From Candidatus Zhuqueibacterota bacterium (GTDB taxonomy: Bacteria; Zhuqueibacterota; Zhuqueibacteria; Thermofontimicrobiales; Thiofontviventaceae), in the NCBI GenBank assembly GCA_016926625.1, contig JAFGOE010000019.1, forward strand, positions 1-64,000: DNA of 64,000 nucleotides, read 5' to 3'. The notes beneath the pieces are model-generated. The model saw nothing but the letters and a program-made list of their open reading frames with translations, did not search any database and was not told the DNA's origin. Shown piece by piece: positions 1 to 64,000 of the stretch. How positions within the stretch are numbered: position 1 is the stretch's first letter; each line of letters begins with the position of its first letter. The position numbers were made by a program, and so were the translations under genes.

Positions 1-1
1 C

Positions 2-373
2 GTTCAGGATGAACAGCTCGATGGATTTATCAATTTTGCATCCCTGTTTAATCCGAATGTCTGGTCCGTGGCCTATGCCATGATCGATATTATTGCACCG
101 GATGAACGGGAGGTGCAATTACGCTTCGGTTCTGATGATGGTAGCAAAATCTGGTTGAACGATGATATTGTATGGTTGCTCAATAGGCATCGACCGGCTT
201 ATTTTGATGTGTCGAAAATATCCGTCAAATTGAAGAAAGGACAGAACAGGGTGCTCGTAAAAGTTTGTAACACGGTAGGAGATTGGGGATTCTTCTTCAG
301 AGTGACGGACGAAAAAGGCGATGGATTTGGGGACATTCGTTTTCAGAAAGTCGGATACAGAAGCGTGTCCTGA
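2..373 (+). CDS. C-terminal part of a truncated protein (frame open to the window edge); PA14/jelly-roll-like beta domain
   Basis: Frame is open upstream of the ATG at 68 (VQDEQLDGFINFASLFNPNVWSVAYAM...). 'LRFGSDDGSKIWLNDDIVW...LKKGQNRVLVKVCN' resembles C-terminal beta domains of secreted hydrolases/TPR proteins. Confidence 0.6.
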   Translation, partial: VQDEQLDGFINFASLFNPNVWSVAYAMIDIIAPDEREVQLRFGSDDGSKIWLNDDIVWLLNRHRPAYFDVSKISVKLKKGQNRVLVKVCNTVGDWGFFFRVTDEKGDGFGDIRFQKVGYRSVS

Positions 374-383
374 TATGAATGTT

Positions 384-527
384 TATTCACCACACATAGC
401 GCACAGAGCGCGCATATGGACTCAGACCTAGAGCCTTGAGCTAAGGGGAAGTGAAAATAAAAAATTGCTTCCATTTTTCAGCCCAAAAGCGGATCCGTAT
501 CGCTCTCTGTGCTCTCTCTTGTGAATA
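384..527. repeat. Imperfect inverted-repeat element with CACAGAG-type arms
   Basis: Left arm tattcaccacacatagcgcacagagcgc (384-411); right arm gctctctgtgctctctcttgtgaata (502-527) is its imperfect reverse complement; intergenic. Confidence 0.45.
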
Positions 528-578
528 TGCTTATTCTCCGGCTTGATATATTGATGCTCTGCTGATGATTCTTTTTTA

Positions 579-608
579 TTGCTTTTACCCTCTCATTTTA
601 GTAAATTT
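579..608 (+). promoter_or_regulatory. Predicted promoter TTGC-N19-TAAATTT
   Basis: ttgc 579-582, 19 nt, taaatt 602-607; ATG at 614. Confidence 0.5.
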
Positions 609-613
609 ACAAT

Positions 614-2338
614 ATGTACAATCCATTCAAATATCGCCGGGGCGTGTTGCAACCAGGGTTCATCATATTCTTTTTAGCATGTGTACTTGAACTTTACGCG
701 CAAGGGGATAAAGCGCCGGTCCTGTTGGTACCCAGAACACGAAGTTTTATCAACACCAGGATACCTACATTTGTGTGGAAAGCATCGTCTGATGAGGCAC
801 TGACCTATCGTCTCGTCGTTGCGGAAAAAAGTGGAAAAGCCGTTGTTGATATGTGGATCGAACGGACGAATCAGTATCGGCTAGCCGATTCACTCGCTCT
901 TAAAGACCTGTCGATTTATTATTGGAACGTCTCGGCCTTTGATGGTGAAAATTACTATCCCAGCGATGACTTCTCCTTCTGGGTCGATTTAAATATAAGT
1001 CTTGATCTGGAATTACGATACATTAAATTACTCAATCCTCGCGATAACTGGGAACCAGGCGATGTGGCCGAGTTCGAAGTAGAAGTGCTTAATGCAGGTG
1101 AATTACCATGCTACACAATCGACGTCATCCTTTATAATGGTAATTTTAATCAGAACTACGTTAACGAACGATCGTACCGCCCCACAGAACGCGCGGATCA
1201 AAAAACATTAAGCCAAATCGATTCCGGGCAATCTGCACGAATCCATCTGAGAGCAAGAGTCAAGTCCGGATATAATCGCTTTTCTGCAGAGGTCAGAACA
1301 ACAGGTGATTACAAGGATGTCCTGCTGTTTAACAACTTCGAGACGGGTCCTCTTATTCAGACGATCGATAAACGTTTGATATTAAATGGATTATACATTA
1401 TTTTTGACAAATATGGGTCTGAATCAATCCAGGAATTTACACCACAAGATCTGAATGCTATCTATAGTAGCATTGAATCGGCACGCCAATTCTTCTGGGA
1501 TCATACCAGTATCATCGATATGCACTGCGATACGCACATCATGAATACCAGACTACTGAATGATGAAGATTTCATCTACATTGATGAGAAATGGGGATAT
1601 GTATTGAGTCCTGATAAAATTATCACGCGTTCGGATGATTTGCAGTTACCCTTGTTTCGGTATGATTTCGTCTATGTATTCTATCCCTGGGAAAACACTA
1701 ATCGTAGTTGGACCGGATACCGAGGATATACCTATGGGACAATAAAAAATGGGATCAATCAGTATGCATTGGCAGCGCAACCCATTAAGCCCGGAATGGT
1801 CGAAAACAAAGAGATTATCATTCACGAGATATTGCGTATCATGTCCGTGTTCTATGAGAGTAAGGGGATTACTAATTTTCATCCACCAGACCAAAGAGAG
1901 CAAAATACAACGTTTTCGAACAATATCGATTATTACGCCTGGATTTTAGAAACCTGGCCTTCATCCAATTGGTTTTCGCTTGGCTATGGAGAGACAGTAC
2001 CACAGGTCAAACTCCAGTATGCTGATCAAGGCGGCAGAGAACAACAGGTTCAGTTGTTCCAAAATTATCCCAATCCTTTCAATAATTTTACCACGATTCG
2101 ATACTTGATCACCGAGGATTCTTCACGAGCAGCCGAATATTCGGTGTCTGTTTCCATCTACTCCGTTCTCGGTGAAAAGGTTCGTACGCTGCTCAATGGT
2201 AACCAAAAGCCAGGTATCCATTCGTTATTGTGGGATGGAAAGAACGATCAGGATGAATTCGTTCCAAGCGGTATTTATTTGTATAATTTGAAAATAAACG
2301 ATTTGAATTTAGTCAAAAAATTGATTTTCATCAAATAA
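614..2338 (+). CDS. Secreted protein with C-terminal type IX-like sorting domain
   Basis: N-terminal signal-like hydrophobic segment; C-terminus QLFQNYPNPFNNFTTIRY...GIYLYNLKI...KKLIFIK. Confidence 0.8.
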   Translation: MYNPFKYRRGVLQPGFIIFFLACVLELYAQGDKAPVLLVPRTRSFINTRIPTFVWKASSDEALTYRLVVAEKSGKAVVDMWIERTNQYRLADSLALKDLSIYYWNVSAFDGENYYPSDDFSFWVDLNISLDLELRYIKLLNPRDNWEPGDVAEFEVEVLNAGELPCYTIDVILYNGNFNQNYVNERSYRPTERADQKTLSQIDSGQSARIHLRARVKSGYNRFSAEVRTTGDYKDVLLFNNFETGPLIQTIDKRLILNGLYIIFDKYGSESIQEFTPQDLNAIYSSIESARQFFWDHTSIIDMHCDTHIMNTRLLNDEDFIYIDEKWGYVLSPDKIITRSDDLQLPLFRYDFVYVFYPWENTNRSWTGYRGYTYGTIKNGINQYALAAQPIKPGMVENKEIIIHEILRIMSVFYESKGITNFHPPDQREQNTTFSNNIDYYAWILETWPSSNWFSLGYGETVPQVKLQYADQGGREQQVQLFQNYPNPFNNFTTIRYLITEDSSRAAEYSVSVSIYSVLGEKVRTLLNGNQKPGIHSLLWDGKNDQDEFVPSGIYLYNLKINDLNLVKKLIFIK

Positions 2339-2467
2339 GTAAATACCTCCGGTTGCTAGCCTTGCATTTCTGGTATCGCTATGTTAAATTAATAACTTTG
2401 TCTTAAAAGTTGATTCAACTCGACGATTTCAACCATTAAGACATAACACGCCAAATTCGAGAACATC

Positions 2468-5400
2468 ATGTATACCTTAACCATCATAAAGCTGATTCAT
2501 GAAAAAATGTCTATCTCTACATGGCGGATACCTGATTTCTCGATCGAACATTACGTGTCGTTCGTGCTGTTACTGGCCTTGATCATTACCAACATCATAT
2601 GGATATACCGCTTTTTATCCTACAAGAAAAGATCAAATTTAATATTAAATCAACTACACCAGAAGAATAGACTTTATTTCCGCTTATCAGAAAATGTGAA
2701 TCAGATGATTCTTATCGTCGATGAAAGTCATCGTATCGTCGATGCCAATAACTACGCCAGCTCATTGTTGCACTATTCTAAACGGGAGTTGCGAAAGACT
2801 AATTTTAAAAATCTGATTCCGAGTGAATATTGGCCGCAACTCGCACCGACTTATATTCGTGATGCAATGATCGGCAGGAACACGGAGCGGATTCTCATCA
2901 ACAAAGAGGAGGAACGTCTTCCGGTTCACGTTTACACGGTCGAATTTACGTATCATGATCAGACTTTCTTTATCGAATATTATACCGATACCGCGGCATT
3001 AGACAGGGCGAATCTGATATCAAGATTTATAGATGATAAATTTCGAGCCGTATTTGATCTTTCATTGAATTCTATCGTCGTTACCAACGAGAATGAAAAA
3101 ATTCTCGATTGTAATTCTTCGTTCGAGACGATGACCGGCTTTAGAAAAAGTGAGGTATTAAATAAGAAGATTACTCTTATTCTTAAGTGTCAGTCTCATA
3201 ATGATTTCATCGATTCAGATCTGAAGCAGGGACATGTCAGTGGGATTAACCGCTATTCGGCACAGACTGTTTCAAATTGTACTATTCAAAAAAAGAGTCA
3301 GGGCTCTGTTTCCGCCTTTTTCAATCGTGCGATTATTGAGTTTGGAAGCGAAAAACGTATTTTTTATTTTATCAATGAAATCGTGTCCGATCAGATGGTT
3401 AAGGAAGAATTGAAATCGTTGAAATTTGATCTGCAACGATTTTATAAAACATCGAACGATCTGATATTCATCCTAAACACGGATCAGAGTATTGCTTTCG
3501 CCAACGATCGCGTATTGAGTCTATTAGGATATGACCATAACGCGTTAACGCAGATGAAATTTTGCGATGTGGTTGGCACTGAATATGTTGAATATTGGAA
3601 GTTGATGTTCCAAAGCCTCGAGTTAGAGAAAAAGGACATTCATATTTCACTCGTACTAAAAACGGTGAACGATCGACCGCTCTATGTAGAAGGTAGTCTC
3701 TATGTCAAACAGATCGAAGCAGATCGACACGTTTATGGAATATTCACTGATGTTTCGGAAATATTAAAGACGATCGATGCGTTAAAACAATCGCAAAAAC
3801 GCTATCTGGACATTTACGACAACGCACCTGAGATGTATTTTTCGGTCGATGCGAATGGAATCATACGGCTGGTTAATAAATACGGAGCGGAATATTTAGG
3901 ATACAGCAAGGAGGAATTAATCGGTAGATCGGTTTATGATGTGATTTATCCGGAGGACATTGACTTAGTAAAGAACCAGATGCAGCAGATTATCGACAGG
4001 AAGGAGGAGAAGAGTCAGCTTGAATTTCGTAAAGTCAAAAAAGACGGCTCGATATTGTTTGTCGATGAGAATGTACGGTTTATACCAGATGAAAACGGAG
4101 AACCTCATGAATTACGAATTTTTTGTGCCGATAATACGCGTCACAAAGCAACGATACAGGCGTTGAAGGAGTCGGAAGAAAAATATCGCAAGTTGATTGA
4201 GCAGAGCAATGATGCAATCTATTTGCTTTATAATGATCGTTTTGAATTAGTTAATAAAAAATTTGAAGAAATATTAGGATATACACAAGATGATGTGGAG
4301 CAGCCAAATTTTAATGTCATGAATCTTGTTGCTCCGAGCAGCGAAAGTATGGTAAAAAAACGTCGTGATAGTCTGGCGGACGCTCAGGATAAAGGAGATC
4401 GCTACGAGTTTACAGCAGTGACTAAAAAAGGCGGGCATATTGAGGTGGAAGTATCTGTTTATCACATCGACTACAATGGCGGGGTCGCCACACAAGGTAT
4501 ACTTCGCGATGTAACAGAACGCAAACGAATGGAAAAAGAGCTGAAGGAGAGTGAAACCTATTTTCGATCGGTGTTTCAAGGAGCGAAAGACGCTATATTG
4601 GTAGAGTCCATTGATGGGCAAATATACGATGTCAATGACGCCGCCTGTCGCCTGTATGGTTACACGAAAACTGAGCTTGTTCGACTGTCTGTGACGGATT
4701 TGCTGCCGCCAACGATGTTGGAAAAACTACCCGAAATTAAGAGTGCTCATAGTTCGGGCCATGGCTTTTATCTGGCTGAAGCGGAAAATATCCATTGCGA
4801 TGGCCACATGATTCCCGTAGAGGTATCGACCAGTGTCGTCCAAATCGATCATGTTCCCCGGATTATAGCAGTCGTCAGGGATATTACTGAAAGGAAGATC
4901 GCCGAACGAGAGAAATTAGAGGGAATACGTCTTACGGTTTCGGCGTTAGCAAAGGCGATCGAGTTGAGAGATCCACATACCTATGGTCATTCTGCAAAGG
5001 TCGCCACCATCGCTGAGATAATCGCCCGAGAACTTAGCTGGAGTGAGGATAAGATCTTAGGCTTGCGCCTGGCAGCCGAATTGCATGATATCGGTAAGAT
5101 AGCCATCCCGGCCGAGATACTTGGAAAGCCGGCCAAATTAAACGAGCTGGAATATACGATAGTACAGGAACATGTTCAAAAGGGTTATGAGATTTTGAAG
5201 GATATTCAATTCCCGTTCCCCGTTGCTGAAGCGGTGTATCAACATCATGAACTGCTGGATGGTTCCGGTTATCCGCGCGGTCTTAAGGGTAGTGACATCA
5301 TCGAAGAAGCACGGATCATCGGCATAGCCGATATACTGGAAACGTTTACGTCACACCGACCCTATCGTCCTGCTCTGGGATTAAATACAGCCATGGAAAT

Positions 5401-5500
5401 GTTGACGCGCGAGTCAGGCCGCCTCTATGATGAAACGATCGTTCAATTGGTCGCACAGTTAGTTGCCAGGAGCAAGGGTGAACGATTTTGGAAAGTTTGA
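2468..5500 (+). CDS. Multi-PAS sensor with C-terminal HD-GYP domain (putative c-di-GMP phosphodiesterase)
   Basis: N-terminal TM segment, repeated PAS segments (YRKLIEQSNDAIYL; YFRSVFQGAKDAILV etc.), C-terminal ELHDIGKIAIP...HHELLDGSGYPRGL. Confidence 0.92.
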   Translation: MYTLTIIKLIHEKMSISTWRIPDFSIEHYVSFVLLLALIITNIIWIYRFLSYKKRSNLILNQLHQKNRLYFRLSENVNQMILIVDESHRIVDANNYASSLLHYSKRELRKTNFKNLIPSEYWPQLAPTYIRDAMIGRNTERILINKEEERLPVHVYTVEFTYHDQTFFIEYYTDTAALDRANLISRFIDDKFRAVFDLSLNSIVVTNENEKILDCNSSFETMTGFRKSEVLNKKITLILKCQSHNDFIDSDLKQGHVSGINRYSAQTVSNCTIQKKSQGSVSAFFNRAIIEFGSEKRIFYFINEIVSDQMVKEELKSLKFDLQRFYKTSNDLIFILNTDQSIAFANDRVLSLLGYDHNALTQMKFCDVVGTEYVEYWKLMFQSLELEKKDIHISLVLKTVNDRPLYVEGSLYVKQIEADRHVYGIFTDVSEILKTIDALKQSQKRYLDIYDNAPEMYFSVDANGIIRLVNKYGAEYLGYSKEELIGRSVYDVIYPEDIDLVKNQMQQIIDRKEEKSQLEFRKVKKDGSILFVDENVRFIPDENGEPHELRIFCADNTRHKATIQALKESEEKYRKLIEQSNDAIYLLYNDRFELVNKKFEEILGYTQDDVEQPNFNVMNLVAPSSESMVKKRRDSLADAQDKGDRYEFTAVTKKGGHIEVEVSVYHIDYNGGVATQGILRDVTERKRMEKELKESETYFRSVFQGAKDAILVESIDGQIYDVNDAACRLYGYTKTELVRLSVTDLLPPTMLEKLPEIKSAHSSGHGFYLAEAENIHCDGHMIPVEVSTSVVQIDHVPRIIAVVRDITERKIAEREKLEGIRLTVSALAKAIELRDPHTYGHSAKVATIAEIIARELSWSEDKILGLRLAAELHDIGKIAIPAEILGKPAKLNELEYTIVQEHVQKGYEILKDIQFPFPVAEAVYQHHELLDGSGYPRGLKGSDIIEEARIIGIADILETFTSHRPYRPALGLNTAMEMLTRESGRLYDETIVQLVAQLVARSKGERFWKV

Positions 5501-5515
5501 TATCTCATGAACCCC

Positions 5516-7114
5516 TCAATCGGTCTCGATCGGTGTTCCCCATGAGTTGATCTTGCTGAACCATTTTTTGTTGTTTTTGTAAATCTGTTTATAATAACTG
5601 AACAGATCGTCATAAACCTTTCGATTCTTATGGTTAGGATAGAACGAATTCTGAATTTGGATATAATCTTTTATTTTATTATAATCATCGATATAACCCA
5701 AAGTCAAACTGGCGATTAAGGCGATCCCTCTGGCTCCTGCCTGTTGCGGATCATTCACCTGGTGAATCGTACGGTTACAGACATCAGCCATGATCTGACA
5801 CCAGAGTCTACTCCTGGCACCACCGCCGATGATGTTAAGATGTTCAACTTTTTGATATAAGTTTTCGATTGTATCCATCGCCCATCGTGTGTTGAACGCA
5901 ATCCCCTCGAGTATTGCTCTGGCGACATGAGTCACATCGTGTTTCAATCCCAGGTTGTAAAAGCCTGCCCGAACAAAGTCGTCATCAAGTGGAGCTCGTT
6001 CTCCGAACATCCAGGGAGTGAATAGCAGATTACGCGAACCAGGCTCTGCTTGTTCGGCAAATTTATCGAGTCGCTGATAAAAGTCGAGCCCGTCACGTTT
6101 AAGATTTATTCGATCGTCTATTTTTAAAAAAACATTGTTTTTTAACCATTCGAGACATACGCCAGCGGTCTCCTGATGCGCTATCGCCATATAATATTCT
6201 CGCGGATAAGCGCTTCCGGCACAACCAGCGTAATGCAATATATCGATTTTACGCTTGCGAAAGTGACCAGCAACCCAATTACTGGTACCCAGATTGATAT
6301 GTAATTCGCCCTCCTCGATGGCACCTGAACCGATCGCCGCAGCACTCATATCACCGGCTCCGTTAATGACCGGTGTGCCCTCCTTTAAACCGGTTTTCCT
6401 GGCAGCCTCAGCGGTGATCTGCCCGACGATCTCGGCACTGCTTCTAAGTTCCGGTAACTGCTCGGGCGTGATGCCCGCTAAGCGGCAGAGGCTTTCATTC
6501 CATTCATAATTGTATTTTCTGGTATCCATCAACCACCATACATAAGCCAGATCAATAGAGGTTACCATGTGGTCGGTCAATTTGTAGACAACATAGTCCT
6601 TTACATCTAAAAATTTGTAGGTGTTCTGAAAAATCTCTGGTTCATATTCTTTCAACCATAGTATTTTTCCTATCTGGTCTTTACCATGATGCCCGGGGCA
6701 ACCTCCTGTTATTCTGAGGAAGCGCAGCAGATTAAATATATTATAGCCAGCCACTCTTGGCGGCCTCCATAATCTGGAATTAATGATATCAGCAGCTCGA
6801 CTGTCCAACCATATCATTGCTCGCATCAGTGGCGTCCCATTTTTATCTACAGGGACCATGCCTTGCATCTGTGCAGCGAATGTTATGCCGACAATGTTTC
6901 TTGGATCGACTTTCGATTTCTTGATAACTTGCTGAGTCGTCTCACAGACGGCATCCCACCATTCGTTGGCATTTTGTTCGGCAAATCCTGGATGAGGATG
7001 ATGAATGGCATATGTTTTTTTTGCCGTATCGATGATTTGTCCATAAACCGTCATTAAGATAGCTTTGTCCGCACTCGTACCGAGATCGTGCGAGATAATA
7101 TACCGCTGCTCCAT
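5516..7114 (-). CDS. FGGY-family carbohydrate kinase (xylulokinase-like)
   Basis: ISHDLGTSADKAIL N-terminus, MIWLDSRA, NGAGDMSAAAIGSGA, IIGGGARSRLWCQIMADV. Confidence 0.9.
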   Translation of the reverse strand: MEQRYIISHDLGTSADKAILMTVYGQIIDTAKKTYAIHHPHPGFAEQNANEWWDAVCETTQQVIKKSKVDPRNIVGITFAAQMQGMVPVDKNGTPLMRAMIWLDSRAADIINSRLWRPPRVAGYNIFNLLRFLRITGGCPGHHGKDQIGKILWLKEYEPEIFQNTYKFLDVKDYVVYKLTDHMVTSIDLAYVWWLMDTRKYNYEWNESLCRLAGITPEQLPELRSSAEIVGQITAEAARKTGLKEGTPVINGAGDMSAAAIGSGAIEEGELHINLGTSNWVAGHFRKRKIDILHYAGCAGSAYPREYYMAIAHQETAGVCLEWLKNNVFLKIDDRINLKRDGLDFYQRLDKFAEQAEPGSRNLLFTPWMFGERAPLDDDFVRAGFYNLGLKHDVTHVARAILEGIAFNTRWAMDTIENLYQKVEHLNIIGGGARSRLWCQIMADVCNRTIHQVNDPQQAGARGIALIASLTLGYIDDYNKIKDYIQIQNSFYPNHKNRKVYDDLFSYYKQIYKNNKKWFSKINSWGTPIETD

Positions 7115-7147
7115 CCTGTTCCCTCCTTGGAAATTAATTTGATGATG

Positions 7148-7179
7148 CTAAATGTAATGAGTTTTCTATTAAATTGCAA
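7148..7179 (-). promoter_or_regulatory. Predicted promoter TTGC-N19-TACATTTA for the FGGY kinase
   Basis: Minus strand ttgc 7179-7176, 19 nt, tacattta from 7156. Confidence 0.5.
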
Positions 7180-7344
7180 CAATATTTTAATTGTGTTTTA
7201 ATCTGTTTTTAGCTATATTAAGTGCAGCTAGTTTTGCAGATCATCCTGACATACGTGGGGACAGCCGGATGAGGGAATGAGGTGAATAATCTCGGATTCC
7301 ATATCGTACAATGCATTTTTTTTAGCCTAAAGACAGGATAAATC

Positions 7345-7539
7345 ATGGTTTCCTTGAAGCTGAAGAAAAAATATGATAAGTTTAGTACTCGCGGTATTAT
7401 CTATGTACTCATCGCCTCGATCCTGATGGGGTATGAGTTATTGACAGCCGAAAAGATACGCTTCCTTATTGTTTTTGGTTATTCCGTAACCATCGTTATT
7501 GGTGTTATCTGCCTGTTATTTATTGAAGAGAAAGATTAG
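7345..7539 (+). CDS. Small two-TM membrane protein
   Basis: 64 aa with two hydrophobic segments (IIYVLIASILMGYELL; FLIVFGYSVTIVIGVICLLF); isolated ORF between minus-strand genes. Confidence 0.6.
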   Translation: MVSLKLKKKYDKFSTRGIIYVLIASILMGYELLTAEKIRFLIVFGYSVTIVIGVICLLFIEEKD

Positions 7540-7569
7540 TCACACTCAAAAACGTCGGATGGATTGAAA

Positions 7570-8388
7570 TCAAAACAGAGCAGAAGTGAAACTGCGATGA
7601 TATTTATTGGTGAGCTCATGCGTGCTCCCAAGTAAATTAAACAATGCGGCACAGCCTGTCCTGACGATATCGTTCGAAAAGTGTTTGTCAGTGTACAGGA
7701 TCTCGATCCAGTTATTCAAAGTTGCATCAAGGTTTCCCTTCGTCAGCGCGACTAAACCTCCGTTAAACAGATTGGCCAGCGTTTCATTTTCTTGTTTCAA
7801 AGTGATAAAATTCGGTGGATTCTTCATTAGTCCTGCTAATGTACGGATAGAATCAGCTATATCAGCCAACTTATCGCCTTCTCGAATATCATCTACAAAA
7901 GTCAGAGCTTGTTCAGGATCGGAGAGAAATACTAATCTCGCCAACGTGACACGGGCTTCTTTGTGGTGCGGATTGATTTTCAATAAACGATGTAAATGTT
8001 TTTTCGCCTTTTCGAGCTGGTTATCCTTAATCGCCGACAGGGCTTCATGATATAACAATTTGTCTTCTGAAGGAATATGATCATCTAACCATTTTCTGAC
8101 GGCGTCTTCAGGAAGAGCACCAAGAAATTCGGCGATGACTTTACCTTTGTGAAACATTTTGACAGCGGGGATGCTTTGGACCCGAAATCGGGCGGCTAGT
8201 GAGGGATGCTGTTCTAAGTTTAACTTAACAAGGATCCAGTTTCTATCCGCTTCATCGGCTAATTTTTCCAAAACAGGGCTCAAGAGTTTACACGGAGCAC
8301 ACCAGGATGCCCAGAAGTCGACCACCACGGGCTGTTCGTAACTCGGTTTAATTATATCGCTTTCAAAATTTTGAAATTCAATTTCCAT
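7570..8388 (-). CDS. Thioredoxin-domain protein with C-terminal TPR-like region (CnoX-like)
   Basis: VVDFWASWCAPCKLLSPVLEKLA, RVQSIPAVKMFHKGK, then helical repeats. Confidence 0.88.
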   Translation of the reverse strand: MEIEFQNFESDIIKPSYEQPVVVDFWASWCAPCKLLSPVLEKLADEADRNWILVKLNLEQHPSLAARFRVQSIPAVKMFHKGKVIAEFLGALPEDAVRKWLDDHIPSEDKLLYHEALSAIKDNQLEKAKKHLHRLLKINPHHKEARVTLARLVFLSDPEQALTFVDDIREGDKLADIADSIRTLAGLMKNPPNFITLKQENETLANLFNGGLVALTKGNLDATLNNWIEILYTDKHFSNDIVRTGCAALFNLLGSTHELTNKYHRSFTSALF

Positions 8389-8546
8389 CGTTATCCCTTT
8401 ATAGTAGACATATTAACTCGAATCCATTTAACTTCATAGTGATTAACTATGCGGAGGCTGGACAGTATACCTTATTTATAATGATATAATCTTTTCCAAA
8501 GTTCCTGATGTTCACTTAAATATTTAGTCGTACCTCATAAGCGTAA

Positions 8547-9887
8547 TCAACCGATTTTTTTATGCTTCCACTTTCCTCGCTCAAACCAGACGAAGAACAT
8601 AATGCCCTTGAGCATGGTGGTCGTGCCGATCACCCACCAGATCGCATTGACACCGTAATCCAGTGTAATCGAAAACAGATAACTTGCCGGTACACGCAGC
8701 AATGTTAATGGAATCGATATCAGGAACGGGGGCTTTGTATCTCCGGCGCCAGTAAAGGCTCCTTCGAGCATGATTTCAGGACCTAAAAAAACTTCGAATA
8801 TGGCGATAGCGAATAGGTAGTCAGATCCGATTTTGATGACCTCAGCATCATTGATGAAGAAAGACATAAGCTCCTCACCAAATAAAATAAATAGTATAGA
8901 TGAAAATAGCAGGAAAACGGATGCATAGATCAAGGATCGATGTGTCGCTTTCTCAGCACGATCCGGGTTGCCCGCTCCGATGTTTTGTCCCACTATTGCG
9001 GCTACTGCAGTGGAAAATCCGAACGCTATAAAGAAGGGGATGCCTTCGATGCGGTGACAGATCGAGATTGCGGCCATCGGTGCTGTCCCAAAATACGCAA
9101 TATTTTTTGAGAGTATGATGTATATGATCGAGAATATGCCACCCAGCAAACCGATGGGTGTCCCAATTCTCAGGATTTCCAGGCTATGCGCCACAAAATC
9201 CTTTAATATGAATTTAAATTTAATCCTGATATGTTTTAACAGTGAAGATAGAATAATGAAGCCGATAGAATGCGAAATGACGGAGGCCAGAGCGCCCCCG
9301 GGCATACCCATTTGGGGGAAGCCGTACCAACCAAATATGAAGAACGGATCTAAAATTGCGTTCAGAAACAGCGTGAACACGATGACGATCATGGGTATTA
9401 ATGTGTTCCCTGCAGCCCTGAAGATATTTTCCAAAGAGATGGTCTGGTAAATAAATACCAGTCCCAGTGTGATGATCAATGTGTAATTTTGTGCGTCTTT
9501 TGCGACATTGGGTTCTAATCCCAACAGGTCGAATAAAAATAGATTGATGCTGAAGGTAAGAGCCGCCAGCAAAATCGTGAAAAGCATCGTTAACATGACA
9601 CCCTGAGAAGCCCATATCGACATTCGTTGGTAATTTCGAGAACCTGCGTTTCGCGAGACGAGTGCATTCAGTCCTGCTGCGACGCAATTTGCCAGCGATT
9701 TCAACGTCCACACCACAAAACTGGCGGCACCCATCGCTGCTACCGCTTCAGAGCCCAATTTACCAATCCAAAATAGATCGATAAACTCGAACAGCATGAT
9801 CGAAATCATGGATACCATTGCCGGCAGTGATAATCTGAATATGCTTTTATCGATGGAACCTTCTGTAATGTGAGTGATATTGTCCAT
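8547..9887 (-). CDS. MATE family efflux transporter
   Basis: About 12 TM segments; FIDLFWIGKLGSEAVAAMGAA, VGQNIGAGNPDRAEKA. Confidence 0.92.
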   Translation of the reverse strand: MDNITHITEGSIDKSIFRLSLPAMVSMISIMLFEFIDLFWIGKLGSEAVAAMGAASFVVWTLKSLANCVAAGLNALVSRNAGSRNYQRMSIWASQGVMLTMLFTILLAALTFSINLFLFDLLGLEPNVAKDAQNYTLIITLGLVFIYQTISLENIFRAAGNTLIPMIVIVFTLFLNAILDPFFIFGWYGFPQMGMPGGALASVISHSIGFIILSSLLKHIRIKFKFILKDFVAHSLEILRIGTPIGLLGGIFSIIYIILSKNIAYFGTAPMAAISICHRIEGIPFFIAFGFSTAVAAIVGQNIGAGNPDRAEKATHRSLIYASVFLLFSSILFILFGEELMSFFINDAEVIKIGSDYLFAIAIFEVFLGPEIMLEGAFTGAGDTKPPFLISIPLTLLRVPASYLFSITLDYGVNAIWWVIGTTTMLKGIMFFVWFERGKWKHKKIG

Positions 9888-10175
9888 GAGGCAGAACCGT
9901 TATCTCCGAAATTATCAGGGATTGATCAATATAGTGTAAGCGAGTTAGGTTTTAAATTATTCCAACGTATTCTGGGGTCTAAAGTTTCCGGAAATTTTCA
10001 AACTACCATGCTTAAGGTGCTGTTTTACTTCCAACCGGTGGTAAGACGATGTGCACGCCGATAATTCGTGAGTAACCTATGATATAATCAAATGATCAGA
10101 TTAGATGATTTTACTAAATTTTGTATGGATTGTAATGATCCTTTGCCGGTCACGTGCTTATCGACTAGTCTGTTA

Positions 10176-11858
10176 TTACAGGTTTCCGGAACGAATAATA
10201 GCAACGACCAGCCATAGTCCAAGGAGTCCGGCGATGATATAACCTATGATACCGATCACAGGGAAACCGAACAACAGCGGACCTTTATCGAGCTGAACGA
10301 TCATCGAAGATCCCACGATGATGGCGGCGATAATTAGGCTAAAGGATAAGCGGTTACTCGCTTTATCGATGTCGCGTATCAGGTTCTCCAGCCGTTGGTG
10401 CTCGAATTTAATGGTCAATTGACCTCTCTTTATTTTTTGCAGAATAGATTTCGTCTCGGATGGAAAAATTCGTATCAGATGAGCAAAATCATCGATCGTA
10501 TCTACAAAATCACGTAGATAAATACGCGGATCAAGCTTCCGAAGCAATAATTTCTTGACATAAGGAGTGGTCAGTTCAATGAAATCGAATTCAGGATCGA
10601 GTTGTCGTCCCACTCCTTCGGTTATGATCAGTGCCTTTGCCATCATGGTTAGATCCGCAGGTAGTCTTATTCTATATCGTTTGATTATCTCCAGAAACTC
10701 GTTGATCAAGCGCCTCATCTCCAATTGGATCAGAGGGATGTGATAATATCGCTCAAGGAAGTCGTTGAGTTCAGTGCGCAGAGCTCTTTCATCGATCTCC
10801 CCTTGAATGATGTTCAAATTCTCAAATACACGCAAAATGCGATGTGCGTCTTTTTTTATAACAGCTGCTAATAGCTCTCCCAATGCTAATCGCAGTTCCT
10901 GGTCGATGGTGCCCATGATTCCGTAATCGATCGGTGCGATCACGTTATCTTTTAAGATAAAGATGTTCCCCGGATGGGGATCGGCGTGAAAGAAGCCGTG
11001 AATGAACACCTGTTCGAGACTGCAAACACCTCCGTTATAGGCAATTACCTTGCGGTCGAGTCCTGCCTTATCCAGCTCGGAAATATTCGACGCCTTAATA
11101 CCTTTAATGTACTCCATAGTTAGAATTTTTAGCGATGTCAATTCCCAGTACACTTTCGGGATGTAAACCATCGAATTGCCCTCGAAATTTCTGCTGAACC
11201 GATCGATATTACGACCTTCCCGAATGAAATCGAGCTCGTTACGGATCGTTTTCGCAAATTCGGCGACGATTTGAGATGGCTCATAGATCTCATTTTCAGG
11301 GATATACCGTTCTATCAATGATGCCAGTTCATATAATATACTGATATCTGTCTCGATGAGCCTGCTGATATCCGGTCGTTGGATCTTGACAACGACTTCC
11401 TGTCCGTCTAACGTGATTGCGTGATGGGCCTGAGCTATTGAAGCGGCCGCGATGGGTTGTTCATTGAAATGGATGAATAATTTTGACGTAGGTTGGCCGA
11501 GTTGGGCTCGTATGATTTGATGCACCTGCTCGATAGGGAAACTAGGCACTTCGTCCTGTAATTTCTGAAATTCTTCTACCATATCGATCGGGATGAGATC
11601 AGGACGGACACTTAATATTTGCCCCAATTTGATGAAAGTAGGTCCCAGTTCCTGCATTGCGAGACGCAATCGATGAGCAGCCGTCACTCGTTTTAAATCT
11701 ATCTTTTTATATCTGGGGATGATCGTCTTTCTCAACTTGATGTAGAACTCAAACTTGAGACGCGATATGATATCATCAAATCCGTATTTGATTAAAACGA
11801 GTACGATCTGCTGATATCGCTTCAAATTTCGATAGGTTTGTGTGATATTTGTTCTCAT
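10176..11858 (-). CDS. AarF/UbiB-family (ABC1) atypical kinase
   Basis: LGPTFIKLGQILSVRPDLIP, AAASIAQAHHA, VVVKIQRPDI, HADPHPGNIFI, IDYGIMG. Confidence 0.95.
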   Translation of the reverse strand: MRTNITQTYRNLKRYQQIVLVLIKYGFDDIISRLKFEFYIKLRKTIIPRYKKIDLKRVTAAHRLRLAMQELGPTFIKLGQILSVRPDLIPIDMVEEFQKLQDEVPSFPIEQVHQIIRAQLGQPTSKLFIHFNEQPIAAASIAQAHHAITLDGQEVVVKIQRPDISRLIETDISILYELASLIERYIPENEIYEPSQIVAEFAKTIRNELDFIREGRNIDRFSRNFEGNSMVYIPKVYWELTSLKILTMEYIKGIKASNISELDKAGLDRKVIAYNGGVCSLEQVFIHGFFHADPHPGNIFILKDNVIAPIDYGIMGTIDQELRLALGELLAAVIKKDAHRILRVFENLNIIQGEIDERALRTELNDFLERYYHIPLIQLEMRRLINEFLEIIKRYRIRLPADLTMMAKALIITEGVGRQLDPEFDFIELTTPYVKKLLLRKLDPRIYLRDFVDTIDDFAHLIRIFPSETKSILQKIKRGQLTIKFEHQRLENLIRDIDKASNRLSFSLIIAAIIVGSSMIVQLDKGPLLFGFPVIGIIGYIIAGLLGLWLVVAIIRSGNL

Positions 11859-12010
11859 CGGATCTAATATCTCTCTTCAATAGTGTTCAATGACGTGCAT
11901 GTTCATTTATCAACGTAAATATACTAAAATTATTTGTCAGATGACACTATAATATTCAAGAAATTTACGGATCGGATGCTTGATTCGCATTTCTTAAATT
12001 AATAATAGGC

Positions 12011-12040
12011 TTGATTTTATTCAAATTATTATTATATTTA
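12011..12040 (+). promoter_or_regulatory. Predicted promoter TTGA-N18-TATATTTA upstream of hutU
   Basis: ttga 12011-12014, 18 nt, tatattta 12033-12040. Confidence 0.5.
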
Positions 12041-12087
12041 GTAAGACACGGTAATAAAGTTCGTCGTGCATATCATACAAACACGAG

Positions 12088-14130
12088 GTGAGCATGAATA
12101 ATTTAGAGATATCGACTTCTTCTTACATTAAATTGCAGGATACATTACCTCCTCCGATAAAGTTCCAGCCTGGAATACGTCGCGCGCCTAATCGCGGCTT
12201 ACCCCTCTCTCCAAAAGAGATCGTTCTCTCTTTAAAAAATGCATTAAGGTACATTCCGGAATCATTGCACGAAACCCTCGCGCCTGAGTTCTTAACCGAA
12301 TTAAAACAAATGGGGAGAATTTATGGATATCGTTTTCGGCCTCAGGGGAAGATTTGGGGTAAACCAATAGACGATTATAAAGGCATTCTCGAGGCAAGAG
12401 CGCTACAGGTGATGATTGATAACAACCTGGATTTTGATGTTGCCCTTTATCCTTATGAACTGGTCACTTATGGAGAGACGGGACAAATATTTCAGAATTG
12501 GATGCAGTACAATCTGGTTAAACAATATCTTGAAACGATGAACGAAGAACAGACATTGGTAGTGAGTTCTGGCCATCCTGTCGGTTTATTCCCATCAAAT
12601 CGTTACTCTCCACGCGTCATCTCCACGAACGGTTTGATTGTGGGCAACTGGGATAATCCGGATGAGTTCAAACGCCTCGCAGCTCTCGGCACCTCAAATT
12701 ATGGTCAGATGACTGCTGGTGGATGGATGTATATCGGTCCCCAGGGCATCGTTCACGGAACCTATATCACCTTGTTGAACGCTGGCAGAAAATATCTCGG
12801 CATCGATCCGGAACGTGATTTAAGAGGAATCTGTTTTGTATCATCGGGTTTGGGAGGTATGTCTGGCGCTCAGGCGAAGGCAGTTGAGATTGCGGGAGGA
12901 GTAGGCGTGATCGCTGAGGTCGATTACAGTCGGATTAAAACCCGATATGACCAGGGCTGGGTGAGAATGATTTCCGATGATCTGCACGAGATCGAGAAGT
13001 GGTTGAGAGAGTATCGAGTCGCCGGCAAGGCTGTATCGATCGCATATCATGGTAACATCGTCGATCTGTTGGAGTATCTCGAACGTAAGCAGATCGATGT
13101 GGAACTGCTATCCGATCAAACCTCCTGCCATGCAGTTTATGAGGGTGGCTATACACCCGTGGGAACTACGTTTGAAGAGGGGCGCAGGATTCTAAAAGAT
13201 GAACCGGAGACATTTCGGGATTTGGTCGATCGATCGCTAAGGCGACATTTTGACGTCATTCGAAAGTTGACTGCTCGAGGAAGTTATTTTTGGGATTACG
13301 GAAATAGTTTCATGGCATCCGTGTTCAACGCGGGTGTGCATGAGATCGTTACAAACGGAGTGAACACGAATGATGGATTTATCTGGCCTTCCTATGTCGA
13401 AGACATTATGGGTCCGATTTGTTTCGATCATGGTTTCGGTCCGTTTCGCTGGATCTGTCTCAGCAGATCAGATGAAGACCTGCATAAAACCGATGTGGCA
13501 GCGATGAGTTGCATCGACCCGACGAAGAGCCCGCTAAATCGGGATAATTATCACTGGATCGAAACGGCGGAGAAAAATAAACTGGTTGTAGGTACTAAAG
13601 CGCGAATTCTGTATGCAGATGAAAAAGGTCGAGTGGAGATTGCCCTGAAATTTAACCAGATGGTTCGCGAGGGACAGGTTGGCCAAATTATGATCGGACG
13701 AGATCACCATGACGTGTCAGGCACTGATTCTCCGTTCAGGGAGACAGCCAATATTTATGACGGTAGTCGCATTACGGCTGATATGTCGGTTCAGTGCTTT
13801 GGGGGAAACATAGCGCGCGGCATGACGCTGGTCGTGTTGTCCAACGGTGGCGGCGTCGGTATCGGTCGTGCCAGTAATGGCGGGAATGGAATAGTACTCG
13901 ATGGTAGCGAACGGATCGATAACGTCATTAAAAAAGGTCTTTCGTGGGACGTGATGGGAGGGATTGCACGAAGAAGCTGGGCCCGCAACGAAAATGCGAT
14001 GCGCACCGCCAGTCAATGGAATCAGGTTCATCAAAGCGATGGTCACATTACGATGCCTTTCCTAACTAAAGAGGGTTTGGCCGAATCGCTGGTGAACGAA
14101 TTCGTCAAAAAGGATACAAAAATGATGTAG
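12088..14130 (+). CDS. hutU: Urocanate hydratase (long form)
   Basis: VSSGHPVGLFPSNR, GLGGMSGAQAKAVEIAGGVGVIAEVD, DGSRITADMSVQCFGGNIARGMTLVVLSNGGGVGIGRASNGG. GTG start; ATG at 12094 is an alternative. Confidence 0.95.
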   Translation: MSMNNLEISTSSYIKLQDTLPPPIKFQPGIRRAPNRGLPLSPKEIVLSLKNALRYIPESLHETLAPEFLTELKQMGRIYGYRFRPQGKIWGKPIDDYKGILEARALQVMIDNNLDFDVALYPYELVTYGETGQIFQNWMQYNLVKQYLETMNEEQTLVVSSGHPVGLFPSNRYSPRVISTNGLIVGNWDNPDEFKRLAALGTSNYGQMTAGGWMYIGPQGIVHGTYITLLNAGRKYLGIDPERDLRGICFVSSGLGGMSGAQAKAVEIAGGVGVIAEVDYSRIKTRYDQGWVRMISDDLHEIEKWLREYRVAGKAVSIAYHGNIVDLLEYLERKQIDVELLSDQTSCHAVYEGGYTPVGTTFEEGRRILKDEPETFRDLVDRSLRRHFDVIRKLTARGSYFWDYGNSFMASVFNAGVHEIVTNGVNTNDGFIWPSYVEDIMGPICFDHGFGPFRWICLSRSDEDLHKTDVAAMSCIDPTKSPLNRDNYHWIETAEKNKLVVGTKARILYADEKGRVEIALKFNQMVREGQVGQIMIGRDHHDVSGTDSPFRETANIYDGSRITADMSVQCFGGNIARGMTLVVLSNGGGVGIGRASNGGNGIVLDGSERIDNVIKKGLSWDVMGGIARRSWARNENAMRTASQWNQVHQSDGHITMPFLTKEGLAESLVNEFVKKDTKMM

Positions 14131-14174
14131 ATAGTCAGTTTTTTGCTGTTCACTAAAACGATGGAGCATGCTCA

Positions 14175-15602
14175 ATGAGATTTAAAGTTGCATTATTACC
14201 GATTATATTCATGATGTTGTCTTTTCAAAATGTGATCGTCAATTCTGCATATGCTCAGGAAGGCGATATCAGTCACTCGATGTTGAGCCAGTTGAAACTT
14301 GCAGTTAAGAAAAGTAAAAATTTTGATGCTTTGAAGAATGCAGTGTCCAATAATGATCTTCAAACACTTGCTCTGGTTCGCGACCAGGTCGGTAAAATCG
14401 ATCACTTTTACAACGTTACGATCGATTCGATAGGTAAAATCAAGATCACGAATCAAAAATCATCAGGGCGCTGTTGGTTATTTACTGCCCTGAATGTCCT
14501 TCGGTTGGATGTGATCAAAAAGTATGAATTGGATAGTTTTGAATTCTCAGAGACGTTCTGTTTTTTTTACGATCAACTCGAGAAGTCGAATTTGTTTCTC
14601 GAAGGGGTGATTGATACACGGAATCTGAATTTTGATGATCGTCGGGTCGAATGGTTATTTAGACATCCTATCGGCGATGGCGGGGTATGGAATATGGCCG
14701 TCGCCCTGATTGAAAAATATGGGGTGGTTCCTAATGAAGCGATGCCGGAGACATACCATAGCGAGAACACGTCCAGCATGAGTCGACTTTTGCGAACCAG
14801 GTTAAGACAGGGGGGATTGAAGATCAGAAATATGGCACAGGAAAGAAAATCCATTACTGCCTTACGGGAAGAGAAGTTAAATACATTAAGTGATGTCTAT
14901 AAAATATTAATCGCCAGTCTCGGAGAACCTCCTGATATGTTAATCTGGCGGTATAAAGATCGTAAGGATCAAATCCATGAATGGTCGCCTATGACCCCGT
15001 TGGCATTTGCGAACCAAGTCATTGCTGGCTCACTACAGGATCAGGTCATGTTAATGAATGATCCCAGTCGAGAATATTACACATTATACGAGATCGAATT
15101 CGATCGTAATGTGCACGGTCAGCCTAACTGGACTTACATCAATCTGCCGGTAAATTTGTTAAAGGAGTATGCGAAAAAATCGTTGGTCGACGGATACGCC
15201 ATGTATTTCTCCTGCGATGTGGGAAAACAGCTGAACCGTGATGAAGGCATACTGAGTACTGTGAACTACGATTATGAATCAATTTATGACATCGAACTGA
15301 CAATGAACAAAGAGGAACGAATACAAACATTTGATAGCGGTTCGTCTCATGCAATGACTCTCGTTGCAGTGGATACGACAGCTTCAGGTGCGACTGAAAA
15401 ATGGCGGCTCGAGAATAGCTGGGGAGCAGAAAAAGGACATAATGGGTACTTGACCATGACAGACTGTTGGTTCGATGAATATATGTTTAGACTGGTCGTG
15501 AGAAAAGATTATATGCCGGAGAATGTTCTGAAAATTCTTGAACAGAAACCCATAAAATTACACCCCTGGGATCCGATGTATCTGCCGTTTGAAGATCAAT
15601 GA
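14175..15602 (+). CDS. Secreted C1-family aminopeptidase (PepC/bleomycin hydrolase-like)
   Basis: Signal-like N-terminus; catalytic motifs QKSSGRCWLFTALNVLR, GSSHAMTLVAVD, RLENSWG. Confidence 0.9.
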   Translation: MRFKVALLPIIFMMLSFQNVIVNSAYAQEGDISHSMLSQLKLAVKKSKNFDALKNAVSNNDLQTLALVRDQVGKIDHFYNVTIDSIGKIKITNQKSSGRCWLFTALNVLRLDVIKKYELDSFEFSETFCFFYDQLEKSNLFLEGVIDTRNLNFDDRRVEWLFRHPIGDGGVWNMAVALIEKYGVVPNEAMPETYHSENTSSMSRLLRTRLRQGGLKIRNMAQERKSITALREEKLNTLSDVYKILIASLGEPPDMLIWRYKDRKDQIHEWSPMTPLAFANQVIAGSLQDQVMLMNDPSREYYTLYEIEFDRNVHGQPNWTYINLPVNLLKEYAKKSLVDGYAMYFSCDVGKQLNRDEGILSTVNYDYESIYDIELTMNKEERIQTFDSGSSHAMTLVAVDTTASGATEKWRLENSWGAEKGHNGYLTMTDCWFDEYMFRLVVRKDYMPENVLKILEQKPIKLHPWDPMYLPFEDQ

Positions 15603-15626
15603 AGTTTATCAGGAAGGAAGACAAAC

Positions 15627-17537
15627 ATGAAGACATTTCAAATCATCATGACAGCTGCGTTCATCGCTCTGTATTCATTCAGCGCATTATCTGCCGATAT
15701 CACCCTCGAAATCAAGACTGGCGAAGGTAGGAAAGCCATCAGTAGTTATATCTACGGAACGAATCAGCTTTTGTCCGGCACCGAGAATTGGACGGCCAGG
15801 AGAATAGGGGGCAACCGTCTGACTGGCTATAACTGGGAAAATAACGCTTCCAATGCCGGTAAGGATAACAATCACGTCAGTGATGGGTGGCTGACCAGCT
15901 CCTATGGCATTCCGGCGGGCGAATCGGATGTGCCGGGCAGATTGCTGACGCATTTTCATGAGACCAACTTATCGATGAATTTACATTCAATGATTACGGT
16001 TCAGATGGCTGGCTTCGTATCAAAAGACAAAGCCGGGATCGTCAGTGAAGCGGAGACTGCTCCCTCGGGTCGCTGGGTCGAAGCGCTGCCCTTTAAAAAT
16101 GCTGAATTTTCATTGGAGCCCAATTTAGATGATGGCTTTGTATATCTCGATGAGATGGTGAATTTTTTGGTTGCCACCTACGGTGGAGCTGCTGATGAGG
16201 GTGGAGTAGAAGCGTATGCTCTGGATAATGAGCCAGCGCTGTGGTCAAACACCCATCCCAGAATACATCCGGAAAATGCGACTTGTACGGAACTCATCAA
16301 TCGCAGCATCGAGATGAGTAAGGCGATCAAGCAAGTCGATCCTGAATGCGAAATATTTGGTCCCTGTCTCTACGGGTTTATGGCGTTTTATAGCCTCCAA
16401 AATGCGAATGATTGGAACAGTGTTCGTGGCAGTAAGAAGTGGTTCATCGAGTATTATCTGGAAAGAATGAAATTTGCCGGCCTGATAGCTGGTAAACGGT
16501 TGCTGGATGTTTTGGATGTGCACTGGTATCCGGAGGCAAGAGGAGATAATCGCATCGTTTTCAATAGTACGGGTTCGCTAAAAGACGCCCAGGCGAGAGT
16601 GCAGGCCCCACGCTCTTTGTGGGATCATGATTATCTTGAAGACAGCTGGATTGCTGCAAGTTTCAGTACATTTTTACCTTTAGTACCCAATCTTAAATCA
16701 GCTATCGATAAATATTATCCCGGCACCAGGATCGCCATCACCGAATATTCCTACGGTGGTGAAAATGAGATCTCTGGTGGTATCGCGATGGCCGATGTGC
16801 TCGGAATATTTGGAAAATATGACGTTTATTATGCGACCTATTGGCAAACGTCCTCATCCTATCCATATCATTCAGCTGCATTCCGGATTTATCGTAATTA
16901 CGACGGTGAAAATTCTACTTTTGGTAACACTTCATTACACGCGGAGACATCGGATATCGTCAGCAGCTCAGTGTACGCATCGATGTTCGATGAGGATGAG
17001 TCTGAGTTACACCTTATCGTGATCAACAAGGATTTCGATGATTCGAAACTTTTTGAGATCAACATCCAAAGTAGTCAGATTTATGAGCGGGCAGAAATTT
17101 ACGCATTCGATGAGACGAGCGCAGCAATAAAGGAACTGACACCCATTGACACCATAACCGATAACCACATCACAATCGAGATTCCCAGATTGACCGTGGC
17201 TCACATGGTTCTGACCGGCACTGCTTCTGCAGTCAGGTATGGAGATCATTTAGATGAACCTCTGCGAAGATCGTTTGAATTACTTAACATATATCCGAAT
17301 CCTTTTAATGCGAGCTGCAGAATAGAGTACCCGGTTTCCGTCTCCTCAGATGGAACATTGTCGATTTTTAACCTGAAGGGAGAATCAATAAAGAGCTTCG
17401 CGCAGCTTCCGGCATGGGGTCATGTAATCTGGAATGGTTTGAATGGTAACGGACATCCGGTACCTTCCGGAATATACATCATTCGCTATCTGGACAGTTC
17501 CAGGGAGGCATCGATGAAGATCACTTACATGAAATAG
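15627..17537 (+). CDS. Secreted glycoside hydrolase, GH44-like, with C-terminal sorting domain
   Basis: RIGGNRLTGYNWENNASNAG, ALDNEPALWSNTHPRIHP, IAITEYSYGG; C-terminus LLNIYPNPFNASCRIEY. Confidence 0.88.
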   Translation: MKTFQIIMTAAFIALYSFSALSADITLEIKTGEGRKAISSYIYGTNQLLSGTENWTARRIGGNRLTGYNWENNASNAGKDNNHVSDGWLTSSYGIPAGESDVPGRLLTHFHETNLSMNLHSMITVQMAGFVSKDKAGIVSEAETAPSGRWVEALPFKNAEFSLEPNLDDGFVYLDEMVNFLVATYGGAADEGGVEAYALDNEPALWSNTHPRIHPENATCTELINRSIEMSKAIKQVDPECEIFGPCLYGFMAFYSLQNANDWNSVRGSKKWFIEYYLERMKFAGLIAGKRLLDVLDVHWYPEARGDNRIVFNSTGSLKDAQARVQAPRSLWDHDYLEDSWIAASFSTFLPLVPNLKSAIDKYYPGTRIAITEYSYGGENEISGGIAMADVLGIFGKYDVYYATYWQTSSSYPYHSAAFRIYRNYDGENSTFGNTSLHAETSDIVSSSVYASMFDEDESELHLIVINKDFDDSKLFEINIQSSQIYERAEIYAFDETSAAIKELTPIDTITDNHITIEIPRLTVAHMVLTGTASAVRYGDHLDEPLRRSFELLNIYPNPFNASCRIEYPVSVSSDGTLSIFNLKGESIKSFAQLPAWGHVIWNGLNGNGHPVPSGIYIIRYLDSSREASMKITYMK

Positions 17538-17698
17538 TTTTTCATTTTACTTTAAAAGACGACAACATGTTTTCCGCACAAAAATAATCGAAGTCATGAG
17601 ATAAAAAAATAATGACTAAATATGGTAATTTTTTAAGATGATAATCTCTATATATGGGTAGACCGAGTGAAAAATGTTATAAAATTGAAATATTTTCC

Positions 17699-17729
17699 TT
17701 GACATTTTTAAATTAATTACATATATTTT
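17699..17729 (+). promoter_or_regulatory. Predicted promoter TTGA-N19-TATATTTT
   Basis: ttga 17699-17702, 19 nt, tatatttt 17722-17729; upstream of the 17839 ORF. Confidence 0.55.
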
Positions 17730-17838
17730 AATAAGGTTAACTTTCGAATATATCTTGTATTGATAGACAAGGTACACTCTATCAAATCATCGCGATTTGA
17801 ATAGTTGTTCGTTTTCATTTAAATAAGGAGGATTAGAG

Positions 17839-18009
17839 ATGAGATTAAATGCACCGAAGAATATCACATGGTGGATTTCATTGATTCTTGCTGTTTTAGC
17901 AGTATTAGGGAAATTTATTGCTATTCCTTTTATCACTGTTAATGCATTTTGGGTATTGCTTGTTGGTTTCGTGCTGCTTTGGTTGGGAACATTTGTAAAA
18001 GGACTTTAG
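17839..18009 (+). CDS. 56-aa two-TM membrane protein (absent from the ORF track, below its length cutoff)
   Basis: MRLNAPKNITWWISLILAVLAVLGKFIAIPFITVNAFWVLLVGFVLLWLGTFVKGL*; strong SD aaggagg at 17825-17831; own promoter upstream. Confidence 0.8.
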   Translation: MRLNAPKNITWWISLILAVLAVLGKFIAIPFITVNAFWVLLVGFVLLWLGTFVKGL

Positions 18010-18091
18010 TATTTAGTCTGTTCTTCAACTAACAGTGATAAGTGCTAATAAGCGTTTTCTTTCACGTTGTATTCAAGATCAAAACATAGGT

Positions 18092-18188
18092 TGAGCTGAT
18101 TTTCGTAAAAAATCTGGCGTTTGCTGAGTGGCTGTGAGTATCAGAGGGTTTGGAATGGTTGTTGGACGAAATCAGCTCACTTTTTTTT
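18092..18188 (+). terminator. Long-loop stem followed by T8 (terminator or 3' end of a small RNA)
   Basis: tgagctgattttcg (18092-18105) pairs with cgaaatcagctca (18167-18179), one bulge, followed by c and TTTTTTTT. Confidence 0.5.
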
Positions 18189-18343
18189 ATCTTCTCTGTA
18201 TCCACGGATTAATCCCTTCTTTACTCGACTCATCAAGTCGCCTCACTTAAAATAAGATAAATTATAATTCTTGACATTGTGCGAAATTTTTTTTATTATA
18301 TTCGGCATATGAAAATTGCCTTAAAGTATGGAGTCTATGGTTT

Positions 18344-18898
18344 ATGTCTGGTATCTTTGCATTAGATAGGGATAAAATTGTGCTCCTGATTATCGATGTA
18401 CAGGGAAAATTGGCGCGCCTTGTCTCCGATAGTGATGAATTTGTCGCGACATGTATGAAATTGATAAAGGGTGTACAGATTTTAAATATCCCTGTGATCT
18501 ACACGGAACAGGTGCCTGAGAAACTCGGCGGCACGATACAGGAGATCCATGAATTGTTGGATGGCATCCCAGCCGTGATTAAGCAATCGTTTAGTTGTTA
18601 CCTTAATCAGGATTTCGTATCTGCATTGGAAAATTCAGGCAAGAAAACGGTGTTCATCGGTGGGATTGAAGCACATGTTTGCGTTTTTCAAACAGCACGT
18701 GATCTACTGATGCACGGTTATGATGTCGTCCTGATTGCTGATGCGATATCATCCAGGAGCAAGTTTGACAGACAGATCGCGATCGATTTAATGAGACAGG
18801 CCGGAGTGAAGATAATGAGTCTGGAGATGGTGTTATTCGATCTGCTGCAAACGGCCGTGGGTGATGAGTTCAGGCAAATTAGCAAATTGGTCAAATAG
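18344..18898 (+). CDS. Isochorismatase-family cysteine hydrolase
   Basis: LLIIDVQGKLARLV, KQSFSCYLN, VFIGGIEAHVCVFQTARDLL. Confidence 0.92.
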   Translation: MSGIFALDRDKIVLLIIDVQGKLARLVSDSDEFVATCMKLIKGVQILNIPVIYTEQVPEKLGGTIQEIHELLDGIPAVIKQSFSCYLNQDFVSALENSGKKTVFIGGIEAHVCVFQTARDLLMHGYDVVLIADAISSRSKFDRQIAIDLMRQAGVKIMSLEMVLFDLLQTAVGDEFRQISKLVK

Positions 18899-19020
18899 CG
18901 CGATGCAACCGACTGATGTACTTCTCCCAGCACCTCCTCGAGAGGCTTTTTAAAAGAAATCGGAGTACGCTGCAATGCAGTCAAAACGAATAAAACGAAT
19001 TGGATTATATAGAAGGAGAA

Positions 19021-20136
19021 ATGATAATGAGATCGATAACCTGGCTGTTATTTCTTATATTTTGTTTTAGTGGGGGATTTTTGTATGCTCAGGAACCCGT
19101 GGTCATCACTCACACCGATGTTCCCGCTTCGATCGGATTAAGATATGAAAAGCAGGTGTTCAAAAATGGAATTCAGCAAGTCGATGTAAGCAGCACCGGA
19201 GCCAATCAAATGTGGGATTTTACATCGTTTGATTATCCGATTACCGAAGTGTGGGAAGTCGTGGCAAAGGAGTCCACTCCGTTTGCAGAAGATTTTCCTT
19301 TAGCAAATCTCGTCTACAAGGTAACAGCATCGAATCATGATACGGTCACCTACAATTTCGTGCGACTCACAGAGGAGTATCTGGCAGAATTGGGGCAGGG
19401 TAAACAATTAGGAACAGAGACGACGCGCCTGGCTAAATCCTATTTAATGGCAGCAAAAGCCGAATTCCCGGTCGCTGCGACTGACGAACCATGGGTATCA
19501 GTTCCCATCTATGAGACAACGTATGAAATTGCCCCTGGATTAGTGTTCACAGTGCTAGCCCATGATTCCAATTATTATGAGATCGACGGATGGGGAATCG
19601 TGAAGACACCACTGGGCGAGTTGGAATGTATTCGTGTAAAACAGATCCATCAAATGGACATTTATTTAAAAGGCAGCGACAACCCACTTTTACCGGCCTA
19701 TGAGAGTTACATCGTTTATAGCTGGGTTTCACCGATCTACGGTTTTGTAGCGACGATCAAGAGCAAAAAGGGGGAGACTGAGGTTAATTTTTCTGAGGCA
19801 GCGGAGATAACGGTGATGTCTAAATTTAACCCTACTGCGGTTCGGCAAGATGCAGGCTTAGCCCATACAGGTTGTTCGCTCAAGTTATTTGACAACTATC
19901 CCAATCCGTTCAACCCGGTCACGATGATTTCGTACGACTTACCCCAGGCGTCACGTGTAAAATTGCAGATCTACAATATGCAGGGCCAGGAGGTAGCGAG
20001 GTTGGTTGACGAATATCAGGCGGCGGGTCAATATAAAGCAGCCTGGAATGGGGAATTTCAACCTTCTGGCCTCTATGTTTACCGGTTGAATGCAGGCGGA
20101 AATATCATGCAAAAGAAGTGTACATTGCTCAAGTAA
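19021..20136 (+). CDS. Secreted protein with C-terminal type IX-like sorting domain
   Basis: Signal peptide MRSITWLLFLIFCFSGGFLYAQ; C-terminus LFDNYPNPFNPVTMISYDLP...SGLYVYRLNAGG. Start moved from 19000 because an SD precedes 19021. Confidence 0.82.
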   Translation: MIMRSITWLLFLIFCFSGGFLYAQEPVVITHTDVPASIGLRYEKQVFKNGIQQVDVSSTGANQMWDFTSFDYPITEVWEVVAKESTPFAEDFPLANLVYKVTASNHDTVTYNFVRLTEEYLAELGQGKQLGTETTRLAKSYLMAAKAEFPVAATDEPWVSVPIYETTYEIAPGLVFTVLAHDSNYYEIDGWGIVKTPLGELECIRVKQIHQMDIYLKGSDNPLLPAYESYIVYSWVSPIYGFVATIKSKKGETEVNFSEAAEITVMSKFNPTAVRQDAGLAHTGCSLKLFDNYPNPFNPVTMISYDLPQASRVKLQIYNMQGQEVARLVDEYQAAGQYKAAWNGEFQPSGLYVYRLNAGGNIMQKKCTLLK

Positions 20137-20168
20137 CTGTGATAATTTCAATAGTTTGAATTTTTGAC

Positions 20169-20198
20169 TTGACAATTGATAAAAATATAATTAAATTC
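20169..20198 (+). promoter_or_regulatory. Predicted promoter TTGA-N19-TAAATT upstream of the yceD-rpmF-plsX-fab block
   Basis: ttga 20169-20172, 19 nt, taaatt 20192-20197. Confidence 0.5.
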
Positions 20199-20226
20199 TT
20201 TTTATTTAATTTGCAAACGAATTAGT

Positions 20227-20760
20227 ATGAAGATATATATAAATAGGCTTGAAGAAGGACTCAATGAGCTTACTCATGATTATGAAGCCGAGTCATTAGA
20301 CCTTATATCGTTAGTAGATCGTGAAGTAAGGTTTAATGATCCTGTCCATGTTCAGGTCAATATAAACAAAGTACATTCTCAGTATTTTTTCCAGATCTTT
20401 GTCGAGACTTCAGCAATCTTCGTATGCGACCGCTGTCTAGAAGATTTTGAGATGTCGATACGAGACAATTTCAGGGTAGTGTATTCGACAGAGAAATCTT
20501 ATCTGGATGAACAAAACGATGATCTGGGTATACGATATCTTCATTCAGAGAGCGATGTGGTCGATCTCAGTGAAGATGTCAGAGAGTCCGTGTTATTAGC
20601 AATTCCGATGAAAGTTCTCTGTTCAGGGGACTGTAAGGGAATATGCCCTGAATGCGGGGCTAATCTCAACAAAGGATCGTGCATCCATCAACAGCAGCGT
20701 ATGGATCCGAAATGGGAAGCATTAAAGGGATTGTCAGATAAACATAAAAAGAACAACTAA
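20227..20760 (+). CDS. YceD/DUF177 family protein
   Basis: CDRCLEDFEMSI, CSGDCKGICPECGANLNKGSC; immediately upstream of rpmF and plsX. Confidence 0.9.
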   Translation: MKIYINRLEEGLNELTHDYEAESLDLISLVDREVRFNDPVHVQVNINKVHSQYFFQIFVETSAIFVCDRCLEDFEMSIRDNFRVVYSTEKSYLDEQNDDLGIRYLHSESDVVDLSEDVRESVLLAIPMKVLCSGDCKGICPECGANLNKGSCIHQQQRMDPKWEALKGLSDKHKKNN

Positions 20761-20781
20761 AATCGAGTTTCTATTTAATCA

Positions 20782-20824
20782 CGCTCATGTCGGATTATTG
20801 TGAACTAGTCGTTCGACATGAGCG
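20782..20824. repeat. Perfect 11-bp inverted repeat between the DUF177 gene and rpmF
   Basis: cgctcatgtcg (20782-20792) and cgacatgagcg (20814-20824), 21-nt loop. Confidence 0.6.
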
Positions 20825-20854
20825 AATTTAATTTTTACGAAGGGTAAGAAGATT

Positions 20855-21037
20855 ATGCCACTACCAAAGAGAAGACATTCGAAAGCAAGAGGAGCTAAAC
20901 GCAGGACAAACTGGAAGTTAGATTCACCCACTGTGATGAATTGTCCCAATTGTGATCAACCCAAGTTACCACACAGAGCGTGTCCTAATTGTGGTTATTA
21001 TAATAACCGGATGGTTTTTATACCAAAAGAGAGTTAA
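20855..21037 (+). CDS. rpmF: 50S ribosomal protein L32
   Basis: MPLPKRRHSKARGAKRRTNW...NCPNCDQPKLPHRACPNCGYYNNR. Confidence 0.97.
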   Translation: MPLPKRRHSKARGAKRRTNWKLDSPTVMNCPNCDQPKLPHRACPNCGYYNNRMVFIPKES

Positions 21038-21047
21038 TCCGAATCCT

Positions 21048-22067
21048 ATGAAAATAGCTGTAGATGCAATGGGAGGAGATTACGCTCCTCAGGCTATTGT
21101 CAGTGGAGCCGTTGCCGCGGCGATGGCTGTTAAAAATCGATTCGAGATCATCCTGGTGGGTGATGAAGAGGTTTTGCGGCACGAACTGTCACATTTTTTT
21201 CATGCGAAAGATCTGCCTATAAGCATACACCATGCAGCGCAGAAGGTAGAGATGACTGATGCGCCGTCGGTTGCATTAAAGCAGAAACGTGATTCTTCGA
21301 TAGCCGTTGCCATGCGATTACACAAAGAGGGTCTCGCCGATGCCGTGGTGAGTGCCGGCAATACAGGGGCAGTCCTGGCTTCGGCCCTGGTGTCTTTAAG
21401 AAAGATTAAGGGAGTAATCAGGCCAGCCATAGGCTCTCTGTTGCCAAACGGTCGCGACGTGACTCTTATGATCGATGCGGGAACGAACGTCGATTGTAAA
21501 CCGGTGCATCTACTGCAATTTGGTTTGATGGGAAGTATATTTTTCGAAAAGATGATAGGCAAAAAAGAACCGGCAGTGGGTTTGCTGAACATCGGAGAAG
21601 AAGAATCAAAAGGCAATGAAGTATCTCAGAGGACTTACCAGCTTCTCCGATCGAGTAAATTAAACTTTATCGGCAACATCGAAGGGAATGAGATATTGAA
21701 AGGCAAGGTCGATGTCGTTCTTTGCGATGGTTTCGTAGGTAATATCATTCTAAAGTTTGCGGAATCGTTTAATAAGATTTACTCGTCAAATTTACGCAAT
21801 AAGATCGGGAAGCGGTTACAATACAATTTAGGAGCTTATCTACTCAAACCAGCATTTATGATGCTGAAAAAGACGTTCGATTATGCCGAATATGGTGGTG
21901 TACCGTTACTCGGTGTCAACGGAGTTTGCATCATTTGTCATGGTAGCTCCTCTCCCAAAGCGATCAAGAATGCTATATTCGAAGCAGAAAAGATCAATAA
22001 CGAGCATGTGAATGAGCACATAGAGGAAATCCTTGGAAAATTTAGCGAGGGAAAAATTGGACTTTAA
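21048..22067 (+). CDS. plsX: Phosphate acyltransferase PlsX
   Basis: MKIAVDAMGGDYAPQAIVSGA, VSAGNTGAVLASAL, LNIGEEESKGN, VDVVLCDGFVGNI. ORF-track start 20952 lies inside rpmF and is rejected. Confidence 0.97.
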   Translation: MKIAVDAMGGDYAPQAIVSGAVAAAMAVKNRFEIILVGDEEVLRHELSHFFHAKDLPISIHHAAQKVEMTDAPSVALKQKRDSSIAVAMRLHKEGLADAVVSAGNTGAVLASALVSLRKIKGVIRPAIGSLLPNGRDVTLMIDAGTNVDCKPVHLLQFGLMGSIFFEKMIGKKEPAVGLLNIGEEESKGNEVSQRTYQLLRSSKLNFIGNIEGNEILKGKVDVVLCDGFVGNIILKFAESFNKIYSSNLRNKIGKRLQYNLGAYLLKPAFMMLKKTFDYAEYGGVPLLGVNGVCIICHGSSSPKAIKNAIFEAEKINNEHVNEHIEEILGKFSEGKIGL

Positions 22068-23046
22068 ATACGATTCAATGATAACGGGTCTTGGATTTGC
22101 GGTACCGAAAAAGGTATTAACGAATAAAGATTTTGAAAGAATGGTTGATACGAGTGACGAATGGATAGTGGAACGTACCGGAATGAAAGAACGTCATATC
22201 GGAGAGGAAGGGGTAGTCACGTCTGACCTTTGTGCCGATGCTGCTAAAATTGCCATGGAGCGCGCCAATGTGAGCGCAGAGCAGATCGATGCGATCATCA
22301 TCGGTACAATCACGGGTGATGTGGGTTTCCCGGCAACGGCCTGCTACGTGCAAAACAAACTGAACGCAGTAAATGCCGTCGCGTTCGATATCAGCGCTGC
22401 CTGCTCTGGTTTCCTCTATGCGCTTGAGTTAGCCGACGCATATATAGCATCTGGTAAATATAAAACCATCCTGACTATTGGCGGAGAAATGCTCAGTCGT
22501 GTCACCGACTATCAGGATCGACGAACGTGCGTCTTGTTTGGAGATGGCGCGGGCGCTGCAATCATTCAGCCATCCGATGGTACGAGGGGAATTATCAGTA
22601 CCTATATCGGGACAGATGGCCATTTAGCCGATCTGTTAATGATGCCGGGTGGTGGAAGTAAATATCCGGCTTCGATAGAGACCGTTAAAGAAAGAATGCA
22701 TTATATACAGATGGCTGGCCAGGAGGTATTCAAGGCAGCAGTGAAGACCATGGGAGATGCAGCCGTTAAAATATTGCACGATTCTGGTGTCCCCGGTGAT
22801 AAATTAAAATTACTGATCACTCATCAGGCGAATACCAGAATAATCAATGCAACAGCCAAACGCATTAAAATACCCATGGAAAAAGTGTTTATTAACATCG
22901 AAAAATATGGTAATACCTCGGCTGCCTCCATACCGATCGCTCTCACCGAAGCTGTCGAACAAGGCGTCCTGCAAAAGGACGATTTATGCTTATTGGTGAG
23001 CTTCGGTGGTGGCTTCACGTTTGGGGCCGTATTATTTAAATATTAA
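22057..23046 (+). CDS. fabH: Beta-ketoacyl-ACP synthase III
   Basis: ITGLGFAVPKKVLTN, DISAACSGFLYAL, LITHQANTRI, GNTSAASIPIAL. Start uncertain (TTG 22057 or ATG 22078). Confidence 0.95.
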   Translation: MDFKYDSMITGLGFAVPKKVLTNKDFERMVDTSDEWIVERTGMKERHIGEEGVVTSDLCADAAKIAMERANVSAEQIDAIIIGTITGDVGFPATACYVQNKLNAVNAVAFDISAACSGFLYALELADAYIASGKYKTILTIGGEMLSRVTDYQDRRTCVLFGDGAGAAIIQPSDGTRGIISTYIGTDGHLADLLMMPGGGSKYPASIETVKERMHYIQMAGQEVFKAAVKTMGDAAVKILHDSGVPGDKLKLLITHQANTRIINATAKRIKIPMEKVFINIEKYGNTSAASIPIALTEAVEQGVLQKDDLCLLVSFGGGFTFGAVLFKY

Positions 23047-23056
23047 GGCTTTATTC

Positions 23057-24082
23057 ATGAAGAAAGTTAGTCCTCTTTTGCTGATTTTGCTGGTGACGAC
23101 TCAACTTCAGGCTAAAGAAAGATTAAATTTCTTGGTACCTGCACATCCTGTTCTTTGGGGTGTTGAAACGATATATGTCGATCAGACAGCGAAAGAGGAT
23201 AGTTTTACTGTCGATTTTACCGATTCACTCGTTTGTCGTCTGCGTCGCATCGAATATTTTAAAATAATCGATCAAGACTACCTGAGAAAGAATTTTACAG
23301 GTCTTTTTTTCGATGATTCATTGACATATGCTGAAAAAATGCAAATTGCGGGTGATTCGATCGGCGTGGAGATCGTACTACAATGTTCTATTGACAATTT
23401 GATTCTCGGTCCGGACGAAGAAGGGAGTGATGAGGTGGTAGCGAGGGTGTGGACGGGTGAATATGAGAGAGATAAATTCGGTAAAGTGCTTTACGATGAG
23501 ATCGATGGTGATACTCTGCGCATTAAAAAGTTTGTAAACAGAAAAATTCTTAAAAATTACCGCTATCGTAGGGCAACTATCGAAACATCGTTCCAGGTAA
23601 GCGATTTTTCGACGCATGCCTTACTCATGAAAGAGAAAATATGCAGTAAATACGACAGTGGCAAAATTTATGAATCTGAATATGGATCGCTGAGATCGTA
23701 TCCGGAGATAAGCGATTCACTCATGATACAGGCGATTGAGGGGGTTGTGGCTCACATCGAACCTCAATATCGAGTCAAGAAACGTCATCTGCAACGAGAT
23801 GAAGGCTTGATTGATGAAGCCGTCCTGTATGCGATCGAAGGTCTGTATCCCGAAGCGATCCGGACTCTGTTAGAGGCTGAATATATTTATCCCGAGCATG
23901 CATCGGTTTACTATAATCTTGGTATCATCCATGAGGCAATCGGAAAATACCACGAGGCCATTTCCTATTATAAAAAGGCGATATTAATCGATGATGAGGA
24001 TAAACTGTACCGCCAGGCTTTAATCGAGCTTGAGAAGGCAGCAGAACAGAGACGTAAATTGATACAAGAAGGAGCTGAATAG
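23057..24082 (+). CDS. Exported protein with C-terminal TPR repeats, inserted in the fab cluster
   Basis: Signal peptide MKKVSPLLLILLVTTQLQA; C-terminal ASVYYNLGIIHEAIGKYHEAISYYKKAILIDDEDKLY. Confidence 0.8.
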   Translation: MKKVSPLLLILLVTTQLQAKERLNFLVPAHPVLWGVETIYVDQTAKEDSFTVDFTDSLVCRLRRIEYFKIIDQDYLRKNFTGLFFDDSLTYAEKMQIAGDSIGVEIVLQCSIDNLILGPDEEGSDEVVARVWTGEYERDKFGKVLYDEIDGDTLRIKKFVNRKILKNYRYRRATIETSFQVSDFSTHALLMKEKICSKYDSGKIYESEYGSLRSYPEISDSLMIQAIEGVVAHIEPQYRVKKRHLQRDEGLIDEAVLYAIEGLYPEAIRTLLEAEYIYPEHASVYYNLGIIHEAIGKYHEAISYYKKAILIDDEDKLYRQALIELEKAAEQRRKLIQEGAE

Positions 24083-25005
24083 TGGCGAAGAAGGCGTTTC
24101 TTTATCCTGGACAAGCTTCACAATATGTTGGAATGGGTAAAGATCTGTATGAGCACTACGAGAAAGCTCGTACGATATTTGATCGTGCACAAGCATTTCT
24201 TGGCTTCGATCTGAAGCGTGTCTGTTTCGAGGGTCCGGAGGAGGAATTAAAACAGACAAGAATTACACAACCTGCAATTTTTATCCATAGTTACATCGTA
24301 ACACAACTATTAAAGGATAAAAACATGTTGCCTGATTTCGTGGCTGGTCATAGTCTCGGTGAGTACAGCGCGTTAGTGGCGGCGGGTGTGTTGTCCTTCG
24401 AGGATGCCTTGAACGTTGTCAAGATACGCGGCGAACAGATGCAAAAGGCAGGAGAGATTCATCCCGGCACGATGGCTGCGATTATCGGACTGGGAGAGGC
24501 TGAGCTTGCTCAATTGTGTCAGCAGGCTTCACAGGTAGGAGTTGTTAAAATTGCGAATTACAATTCTCCTGGTCAATTGGTAGTCTCCGGCTCTGTCGAG
24601 GGTGTGAAGGAGGTCATGAAGGCGGCTAATGAAAAAGGCGCTAAGCGGGTCATCGAACTCGTCGTCAGTGGTGCGTTCCACTCGCCTTTAATGGAAGATG
24701 CACAGAACGGATTAAAGCAAGCGCTTGCGGAGGCAAAATTTGGGGACGCCCTTATCCCGGTTTATCCGAACGTCACTGCAAAAGCTACTGTCGAAGCAGA
24801 GGAGCTTCGAAAAAGCTCGTTTTTGCAATTGACACATCCGGTGTTATGGACGGATATTATTCAAAATATCATCGCTGCTGGTGCTGAACAGTTTTATGAA
24901 ATCGGTCCGGAAAAGGTACTTACCGGATTGTTGAAGCGAATCAATCGCGACTACTCATGCGTCGCGGTGGGTACTGTTGAACAACTCGATACGATTCAGT
25001 CTTGA
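24082..25005 (+). CDS. fabD: Malonyl-CoA:ACP transacylase
   Basis: FLYPGQASQYVGMGKDLY, VAGHSLGEYSALVAAG, SGAFHSPLM. GTG start. Confidence 0.97.
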   Translation: MAKKAFLYPGQASQYVGMGKDLYEHYEKARTIFDRAQAFLGFDLKRVCFEGPEEELKQTRITQPAIFIHSYIVTQLLKDKNMLPDFVAGHSLGEYSALVAAGVLSFEDALNVVKIRGEQMQKAGEIHPGTMAAIIGLGEAELAQLCQQASQVGVVKIANYNSPGQLVVSGSVEGVKEVMKAANEKGAKRVIELVVSGAFHSPLMEDAQNGLKQALAEAKFGDALIPVYPNVTAKATVEAEELRKSSFLQLTHPVLWTDIIQNIIAAGAEQFYEIGPEKVLTGLLKRINRDYSCVAVGTVEQLDTIQS

Positions 25006-25118
25006 TATTGTTGTTCGCAATCTGCAGTACAGAATAGCATAGATAGCTGAGGCAGATAGAATATTAATAATCATAACGTGTGGTGGCTTCAGCATTTTTA
25101 AAATGATCGATGCAGAAG

Positions 25119-25141
25119 GTATTCATTCCTACAATGAATAC
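25119..25141. promoter_or_regulatory. Perfect 9-bp palindrome GTATTCATT-N5-AATGAATAC upstream of fabG
   Basis: Read directly; ends 32 nt before the fabG ATG. Confidence 0.5.
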
Positions 25142-25173
25142 ACTTTGATTTCTCACAGAGGGGAGAGCAAAAG

Positions 25174-25911
25174 ATGGTATTAAAAGATAAAGTCGCGCTT
25201 ATTACTGGAGGAGCTCGCGGCATCGGTAAAGAGATTGCGTTGGAACTGGCCAGACGCGGCGCCGATATCGTGATTTGCGATCTGATCGAGGAAGTTTCTG
25301 CAACGGCTAAAGAGATAGAAAAATTAGGAGTGACCGCTGTTGGTTACGTTGCAGACATAACGAATAAAACAGATGTCGACCAGTTGATGACGAACATACT
25401 GGCTAAGTTCTCTCGTCTCGATATCCTGGTGAACAATGCCGGTATCACACGAGATAACCTATTAATTCGCATGAGCGATGAGGAGTGGGATTCGGTAATC
25501 GCGGTCAACCTTAAGGGGACCTTTAACTGTCTTCGTGCTGCGGCTAAAATTATGATCAAACAGCGATCAGGGAAGATAATTAATGTGGCTTCGGTCGTCG
25601 GAATGATGGGAAACATGGGTCAAGCTAATTATGCTGCTTCGAAAGGAGGAGTGATCAGTTTGACCAAGTCGGCTGCAAAGGAGTTAGCGAGTCGCGGAGT
25701 GACTGTCAATGCAGTTGCTCCCGGATACATCGAGACGAAGATGACTGAGGTGTTGTCGGATAAAGTGAAGGAGATGTTTGAAACTCTAATTCCGATGAAA
25801 AGAGCCGGAACTGCTAACGACGTTGCACGAGTCGTCTCATTTCTGGCGTCAGCGGATGCAGATTATGTAACAGGACAAGTAATTAAGGTAGATGGTGGCA
25901 TGTTGATGTGA
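25174..25911 (+). CDS. fabG: 3-oxoacyl-ACP reductase
   Basis: VALITGGARGIGKEIA, LVNNAGITRDNLLIRM, NYAASKGGV, VTGQVIKVDGGMLM. Confidence 0.97.
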   Translation: MVLKDKVALITGGARGIGKEIALELARRGADIVICDLIEEVSATAKEIEKLGVTAVGYVADITNKTDVDQLMTNILAKFSRLDILVNNAGITRDNLLIRMSDEEWDSVIAVNLKGTFNCLRAAAKIMIKQRSGKIINVASVVGMMGNMGQANYAASKGGVISLTKSAAKELASRGVTVNAVAPGYIETKMTEVLSDKVKEMFETLIPMKRAGTANDVARVVSFLASADADYVTGQVIKVDGGMLM

Positions 25912-25971
25912 TGTTTACATGCTGAAAATTTATTAGTTTACATTTTTTCATTTAACAAGAGGAGAATTCAA

Positions 25972-26208
25972 ATGGCTTTAGAAGAAAGAGTAAAGGAAAT
26001 CATCGTAGATCAACTCGGCGTTGATGCGAATGAAGTAACAGAAAATGCTCATTTTATCGAAGATTTAGGTGCCGATTCATTGGATACAGTTGAATTGGTC
26101 ATGGCGTTCGAAGAGGAATTTGATGTTGAAATTCCTGATGAAGATGCGGAAAAAATTATCACAGTCGGTGCTGCAATCAATTACCTGAAAGAAAAAGTAG
26201 GTGAATAG
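25972..26208 (+). CDS. acpP: Acyl carrier protein
   Basis: [35 protein letters not shown]. Confidence 0.98.
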
Positions 26209-26245
26209 GCACTTATAAAGAAATAGCAAAAAAAATCAGTAAATT

Positions 26246-26285
26246 GAGCGCGTCGGAACAGATGAATCATCATTCCGGCGCGCTT
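26246..26285 (+). repeat. 13-bp stem-loop between acpP and fabF, no T-tract
   Basis: gagcgcgtcggaa (26246-26258) pairs with ttccggcgcgctt (26273-26285), 14-nt loop. Confidence 0.55.
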
Positions 26286-26325
26286 CGGATTGATGATCAG
26301 ATAATTTAGTCAAGGAGCTTTCTTT

Positions 26326-27564
26326 ATGAACAAAAGGGTAGTCGTCACTGGAATGGGAATTTTATCCCCTCTTGCGATCGATCTTGGCAACTACTGGACA
26401 TCTCTAGTTGAGGGTAGAAGTGGCGTGGACTATATTACTCGGTTTGACACGACAGATTTCGACGTCAAAATTGCAGCGGAGATCAAGGATCTTAATATTG
26501 ATGATTGGCTTGATAAAAAAGAATCCAGGAAGATGGATGGGTTCACGCGATATGGAGTCATCGCTGCTGAACTTGCTGTAAAGGATGCAAATATCGATTT
26601 TGATAAAACAGATCGCTCACGAGTCGGAGTCATCACCGGTTCCGGAATCGGTGGCATGGAAACGTTCGAGAAAGAGTATCGAACATATTTTGAGAAGGGT
26701 CCCAATCGCGTCAGTCCATTTTTCATTCCAATGATGATCCCTGATATCCTGCCTGGTCGCATTAGTATACAGTATGGATGTAAAGGACCTAATTACACTG
26801 TGATATCGGCATGTGCGTCCGCATCCCATGCAATCGGTAACGCCTTCAGAGATATCAAACACGGCGTCACCGATGTCATGATAACTGGAGGAAGTGAAGC
26901 CACGATAACTCCGATGGGGATCGCCGGATTTTCGAACATGAAAGCGCTGTCAACGCGGAACGATGATCCGAAGCATGCCAGCAGGCCGTTCGATAAGGAG
27001 AGAGATGGTTTTATCGTAGGAGAAGGCGCGGCGATAATCATACTCGAATCGGAGGAGCATGCGATAAAAAGGGGTGCGAAGATCTATGCAGAGATATGTG
27101 GTGTGGGATTTTCGGCTGATGCCTATCATATTACTGCTCCGGTTCCTGATGGCGAAGGCGCAGCTCAGGCTATGCTCGCGGCGATAGCAGAAGCTGGTGT
27201 CGGCACTGGCGAGATCGATTATATTAATGCACATGGCACATCGACACCGTACAACGACAAAACCGAGACGCAGGCTATCAAGAAGGCGTTCGGCGACAGG
27301 GCGTATGATATTCCGATTAGTTCGACCAAGTCCATGATTGGTCACTTGTTGGGTGCATCCGGTGCAGCCGAACTCGTGGCAACTATATTATGTCTTTCTC
27401 ATGATACGATTCATCCGACGATCAATTATGAAGTTCCTGATCCCGAGTGTGATCTGAATTACACTCCAAATAAGGCAGTCAGAAAAGAATTGAATTACGT
27501 TCTCTCTAATTCTTTCGGTTTTGGCGGACATAATGCATCAATTTTAGTCGCAAAATATCGTTAA
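26326..27564 (+). CDS. fabF: Beta-ketoacyl-ACP synthase II
   Basis: RVVVTGMGILSPLA, VISACASASHAIGNA, NAHGTSTPYNDKTET, SNSFGFGGHNASI. Confidence 0.97.
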   Translation: MNKRVVVTGMGILSPLAIDLGNYWTSLVEGRSGVDYITRFDTTDFDVKIAAEIKDLNIDDWLDKKESRKMDGFTRYGVIAAELAVKDANIDFDKTDRSRVGVITGSGIGGMETFEKEYRTYFEKGPNRVSPFFIPMMIPDILPGRISIQYGCKGPNYTVISACASASHAIGNAFRDIKHGVTDVMITGGSEATITPMGIAGFSNMKALSTRNDDPKHASRPFDKERDGFIVGEGAAIIILESEEHAIKRGAKIYAEICGVGFSADAYHITAPVPDGEGAAQAMLAAIAEAGVGTGEIDYINAHGTSTPYNDKTETQAIKKAFGDRAYDIPISSTKSMIGHLLGASGAAELVATILCLSHDTIHPTINYEVPDPECDLNYTPNKAVRKELNYVLSNSFGFGGHNASILVAKYR

Positions 27565-27594
27565 ATTATATATGCTGAATAGAATGGTACAATT

Positions 27595-28347
27595 TTGAAA
27601 TTCTTATCTTTTTTTACTCGAATATTCAGAAAAAAAAGCCTAAAGATTCTTAGTGATGATTTAATCAGCGAGTTGGAATCGAAGTTAGATTATCAATTTA
27701 AGAATAAAGACGTACTGATTCAAGCACTGAAGCATCGTTCATTCCTTGCAGTGACGGGTGAATCACGATTATATTCCAATGAGCGTTTAGAATTGCTGGG
27801 TGATTCAGTTCTCGGAATTATAGTCACCGAGCACTTGTATAAAAAATACCCTGAAAAAGAGGAAGGTGATCTGACATCGATGAAGTCGCTCATAGTCAGT
27901 CGCAAGATTTTAGCTCGGACCGCTAATAATCTGAATTTGGGCAAATACATCTTATTAAATGATGCAGAAAAGAAAGCAGGAGGTCGTCACAGACCCTCCA
28001 TCGTCGCGGATGCGTTTGAGGCACTGACCGGAGCCATATATCTCGATGGTGGTTTAATGGAAGCGATCAAGTTTATCCACAGCTTTCTGCTAGTGGATCT
28101 GAGTGATCTGCTTACTGAGGAACAAAATCAAAATTACAAGAGCATGTTGCTCGAATATTCACAGAGCCAGAATTACGGCCTGCCTGTCTATGTGGTGAAG
28201 AAAGAAACTGGCCCCGATCACAATAAAACCTTCACCATCGAAGTCAGAGTAAACGACTCGATCAGAGGAATCGGAATCGGCAATAGTAAGAAAAAAGCCG
28301 AACAAATCGCAGCAAAGAATGCACTTAAAAAACTGCTAGTTAATTGA
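27595..28347 (+). CDS. rnc: Ribonuclease III
   Basis: NERLELLGDSVLGIIV, ADAFEALTGAIYLDGG, C-terminal dsRBD GIGNSKKKAEQIAAKNAL. TTG start uncertain. Confidence 0.95.
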   Translation: MKFLSFFTRIFRKKSLKILSDDLISELESKLDYQFKNKDVLIQALKHRSFLAVTGESRLYSNERLELLGDSVLGIIVTEHLYKKYPEKEEGDLTSMKSLIVSRKILARTANNLNLGKYILLNDAEKKAGGRHRPSIVADAFEALTGAIYLDGGLMEAIKFIHSFLLVDLSDLLTEEQNQNYKSMLLEYSQSQNYGLPVYVVKKETGPDHNKTFTIEVRVNDSIRGIGIGNSKKKAEQIAAKNALKKLLVN

Positions 28348-28361
28348 TCCGGAGGAGATTG

Positions 28362-29522
28362 ATGGATTATTTCTTGAGCGAACAGCAACTCGAGCTACAA
28401 AAGTTAACCCGAAAAATAGCCGAAGAGAAGGTTAGGCCCGTCGCTGCGCAATACGATCGATCGGGCGAGTTCCCATGGGATCTAGTAAAATTATTTGCAG
28501 AGCTCGATTTGTTCAGGGTGTTTATTGAAGAAGAGTATGGCGGGCTCGGTGGTGGTGTGTTAGATCTGTCCATCGTGACCGAGGAATTATCGAGAGCCTG
28601 TGGCGGTATTGCCATCTGCCTGGCTGCTTCTGCCCTGGGTTCATTTCCGATTACGCTCTACGGTACTCCTGAACAGAAAGAGAAATATCTCCCTGCGCTC
28701 GCAGATGGCACTTCGCTCGGTGGTTTCTGTCTGACCGAGGCCGAGGCAGGCTCGGACGTAAGTGCGATGAAAACCAGAGCTGTCAAAGATGGTGATCATT
28801 ACATTTTGAACGGCACCAAACATTTTATAACCAATGGCAGCATTGCTGATGTCTATACGGTTATCGCCTCCACCGATCCGACGAAGGGGAGCAGAGGAGC
28901 ATCCGCATTTATCGTGGATAAAACGATAAAGGGATTATCGTTCGGTAAAAAAGAGGATAAAATGGGTATTCGTGCCTCAGTCACCAGTGAGGTGGTCTTC
29001 GAAGATTGCATTGTTCCTATGGCCAATAGAATTGGCAGCGAAGGACAGGGATTTATGATCGCGATGAAAACGCTGGATCGCTCAAGACCCGGCGTCGCTG
29101 CTCAGGCAGTTGGTATTGCACAGGGTGCACTGGACTTAGCCGTAGAATACGCTCGCGGTCGAACACAATTTGATCAACCGATCGCTTCATTCCAGGGGAT
29201 TCAATTTATGCTCGCTGATATGGCGACTCAAGTTGAAGCCGCACGTTCATTGGTTTATGCGACAGCGAGGATGGTCGATTCTGGAACAAAGAACATAGGA
29301 AAAGAATCGGCCATGTGCAAACTGTTTGCTTCTGATGTCGCGATGAAGGTAACCACCGATGCGGTTCAAATATTCGGCGGTTACGGGTACATGAAGGATT
29401 ATCCCATAGAAAAGTTTATGCGAGACGCGAAAATAACACAGATTTATGAGGGAACAAATCAAATACAGCGCCAGGTCATCGGTCGAAGTCTCATTCGTGA
29501 ATTCGCCGGAAAAAGCAAATAA
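28362..29522 (+). CDS. Acyl-CoA dehydrogenase
   Basis: FCLTEAEAGSDVSAMKT, RIGSEGQGFMIAMKTLDRSRPGVAAQAVG, FGGYGYMKDYPIEKFMRDAKI, YEGTNQIQR. Confidence 0.95.
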   Translation: MDYFLSEQQLELQKLTRKIAEEKVRPVAAQYDRSGEFPWDLVKLFAELDLFRVFIEEEYGGLGGGVLDLSIVTEELSRACGGIAICLAASALGSFPITLYGTPEQKEKYLPALADGTSLGGFCLTEAEAGSDVSAMKTRAVKDGDHYILNGTKHFITNGSIADVYTVIASTDPTKGSRGASAFIVDKTIKGLSFGKKEDKMGIRASVTSEVVFEDCIVPMANRIGSEGQGFMIAMKTLDRSRPGVAAQAVGIAQGALDLAVEYARGRTQFDQPIASFQGIQFMLADMATQVEAARSLVYATARMVDSGTKNIGKESAMCKLFASDVAMKVTTDAVQIFGGYGYMKDYPIEKFMRDAKITQIYEGTNQIQRQVIGRSLIREFAGKSK

Positions 29523-29792
29523 TGATGTCTTTTTAAAATAGTTTTTTACGATCTGATGCAATCTAAAACCTTTATCCCAACTGAAACAAATTCAAATGGG
29601 TGAATGTAGGCATCGATCGGATTATCTTTATGATTGGATGTAAGAGTTGCACCTGTAAATCCAGACGTTTTACGATGGATTCAACTAAAATAATTACTCA
29701 TTCCAATGTACGTTTACAAATGCGTAAAATGTAAAGATTATACGAAAATAAGCGTTATTTCATGGTTTCACCAAGAACTTAAAAAAAATTAC

Positions 29793-29823
29793 TTGCAATA
29801 TTAATATTAATTCATTATCTTTA
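29793..29823 (+). promoter_or_regulatory. Predicted promoter TTGC-N19-TATCTTTA upstream of ffh
   Basis: ttgc 29793-29796, 19 nt, tatcttta 29816-29823; ffh ATG at 29832. Confidence 0.55.
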
Positions 29824-29831
29824 TGTGATAA

Positions 29832-31145
29832 ATGTTCCAGGATCTAACAGATAAATTAGAAGTTATCGTCAGAACGATACGCGGACAGGGGAAAGTTACC
29901 GAAGCGAACATTTCCGGTTCATTGAAAGAAGTACGTCGTGTTTTATTGGAAGCCGATGTCAATTACAAGGTTGCCAAACATTTTATCGAATCGGTCAAAG
30001 AGAGAGCGTTAGGTCGAGAGGTAATAAAGAGCATCACACCTGGTCAGCAGATCATTAAAATTATTTACGATGAGTTGGCCGGGATCATGGGGAAGGTTGA
30101 TGTACCACTGGATCTTAGTGGTAGTACACCCCATGTAATCATGTTGACAGGACTACAGGGTTCAGGCAAGACGACACTTGCGGGCAAATTAGCGGCTCAT
30201 CTGAAAAATATAAACAGGACAGTCATGTTGGTTGCGGCGGATATCCAGAGGCCGGCAGCGGTTAGACAGTTGCAGGTGGTTGGGGAGACTGTGGGTGTAT
30301 CCGTATTTACCGATTCCGATTCTAATCCGGTAAAGATCTGTCAATCGGCTCTGAATCATGCTAAAAGATCGGGAATCGACACAATAATACTCGATACCGC
30401 AGGACGTCTTCATATCGACGAACCGTTGATGAATGAATTACTCGAAATAAAGTCGAACACGAATCCCAGAGAGATACTCTTTGTCGCCGACGGGATGACG
30501 GGACAGGATGCGGTTAATACGGCGAAAGATTTTCTGCAGTGGATTGATTTTACAGGGATAGTTCTTACAAAAATGGATGGGGATGCACGAGGTGGAGCGG
30601 CATTATCGATCCGAATGGTCACGGGTAAGCCTATTAAATATTTAAGTGTGGGTGAAAAGATGGACGCGTTGGAAAAATTTCACCCCGATCGAATGGCTTC
30701 CCGGATATTAGGGATGGGTGATGTATTGACTCTCGTGGAAAAAGCCCAGCAAACAGTTGATCAGGAAAAAGCAGCCAAATTAGAGCGTAAATTAAGGCGA
30801 CAGGAATTTACATTCGAAGACTTTTACGATCAAATCCAACAGATAAAAAATATGGGACCGCTCGATCAACTGATGAAGATGATACCTGGGCTGAAATCCA
30901 GCATGCTCAAAGGGATGTCGTTTGATGATCGCTCGTTTTCGAAAATAGAAGCCATTATTAACTCGATGACAGCGGAGGAGAGACGCAGGCCCGGGATTAT
31001 CAACGGCAGCAGACGAAAGCGCATCGCAGGAGGTAGTGGTACTACGGTGCAAGATGTTAATCAGTTGCTGAAACAGTTCCAAATGATGCAAAAAATGATG
31101 AAAAATATGAATAAAGGTAAATTAAAAGGCTTTTTATTTAACTAA
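29832..31145 (+). CDS. ffh: Signal recognition particle protein Ffh
   Basis: MLTGLQGSGKTTLAGKLA, DTAGRLHID, LTKMDGDARGGAALSI, methionine-rich C-terminal M domain. Confidence 0.98.
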   Translation: MFQDLTDKLEVIVRTIRGQGKVTEANISGSLKEVRRVLLEADVNYKVAKHFIESVKERALGREVIKSITPGQQIIKIIYDELAGIMGKVDVPLDLSGSTPHVIMLTGLQGSGKTTLAGKLAAHLKNINRTVMLVAADIQRPAAVRQLQVVGETVGVSVFTDSDSNPVKICQSALNHAKRSGIDTIILDTAGRLHIDEPLMNELLEIKSNTNPREILFVADGMTGQDAVNTAKDFLQWIDFTGIVLTKMDGDARGGAALSIRMVTGKPIKYLSVGEKMDALEKFHPDRMASRILGMGDVLTLVEKAQQTVDQEKAAKLERKLRRQEFTFEDFYDQIQQIKNMGPLDQLMKMIPGLKSSMLKGMSFDDRSFSKIEAIINSMTAEERRRPGIINGSRRKRIAGGSGTTVQDVNQLLKQFQMMQKMMKNMNKGKLKGFLFN

Positions 31146-31172
31146 CATTAGAACTATCAGGAGGTAAAGCAA

Positions 31173-31745
31173 TTGGCGGTTAAGTTGAGACTACGACGGA
31201 TTGGTAAAAAGAAAAAACCACATTATCGGATAGTTGCAATCGATTCACGTGTGTCGCGTGACGGTAAATATATAGATAAGTTAGGGAATTATAATCCTTT
31301 GGAAAATCCACCAGAGATCTCTGTCGATGAACAAAAAGTCCTCTTATGGTTAAATCGAGGAGCAATTCCCACAGATACTGTTCGAAGTTTATTTCGCCGC
31401 GTCGGTATCATGATGAAATGGCATCTAATGAAAAAAGGCTATTCCGCAGAAAAGATCGAAGAAGAATTTAAAAAATGGGAACTTCTGAGGAGTGAAAAAG
31501 AAAAGCGCGAAGAAGCTTTGAAAGTCCAGAAGCTACGCGAACAAAAAGAAGTTAAATCCGTAGAACAGAAGGAAGCTTCTGAGGAAGTAAAACCAGTAGT
31601 CGCAGAAGAGGTAGATGAAGTCGAGATCGAATCATCCTCTGCCGACAATGATACAGTTACAGAAGAACCTGAAATCGTTGCACCAGCAGCTGAAGATGCA
31701 CAAAACAACGAAGGTGCTGAAGATGATGAAAAGTCAGCTGATTAG
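31173..31745 (+). CDS. rpsP: 30S ribosomal protein S16 with about 100-aa acidic C-terminal extension
   Basis: MAVKLRLRRIGKKKKPHYRIVAIDSRVSRDGKYIDKLGNYNPL; C-terminal Glu/Asp-rich tail. TTG start. Confidence 0.95.
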   Translation: MAVKLRLRRIGKKKKPHYRIVAIDSRVSRDGKYIDKLGNYNPLENPPEISVDEQKVLLWLNRGAIPTDTVRSLFRRVGIMMKWHLMKKGYSAEKIEEEFKKWELLRSEKEKREEALKVQKLREQKEVKSVEQKEASEEVKPVVAEEVDEVEIESSSADNDTVTEEPEIVAPAAEDAQNNEGAEDDEKSAD

Positions 31746-31867
31746 CAGACTTGATTGGAGGTGGTTTATATTACCAGGATGGATCTAGCTGACATTATTG
31801 ATTGTACCATAATTAATCCAGATGGATTTTACTCCAGTTAAGACTAAAAAAGTAGAGGAGTTCGGTT

Positions 31868-32098
31868 ATGAAGGAATTTATTGAGTTAATTGCGAAGAAT
31901 TTGGTGGATAAGCCCGATGAAGTCAAGGTGACTGAGATCGATGGCGAAAGAACCATCGTTTATGAATTACGAGTTGGTGAGGGTGATTTGGGTAAAGTAA
32001 TCGGTAAACGTGGTCAGACAGCGAAATCGATCCGTATTATCCTTGCGGCAGCCTCTGCGAAACGAGGTAAGCGAGCTGTCCTTGAAATATTGGAATAA
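31868..32098 (+). CDS. khpA: KH-domain RNA-binding protein KhpA
   Basis: [38 protein letters not shown]; rpsP-khpA-rimM context. Confidence 0.95.
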
Positions 32099-32101
32099 TA
32101 T

Positions 32102-32626
32102 GTGAGAAATGAAATTCGTAACTCCGATTTTATTTCCATCGGAATTGTCATAAATGCTCAGGGAATCAAGGGTGAATTAAAAATATATCCGATAACCGAT
32201 GAGCCCGAGCAATTCGAAGATCTTGAATTTATCTATTTGTCCACTAAAGGTGTAAGAAAACGCTATCAGGTTCAACATGTCCGTTTCACCAACAAACATG
32301 TCGTGATTAAGTTGGAGGGGATAGACGATAGGACCACAGCCGAGAATTTGAAGAACTCTCTTATCGAAAGAAAGTTGTCAGAATTAAGACCTTTAGACGA
32401 AAATGAATACTATATATTCGATTTGATTGGATTGACTGTCATCACGATTTCCGGAGAGAGCCGTGGCCAAATTGTCGATGTCCTTACCAATCCTGCCAAT
32501 GATGTCTATGTAGTTTCAGATGGAAGCAATGAATACTTCGTACCTGCAATTAAAGACGTCGTTAAAAAAATCGATCTGGGTGCGGGAGAAATGGTAATAG
32601 ATCCGATCGATGGTATGTTCGAATAA
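32102..32626 (+). CDS. rimM: Ribosome maturation factor RimM
   Basis: IGIVINAQGIKGELKIYPITD, YYIFDLIGLTV, YFVPAIKDVVKKID. GTG start. Confidence 0.95.
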   Translation: MRNEIRNSDFISIGIVINAQGIKGELKIYPITDEPEQFEDLEFIYLSTKGVRKRYQVQHVRFTNKHVVIKLEGIDDRTTAENLKNSLIERKLSELRPLDENEYYIFDLIGLTVITISGESRGQIVDVLTNPANDVYVVSDGSNEYFVPAIKDVVKKIDLGAGEMVIDPIDGMFE

Positions 32627-32627
32627 T

Positions 32628-33347
32628 ATGAATATTCATATACTTACTATCTTCCCGGAATTTTTCAAGAGTGCGCTCGAAACAAGTATTCTAAAGAGAG
32701 CTATCGAGAGAGAGTTAGTAGTTGTAGATCTTTATGATATCAGGGCGTTTACGACGGACAAACATAGTCAGGTCGATGACTACCCTTATGGCGGCGGCCC
32801 GGGAATGATTATGAAACCCGAGCCCATATTTAAATGTATTGAACATGTTCTGTCTAATATTGACGAGGCTGAAACCAGAGAACTGGTATTCTTGACTCCT
32901 CAGGGTCGTCATTACGATCAAAACATAGCGACAGACTTCATTCGAGTTGATCATCTGATTCTTTTATGCGGACATTATAAAGGGATAGATGAACGGGTCA
33001 GGGAATATTGGTCGATGAGGGAGATATCATTGGGCGATTTTGTAATGAGCGGCGGCGAACCAGCAGCCATCGCCATCATCGATTCCGTCGTCAGGTTATT
33101 GCCCGGCGTATTAAGTGATATCAATTCAGCTGTAACAGATTCATTTTATGAGAACAATCTCCTCGATTGTCCTCACTACACGAGACCCGAGGAATTTCGT
33201 GGCATGAAGGTCCCATCTGTATTAATATCAGGAAATCATGCCGAGATTGCAAATTGGAGAAGAAGGAAATCATTAGAGCGAACATTTAAATACAGGAAAG
33301 ATTTACTTTCTGATGAAGATATTAAAGAATTAAATGATGAGATATAG
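32628..33347 (+). CDS. trmD: tRNA (guanine-N1-)-methyltransferase
   Basis: MNIHILTIFPEFFKSALETSILKRA, DDYPYGGGPGMIMKPEP, LLCGHYKGIDERV, EISLGDFVMSGGEPAA. Confidence 0.97.
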   Translation: MNIHILTIFPEFFKSALETSILKRAIERELVVVDLYDIRAFTTDKHSQVDDYPYGGGPGMIMKPEPIFKCIEHVLSNIDEAETRELVFLTPQGRHYDQNIATDFIRVDHLILLCGHYKGIDERVREYWSMREISLGDFVMSGGEPAAIAIIDSVVRLLPGVLSDINSAVTDSFYENNLLDCPHYTRPEEFRGMKVPSVLISGNHAEIANWRRRKSLERTFKYRKDLLSDEDIKELNDEI

Positions 33348-33359
33348 GAGGTTGGATCG

Positions 33360-33701
33360 ATGGATGTTGTTGATCAGGTTGTTCAAAGTGAATTGAAAGA
33401 GGATATACCTGCATTCGAGCCTGGTGATACGGTTGTCGTTCACGTAAAGGTCGTAGAAGGTGATAAAGAGCGAATTCAGCTTTTCCAGGGTGTCGTTCTT
33501 CAGAAACGAGGCAGTGGCGTAAACGCCACATTTACAGTTCGAAAGGTGTCTAATGGAATCGGTGTAGAAAGAATATTTCCAATTCATTCGCCGAAGATCG
33601 CAAAAATCGAACGGTTAAGAGCCGGTAAAGTGAGAAGATCGAAGTTGTTTTACCTTCGCGGACTACGGGGTAAAGCGGCTCGTATCGATGAAAAACGATA
33701 A
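33360..33701 (+). CDS. rplS: 50S ribosomal protein L19
   Basis: [32 protein letters not shown]...[15 protein letters not shown]...[15 protein letters not shown]. Confidence 0.97.
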
Positions 33702-33728
33702 TTTGCTCTTTTTAGAGGATATAAAATA

Positions 33729-33766
33729 ACCGAATTCGATTGTTCGAACTCGGTTTTTTTATTTTA
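33729..33766 (+). terminator. Intrinsic terminator of the ffh-rplS block
   Basis: accgaattcga-ttgt-tcgaactcggt (one mismatch) followed by tttttttatttta. Confidence 0.85.
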
Positions 33767-33791
33767 TCGTACCGGGGATTGTGAATGTCTT

Positions 33792-33995
33792 TCACGCCAG
33801 GCGGACGTGAATTGCTTTATCTCCCCGATAATCGCTGCGCCTATCGAAGCAGACGCGTTGACCCTCTCGCAGGCGTCTCTGTTTTATGGTGATATCTAAA
33901 TCATTGATATGAACGAATAATTCATCATCTTCATTCGTTATGATGAAACCGAATCCTTTTGAAGAATCCCATGATTTTACATAACCATATTCCAT
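33792..33995 (-). CDS. Cold-shock-domain protein
   Basis: GYVKSWDSSKGFGFIITNEDDELFVHINDL...LREGQRVCFD; SD aaggagg upstream. Confidence 0.9.
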   Translation of the reverse strand: MEYGYVKSWDSSKGFGFIITNEDDELFVHINDLDITIKQRRLREGQRVCFDRRSDYRGDKAIHVRLA

Positions 33996-34225
33996 GTTAA
34001 ATTAAACCTCCTTGATTTTCGAATAATGACTGACTCGTTTATTCTAAGCTCTGATTTACACGATAATATCAAGTAATAATCAGGCATTTTCATCTTATAC
34101 AAGAATACATCATCAGGATTTCATTTCTATTGTAACTAAGTTCAAGCGGTCCATGTGAGCTATTTCTTACGTGTTTCAGAGGTGAAAGTCATCTCCCACA
34201 TCGTATAGCTCCGCTTCACCCGATT

Positions 34226-35281
34226 ATGAGGTATTATCATCGGGTTATTTCTATAGCATTTAACCGAATAATCCGTAAGAAGAAAATGGTGATTGAATCA
34301 ATTTTCAACCTTTATCTACGTGCAAAAGATGCATGTAGAACAACTGAAGAACCATGGACTAATCTGCTCTTATCTCACTGCGGTATCAAACCGCTATCCA
34401 TGTCTCAATATACGATTCTAAATGATGAACTGTTCCAAAATCAGTCCATGCGTACGATTTATACGCGTCTGCATTCAGAACAATTCGGATTAATCCAGCT
34501 GGAAAAGCATGTGCCGGATCATACGAATTACTCGTCATTCTACTATTTGCTATCTTTCCTGGCTGCGATCGGTGTGAGCAGATCATGGATTAACCTCGAA
34601 CCGCTGATCATGAACATCTTCATCAACCAGCAGGAGGATGGGCTGTTTACCACAGGTTATCGCAGGCGTAATAAATTACCTCTTAGTCTTTTCTGTGTCA
34701 GCGCACATCTTACTGCAATATTGAGCGGATTGGGTTATGGCGACACACCGAATATTAAAGCCTCTATCCAATATATTTTGAATACCAGGAGAAGGGACGG
34801 GAGTTGGCACTGCGATCTTTTAAAACAACGAGGCGAGCGTGATGAAGATGCACCTGGATGCCTCAGCGCAAATATTTTTGCTCTACGCGCTCTGGGGACA
34901 AATGGTCTGACCGACCAGAATCTCATTAGAGCTGCTTTCGATCAAATTTTAACTCGTTTCCTTTCTAATGAACGCTGTGCTGACTGCTGCGATCTGGGGC
35001 ATGGTCTTAGCAGTCGCAAATTACGATATCCGGAACACTATATGGGACTCGACTATTTACATGTGTTGGATACGTTGTCGTTATTTCCTGATCAATGTAA
35101 AAGCCGTGCATTTAAAGACTTTCTGGCTATTTTGTTACATAAAAAAACTCTGAATGCTTTTTTCCTTTCGGAAAAGAGCATACCTGCATGGAAAAAGTTC
35201 GATTTCGCTCAGGCTAAGACTGCATCAGGATGGATAACGGCGATAATTTGTCGAGCCTTGAAACGAATTTATCAATTCTAA
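34226..35281 (+). CDS. Terpenoid-cyclase/prenyltransferase-type alpha-toroid protein, function unknown
   Basis: Repeats: NIFINQQEDGLFTTGYR, SIQYILNTRRRDGSWHCDLLK, LSANIFALRALGTNGL. Start could be 34286. Confidence 0.6.
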   Translation: MRYYHRVISIAFNRIIRKKKMVIESIFNLYLRAKDACRTTEEPWTNLLLSHCGIKPLSMSQYTILNDELFQNQSMRTIYTRLHSEQFGLIQLEKHVPDHTNYSSFYYLLSFLAAIGVSRSWINLEPLIMNIFINQQEDGLFTTGYRRRNKLPLSLFCVSAHLTAILSGLGYGDTPNIKASIQYILNTRRRDGSWHCDLLKQRGERDEDAPGCLSANIFALRALGTNGLTDQNLIRAAFDQILTRFLSNERCADCCDLGHGLSSRKLRYPEHYMGLDYLHVLDTLSLFPDQCKSRAFKDFLAILLHKKTLNAFFLSEKSIPAWKKFDFAQAKTASGWITAIICRALKRIYQF

Positions 35282-35348
35282 GATGATGCGCAAACTTCAT
35301 TGTCGATAAGGCGAAATTTCCGAACTCACGCTAAGATGAGCTCACGGT

Positions 35349-36194
35349 TCAGATATGGTTCGCAATAGGGTTCTCCTGCGCTGACGGGTACGATCCGAGA
35401 ATCTTGATAAATGAAGCGATTTCTCCCAGATGCCGCAACGCATTCTGAATCGGCTCATCGGTGCTGCTGCCGGAGAAATCGAGAAAAAAGAGGTACTCCC
35501 ATGGTCGTCCCTTGCGAGGCCTTGATTCGATTTTCGTCAGATTAATGTCCCTTAGAAAGAAAACGCTCAGGCTCTTGAATAACGCTCCGGGCATGTTCTT
35601 CGTCGCGATGACGATCGATGTCTTGTTCGGTACGCCTATTACATGTGCTTCCTTACTGATGATGAAAAATCGGGTATAATTTTCAGGATAGTCTTCGATT
35701 TCTGCTTGCAGTATTTGCATGTTGTAATCCTGTGCAGCCTGGCGACTCGCTATGGCGGCAACTGTCGGATCTTTTTTTTCAGAAATCAATTTGACGCTGC
35801 CGGCAGTATCATAAGATGAAACCGCTTCAATACAAGGATGCTGCGCTAAAAATTTACGGCTCTGTTCCAACGCCGCAGGATGAGAATAGACTGTCCTTAT
35901 TTGATCAAAATGTGCTCCCGGTAATCCGATAAGGTTTAATGCTATCCTCAGGTTGACTTCACCAACGATGACCACATCTTTTTCGAGTAACAGATCGAAA
36001 TTGCGGTGTATGCTACCGTACGTCGTATTTTCGATGGGAATGATCCCATATTGAGCTCTCCTGTCCTCCACCATTAGGAATACTTCTTCGAAAGTGGGAC
36101 TGGGAATGCACTCAATCTGCTCCTTAAAAAATAACCTGGCTGCTATTTCACTGAACGCGTAATGTTCTCCCTGGAATACGATTTTTTCCGTCAT
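35349..36194 (-). CDS. pheA: Prephenate dehydratase (with ACT domain)
   Basis: FQGEHYAFSEIAARLFF, YGIIPIENTTYGSIHRNFDLL, NYTRFFIISKE, ESRPRKGRPWEYLFFLDFSG. Confidence 0.93.
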   Translation of the reverse strand: MTEKIVFQGEHYAFSEIAARLFFKEQIECIPSPTFEEVFLMVEDRRAQYGIIPIENTTYGSIHRNFDLLLEKDVVIVGEVNLRIALNLIGLPGAHFDQIRTVYSHPAALEQSRKFLAQHPCIEAVSSYDTAGSVKLISEKKDPTVAAIASRQAAQDYNMQILQAEIEDYPENYTRFFIISKEAHVIGVPNKTSIVIATKNMPGALFKSLSVFFLRDINLTKIESRPRKGRPWEYLFFLDFSGSSTDEPIQNALRHLGEIASFIKILGSYPSAQENPIANHI

Positions 36195-36646
36195 CTTGCT
36201 CTCGTTTTCTCCTCCTCAAGGAATCGTATGAGCGTATCCAATGCTTTCGAATAGCCTTTAATTCCGTAACCGTAAAGCTGCGCGATGCAAACATCCTCTA
36301 TGACTGATACCTTTCTGAACGGTTCACGGGATTTAATGTCAGAAATGTGAACCTCGACCGTGGGTAATTGGATGCCTGCGATTGCATCGCGAATACTATA
36401 GCTGTAATGCGTCAGCGCACCCGGATTGATTATCACACCGTTTGCCCATGTCCGGTATTCATGCAATAGATCGATTAACACGCCTTCGCTGTTGCTCTGA
36501 TGGATAATGAGCTCCACCTTTCTCTCCCTGGAGTATGCATACAGCATATCATTCAATTCGCGAAGCGTCGTATGGCCATAGACCTCTGGCTCTCTCTCAC
36601 CGAGGAGATTCAGGTTGGGACCGTGTAAGATGAGTATTTTATACAT
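36191..36646 (-). CDS. aroQ: Type II 3-dehydroquinate dehydratase
   Basis: ILHGPNLNLLGEREPEVYGHTTL, HQSNSEG, INPGALTHYSYSIRDAI, VEVHISDIKSREPFR; ATGA overlap with pheA. Confidence 0.95.
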   Translation of the reverse strand: MYKILILHGPNLNLLGEREPEVYGHTTLRELNDMLYAYSRERKVELIIHQSNSEGVLIDLLHEYRTWANGVIINPGALTHYSYSIRDAIAGIQLPTVEVHISDIKSREPFRKVSVIEDVCIAQLYGYGIKGYSKALDTLIRFLEEEKTRAR

Positions 36647-36695
36647 TGGGAGTGTGATCGGGTTTAAAGTGTATGTTTACCTGATTTTTATTATA

Positions 36696-36726
36696 CGAAA
36701 AATAATTATAATAAAAAAAATATCAA
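36696..36726 (-). promoter_or_regulatory. Predicted promoter TTGA-N18-TATTTTTCG for aroQ-pheA
   Basis: Minus strand ttga 36726-36723, 18 nt, tatttttcg 36704-36696. Confidence 0.45.
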
Positions 36727-36791
36727 AAAACAAGCACTTTAAGCGTTCCGTGATCTAACGCCTAGTCACACCTCCTTCAGGCTGTTTTTGC

Positions 36792-36820
36792 TTGCTTTTT
36801 ATCAATTTATAGCTTATAAT
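36792..36820 (+). promoter_or_regulatory. Predicted promoter TTGC-N19-TATAAT
   Basis: ttgc 36792-36795, 19 nt, tataat 36815-36820. Confidence 0.5.
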
Positions 36821-36877
36821 AAAAAAAATATATGAAGAGCCAGTGAAAGATCCTCTATAACTTTTCAGGAGAAATGT

Positions 36878-37807
36878 ATGAGAAAAAGTGAACCTAACCT
36901 GCTACAAATAGCAAGAGCTCCATTTCTGTCGTCGATCGTATCGCCGATCGCTGCCGGAACCTTGCTGGCAATCATTGTGACCAAAGAATTTGATCCGATC
37001 AATTTCTTACTCCTACTGATCATCGGTATAGGCCTGCATGCGGCGACGAACATTTACAATGATATTTATGATACGCTTCAAGGTACCGATATGATCAATA
37101 CAAACCGTAATGAATTTAGCGGAGGGTCAGGTTTCCTCGTTTATTTCCCACACCTGAAGTCGCGTATGTATCGAATCGCTCGTTTGTCTTTGGTCATCGC
37201 GTTTTTAGGTACATTGATACTAAACTTTCGTATTGCTGATCATTTGAGAATAACGCTGTGGTGTTTATACGGTTTCGCTGCGTTTTTCAGTAAATTTTAT
37301 ACTGCCGAACCCGTAAAACTTGCTTATAGAGGATTAGGAGAAGTTTCGGTGTGGTTTGCTTTCGGACCGATGGCAATTTTGTTTGCAGCAATCAGTCAGA
37401 ATGTCGCCTGCCATCCAGTCGTTATCTCTGCCATGCCGATTACGGGAATAAGCACACTCTCGATACTTCTTATCGGACAGATGATCGATTATGAGGCTGA
37501 TAAAGAAGCAGGTAAATGGGGGATTGCCGTGAGAAAAGGATTGCGCGCTGCTCTGATCTGCTATATTATCGTTCAAAGTATATTAATGATTAATGTAATT
37601 TTGCTGGCTGTATATTTCATTCCAAATGGCTTATACCTGCTAGTTGGTTTGATTCCATACATGTTGTTTTTTAATAAATCATGCAAATTATTGTCACAAT
37701 ATACGAATATCGAGTCGCTGAAGAAAGCCGCTCAAATTAATGTCCAGATCCATCTGCTATTCGCACTGCTGTTCAATTTGGGATTACTGTTGGTTGTGAT
37801 GTTTTAA
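36878..37807 (+). CDS. UbiA-family prenyltransferase (MenA-like)
   Basis: Polytopic; IARAPFLSSIVSPIAAGTLLA, NIYNDIYDTLQGTD, IGQMIDYEADKEAGKWGIAVRKG. Confidence 0.88.
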   Translation: MRKSEPNLLQIARAPFLSSIVSPIAAGTLLAIIVTKEFDPINFLLLLIIGIGLHAATNIYNDIYDTLQGTDMINTNRNEFSGGSGFLVYFPHLKSRMYRIARLSLVIAFLGTLILNFRIADHLRITLWCLYGFAAFFSKFYTAEPVKLAYRGLGEVSVWFAFGPMAILFAAISQNVACHPVVISAMPITGISTLSILLIGQMIDYEADKEAGKWGIAVRKGLRAALICYIIVQSILMINVILLAVYFIPNGLYLLVGLIPYMLFFNKSCKLLSQYTNIESLKKAAQINVQIHLLFALLFNLGLLLVVMF

Positions 37808-37879
37808 ACGGTAGCTCGCGAGCTTAAAATGAAAGAAGTTCAGTACAGCGAAGACGATGAGCGTATTGTGGTGCGGGTT

Positions 37880-39037
37880 TCAAAGCGCGGTTGATTCCGG
37901 GTGTACTCCGGTTTCGCTAATTCCACGTATAAAATAATCAGGATCGTTAATAAATCGTAAAAATATGACGATGAAGGCAAGAGATGCTTCGATCATTAAG
38001 GGTTTGTCCTGATACAAGTCTGCCAGCATCGATTCCCTGATAGCGCGTTCAGGGTGGTTAAAGTGTGAGATGAAGAGGCCATCCAGTTTTTCCCCTTCCC
38101 GGGGGGATGTGATCGCATCAATCCCACCCCTTAAGACATATTCCATCGTCTCGATCAGTAAGTGTCGCAGCTTTGTTACGGATCTTTCATGATAACCGAA
38201 AATATGCAACGCATTACGCTGTGCTTCTTTCATACTCGCGTGAGCTAAATATTGAAAAATCCGCTGAGTAGGTTGATCATGACGCAATGAGACTTTTTTA
38301 CGTATAAGGGACATTAAAACGGTGTTTTTGAATAATTGATACATTCGCTGAGCACCATTGAACGCTGAAGAAGGGGCGGGATGGGGAATGTCTGGTTTGT
38401 ATCCTTCATAATATGTATTGAACATCAATTGAAATAGCTGCTCAAAAAAATCGATTTTTTCGAGCGGATCGACCAGATCAATCCGCATGTCCAATGTGTT
38501 ATCCAGTCTATCGGCCAATTTTATTCTTATTATCTCCGGATTGTTTTGAACATTATCCAGCATTCGACCAATGTATTGGTAATACGTCTCATCTGAATTC
38601 CTCGATAACATTTTGAGACGTTCCAGTAGTACATCCTGTTCCTCAGTCGAGAAGTATTTTAAAAATGTATTGAACTTACCCTGACCATTGATCCACTTTT
38701 CAATGGTCATTCGCTCGGGTTTAAAATCCTCGAAATTGTCGTGAAGCAGCTCAGTAACCATATCGATCAAACGTGGACGCTTGACCGCACTTACTAATAG
38801 AGCCGTCGCCCGTAACGGATGCAGAATGGACAGAGAACCCAGACGCCGTTTCTTTTGACCGTAAACATCACCCAGATATTCGAGTACCGCTAAGAAAACA
38901 GACCTCTCCCGCGAGGAAATGGTGGCGTTTCCAATAATAATACTTAGAATGTTTTCCCATATTATCTTTTGGGTGCTCAGTTGATAATTGAGGACCGCAG
39001 ATAATCTGAGGAATTCTGTCAGATTATGAAACTGCAT
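37880..39037 (-). CDS. HD-domain protein related to the RelA/SpoT hydrolase domain
   Basis: LSILHPLRATALL, TELLHDNFEDF, IRIKLADRLDNTLDMR; no synthetase domain evident. Confidence 0.65.
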   Translation of the reverse strand: MQFHNLTEFLRLSAVLNYQLSTQKIIWENILSIIIGNATISSRERSVFLAVLEYLGDVYGQKKRRLGSLSILHPLRATALLVSAVKRPRLIDMVTELLHDNFEDFKPERMTIEKWINGQGKFNTFLKYFSTEEQDVLLERLKMLSRNSDETYYQYIGRMLDNVQNNPEIIRIKLADRLDNTLDMRIDLVDPLEKIDFFEQLFQLMFNTYYEGYKPDIPHPAPSSAFNGAQRMYQLFKNTVLMSLIRKKVSLRHDQPTQRIFQYLAHASMKEAQRNALHIFGYHERSVTKLRHLLIETMEYVLRGGIDAITSPREGEKLDGLFISHFNHPERAIRESMLADLYQDKPLMIEASLAFIVIFLRFINDPDYFIRGISETGVHPESTAL

Positions 39038-39081
39038 GGCAATTTATCGTAACAATTTACCCGTTAATAACTAAAATAATA

Positions 39082-39104
39082 ATAACAATTAGTTAAAATG
39101 TCAA
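39082..39104 (-). promoter_or_regulatory. Predicted promoter TTGA-N19-TATTAT upstream of the HD protein
   Basis: Minus strand ttga 39104-39101, 19 nt (to 39082), tattat from 39081. Confidence 0.45.
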
Positions 39105-39153
39105 GAAATAAATGATAAAAACGTATGCATAGGACTCACTATCAAGGAGTACG

Positions 39154-39702
39154 TTACCTATCCCCTGGAGTAGCACGATCTAATTTATCAGCAAACGTTT
39201 GATACGTTCGGTCGTCCCAAAGGCAAAAAATAATCCGCTTAATTGTCGTTTCATTTTCGCTTAAAAACCGAATCGCTGTATCAACCATAATATCAGCACA
39301 TTGCTCCACAGGATATCCGAATATCCCTGTACTGATCGCGGGGAAGGAAATACTCTGTAATTTATGTTGCGAAGCGACTGCCAGAGAGTTCCATGTGGCA
39401 TTTTGAAGCTTCTCGCGTTCGTTCCCTTCACCCATACGAGGACCAACGGCATGTATGACGTGTTTTGCCTTCAGTTCACCTCCGGTGGTTATCACAGCCC
39501 CTCCGACGTAAGTTCCTCCGATTGCATCACATTCATCCTGGATCTTTGGACCACCTTTTCTCCGGATAGCGCCAGCAACTCCTCCTCCGAGCACTAATTG
39601 AGCGTTCGCTGCGTTAACGATGGCGTCTGTTTCGAGATCCGTAATATCACCCTGAATCAACTCAATCGAGGTATTTTTAATATATTTTTTCATCACGTTC
39701 AA
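39154..39702 (-). CDS. Macrodomain protein (O-acetyl-ADP-ribose deacetylase-like)
   Basis: IELIQGDITDLETDAIVNAANAQLVLGGGVAGAIRRKGG, ISFPAISTGIFGYPVEQCA. Confidence 0.93.
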   Translation of the reverse strand: MNVMKKYIKNTSIELIQGDITDLETDAIVNAANAQLVLGGGVAGAIRRKGGPKIQDECDAIGGTYVGGAVITTGGELKAKHVIHAVGPRMGEGNEREKLQNATWNSLAVASQHKLQSISFPAISTGIFGYPVEQCADIMVDTAIRFLSENETTIKRIIFCLWDDRTYQTFADKLDRATPGDR

Positions 39703-39786
39703 TTTTTTCCCGTAAAAGTGATTCGCATCACGTTACAGCTTTGTATTTTTTGTTACATTTAATTAAAATTAATCCCGCATACATTT

Positions 39787-39821
39787 TTCCTTCTCGTTGT
39801 TAAAAAAACAACGAGAGGGAA
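39787..39821. repeat. Long near-perfect hairpin (A5 loop)
   Basis: tctcgttgtt (39792-39801) pairs perfectly with aacaacgaga (39807-39816); stem extends outward through a U-G pair. Confidence 0.65.
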
Positions 39822-39896
39822 AGATTATTCGATCTTTTACAATATAGAATTCCCATTCCTTCCCTCCTTATATAATATAATTCGGTAGTTAACCAT

Positions 39897-39918
39897 CGTC
39901 TCCTAGCAATAGGAGACG
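39897..39918. repeat. Perfect 9-bp hairpin with GCAA (GNRA) tetraloop
   Basis: cgtctccta-gcaa-taggagacg. Confidence 0.7.
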
Positions 39919-40107
39919 TATATCTATATATCAATATCTGGGAATTTTTGTGTTCAATTTCTTTATTAAACTATCAAATTGTACCATCTTGTTCCATATC
40001 CTGCAACCATCCACGACTTCTACATGAGGCGGTATTGCGCTTCGTTCAACTTTCACTCTGAATAAATACACAATGAGTTTTCAACAGGAGTCATATGTTG
40101 ATTATTT

Positions 40108-40227
40108 TCAGTCCTCATCCCGAGCCGCATGAGACCTGCTTCGATATGCTATCAGCAGACAATAGATCAGACCTCCGTACAGAACAATTGATCCGAATAT
40201 TAACATGATCCAGGCCGACAATGGCAT
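40108..40227 (-). CDS. MetS-like small subunit of an NSS transporter (39 aa)
   Basis: MPLSAWIMLIFGSIVLYGGLIYCLLIAYRSRSHAARDED; SD gaggag just upstream; follows the NSS transporter gene. The ORF-track 67-aa start is upstream of the SD. Confidence 0.8.
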   Translation of the reverse strand: MPLSAWIMLIFGSIVLYGGLIYCLLIAYRSRSHAARDED

Positions 40228-40241
40228 CTGTTTCTCCTCTG

Positions 40242-41711
40242 CTATAAACGTGAGGTTGATTTTCGATGTAATAGATATCCGAGCACGGCAAAAAAGAATA
40301 AAACGCCCCATCCTCCGAGCGTTGTCGCCCAGCGCGGATATTGATTATATGTTGATCTGAACTCATTTACGAAATTTGAGATCAGAATGATTAACAGGAC
40401 AGCGGGCGTGATGTAACGCAGTGCAATAACCCACCATTGTCCCAACGAAATTTCTGAAATCGTATTGAGATATCTTCGGAACTCCTGTATATCGTACACG
40501 TAACCGATGATGATGCACTGGACAAGTCCAACAGTGACCAATCCGAAATCACAGATCCATTTGTCCACAATGTCAAACCAGTAGTAACCTCCGGAAGTGG
40601 TGAAGATCAACGAGATGAAGAATGCGATGATCACAAAAATAAGGGTGACCCGATTATGAGATAGTTTCCATCGGTCGTAAAAGCCAGTCGTAAATGCCTC
40701 TTGCAATGCAAATGCCGAATCAATCCCCAGTGACAGCAGTGTGATGAAGAAAATGATTCCAAATATGCTGTTCAGTGCAGGGAGTTTTGTTATGGCAGTC
40801 GGATATGCGACAAAGGCCAATCCTGTACCACTGGTTGTGACGTCGGGCACTGGCAATCCCTGCATATGCGCCAGATACCCTAACATGGAGAAAACTGCAA
40901 ATCCCGCGAAAAAGCTGGTCCCGCAGTTTGCTAAAGCCGTTATCCAGGCGCTGTTGGTAATCTCTGATTTCTTCCCCAAAAATGAACCGTAGGCTATCAT
41001 CACACCAGAAGCTAAACTGAGTGAGAAAAATATCTGACCGTATGCCATCAGCCAGATCGATGGTTCTTTCAATTTACTAAAATTGGGCACCAGGTAAAAT
41101 TTTATTCCTTCAATTGCACCGGGCAGGGTCAATCCTCTGATTAAGAGTATGAGCAGTAGAAGCGTAGGCAAAGGGACGGTTATCAATACGACCTTGCTGA
41201 CATTCTTCACGCCCTTTCTGAGGATGAGATAGATGAGCGCCCAGGTGAGCAGCATTCCGATTACTAAATACCATATGGGGGCGCCTAAATGCCCCGGTCC
41301 TTCCGATCGCTGCAGCACCTGGTTCATAAAAAAATCCTCTGCATTGCTTCCCCAATCGATGTTTATCGAGTGCCAGAGGTATACCCATGACCATGAAAGT
41401 ATTGTCGAATAATAGATAACTATACCCGCACTGAGGCCCGCAGCCCACCAGCCAAACCATCGTAGTTTGGGACGTATCGATCCAAATGCATCGGGCGCGG
41501 CGCGCTGCATGCGTTGACCTAACCCCATTTCCAGAATAAGCATCGGAATTCCAGCCGTGAATAATGCGATAAAATACGGGATGAGAAATGCGCCACCTCC
41601 TCCTTGATAGGCAATATAAGGAAACCGCCATACATTACCGAGTCCGACTGCCGATCCGATAGCGGCCATGATAAATGACGTTCTGCTCTCCCAACGATCT
41701 CTTCCTTCCAA
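40242..41711 (-). CDS. Sodium-dependent transporter, NSS/SNF family (MetP-like)
   Basis: RDRWESRTSFIMAAIGSAVGLGNVWRFPYIAYQGGGGAFLIPYFIAL, GVMIAYGSFLGKKSEI. Confidence 0.95.
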   Translation of the reverse strand: MEGRDRWESRTSFIMAAIGSAVGLGNVWRFPYIAYQGGGGAFLIPYFIALFTAGIPMLILEMGLGQRMQRAAPDAFGSIRPKLRWFGWWAAGLSAGIVIYYSTILSWSWVYLWHSINIDWGSNAEDFFMNQVLQRSEGPGHLGAPIWYLVIGMLLTWALIYLILRKGVKNVSKVVLITVPLPTLLLLILLIRGLTLPGAIEGIKFYLVPNFSKLKEPSIWLMAYGQIFFSLSLASGVMIAYGSFLGKKSEITNSAWITALANCGTSFFAGFAVFSMLGYLAHMQGLPVPDVTTSGTGLAFVAYPTAITKLPALNSIFGIIFFITLLSLGIDSAFALQEAFTTGFYDRWKLSHNRVTLIFVIIAFFISLIFTTSGGYYWFDIVDKWICDFGLVTVGLVQCIIIGYVYDIQEFRRYLNTISEISLGQWWVIALRYITPAVLLIILISNFVNEFRSTYNQYPRWATTLGGWGVLFFFAVLGYLLHRKSTSRL

Positions 41712-41756
41712 TTCTGCTTTCTCCTGAACAAATGATAAACGAAATCCTAATTACTG

Positions 41757-43241
41757 TCATTTTTTGTACTGAGCGAGTGATTTGATAAATTCTGTCGCTA
41801 ATCCTGAGACCTGCGACATCAAATCTGCATCAAGCGTCTCCAGAGTGTCGGTGCTTTTATGCAGATGTTGATACCCTCTGGTCGTCACAAAATAAAAGGT
41901 CGGAATATTCGCATCATGAAAAGCCTGCGCGTCAGCTCCGCCACCTTTGCCTGATTTGTATGATAATAGTTTATATCGTGAGCGAAGCTGCTCTAAGTTT
42001 GTATAAAGTTCGGGATTACTCGTTCCGCCATTGACCCTGATACTATCTCCCCGTCCCACGCAATCAAAATTGAGCATCGACACAATGCTTTGTGCATCGA
42101 TAACAGGATGATTGACGAAATAGGCCGAGCCTTCCAGGCCTGATTCTTCACCGGCAAAGGCGATGAAAACGATGCTTCTTTTCAACTCAGCTCGCCTCTG
42201 GCTCAATCCATTTGCAATTTCCAGCATGCAAGCCACCCCTGAAGCATTATCGTTTGCTCCGGGGAAATATATGTCGGCCGATTGCCTGCCCACATGATCG
42301 AGATGCGCACCTACAATAATATACTCGTTATTTAAGTCAGGATCTGAACCCTTTAAAATCCCGATGACATTACACGTTGATGCATCAGGGCGATAGCTTG
42401 AATTCGCAATGATTCGTACATCCCGCTTCAGATCAAAAGACATCGGTGAGTACGCCGAGTCAATGCGTGCTGCAAGGCTTTTCACCGTATATCCGCTTGA
42501 ACGAAGCAGATCGTTTGCGGCTGATTCGCTGATGTGTAATTGAGGGACGTCAGGAATGTATTCACCCGGACCATGCGCGACGCTCCCGTAAATCCCCGGC
42601 AGCCAGGCGTTCGGATGACTCACCAAAAGTACGCCTACTGCCCCATGGGCAGCAGCAATAGCGGTTTTGACGCGCGGAAAATTGTAGTCCTGCCATTTGA
42701 CATCAGGATTCGTCCATCTCGGCACCTCTTTAAACATTAAGACCACCCTGTCGTTTACATCGACTGCTTGGTAATCGTCATATCCTTTTTCCGGAACGCT
42801 TATTCCATACCCACAAAATGTGACCGGTGCGATAAAATCACCACTTCCTGTAAATCCGCGAAACAGATAGTCCTGATTTAGTTTATATGACGTAATTATT
42901 TTGCCGGAGTCGACGAGGTCGAAGGCTGATGGTATAATGATCTGATTGAACTCGATGTTAAAATATTGTTTATAGCCCTCATTATTGATTGAACTATTGA
43001 TCGGGATCAATCCTATCCGTCGGAATTGCGTCGCGATGAAATCCGATGCCGTATCATATCCATTGCTACCGCTGACTCTTCCGTCCAGTTGAGGTGAACT
43101 AAGATAGGTAACGGTGGCCAGGATATTTTCTCTGGAAATAGATGCTTTATCGCCGTTTCTACCGATGTCCGGGATCGAATGACAGGATAACACCAAAAGC
43201 AGTAGTGATACCAGGGAAGTGGATCTTAGTTTATAATTCAT
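41757..43241 (-). CDS. M28-family zinc peptidase, exported
   Basis: Signal/lipobox-like SLLLLVLSCHS; YIIVGAHLDHVG, FPGANDNASGVACMLEIA, VFIAFAGEESGLEGSAYF. Confidence 0.92.
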   Translation of the reverse strand: MNYKLRSTSLVSLLLLVLSCHSIPDIGRNGDKASISRENILATVTYLSSPQLDGRVSGSNGYDTASDFIATQFRRIGLIPINSSINNEGYKQYFNIEFNQIIIPSAFDLVDSGKIITSYKLNQDYLFRGFTGSGDFIAPVTFCGYGISVPEKGYDDYQAVDVNDRVVLMFKEVPRWTNPDVKWQDYNFPRVKTAIAAAHGAVGVLLVSHPNAWLPGIYGSVAHGPGEYIPDVPQLHISESAANDLLRSSGYTVKSLAARIDSAYSPMSFDLKRDVRIIANSSYRPDASTCNVIGILKGSDPDLNNEYIIVGAHLDHVGRQSADIYFPGANDNASGVACMLEIANGLSQRRAELKRSIVFIAFAGEESGLEGSAYFVNHPVIDAQSIVSMLNFDCVGRGDSIRVNGGTSNPELYTNLEQLRSRYKLLSYKSGKGGGADAQAFHDANIPTFYFVTTRGYQHLHKSTDTLETLDADLMSQVSGLATEFIKSLAQYKK

Positions 43242-43382
43242 AGAAATTCCTCTTAATTCCAGGTCAAATTTTTATCGGTTTACCGATTGGTCGAGCTATC
43301 GCACGTTTCACAGGTTCGGATTCAGTCCTCCATTTGAGAGTGCTTTTCTAACCATCGACTCGATGCCCATGTTCTTTTTTGC

Positions 43383-44408
43383 TTAGATCAAATTGTAATC
43401 AGAAAGAGTCGTGAACGACTGTTTGATGATGATAAAAAACACGGTCGTAAATGGGATCGTAAATAATAGGCCGAAAAAACCCCACATGGATGCTCCGATC
43501 AATAATAATATGATGATAAAGATGGGATGTACTTTTATAATGCTCATCGACCTGAGCGACAGGAATAAAAGTTTGTAAATCAAACGGATAAGTGCCAGTG
43601 CAATGATCAGTGCCACGGCGGTTAAGATCGAACCGCTATCGAGTAAGATGACCGTTAAGATGATAATCGCACCAATAAAACTTCCAAAGTATGGGATAAG
43701 GTGGGAGAGACCCAGCGCGAGTCCTAAAATAAATGGGTAAGGTACCCTTAATGAACTGAGTGCAACCGTTGCAAGAACTCCCACAATCAGTATCATGATC
43801 AATTGTTCTTTTAGCCAAATGAACAATATCCCTTTAATGTCAATAAATAATTGCATGATCGGTTCGAAATAAATGTTCGGAAGCATTTGTAAAAAGTTTC
43901 TTTTCAACCGGGCTCCGTCTCTTAAAATCAGGAATACGAAGACAGGAATCGTTATCGATATGACCAGAAGTGACGAGTCATCGAAAAATAGATTTTTGGT
44001 TCTACTGAATAGGAAATTGATAAATTTACTGTATTGATCGATCAGAAAATGGATGGTATGACTATTGATTTGAAGATTCAGAGAATTTTTCAGATTAGAT
44101 AACAGGACATTCGGTTCTATTATTTGATTCATATGATTAAATTCGATCGAATAGACTGGGATTAATTTAAAAATAAACAACGAGATGATCGTTATCAAGC
44201 TGATCATGCAAAGCATAAGCGACAGGTCAGGGCTGATTCCGTAGTTCTCAAATTTTATTTCCAGCGAGTACAGCATGATTGAAATCGTGCCGCTGAGAAA
44301 GAGAATTAATGCTACATCCTTAAGATAAGGAATTAACAGAACGAACGTTATGCAAATTAAGATAATGTATAATAGTGCATTCTTATTTGAAGTCAGTTGT
44401 GCAATCAT
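43383..44408 (-). CDS. AI-2E family transporter (PerM/YdiK-like)
   Basis: Multi-TM; LGLALGLSHLIPYFGSFIGAIIILTV, HPIFIIILLLIGASMWGFFGLLFTIPFTTV. Confidence 0.88.
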   Translation of the reverse strand: MIAQLTSNKNALLYIILICITFVLLIPYLKDVALILFLSGTISIMLYSLEIKFENYGISPDLSLMLCMISLITIISLFIFKLIPVYSIEFNHMNQIIEPNVLLSNLKNSLNLQINSHTIHFLIDQYSKFINFLFSRTKNLFFDDSSLLVISITIPVFVFLILRDGARLKRNFLQMLPNIYFEPIMQLFIDIKGILFIWLKEQLIMILIVGVLATVALSSLRVPYPFILGLALGLSHLIPYFGSFIGAIIILTVILLDSGSILTAVALIIALALIRLIYKLLFLSLRSMSIIKVHPIFIIILLLIGASMWGFFGLLFTIPFTTVFFIIIKQSFTTLSDYNLI

Positions 44409-44420
44409 AATTTGAGCAAG

Positions 44421-44945
44421 TTACCTGATTATATTCGATCTCGATAGAGTATCGCGTATTCGAAGTATCTCATCCGTTTTCTTGGCAAGATTTGAGGATA
44501 CCACCACGCCTAATTTCAACAGCAATTTATTTCCAAATCTTGGATTCCTGTAGAGCAAATCAAAAAGATCGGGTCGGAAGATGCCTATTAAACAGCAGTC
44601 GTCCAGAGCAATGGCAGTCAACTTCCGAATACTGTCTGAGAACAGACTGTCTTCACCCAGAGTATCTCCCGGTCCGAACAATGCGGATTGATCGTAACCA
44701 TTGGAACACGTCTCTTTGATGACTTTAACAGTCCCTTCATCGATGAAATACATCCCAAGTCCGGGTTTATTCTCTTGAAATATTATTTCGTCTTTTTTGT
44801 AGTAGCGAACGTATACGATGTTAGCCAATTCATACATTTCATTCTTCGAAAAATCGTTGAATAAGCCTGTCGATTTAAGTTTTCGGATGACTTCGATGTT
44901 ATTTTTGCTATTCGAATTAAATATATGTCTTAGATCAAGTTTCAT
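44421..44945 (-). CDS. Cyclic-nucleotide-binding-domain (cNMP) protein without obvious HTH
   Basis: LKSTGLFNDFSKNEMYELANIV...KDEIIFQENKPGLGMYFIDEGTVKVI...FGPGDTLGEDSLFSD. Confidence 0.88.
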   Translation of the reverse strand: MKLDLRHIFNSNSKNNIEVIRKLKSTGLFNDFSKNEMYELANIVYVRYYKKDEIIFQENKPGLGMYFIDEGTVKVIKETCSNGYDQSALFGPGDTLGEDSLFSDSIRKLTAIALDDCCLIGIFRPDLFDLLYRNPRFGNKLLLKLGVVVSSNLAKKTDEILRIRDTLSRSNIIR

Positions 44946-44950
44946 GCCAT

Positions 44951-44980
44951 TAATATAAGAATATCAATTTATTATGTCAA
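44951..44980 (-). promoter_or_regulatory. Predicted promoter TTGA-N19-TATATTA, placing the TSS at the start codon
   Basis: Minus strand ttga 44980-44977, tatatta 44957-44951, ATG at 44945. Confidence 0.6.
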
Positions 44981-45009
44981 GAGAATTTTAATCAAGTGAT
45001 TTTTTTTTG

Positions 45010-45040
45010 TTGCTTTTATCGCAGAAAAATTTTATCTTTT
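45010..45040 (+). promoter_or_regulatory. Predicted promoter TTGC-N19-TATCTTTT, placing the TSS at the start codon
   Basis: ttgc 45010-45013, tatctttt 45033-45040, ATG at 45046. Confidence 0.6.
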
Positions 45041-45045
45041 ACGCT

Positions 45046-46188
45046 ATGACTCAGATGAAATATGTAATATTATTCCTGATGATCACGACCCAGGTTTTCG
45101 CGCAATCGAATCGTCTGTCACGTCAGAGAGACGATCTTAAAAAGATACGTTCGGAAATCGTAGAAATAAAGAAACGGCTCGAAAACGAGAAGGCGAAAGA
45201 AAAGTCCATCCTGGATATGTTGTCTGCCCTGGACAGAGAAATCGATTTAACCAACGGATTAATAGAGCAACTGAAGCGTGAAGAGAAACGTTTCGCGCAG
45301 GCCATGATTCAAGTCGCCTACGAACTCAAGGACAAGCGCGAGGAATTAGACAGGTTGCAAAAGATCTATGAAAAGAGATTGGTATACCTTTATAAACACG
45401 GAAAGTTGAGAGATATCGATCTTCTGCTAAGTACCGATTCATTTAATCAAATCCTGATCTGGGTCAAGTTTCAAAGATTATTGGCGGAAAATGATCGACG
45501 CAATTATAACAATATGATGAATAAAAAGTTGGTCATCGAGGATAAGAAGAACAAGTTTAAGGAAGAACTCCTCACGAGGCGACAGATCATCGACGAGAAG
45601 ACAAAGGAGCAGATCAATTTAAGCAGCACCAAAAAGCAACGAGAGGTCGTTCTGTCCCAGGTTCAGGCGAATGAACAACTGTATGTAAAAAAATTAGAAG
45701 AATATCAGGTGTCGGCGAAAGAGATAGAGCGGATCATCAACGTTCAGGAGACGAAACGAATTTCGATGGGTACTGAAACAGTCTCAAGCTTCCCTGCATT
45801 GAAAGGCAGAATGATCTGGCCGGCACAAGGTGAGGTAATCACACATTTTGGTAAAAACAAGCATCCGGTACTGAAGACGGTCACTACGAGTCTGGGTATC
45901 GATATTCGATCGAAAGCCGGTGAAGATGTACGCGTTGTGGCGGAAGGGGTTGTAACGGCGATCACCTGGCAGCGAGGGAGGGGAAATATCATCATCGTGG
46001 ATCATCTGGGTGGCTACTATACGGTTTACACCCATCTGCAAAATATTTTCGTGCAGGTGAATAATAAAGTCTCGCTCGGTGATGTGATCGGGACCGTTGG
46101 TGAATCGGGTTCGTTAAAAGGACCGATGCTGCATTTTGAAGTATGGCAAAAGAATCAGGTACAAAATCCATTAGAGTGGTTGGGGTGA
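45046..46188 (+). CDS. EnvC-like murein hydrolase activator / M23 peptidase-domain protein with coiled coil
   Basis: Signal peptide, long coiled coil, C-terminal LGIDIRSKAGEDVRVVAEGVVTAITWQRGRGNIIIVDHLGGYYTVYTHL...GPMLHFEVWQ. Confidence 0.92.
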   Translation: MTQMKYVILFLMITTQVFAQSNRLSRQRDDLKKIRSEIVEIKKRLENEKAKEKSILDMLSALDREIDLTNGLIEQLKREEKRFAQAMIQVAYELKDKREELDRLQKIYEKRLVYLYKHGKLRDIDLLLSTDSFNQILIWVKFQRLLAENDRRNYNNMMNKKLVIEDKKNKFKEELLTRRQIIDEKTKEQINLSSTKKQREVVLSQVQANEQLYVKKLEEYQVSAKEIERIINVQETKRISMGTETVSSFPALKGRMIWPAQGEVITHFGKNKHPVLKTVTTSLGIDIRSKAGEDVRVVAEGVVTAITWQRGRGNIIIVDHLGGYYTVYTHLQNIFVQVNNKVSLGDVIGTVGESGSLKGPMLHFEVWQKNQVQNPLEWLG

Positions 46189-46195
46189 GATCGCA

Positions 46196-47272
46196 GTGTT
46201 TGAAAGCATGATCGGACAAGATAAAGTAAAAGAAATTTTATTACGGACGTTAAGCCGAAAGCGTATTCCACACGCTCTGCTATTCCACGGTCCGAAAGGA
46301 GTCGGCAAAGAAGCCATGGCGCTTGAATTGGCCAGGGCATTTATCTGTCAAGAGGATGAACTATACGCATGCAACCAGTGTAGCGATTGTCACCGAATCG
46401 CCCATTTGACGCATCCTGATGTTTATTTTATCTTTCCGTTTACAGGGAAAATTACAGTCGATGAGGAAAAAGCAATTCTAAAGAGTGTCGTGGACAATCC
46501 ATACATGCGGTCGAATCCATGGGCTACTCCGTCTATATCTATAGAACAGATCAGACAACTGAAAAAGGAATCTTCTCTCAGCACTTTTGAGAACAAAGGG
46601 CGCGTGGTAATCATTGCCGAAGCTCATCTGATGACACCGGAAGCAGCGAATTCCTTGCTAAAACTGTTGGAAGAACCGCCGTCGAAAATGTATCTTATCC
46701 TTACTTCTTCCAATCATATGGCGTTGCTACCGACCATCATCTCTCGATGCCAGTGTTTGCGTTTCGATCCGATCGAATGGCGTGATATCGCAGCAGCATT
46801 AACCCAGAGAGCTTCTGTTGAGGAGAGCCAGGCAAACATTATCGCCAAGATTAGCAGCGGTAGTTACAGGAGAGCCATCGAGTTGCTTGATGAAGACATC
46901 GATAATAAACGAACGAAGGTACTGGATCTTTTGCGTGCGATTATAAAAAACGACTTTGAGCGACTCCTCGCGATGGAGGAGCTGGTTAAGAGCGAAGAAA
47001 AAAATGAGATCAAAGAATTGCTTAATTTACTTTTACTCTGGTTTAGAGATGCATTAATATACATTGAAGGTGAGGCGAATAATAGTACGATTATAAATAT
47101 CGATCAGATCGATATATTAGATAAATTCTGTCATAGTTTTGAAACGTTGGATGTGAAAAGAATAACGGACGAAATAGAAACTGCAATCCAGTTAATAGAT
47201 CGTAATGTGTATATTAATCTTATTATCTTGAACCTTTTTTATCGACTGAAACACAATCTGAGGAGAAAGTAA
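46196..47272 (+). CDS. holB: DNA polymerase III delta-prime subunit
   Basis: HALLFHGPKGVGKEAMALELARAFIC, CNQCSDCHRI, ANSLLKLLEEPPSKMYLILTSSNHMALLPTIISRCQ. GTG start. Confidence 0.93.
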   Translation: MFESMIGQDKVKEILLRTLSRKRIPHALLFHGPKGVGKEAMALELARAFICQEDELYACNQCSDCHRIAHLTHPDVYFIFPFTGKITVDEEKAILKSVVDNPYMRSNPWATPSISIEQIRQLKKESSLSTFENKGRVVIIAEAHLMTPEAANSLLKLLEEPPSKMYLILTSSNHMALLPTIISRCQCLRFDPIEWRDIAAALTQRASVEESQANIIAKISSGSYRRAIELLDEDIDNKRTKVLDLLRAIIKNDFERLLAMEELVKSEEKNEIKELLNLLLLWFRDALIYIEGEANNSTIINIDQIDILDKFCHSFETLDVKRITDEIETAIQLIDRNVYINLIILNLFYRLKHNLRRK

Positions 47273-47273
47273 T

Positions 47274-48152
47274 ATGCAGGATACAGTCGAACTTGTGTTC
47301 AAAGGAGAAAGAAAAGAGATTTATTCGAATCCGCAGCAATTTCCTCTGAAAATTGGTGATTATGTGATTGTTGAAGCGGACAAGGGTGAAGATTTGGGAA
47401 TTGTGAATCAATTCGGTCCTATTTTATCGATCAAGAAAAAAGATAATGTCCTCAAGGCGATCTTAAGAAAGCCTGATAAAGACGAAATTAAGAAGTACCA
47501 TGATAATCGACATAAAGAGAAAGCTGCGTTTTCAGTTTGCAAGGCGAAAATTGAAAAACATGGTCTGAAGATGAAGTTGGTGGATGTAGAATATCAATTC
47601 GATGGAAATAAAATAACCTTCTTTTTCACCGCAGAGAGGAGAGTCGATTTTCGAGAATTGGTAAAAGATCTTGCAAGCATTTATAAAGTAAGAATTGAGT
47701 TGCGTCAGATCGGTGTTCGCGATGAAGCCAGAAGAATCGGTGGTTACGGAATCTGCGGACGAAAATTGTGCTGTACCTCGTTTATTAAAGAATTTGAGCC
47801 GATTACCACGCATTGTGCTAAAGAGCAAAATCTGCCGTTGAACCCTCAGAAGCTATCCGGCGTCTGCGGGCGATTGATGTGCTGTCTATTATATGAAAAA
47901 CAATATTATCAGGACGAGATGAGTCAATATCCTCGACTGGATTCGAAGGTCAAGTCGGTCAGGGGCGAAGGCGTGATCTCAAAAATTGACGTATTCGCTC
48001 AAAAAGTCTATGTTCGTTATGAGGATGATAGTTATGAGACATACTCAAAGGATCAATTGACCGAACTGGTGATCACGGAGACGGCGGAAGCTGATGAAAG
48101 TTATGAAGAACTTGAGTACATGGAAGATGATGAAATCTCGAACGATTCATAA
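47274..48152 (+). CDS. PSP1-domain protein (RicT/YaaT-like)
   Basis: KITFFFTAERRVDFRELVKDLASIYKVRIELRQIGVRDEARRIGGYGICGRKLCC...GVCGRLMCCLLYE. Confidence 0.95.
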   Translation: MQDTVELVFKGERKEIYSNPQQFPLKIGDYVIVEADKGEDLGIVNQFGPILSIKKKDNVLKAILRKPDKDEIKKYHDNRHKEKAAFSVCKAKIEKHGLKMKLVDVEYQFDGNKITFFFTAERRVDFRELVKDLASIYKVRIELRQIGVRDEARRIGGYGICGRKLCCTSFIKEFEPITTHCAKEQNLPLNPQKLSGVCGRLMCCLLYEKQYYQDEMSQYPRLDSKVKSVRGEGVISKIDVFAQKVYVRYEDDSYETYSKDQLTELVITETAEADESYEELEYMEDDEISNDS

Positions 48153-48271
48153 TCCGTGTAATCTTCAAAATCATCGTTAAGTGCCATTCGAATCCAATCA
48201 TGCCTTTCAGCATCGTCAGTAGCGTGAATAGAGATCCATAACAGAGATACTTATTTATGAGGAACCATTAA

Positions 48272-50326
48272 TTGAAAAAGAATAAAAAAATATTAGTCAC
48301 CGCTGCTCTCCCGTATGCCAATGGCCCGATTCACCTTGGTCATTTAGCAGGTGCATACTTGCCGGCCGACATTTACGTCCGCTATCAACGGGCAAGAAAT
48401 CGTGATATCATTTTTATATGTGGCTCCGATGAGCACGGGGTTCCAATAACGATAGCAGCGGAGAGACAAAACGTCACACCACAGGCAATCGTGGACAAAT
48501 ATTATCAAATACATAAAGATTCATTCGAGAAATTCGGTATTCAATTCGATAATTATTCCAGGACATCGTTGAAAATTCATCATAAGATGTCACAGGACAT
48601 TTTCCTGAAACTCCATGGCAAAGGGTACCTTAGCGAAAAAACAACGACACAATTCTATTGCGAACACTGTGATCGCTTTTTAGCCGATCGCTATGTGGAG
48701 GGTATCTGTCCCTTCTGTAACCATGAAGGTGCTCGTGGTGACCAATGCGAGAGCTGTGGCCGTTCAATCGATCAGATCGAGCTTATCGAGCCACACTGTG
48801 TTACATGTGGGAACAAACCAGTTATCAGAGAAACCAGCCACTGGTTTCTTAATCTGAAACACTATCAACACCAGATCCGGGATTATTTGGATAAACAAAA
48901 CCACTGGAAGGAAAATGTGAAGAACTTTTGTTACGGTTGGCTGAATACAGGACTGGAAGATCGGGCTGTCACCCGCGATTTAAAATGGGGAGTACCCGTG
49001 CCGCTGCCAGGATACGAAGATAAAGTCCTGTATGTATGGTTCGATGCCCCGATCGGTTATATATCGTCCACGATCGAATGGTCACAGAAGATAGGTCAAC
49101 CAGAAAAATGGAAAGACTACTGGTTAGACAAGGAGACGCGTCTCATTCATTTCATCGGAAAAGATAATATCGTATTTCATGCAATCATCTGGCCGTTGAT
49201 TCTTATGGGACATGGCGATTATGTGCTTCCTTCCGATATCCCTGCGAATGAATTCCTCAATTTGGAAGGGAATAAACTATCCACAAGCAAGAACTATGCG
49301 GTTTGGCTGGATGAATATCTTGCTAAATTTCCGCCGGATCCGTTACGATACTGCATCGCGGTGAATGCTCCTGAGACTAAAGATTCTGATTTTTCCTGGA
49401 AGGATTTTCAGACCAGGAACAACAGTGAACTGGCTGATATACTTGGTAATTTCGTTAATCGGACACTCACATTTGTCAATAAAAATTTCGATTCCAAAAT
49501 ACCCGAAGCAGGCGAGTTGGATGCTTTGGATCAGAAAATGCTTACCAGGATCAGGAAGACACCGAATAGAGTAGGCAATTTCCTGGAAAATTTTGAAGTG
49601 CGCAAAGCGTTAACCAATCTGATGGATTTAGCACGATTCGCCAATAAATACTTCAATGATCAAACACCATGGTCCACCATCAGGGAAAATCCGGAAAAAT
49701 GTAAGACTACATTAAATATCTGCTGCCGTGTGTGTAAATCGCTGGCCATCTTGATGCAACCATTTCTGCCGTTTTCGGCTGAAAAATTGTGGTCCATCTT
49801 GAATCAAGAGGGCGTGGTATCTGACTGTCAATGGGATGATGCTGCAGAAGCCGACTTCCCTCCGGGTTTTACGATAAATTCCACGGCTATATTATTTGAG
49901 AAGATCGAAGATGACCAAATTCAACCGGAGATCGATAAATTGAAAAATATCATTGCGAAGAGAAGCACTGAAGATCAACCCGAGGTATCGAAGAATAACC
50001 TGATAAGCTACGACGAGTTCAGCAAGGTTCAATTAAGAGTTGCCAGGGTTCTGGAAGCTGAACGTGTGGAAAAGGCAGATAAACTGTTAAAATTAAAAAT
50101 CGAACTTGGTGATGAAACTCGCCAGATCGTCGCCGGTATCGCTCCGTATTACCAGCCCTCGGAATTGGTCGGAAAGTTGATCGTCGTGGTGGCAAATTTA
50201 GAGCCGGCAAAGATCAGAGGCATCGAATCCAACGGTATGCTGCTCGCCGCGTCGCTCGATGATAGGAGTCGGCTGGCCCTGGTGACTGTTGATTCCGATA
50301 TCACGACAGGAGCGAAGATTAAATGA
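48272..50326 (+). CDS. metG: Methionyl-tRNA synthetase
   Basis: KILVTAALPYANGPIHLGHLAGAYLPADIYVRYQR, NLEGNKLSTSKNYAVW; C-terminal tRNA-binding domain. TTG start likely. Confidence 0.97.
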   Translation: MKKNKKILVTAALPYANGPIHLGHLAGAYLPADIYVRYQRARNRDIIFICGSDEHGVPITIAAERQNVTPQAIVDKYYQIHKDSFEKFGIQFDNYSRTSLKIHHKMSQDIFLKLHGKGYLSEKTTTQFYCEHCDRFLADRYVEGICPFCNHEGARGDQCESCGRSIDQIELIEPHCVTCGNKPVIRETSHWFLNLKHYQHQIRDYLDKQNHWKENVKNFCYGWLNTGLEDRAVTRDLKWGVPVPLPGYEDKVLYVWFDAPIGYISSTIEWSQKIGQPEKWKDYWLDKETRLIHFIGKDNIVFHAIIWPLILMGHGDYVLPSDIPANEFLNLEGNKLSTSKNYAVWLDEYLAKFPPDPLRYCIAVNAPETKDSDFSWKDFQTRNNSELADILGNFVNRTLTFVNKNFDSKIPEAGELDALDQKMLTRIRKTPNRVGNFLENFEVRKALTNLMDLARFANKYFNDQTPWSTIRENPEKCKTTLNICCRVCKSLAILMQPFLPFSAEKLWSILNQEGVVSDCQWDDAAEADFPPGFTINSTAILFEKIEDDQIQPEIDKLKNIIAKRSTEDQPEVSKNNLISYDEFSKVQLRVARVLEAERVEKADKLLKLKIELGDETRQIVAGIAPYYQPSELVGKLIVVVANLEPAKIRGIESNGMLLAASLDDRSRLALVTVDSDITTGAKIK

Positions 50327-51090
50327 CACTGATCGATAGTCATGCTCATCTTTATTTTGCAGATTTTGAAAATGATCTTCCCGATGTCATTGATAGAGCC
50401 AAGAGCGAGGGTGTCAATAAGATAATCAATATCGGGATCGACCTTGAAACGAGTAAGAAATCGATAGAGCTTGCGGAGACCTATGAATCTATCGTTGCAT
50501 CGGTCGGGATTCATCCGAATGAAGCATCTTCTCTTGCCAATGATTACATCGATGAGCTGATCGCTTACATCAAACATCCCAGGGTCGTAGCGATAGGGGA
50601 GATTGGGCTCGATTACTTTAGAGATCATACGCCCAGAGAAAAACAACTGCAGATACTGTACGAGCAACTCGATCTGGCACTGGATCTGAATATGCCGATC
50701 ATCGTTCACAATCGAAACGCCTGGACCGATATGCTCAATGTTCTCGAAGATACGCGTTATAAGAATAAATTGAGAGGTGTAATGCATTGTTACTCCGGTG
50801 ATTCCATAGTAGCGAGGAGAATATTAGATCTTGGATTATATATATCGTTCACCGGTGTGATAACTTTTAAAAATTGGAAGGCAGTCGATGTATTAAGATC
50901 AGTGCCAATCGATAGATTACTGCTGGAGACCGATTGTCCGTTTATGGCACCGGTTCCGTTTCGCGGAAAACGATGTGAACCCGTTTACGTCAAACTCATC
51001 TGTGAGAAAATTGCATCAGTACTCGATGTACCGTTTGAAACAATCGCCGAAACAACGACGAAAAATAGCATGCATTTATTCGGATTTTGA
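50323..51090 (+). CDS. tatD: TatD-family metal-dependent hydrolase
   Basis: LIDSHAHLYFADFENDL, AIGEIGLDYFRDHTPREKQ, HCYSGD, LLLETDCPFMAPVPFRGKRCEP; ATGA overlap with metG. Confidence 0.95.
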   Translation: MTLIDSHAHLYFADFENDLPDVIDRAKSEGVNKIINIGIDLETSKKSIELAETYESIVASVGIHPNEASSLANDYIDELIAYIKHPRVVAIGEIGLDYFRDHTPREKQLQILYEQLDLALDLNMPIIVHNRNAWTDMLNVLEDTRYKNKLRGVMHCYSGDSIVARRILDLGLYISFTGVITFKNWKAVDVLRSVPIDRLLLETDCPFMAPVPFRGKRCEPVYVKLICEKIASVLDVPFETIAETTTKNSMHLFGF

Positions 51091-51207
51091 GACGGACCAT
51101 CTTTAGAAAATAAATCGGTCATCAAACCTGAACGCGCTTTGAGGAGAAGCGCGTGAGGGGGAATTGATGCATGGCCATTCACAAAATCTTCTATTCAACA
51201 AGAAGGC

Positions 51208-51996
51208 ATGGCTTTGAAGCCTAAAAAAAGTCTGGGACAGAATTTTTTATGTGATGAGAACATCGTCCGTAAGATCGTTCACGTCATCTCTCCGGAAGAG
51301 CAGGATCAAATCCTGGAGATCGGTCCGGGTTATGGCGTGTTAACAAAGTACCTGATCGAGAAAGTCGCACAATATGTCGCCGTTGAGCTGGATCATGCAT
51401 TGTCAGAGCGACTGCAAAAAGATTATTCAGATAACCCTCGTGTTCGTATTATTGAGGACGACATCTTAGAAATTGACTGGATCCAACTATTTGGTCTCAA
51501 CGACAGGTGGAAGGTTGTTGGGAATATCCCGTACCATCTGACGAGTGAGATTATTTTCAAGGCAATTTCATATCGGAACCACATCTCTGAGCTGATACTG
51601 ATGGTACAGAAGGAGGTCGCGCACCGCATAACGGCCGAACCAAATTCCAGGGATTATGGCATATTAGCGATTATGAGTCAGCTCTACAGCGATGTAAAGA
51701 TTCAATTTCCTGTTTCCAGAAATGTGTTCTATCCGAAACCGAAGGTGGATTCTGCTGTGGTCGCCTGGAAATTCTTCTCTGGGCCGAGATATGAGTTATT
51801 CGACGAAGAGTTCTTCCGTAAACTTGTACGCGCTTTGTTCAACCAGAGAAGAAAAATCATTAGAAATTCTTTAAAACTAATTAACGAACATTTAAATGTT
51901 GATGATCCGGTCGCTAACAAAAGACCAGAACAATTATCAATTCAAGAACTCGTAACCTTGAGTAATCGGATAGCTTATGGAACAGAGAGATATTAA
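51208..51996 (+). CDS. rsmA: 16S rRNA dimethyladenosine transferase RsmA/KsgA
   Basis: KKSLGQNFLCDENIVRKIV, ILEIGPGYGVLTKYL, VVGNIPYHLTSEIIF, VFYPKPKVDSAVV. Confidence 0.96.
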   Translation: MALKPKKSLGQNFLCDENIVRKIVHVISPEEQDQILEIGPGYGVLTKYLIEKVAQYVAVELDHALSERLQKDYSDNPRVRIIEDDILEIDWIQLFGLNDRWKVVGNIPYHLTSEIIFKAISYRNHISELILMVQKEVAHRITAEPNSRDYGILAIMSQLYSDVKIQFPVSRNVFYPKPKVDSAVVAWKFFSGPRYELFDEEFFRKLVRALFNQRRKIIRNSLKLINEHLNVDDPVANKRPEQLSIQELVTLSNRIAYGTERY

Positions 51997-53332
51997 GGAA
52001 GTCGTAGACAATCTGAATTTCCTGGCAGAAGCCAGGGATGAGATAATGATCAAAAATATTCTGGTGGATCTTCATCCCGCTGATATTGCTGATCTTTTTC
52101 ATCATATCAATGAAAATAGCAGAGATTACATCTTCAATCTTTTGAATGCGGATCTTGCTTCGGATGTCATGGCCGAGTTGGATGAGTCCGCACGCGATGA
52201 TTTAATAGAAGAACTGGATGAAAATCGTTTGTCTGAGATTGTGGATGAAATGGATTCAGACGATGCTACAGATCTGCTTTCCGATTTACCCAAAGATATC
52301 GCCAAAAAAGTCCTGGATAGAATCGATGTAAAGGATTCACAAGAAGTTAAGGAATTATTACGCCATGATGAGGACACTGCCGGTGGAATCATGGCGAAAG
52401 AATATATCGCAGTGCATCAAGACTCGACCGTCGATGAGGCGATTCAGGAGGTCAGGAAAAAAGCAGAGGAAGTGGAAGATGTGTTTAATTTATATGTGAC
52501 GGACGAAATGAATAATCTGGTCGGTATATTATCTCTAAAAGATCTGATCCTCGCGAAGGCACATCGGAAGGTCTCGGAGATTATGAAACGAGATATAATT
52601 TCAGTTAAAACAAGCCTGGACCAGGAAAAAGTCGCCAACATTGCAAAAAAATACGATCTGGTGTCCATACCGGTGATTAATGAAGTCGGCAAACTCGTCG
52701 GCAGAATCACATTTGATGACCTGGCCGATGTGATGGAGGAAGAAGCGTCAGAGGACATTCAGATCATGGCAGGTATCACTGAAGAAGAAGAAATCCGAGA
52801 AACGTCTCCTTTTCGAATTATGAGAGTCAGATTGCCATGGCTTCTTGTAGGCTTCATCGGTGAACTGATATCTGCATATGTATTAAAAAAATTCGAACTT
52901 TCACTCAATCAAATAATAGCAGCGGCCTTTTTTATCCCTATTATTATGGCGATGGGAGGTAATGCAGGTATCCAAGCATCTACCACAATGGTGCGTGGGA
53001 TGGCTACTGGTGAAATAAATATGCTTTTCTTCAACAAGAGAATTTTAAGGGAGTTCTTTGTATCATTATTTACAGGATTTATTCTGGGGCTACTCATCCT
53101 CTTAACGATTGTATTATGGCTAAACAATATGAATTTCGGACTCATCATCGCTTTAGCGCTGATGGTCGTTATTGTCAACGCTTCCCTGGTCGGTGTTATT
53201 GTTCCGGTTATTTTGAAGCGATTTAACATCGATCCGGCGATTGCCACCGGTCCCTTTATCACGACATCCAATGATGTATTGGGGTTGTTCATCTATTTGA
53301 TGCTAATAACTTTATTTTTGCCCTATTTCTAG
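51977..53332 (+). CDS. mgtE: Magnesium transporter MgtE
   Basis: MgtE N-terminal repeats, CBS domains, TM domain with FIPIIMAMGGNAGIQASTTMVRGMATGEI. Confidence 0.96.
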   Translation: MEQRDIKEVVDNLNFLAEARDEIMIKNILVDLHPADIADLFHHINENSRDYIFNLLNADLASDVMAELDESARDDLIEELDENRLSEIVDEMDSDDATDLLSDLPKDIAKKVLDRIDVKDSQEVKELLRHDEDTAGGIMAKEYIAVHQDSTVDEAIQEVRKKAEEVEDVFNLYVTDEMNNLVGILSLKDLILAKAHRKVSEIMKRDIISVKTSLDQEKVANIAKKYDLVSIPVINEVGKLVGRITFDDLADVMEEEASEDIQIMAGITEEEEIRETSPFRIMRVRLPWLLVGFIGELISAYVLKKFELSLNQIIAAAFFIPIIMAMGGNAGIQASTTMVRGMATGEINMLFFNKRILREFFVSLFTGFILGLLILLTIVLWLNNMNFGLIIALALMVVIVNASLVGVIVPVILKRFNIDPAIATGPFITTSNDVLGLFIYLMLITLFLPYF

Positions 53333-54100
53333 ATGCCAATAGAAAAAACAAAAGCGATCGTACTGAAGAGTCAGAAGCTTGGTGAGACGAGCAAGATCAT
53401 CACTCTTTATTCAGATGATTTTGGTAAAATAAAAGTGGTTGCCAAAGGAGCCCGGAGCTTGAAAAGCCGATTTATGGGTTCTTTAGAAGACATAAATTAT
53501 ATTTCTGTCGTTTTTTATTATAAGGAGAACAGGGATCTGCATCTTATCAATCAGGCTGATATCATCGAACCTTTTAAACAGATAAAGTCAGATCTTGTAA
53601 AATATGCACTGGCTTCCCTGGCATGTGAGATGATGATCCGGTCGCAAATTGAAGGACACCCCAATAAGAGCTTATTTAAACTTTTACTGAACTATCTTTA
53701 TGAACTGTGCACAGTATCTGAGCAGAGTGAAATATATTTTTTTTGGTTTCAGTTGAATTTTTTAATTAACAACGGCTTTAAGCCTAAAATCGATAAATGT
53801 CTGCATTGCTCAAAATCCTATTCGTTGGATGAGACGTACTATTTCTCCTATGCCCGGGGTGGGTACGTCTGCCAGGAGTGCGATGCCGAAGACATCACGA
53901 AATTAGAAATCAGCGGACGATCGCTGAAATTTCTGAGTGAATTGGACGATCTGAACTATATCAAATCACTATCAGAACCGGTTCCGAGCAATATCGTCAG
54001 AGAAACATCGCTCGTACTCTATCGTTTAATGCAGTACCATGTTTCAGGTCTGGAACGATTGTCCTCATTGGAATTTTTAAGGAATGTGTGGTCATATTAA
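53333..54100 (+). CDS. recO: DNA repair protein RecO
   Basis: KTKAIVLKSQKLGETSKIITLYSDDFGKIKVVAKGARS, KCLHCSKSYSLDETYYFSYARGGYVCQEC. Confidence 0.93.
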   Translation: MPIEKTKAIVLKSQKLGETSKIITLYSDDFGKIKVVAKGARSLKSRFMGSLEDINYISVVFYYKENRDLHLINQADIIEPFKQIKSDLVKYALASLACEMMIRSQIEGHPNKSLFKLLLNYLYELCTVSEQSEIYFFWFQLNFLINNGFKPKIDKCLHCSKSYSLDETYYFSYARGGYVCQECDAEDITKLEISGRSLKFLSELDDLNYIKSLSEPVPSNIVRETSLVLYRLMQYHVSGLERLSSLEFLRNVWSY

Positions 54101-54188
54101 CGATTCGGCTCAATGAGGATGAAGCTGTGTTTCGACGCACGAAGTGAGATAACTATAGAATCTATGAATAAAAAATAAGGATACACAG

Positions 54189-55514
54189 ATGTCAGCGAAT
54201 ATGGAATCAACTATTATGGAAAAAATCGTTTCACTATGCAAGCGGAAGGGATTTATTTTTCAATCGAGTGAGATCTATGGTGGCATCACAAGCTGCTATG
54301 ATTATGGTCCGCTCGGCGTCGAGATGAAAAAAAATATCAAAGACTACTGGTGGAAGAACATGGTCCAATATCGATCCGATATAGAGGGACTCGATGCAGC
54401 TATTCTGATGCATCCGCGAGTTTGGGAGGCATCGGGGCATATTGCAGGATTCACTGACCCGTTAGTCGACTGTAAGAAATGTAAACACCGTTTCAGAGCC
54501 GATCAGGTCGATACACCTGGTGTCTGCCCCGATTGCGGAGGAGAACTCACTGCAGAAAGACAGTTTAATTTGATGTTTAAGACGTTTATGGGCCCGGTTG
54601 AAGATGCAGCTGCTATCGTATACCTGCGACCCGAAACGGCACAGGGTATTTATGTGAATTTTTTGAATGTTCAACAGGCAGCCAGGCGTAAGATACCGTT
54701 TGGCATCGCCCAGATCGGCAAGGCATTTCGTAATGAGATTACGCCAGGAAATTTCACATTCAGGACGCGTGAATTTGAACAGATGGAGATGCAATTTTTT
54801 GTGAAACCAGGAACCGATAAGGAATGGTTCGAATACTGGAAAGAGCGACGTATTCAATGGTATTACAAATTAGGTATCGATAAAGATAAACTACGTTTTC
54901 ATCAGCATAATGAAAAGGAGCTCGCTCATTACGCGACCGCTGCGTACGATATCGAATATCAATTCCCATTTGGTACCATGGAATTGGAAGGAATTCATAA
55001 TCGAACTGATTTCGACCTGACAAAGCATAAAGAATATTCAGGCAAGGAGTTATCGTATTTCGAAGAAGCGACAAAGGAACGTTTCATACCTTATATCATC
55101 GAGACATCCGCCGGGTGCGATAGGACGTTGTTAACGACACTGATCGATTCCTATGAGGAACAAGAGCTCGACAATGATACCCGAATCGTGCTTCATCTGG
55201 CCCCTCATATCGCTCCCATAAAAGCAGCCGTGTTCCCGTTGGTCAAACGAGACGGGATGCCAGAACTGGCACACAAGATAGTGGATTCACTGCGTTTGAA
55301 TTATATGGTATTTTATGATGAGAGTGGGGCTGTGGGGCGGCGATATCGGCGCCAGGACGAAGTTGGTACACCGTTCTGCATTACCGTCGATTCACAATCA
55401 CTGGATGATCAGACGGTTACAATACGCGATAGAGACACGATGCAGCAAGACAGAATATCGCTTGATAAGATCGCCCAATACATCGCAGAGAAGGTCGCTG
55501 TACCACAAATTTAG
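54189..55514 (+). CDS. glyS: Glycyl-tRNA synthetase (alpha2 type)
   Basis: [69 protein letters not shown]. Confidence 0.95.
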
Positions 55515-55559
55515 CAGTTTAGAAACTTGATAAATAATTTTCTGACCTGGAGGTTACTG

Positions 55560-56537
55560 ATGTCTTATAAACATTTTGCAGTTTTAGCCTTTTTATTGTT
55601 CAGTAGTTGTGATCTCGGATCCCAATCCATGGTGCCAACGAAGATCCATGTATTCGCCACGAGTAATATCATTGGCTACTTGTCTCCTTGCGGCTGAGGC
55701 AGCTCCCGGCGGGGAGGTTTGGCTCGGCGAGCCGCTTATGTCAATGATCAGATAAAACAACCCGAACATGTTTTAAACCTGGATTGCGGTGATTTCCTCA
55801 GTGGAGGACGCGAAATCGATAGCATTAAGGCAGATTTTTTGCTCAAAGGTTTTTCCAAATTGAACATAGACGCCATCAATGTCGGCGAACGCGATTTTAT
55901 GTTGGGTCCTCAGTGGATACTCGACATTCAAAAGAAATATGAACTGCCGTTCATCTCTGCCAATGTCTATTTTCCGGATTCATCGCGCAGATTTCTTGAT
56001 CCGTACATCATTCGAAAGTTCAAAGAGGTAAAAACGAATGATGCCAGGATAAATTCGGTAAAGGTAGGGATATTCGGAGTCGTTTTAAACCGACCGGTTC
56101 TTGTTTACAGTAAGCACACACCCAAACTGATCACGACGGATCCTTTCAGGGAGACTGAGAAAGTATTGCGAGAACTAAAGGGTAAATGTGATGTGGTGAT
56201 CGCACTGGCTCACTTACCGTCCAATGAATTGCACGATTTTCGCAATCGCTTTCCCGATATCGATCTGATTATCGGTGGTCATTCCTTCTATAATGAGATC
56301 ATCGCGGATTCAACGGGACTGGGTACCCTGATTGAAACTGGCAGTAAGGGTCAATTCGTCGGTAATATCGAGATGATATTGGATAAGGATAGAAAATCTG
56401 TACAAGTGAATGCGTTTAACCAATCACTCGAACTCGACATGCCGCAAGATCCTGATCTGAAGACGCTCGAAGAGGAGTCTGAGGAGGCGATCAGACGTTT
56501 TTATGATGCGAGGACAAAACAACAAAGTATTCATTAG
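55560..56537 (+). CDS. UshA-like metallophosphoesterase lipoprotein, predicted selenoprotein (Sec at codon 46, TGA 55695-55697)
   Basis: In-frame reading from ATG 55560: MSYKHFAVLAFLLFSSCDLGSQSMVPTKIHVFATSNIIGYLSPCG-U-GSSRRGGLARRAAYVNDQIKQ... continuous with the 55719 ORF (same frame). SD-like tggagg upstream. Downstream motifs NLDCGDFLSG, NVGERDFMLGPQW, VIALAHLPSNEL, DLIIGGHSFY. Confidence 0.85.
55690..55735 (+). promoter_or_regulatory. Candidate bacterial SECIS element overlapping and following the Sec UGA
   Basis: Outer pairing GCGGCU (55690-55695) with AGCCGC (55730-55735); inner hairpin CUCCC-GGCG-GGGAG (55703-55716); alternative hairpin GGCUC-GGC-GAGCC (55721-55733), loop 28 nt after UGA. 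Confidence 0.6.
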
Positions 56538-56670
56538 TACCATATCAAAAAGCAACGCGCGAAGGATGCAGACGACAAGACTACTTACATTCCGAACATA
56601 CGAATGCTTCGTAAGAGAGAATAGGCCTGCATCGTTAATTGGGAATTATACGTTGTTATTCAGGTGACAT

Positions 56671-58935
56671 ATGAACCTTGAACAAATTTTGGATGTTTTA
56701 AGAACCGATCCGGCTATTCAACGAAATATAACATACTGGAAGACAATACCGGCTGTAGATCCAGTTTATGCCGAATGGCCTGACGCACTCGATCCGCGTT
56801 TGATCGAAGTGTTGACGAAAAGAGGAATTACAAGACTATTTACCCATCAGAGCAGCGCTATCCAGGCTGTGTTGAATAAAGAGAATGTTGTTATCGTGAC
56901 ACCAACGGCTTCGGGTAAAACCCTCTGTTACAATGTGCCCACGATAGATGCGATATTAAAAGATGATAGCACACGGGCGATTTACCTGTTTCCGACAAAG
57001 GCGTTAGCCCAGGATCAATTGAATGAGTTGTATGACCTGGTGAAATTATCCGGTGAGAAGATCAAAACGTATACCTTCGATGGCGATACACCTGCTTCCG
57101 CGCGGCAAGCCATCCGAACGGCTGGTCAAATCGTGATCACGAATCCGGACATGATGCATCAAGGTATCCTGCCGAATCATACGAAATGGATTAATTTGTT
57201 TGAAAACCTGCACTATGTGATCATCGATGAATTACATTACTACCGTGGTGTTTTCGGGAGCCACCTGAGCAACGTTATTCGACGTTTAAAAAGGATATGC
57301 AAGTTTTATAATTCCGATCCACAATTTATCTGCTGTTCCGCTACCATCTCCAACCCTAAGGAACTGGCAGAAAAAATCATCGAAGAGAAATTTACATTAG
57401 TCGATAACAACGGAGCACCTCGAGGTGAAAAACATTTCATCCTCTACAATCCACCCGTTGTGAATAGTGAATTGGGTATCAGAAAATCATCGATCACCGA
57501 GACGAGCAATCTGGCGAAGAAATTTCTTTTCGCCGATGTGCAGACCATCGTGTTCGCCAGAAGCAGGCTCCGGGTCGAAATTTTGACCACATATCTCAAA
57601 GAAGCGATGAAGAGCATGAAAAAGTCCGTCAACAAGATCGCCGGCTATCGTGGTGGATACCTGCCTAATGAGCGACGACGCATCGAGAGGGGGTTGAGGG
57701 ATGGTGAACTACTGGGCGTGGTGAGCACGAACGCTCTCGAACTCGGTATCGATATCGGGCGATTAAGCATCTGCATCATGGCGGGATATCCCGGAACCAT
57801 AACCAGTTCCTGGCAGCAAGCCGGACGAGCCGGCAGGCGAATGGAAGTCTCTGTGGCCGTACTCGTCGCTTCGAGCGCACCTCTGGATCAATATATGATT
57901 AACCATCCGGAGTATTTTTTTGAACAACCTCCGGAAGCTGCGATCGTCGATCCGAATAATCTAATCATATTGATGAGTCATATTAAATGTGCAGCGTTCG
58001 AGTTGCCTTTCGATGAACATGAGACGTTCGGCGTCGATGCGACTCATGAGATACTCTCGTATCTCGAAGAAAATGGCGTACTACACCATGCCGGGGATAA
58101 ATGGCACTGGATGAGTGAGACGTATCCGGCGGAGATGGTCAGCTTGCGAAGCGCATCACCCGATAATTTCGTTATTATCGATACCACCCATGTTGACCAG
58201 GTTATCGGTGAAGTGGACTACTTCAGTGCACCGATGTTGATTCACGACGATGCAATTTACATCCACGGCAGCCAACAATATCACGTTGATAAACTCGACT
58301 GGGATCGCCGAAAAGCATACGTTCATCGGGTCAGTGTGGATCATTATACAGACGCTCAAACCAAAGTAACACTCAAGGTGCTCGATGTCTTCGAAAACAT
58401 GGAAGTAAAAAAAGGAGCCAAAGCATTCGGAGAGGTTGCCGTTACATGCCTCACGACGATGTATAAAAAAATAAAATTTCATACTCATGAGAACATCGGA
58501 GCAGGTATCGTCACGCTTCCGGAAAACGAGATGCATACTACGGCCTATTGGTGGGAATTCGACAAATCATTGGAGTCGATTCTCGGAATGACCACCGACA
58601 ATTTTGCGAATACATTAAAATCACTGGCCAATGTTCTCGCTAACATCGCACCAATTTATGTGATGAGCGATCCGCAAGATATTCGAACAGTGCCCATGAT
58701 CAGGGCACCGTTTTCGGGTCAACCCACTATTTATATTTACGACGCTTATCCTGGCGGAGTCGGTTTCAGTCAAAAATTGTTCAGGATCCATAACGATCTC
58801 CTGAGCGCAGCCAAGAGTCTTTTGAAACAGTGCCGCTGCGCTAGCGGATGCCCTTCTTGTGTAGGACCAATATTAGAAGTAGGTGACGACGCAAAAGAAA
58901 ATGCACTAAAAGTATTGGATTATCTAGAACATTAA
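56671..58935 (+). CDS. DEAD/DEAH helicase with C-terminal DUF1998 zinc-binding domain (MrfA-like)
   Basis: TPTASGKTLCYNVPTIDAIL, IIDELHYY, SATISNPKELA, QQAGRAGRR, CRCASGCPSCVGP. Confidence 0.93.
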   Translation: MNLEQILDVLRTDPAIQRNITYWKTIPAVDPVYAEWPDALDPRLIEVLTKRGITRLFTHQSSAIQAVLNKENVVIVTPTASGKTLCYNVPTIDAILKDDSTRAIYLFPTKALAQDQLNELYDLVKLSGEKIKTYTFDGDTPASARQAIRTAGQIVITNPDMMHQGILPNHTKWINLFENLHYVIIDELHYYRGVFGSHLSNVIRRLKRICKFYNSDPQFICCSATISNPKELAEKIIEEKFTLVDNNGAPRGEKHFILYNPPVVNSELGIRKSSITETSNLAKKFLFADVQTIVFARSRLRVEILTTYLKEAMKSMKKSVNKIAGYRGGYLPNERRRIERGLRDGELLGVVSTNALELGIDIGRLSICIMAGYPGTITSSWQQAGRAGRRMEVSVAVLVASSAPLDQYMINHPEYFFEQPPEAAIVDPNNLIILMSHIKCAAFELPFDEHETFGVDATHEILSYLEENGVLHHAGDKWHWMSETYPAEMVSLRSASPDNFVIIDTTHVDQVIGEVDYFSAPMLIHDDAIYIHGSQQYHVDKLDWDRRKAYVHRVSVDHYTDAQTKVTLKVLDVFENMEVKKGAKAFGEVAVTCLTTMYKKIKFHTHENIGAGIVTLPENEMHTTAYWWEFDKSLESILGMTTDNFANTLKSLANVLANIAPIYVMSDPQDIRTVPMIRAPFSGQPTIYIYDAYPGGVGFSQKLFRIHNDLLSAAKSLLKQCRCASGCPSCVGPILEVGDDAKENALKVLDYLEH

Positions 58936-59013
58936 ATTAATGAGGTGACCTGACGATTCATCAGCCCATGCAGCGGATAGTCTCATCGAATTGATGTAAT
59001 GGATAAAAATATG

Positions 59014-59043
59014 TTGATATTCATTTTTTATTTATTATATTAA
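59014..59043 (+). promoter_or_regulatory. Predicted promoter TTGA-N18-TATATTAA
   Basis: ttga 59014-59017, 18 nt, tatattaa 59036-59043. Confidence 0.5.
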
Positions 59044-59099
59044 ATAAATGCTTTGTCTCAATTATTTAAATGTGCCGTCAAAAAAAGGTGGAGTTATAA

Positions 59100-59447
59100 A
59101 TGCAATTTGAAAAAGAAGACAAAAATGAGATCACGATCATACGAATTCATGAAGAACGTCTGGATAGCCAGGTCTCACCGGAGTTAAAAGCCTATTTACT
59201 ATTGCTGGTTGAACAGGGGGTTGATCGAGTGCTCGTCGATATTTCAAACGTGCAATATGTCGACAGTTCTGGTCTGGGGGCTTTGTTGTTTGGGCTTCGT
59301 CAATTACGAATGTTTCAAGGCACATTAATCATTTTCGGTGCTCAAAAACGGGTGTTAAATTTGATTCGAATCGCAAAGCTGGAAAATATTTTGCTGCATT
59401 ACGATACCGAGGATGAAGCGATCAAGAGTTTGAGTGCGGAGCCTTAA
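59100..59447 (+). CDS. STAS-domain anti-sigma factor antagonist
   Basis: RLDSQVSPELKAYLLLLVEQGVDRVLVDISNVQYVDSSGLGALLFGLRQL. Confidence 0.93.
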   Translation: MQFEKEDKNEITIIRIHEERLDSQVSPELKAYLLLLVEQGVDRVLVDISNVQYVDSSGLGALLFGLRQLRMFQGTLIIFGAQKRVLNLIRIAKLENILLHYDTEDEAIKSLSAEP

Positions 59448-59594
59448 GCTGCTTTAAATTGTGTAAATAGAATTTTCTGTTACGACTTTTTTATGGATCA
59501 CTGTCTATCCGTGGTACTCGTGGTCGATGGAATATTGACATGTTTCGATCGGAAACGCATAACGTAACACTTCATATCATTCGGAGGTAACTAC

Positions 59595-59909
59595 ATGGCT
59601 GATTATGAGAAGACATATCATCGCAAGATATCTGACGAAGAGGCTCAGGGGCAATACATCATGATATTAAAAAGTGATCTCAATTTTTTCCCTAAAATTG
59701 GTAAAGAATTCAAACTCCTTGTGAAAGGAACTGAGGAAAAGACATTCGAAACGACGATCCTGGCGATACCATGCTGGTGTATGGGACCGAATAAACCACA
59801 TGAACATTATCGTATCGACGCGAAACCGTTCAGAGATATTTTCCCGATCCACTTTAGCAAAAAAATTAAAATTAAAAAAGAATCTGAATCTGAATATACC
59901 CTTGAATAG
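59595..59909 (+). CDS. Uncharacterised 104-aa protein with a CWC motif
   Basis: MADYEKTYHRKISDEEAQGQYIMILKSDLNFFPKIGKEFKLLV...IPCWCMGPNKPHEHYRID; SD aggagg-like (cggaggt) upstream; 3 nt before the rhomboid gene. Confidence 0.75.
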   Translation: MADYEKTYHRKISDEEAQGQYIMILKSDLNFFPKIGKEFKLLVKGTEEKTFETTILAIPCWCMGPNKPHEHYRIDAKPFRDIFPIHFSKKIKIKKESESEYTLE

Positions 59910-59912
59910 ACC

Positions 59913-60596
59913 ATGATTCCGATAAGAGATATGATCCCCTCGCGGAGATTTCCCATTGTAACTATCCTCATCATCGTATCGAATGTGCTTATATTTCTAT
60001 TCCAGTCCTCATTGGGTAAATCAGCCAACGATTTTGTGTTGATATTCGGTATGATCCCGCAACGGTATTTCTATTTAACAAATATCGAGCCATTGAATTT
60101 AATCGAACGGTTTTATCCGTTTTTTACATCGATTTTTCTTCATGGCAGTTTGATGCATTTGATTGGTAATATGTGGTTTCTATGGATTTTCGGGGATAAC
60201 GTTGAAGACCGTTTCGGAAGAAAATGGTATCTATTTTTTTACATATTAGCAGGATTGATCGCTGGCTTTGCACATGCCTATTTGAATTCAGGTTCAGCCG
60301 TTCCAACTGTCGGTGCCAGTGGCGCCATCGCGGGAGTCATGGGGGCTTATCTGATTTTCTATCCTCGTGCGAAAGTGCTAACGATAATTCCGTTGTTCAT
60401 ATTTTTCCCACTTGTCGAGATATATGCTGTCTTTTTTCTAGGACTCTGGTTTCTATTTCAGTTTATTAGCGTCACGGTGGAGATGATCAGCACAGGGAAT
60501 GATTGTTGCGGAGTCGCCTGGTGGGCCCATATTGGTGGCTTTATCACCGGTATTTTAGTCGCTGGCACCATGTCACTTCGGGTCAGAAAAACCTGA
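59913..60596 (+). CDS. Rhomboid-family intramembrane serine protease
   Basis: HGSLMHLIGNMWFLWIFGDNVEDR, VGASGAIAGVMGAYLIFYPRAKV, AWWAHIGGFITGILV. Confidence 0.95.
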   Translation: MIPIRDMIPSRRFPIVTILIIVSNVLIFLFQSSLGKSANDFVLIFGMIPQRYFYLTNIEPLNLIERFYPFFTSIFLHGSLMHLIGNMWFLWIFGDNVEDRFGRKWYLFFYILAGLIAGFAHAYLNSGSAVPTVGASGAIAGVMGAYLIFYPRAKVLTIIPLFIFFPLVEIYAVFFLGLWFLFQFISVTVEMISTGNDCCGVAWWAHIGGFITGILVAGTMSLRVRKT

Positions 60597-60771
60597 AATT
60601 CACGATGGCGTGATCAGTTGATTTATTTTGACCTGATCAAGGTTTATCGTTGTCTGTGTTTTGTATATATAGATACGTCAATATTGTAAAATATGATCAA
60701 TTTATTGCTATTTGATGATTACTTCTCGATAGCAAACAAAAAATAGTATTCGTCATGCGAATATTTTTCGC

Positions 60772-60802
60772 TTGACTTTATCTGTTTTATATGTTATATT
60801 TA
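60772..60802 (+). promoter_or_regulatory. Predicted promoter TTGA-N19-TATATTTA
   Basis: ttga 60772-60775, 19 nt, tatattta 60795-60802. Confidence 0.55.
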
Positions 60803-61067
60803 AAGTGAAAAACTGATATTATATTGCGATAAAATAATAAAAGTAATCTCTACTTTTTATATACAGAGTTTGAGACGGTATCCCAGTTCAATTAAATTAT
60901 CTCCTTTTAATTACATAGAGAAAAAGTGGCCCTTTCTTAATCGACTCAGGCTACGATATCTGTGCTGAGCGGCGAACGAGGTGCGGATATAGATCAATTT
61001 GAGTGAATTTGAGAGGAGGATAAATTAAAAATAAGCGCGAATAATTACTAATCTTTGAGGTGGCGTA

Positions 61068-62042
61068 ATGAGTACAGAGCAAAAAGAAAAATCTGTAGAA
61101 GTACTTCAGGATGAACCGATCATTGGGAATAGTCCTGAGGCAAAGAGGATGAGAAGGGCAGTAAAGAAACTGGCAAAAATCGATAGCAACGTATTAATTC
61201 ATGGAGAACCGGGAGTTGGTAAAGAGTTTTTAGCCCGACACATTCATATGACCAGTGCCCGGAGAAACCGCTCCCTGGTGCGAATTAATTGCGGATCGCT
61301 GGGCAAGACAATTGATCAAAAAGCTCTTTTTGGCGAGGAGCTGGAAGGAGATTCTGCCGTAACACGAACAGTCGGACTGCTCGAGAAGGCTCACAAAGGA
61401 ACGCTGTATCTTGATAACATCAGCAAACTAAATCAGGAGTTTCAAGAAGAATTCCTATCTGTTCTCGCTGACAGCAAATTCAGGAGAATAGGTGGCAGGG
61501 ACAGTATCGAACTGGATGTTCGTGTCATCGCTACGGATGAAGAAGATGTGACTTCCTTAGTCGAACGCGGCGTTTTTAGCCGGGAACTGTATCATATCCT
61601 CAACGCGTTGACGCTGCGTATTCCATCCCTTCGTGAACATAAGCAAGATATCCCGGAACTATTCAATTATTTTCTCAAGAAGTTCTCCGCAGAAAATAAT
61701 CGCGAATTGCCACCGGTCGATTCAGAAATTTTTGAATCGATACTCGAGTACGATTGGAAGGGCAACGTTAAAGAACTAGAAAACACGGTGCAAAATCTGG
61801 TCGTCATGTCACCGGAGGGCGAGTTATCCAGTGAATTCCTGCCGTTCAGGATAAAGAAACACCCATTCGACTTCCTGGAGCCGCGAAATCTTAAAGGCAT
61901 CGTCTCTGATGTTGAAATTTACTTGATTAAAAAAGCGTTAAATAAATTTGGCGGAAATCAGGTGAAAGCCGCTAAGCTCTTAGGTATCCCGGAAGCAACT
62001 TTACGTTTCAAAATGAAAAAGTACGGTCTGCCAAAAGAGTAG
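61068..62042 (+). CDS. NtrC-type AAA+ / Fis-HTH regulator with degenerate GAFTGA and Walker B
   Basis: Walker A GEPGVGKEFLARHIH; LFGEELEGDSAVTRTVGLLEKAHKGTLYLDNI in place of LFGxxxGAFTGA...GTLFLDEI; C-terminal NQVKAAKLLGIPEATLRFKMKKYGL. Confidence 0.9.
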   Translation: MSTEQKEKSVEVLQDEPIIGNSPEAKRMRRAVKKLAKIDSNVLIHGEPGVGKEFLARHIHMTSARRNRSLVRINCGSLGKTIDQKALFGEELEGDSAVTRTVGLLEKAHKGTLYLDNISKLNQEFQEEFLSVLADSKFRRIGGRDSIELDVRVIATDEEDVTSLVERGVFSRELYHILNALTLRIPSLREHKQDIPELFNYFLKKFSAENNRELPPVDSEIFESILEYDWKGNVKELENTVQNLVVMSPEGELSSEFLPFRIKKHPFDFLEPRNLKGIVSDVEIYLIKKALNKFGGNQVKAAKLLGIPEATLRFKMKKYGLPKE

Positions 62043-62063
62043 CAATATGTTTGGAATACAACG

Positions 62064-62097
62064 AAAAAGGCAATTTCAAGCAAATTGCCTTTTTTTT
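62064..62097. terminator. Intrinsic terminator between convergent genes
   Basis: aaaaaggcaattt-caagc-aaattgccttttttttaa. Confidence 0.88.
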
Positions 62098-63028
62098 AAT
62101 GATTGACTGCTTCCACAATCGACCAGGCAACCAGTTCAGCTGCTACCGTCCCTAATGACAGTAGACTATTATTGTCCATTGCCACTGTATTGGTGGAGAC
62201 GGCGAAGACGATGTCCCCATCAAATGGTGTATGAGAGGGGGAAATGGCTCTGGCAATACCGTCATTCGCCATCTGTGCCACTTTGGTTGCTTCCTCTCGT
62301 CCCAGTCTAACGTTAGTCGCCACGACCCCAAGAGTCGTGTTTGTAAACGATGCGTAATGATCGAGGTGATTCGCAGTCATAAAATCTATCGGATCGAAGA
62401 ACGTCTCGGTTTGGTTATTGTATGCTCCGGCAATAGTCTCACCGGTACCCGGATTGATTATATTCCCCAACGCGTTTAATACGACCAGCACTGCGATGAT
62501 GGCGTCGCCTCCGAGATGGTATGAACATGAACCAATACCGCCTCGCATCGAATACTCGATACCGGCAAATTTGCCGACTGTCGCGCCGATTCCTGCTCCG
62601 ATGGCTCCCATCCGCTTATCGTTTGAACTGGCCGATACGGCTGCGTTGTAACCCATCACTTTGTCAGGCCGAACCGATGGATCGCCTGTATTGAGATCGT
62701 AGATGACGGCTGCCGGCAGAATGGGTACCCTGGCGATTCCTGTATCGTAACCGATGTTCATCTCTTCGAGGTATTGTACAACCCCGCTCGCTGCATCGAG
62801 CCCAAACGCACTTCCACCGGTCAGCAAAATGCCATCGATATTCTGTACCAGACGAGTGGGATAAAGCAATTCGATCTCCCTCGTACCTGGCGCAGATCCG
62901 CGTACATCGACGCCCGCCGTAAAACCATCATCCGGAAAAATCACCGTGCACCCGGTCAGCGCTCGTTGGTCATGGGAATGGCCCACGCGTATGCCCGGGA
63001 TATCACATATATGACCTGAAAATGTCAC
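62096..63028 (-). CDS. P1-family peptidase (DmpA/L-aminopeptidase-like)
   Basis: GIRVGHSHDQRALTGCTVIFPD, GILLTGGSAFGLDAASGVVQYLEE, TTLGVVATNVRLGREEATKVAQMANDGIARAI. Confidence 0.93.
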   Translation of the reverse strand: MTFSGHICDIPGIRVGHSHDQRALTGCTVIFPDDGFTAGVDVRGSAPGTREIELLYPTRLVQNIDGILLTGGSAFGLDAASGVVQYLEEMNIGYDTGIARVPILPAAVIYDLNTGDPSVRPDKVMGYNAAVSASSNDKRMGAIGAGIGATVGKFAGIEYSMRGGIGSCSYHLGGDAIIAVLVVLNALGNIINPGTGETIAGAYNNQTETFFDPIDFMTANHLDHYASFTNTTLGVVATNVRLGREEATKVAQMANDGIARAISPSHTPFDGDIVFAVSTNTVAMDNNSLLSLGTVAAELVAWSIVEAVNH

Positions 63029-64000
63029 TCGTCTTCTCCCATCGATTTGAACCGATTTAAAAAGCTTCCTTTACGACCAGGTACCTCTAACACAACACCG
63101 CTGTCACTAAAGAAAAACAGATCACCAATAACCAGGCCGATCGATTTTCTTAAAGGTCTCCAGTTTTGTCGATAAGCTTCATTGTCGACTCGTGTACCTT
63201 CGCGCGATTTGGTGACCAGTCGTACGCGCTGTGGGAATTCACGGTTAATTAAAAATGGAGAATGGGTGGTGTACATGATCTGATTCTTCTGTGCCAGATG
63301 TTCCACGACTCGAAGTAAGTCCTTTTGCCCTGCCGGATGAAGGTGAATCCCTGGTTCGTCGATTAAAAATATGTACTCGTGTACACGCGTGTTGTATGTC
63401 TGTGCCAGGAAATTTATGTAAAACGATAGATACCACCTGAAACCAAGGCTCCTGGTCTCCGGAGTATCGAATACTGTGGTATTATCGCTGACATCGATGT
63501 ATAAGACTTTTCCGTTCACATTTAATTTAATCTCGATTGTGGGCTCCTGAGACCAGACCCTCCTGATATTTTCGGTGATAATTCGTCCCGCCTCCACCGA
63601 CGCTCGGCGACCACGGGTGGAATCTTCGAAGATGATCTCATAATTATCAATTCCACCAATTTTAAGCAGATTACGCTCGGTTGTAAATCCAGCTTTTCCA
63701 TCCACAAGATTGAAATAATCGACCCTGTTTTTGAGTAATGGTATATTCTCGAAATATAAAATATTAGGCAGACAGGATAACAGTTTTACGATATCGATGT
63801 TTTCAACTTCCATATCGTCGATATAAACATTATAATCAACCGCATCCGGGCCTTGCCGTTTAATATAAAAGCTGTTGACGTTTTTGAAAACGTCAGATAC
63901 CATTAACAATTTCCGACGGTTTTCCTTTGATATTTTTGAGAATTCAAACGCGATTTCCGGACATTTTTTCTGATAATAATGCTCAGAATATTGGCAAGTC
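63025..64000 (-). CDS. AAA-family ATPase (RecF/OLD-like), truncated by window edge
   Basis: Frame open to position 63999 (TCQYSEHYYQKKCPEIAFEFSKISKENRRKLLMVSD...); FLIDEPGIHLHPAGQKDLLRVVEHLAQKNQIMYTTHSPFLI. Confidence 0.85.
   Translation of the reverse strand, partial: TCQYSEHYYQKKCPEIAFEFSKISKENRRKLLMVSDVFKNVNSFYIKRQGPDAVDYNVYIDDMEVENIDIVKLLSCLPNILYFENIPLLKNRVDYFNLVDGKAGFTTERNLLKIGGIDNYEIIFEDSTRGRRASVEAGRIITENIRRVWSQEPTIEIKLNVNGKVLYIDVSDNTTVFDTPETRSLGFRWYLSFYINFLAQTYNTRVHEYIFLIDEPGIHLHPAGQKDLLRVVEHLAQKNQIMYTTHSPFLINREFPQRVRLVTKSREGTRVDNEAYRQNWRPLRKSIGLVIGDLFFFSDSGVVLEVPGRKGSFLNRFKSMGEDE

Follow-up and report, generated by a model that had tools for sequence, protein, structure and literature searches.

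A predicted short-form UshA-like selenoprotein of Candidatus Zhuqueibacterota and its heme-bearing sisters

The gene and its product

The window, i.e. the whole stretch of 64,000 nucleotides analysed here (positions 1 to 64,000 of contig JAFGOE010000019.1 from Candidatus Zhuqueibacterota bacterium), carries between glyS (upstream) and a helicase gene (downstream) a reading frame that begins at ATG 55560, passes through a TGA at codon 46 (55695-55697) and ends at TAG 56535-56537. With the TGA translated as selenocysteine, the following features can be assigned:

55547..55553, + strand: ribosome-binding site TGGAGG, about 7 bases 5′ of the ATG (reading of the sequence)
55560..56537, + strand: predicted gene for an UshA-like selenoprotein of the short (cytochrome-less) type; the product has 325 aa, with Sec46 (translation with TGA as Sec, NF041198, Pfam Metallophos, homologues with TGA)
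55560..55610, + strand: putative signal peptide with a possible lipobox LFSSC at residues 13-17 (reading of the sequence)
55689..55697, + strand: Cys44-Gly45-Sec46 (CxU), with the TGA at 55695-55697 (TGA in 81 of 82 homologues, TGC in 1)
55721..55733, + strand: predicted bacterial SECIS apical hairpin GGCTC-GGC-GAGCC (covariation, synonymous-codon tests, published rules)
55788..55793, + strand: Gly77-Asp78, the metallophosphoesterase GD motif, kept (alignment to 5′-nucleotidases, ligand table)
56211..56288, + strand: stretch with His218 and His241, site-2 ligand positions kept, the last His replaced by Phe243 (alignment, ligand table)

The PCGU motif occupies residues 43-46 in the context PCGUGSSRRGGLARRA, and the protein matches Pfam Metallophos. 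A standard ORF call starts at TTG 55719 and yields a 272-aa protein that lacks the likely active site. The sequence-only reading that preceded this work had recognized this mechanical start and extended the frame upstream through the TGA to ATG 55560; its coordinates are exact, and the GGAGG 5′ of the ATG is indeed present. Since TGA also terminates the neighbouring window genes metG, tatD and rhomboid, it is not generally reassigned here. A lipobox-like N-terminus is seen in 13 of 51 short forms, several of which carry lipoboxes of the LLAC or LIGC type.

Recoding of the in-frame TGA

A protein search returned matches in 58 of 60 relatives, dozens of them with a lone in-frame TGA and no further stop. 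Among the 82 de-duplicated homologues the aligned codon is TGA in all except one, which has TGC, and the sequence is conserved on both sides, in line with the earlier argument from flanking conservation against a chance nonsense codon. These counts have to be read in the light of how the homologues were collected: 58 contigs were gathered by a DNA pattern that itself contains the TGA, those of the relatives by protein similarity, so that the ratio of Sec to Cys is unbiased only for the relatives, where there is likewise one Cys case. The CxU and GGxARR motifs are kept throughout, although part of this invariance comes from the way the set was assembled, with the motif as a search criterion. 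The same TGA motif occurs in contigs labelled Acidobacteria, Krumholzibacteriota, Armatimonadetes, Latescibacterota, Gemmatimonadetes and others. Two further genes, labelled Actinomycetota (L170) and Bacteroidetes (L172), are near-copies of a Calditrichota (L122) and a KSB1-class (G036) gene, respectively, and their genomes are likely mislabelled or mis-binned.

The expectation that the family typically carries Cys at this site (PCGC) did not hold for this phylum: selenocysteine is the rule there, and the PCGC form was found in none of 82 of its genomes. The single Cys protein (L037, also L098), which aligns at the TGA site, reads QCGC. It comes from a genome (G021) that is 96% complete, and in which selA was not found, nor selB, the top match being a 401-aa elongation factor below the cut-off; the sole tRNA-Sec-like match there is a tRNA-Leu. 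Three family neighbours of this genome possess selB. The hairpin described below is broken in the Cys homologue. In G021 the change from Sec to Cys and the loss of the Sec machinery go together.

The codons for LARRA within the conserved motif also specify a hairpin, GGCTC-GGC-GAGCC, which begins about 23 nt after the TGA and has its apical loop 28 nt after it. The GGC loop, the stem of 5-6 bp and the 28-nt spacing fit the published bSECIS rules, which include an energy limit of −7.5 kcal/mol (PMC13188914); at −7.4 kcal/mol the isolated window hairpin falls just short of this limit. Within the window RNA another fold competes, and the minimum-energy structure does not include the hairpin, whose pair probability is 0.25. 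In the 68 genes with standard residues, the wobble positions of Ala and of the second Arg form a T-A combination in 32 cases and C-G in 28. These positions could pair in 61 of the 68 genes, whereas none of 5000 shuffles gave more than 55. CGG encodes the first Arg in 65 of the 68, yet makes up 25% of the Arg codons in the rest of these genes. A stem of at least 4 bp lies at exactly this place in 78% of genes versus 26% of synonymous shuffles, and a 5-bp stem in 64% versus 11.5%. On the tree, the state switches between T-A and C-G at least nine times, including within the sister pairs L107/L109, L039/L118, L024/L025 and L028/L034. Selection on RNA pairing is the best explanation of such repeated synonymous compensatory change, which shared descent alone would not produce.

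The stem is missing in 18 of 81 genes, mostly of one lineage. Genes of the PCGU-SG[ST]RRGG lineage (L110-L117 and kin), in which SGSRRGG is the main sequence following the Sec, have no LARRA hairpin (0-1 bp) and presumably use a different SECIS structure. Folding energy over the whole region 3′ of the TGA was dropped as evidence, being weakly below that of synonymous shuffles (mean z −0.87 against −0.63 for the control). The covarying hairpin had escaped the sequence-only reading, and no description of a LARRA hairpin was found in the literature searched.

A search of the genome for selA, selB, selC and selD had been proposed as a check on the selenoprotein assignment. Three of the four genes are present with scores above cut-off in the window's genome: selA (569.9 bits) adjoins selB (385.6 bits) on contig C111, and selD (388 bits) lies on C107. 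The selD match (L079, G000:C107:22627-23544) is part of a 756-aa open frame, which exceeds the length of SelD by itself and possibly encodes a fusion protein. The fourth, selC (tRNA-Sec), was not found in the window's assembly, which is 85% complete. A tRNA-Sec scoring above 60 bits is present in 41 of 60 relatives (L049-L078, L180-L186), including G001 of the same family, and all seven of the relatives' tRNAs examined with ARAGORN were called tRNA-SeC(tca). Given the incompleteness of the assembly and how common selC is in close kin, its absence is likely an assembly gap. A survey of candidate division KSB1, to which the window's genome belongs, has reported selABD without selC (PMC9012183); the presence of tRNA-Sec in most of the relatives searched makes this absence doubtful and suggests that selC was overlooked in the survey.

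We found it hardly credible that the TGA is a chance nonsense mutation in a pseudogene, with the protein beginning at TTG 55719. Such a reading could appeal to the start chosen by the standard ORF caller and to the selC gene missing from the assembly, but it leaves aside a TGA shared by 81 of 82 homologues, the compensatory wobble changes 3′ of it, a ribosome-binding site 5′ of ATG 55560 and the selA, selB and selD genes. Judged from comparative sequence data, the window TGA is almost certainly read as selenocysteine, as the sequence-only reading had proposed. None of the refuting conditions named there was borne out: selA, selB and selD are found in the genome, and the homologue with Cys has it at the aligned site.

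A decayed nucleotidase fold and a movable heme tail

The structure model of the window protein (mean pLDDT 92.6) finds nearly all of its top solved-structure matches among 5′-nucleotidases, including CD73 and E. coli UshA, with TM values of ~0.7-0.76 over the query. Ligand positions were mapped via alignment with solved nucleotidases, the identities of the site 1 and site 2 ligands being those established for CD73 and UshA. The two-metal site D-H-D-N-H-H-H of these enzymes is not preserved, the equivalent residues being N36, I38, D78, E110, H218, H241 and F243. Site 1 thus corresponds to N36, I38, D78 and F243, and site 2 to D78, E110, H218 and H241, with R111 at the position of the catalytic His. 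The loss of the UshA DxH ligands claimed in the sequence-only reading therefore holds for site 1, while the metal-competent D78, E110, H218 and H241 had been missed. All of site 2 is retained in 26 of the 76 homologues, among them the window protein; 45 have lost nearly all of it.

Could the protein still be a phosphoesterase or nucleotidase, perhaps with a single metal and with the Sec in a structural or regulatory role? The fold, the distant sequence similarity to CD73 and UshA and the retained site-2 positions of the window protein are what one would expect of it. However, the site-1 ligands and the catalytic His have been replaced, none of the 76 homologues has a complete site 1, the nucleotide-binding C-terminal domain is absent and scores to UshA models are far below their cut-offs, and we regard this possibility as highly improbable.

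A C-terminal tail with three to four CxxCH motifs is found in 25 of 76 full-length homologues and is lacking in the other 51; where tested, it matches Pfam Cytochrome_C554. By translation and Pfam search, this tetraheme cytochrome tail is absent from the window protein. The window's genome, in addition, has a second UshA-like selenoprotein of the long form (L082:9205-10602, G000:C29; 465 aa), with one in-frame TGA and four CxxCH motifs. A tree of 41 homologues requires at least four changes between forms with and without the tail, which accordingly behaves as a movable module; the C-x-U persists in both. The predicted model of a long form is of low confidence over the heme tail. Gene neighbourhoods of 41 homologues contained no conserved redox operon or redox partner; they consist of housekeeping genes, with glyS upstream and a helicase gene downstream at 14 loci, or of genes of the outer-membrane and secretion type. 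The long heme form and the second copy had gone unnoticed in the sequence-only reading, and no description of the heme fusion was found in the literature searched.

Function and place in the family

We consider it probable that the window protein is an exported oxidoreductase that works through C-x-Sec and is built on a decayed 5′-nucleotidase fold, with its TGA read as Sec by means of SelB and a SECIS, and with hemes or a separate partner handling electrons. According to this model, SelB and the SECIS hairpin would direct selenocysteine to the TGA at 55695-55697. The protein would then be exported and adopt the metal-domain fold of 5′-nucleotidases without their two-metal phosphoesterase site. 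Directly after the lost site-1 ligand positions, C44-x-U46 would form a thiol/selenol redox centre, beside which one metal ion may remain at D78, E110, H218 and H241. Long forms would exchange electrons between the C-x-U and the fused tetraheme tail of the cytochrome c554 type, whereas in the short form a separate electron carrier would replace the hemes. The redox role is suggested by the heme tail itself, with at least three CxxCH motifs in 25 of 76 full-length homologues and at least four gains or losses on the tree.

The C-x-U might instead be a metal-binding pair, either holding a soft metal or complementing a new metal site, in a selenoprotein that acts as a hydrolase or metal carrier rather than as an oxidoreductase. 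Soft metals bind well to Cys and Sec, and a possible site-2 quartet (D78/E110/H218/H241) is kept together in the 26 homologues that include the window protein. This we think unlikely, since the C-x-U persists in the 45 homologues where the other possible ligands have almost wholly vanished; fusion to a tetraheme cytochrome likewise points to electron transfer, and selenocysteine is known to serve mostly in redox catalysis (PMC2398784). The weak similarity to SoxB would make sulfur compounds candidate substrates, worth testing and no more.

The UshA-like selenoprotein family (COG0737, CxU) has been known since at least 2008 (PMC2398784, PMC9312934, PMC13188914), with entries 76 and 92 in a table of PMC2398784 taken here to refer to Sec and Cys sequences, and its novelty had accordingly been overrated in the sequence-only reading. 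The name given there, 'UshA-like (seleno)protein', does exist in public annotation as NCBIfam NF041198 (UshA_like_PCGU), and the placement in an UshA-like family with a CxU motif is upheld by the match to this model and by the PCGU aligned across homologues. The window protein shares the N-domain of NF041198 and its PCGU...GGLARRA motif, residues 9-285 matching profile positions 4-278 of 519 (138.9 bits, E 1.9e-40). It remains below the cut-off of 275 bits; its match ends at profile position 278 of 519, and it lacks the tetraheme cytochrome c554 tail found at the C-terminus of the members tested that exceed the cut-off. The second copy does pass, as do two further long forms (314.5, 308.2 and 284.1 bits), whereas five short forms tested score 135-195 bits. 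The related N-domain of NF049981 (UshA-like (seleno)protein family 2) gives 43.8 bits, far below its cut-off of 140, and that family has CxxU in place of CxU (PMC13188914). The UshA/CD73 5′-nucleotidases and SoxB share the metallophosphoesterase fold, the latter with weak HMM similarity; in contrast to them, the window protein has lost metal site 1, gained the CxU and lacks the nucleotide-binding C-terminal domain. The family is thus known, and its short form, the hairpin of that form and the heme-bearing sisters are undescribed in the literature searched.

The short form escapes the curated cut-off and, because of its in-frame TGA, is truncated by standard ORF callers. The covarying hairpin and the clean swap of Sec for Cys accompanied by loss of selA and selB provide useful cases for SECIS models, and our data bear on the published claim of selABD without selC in KSB1 (PMC9012183). 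Through the heme fusion, a selenoprotein family that has been listed for years gains a testable role, electron transfer between C-x-Sec and c-type heme. More tentatively, with the odds slightly against it, a modular C-x-Sec redox domain derived from a nucleotidase may have joined and left a tetraheme cytochrome repeatedly, and would represent a class of cytochrome-linked seleno-oxidoreductases in KSB1 and other little-known phyla.
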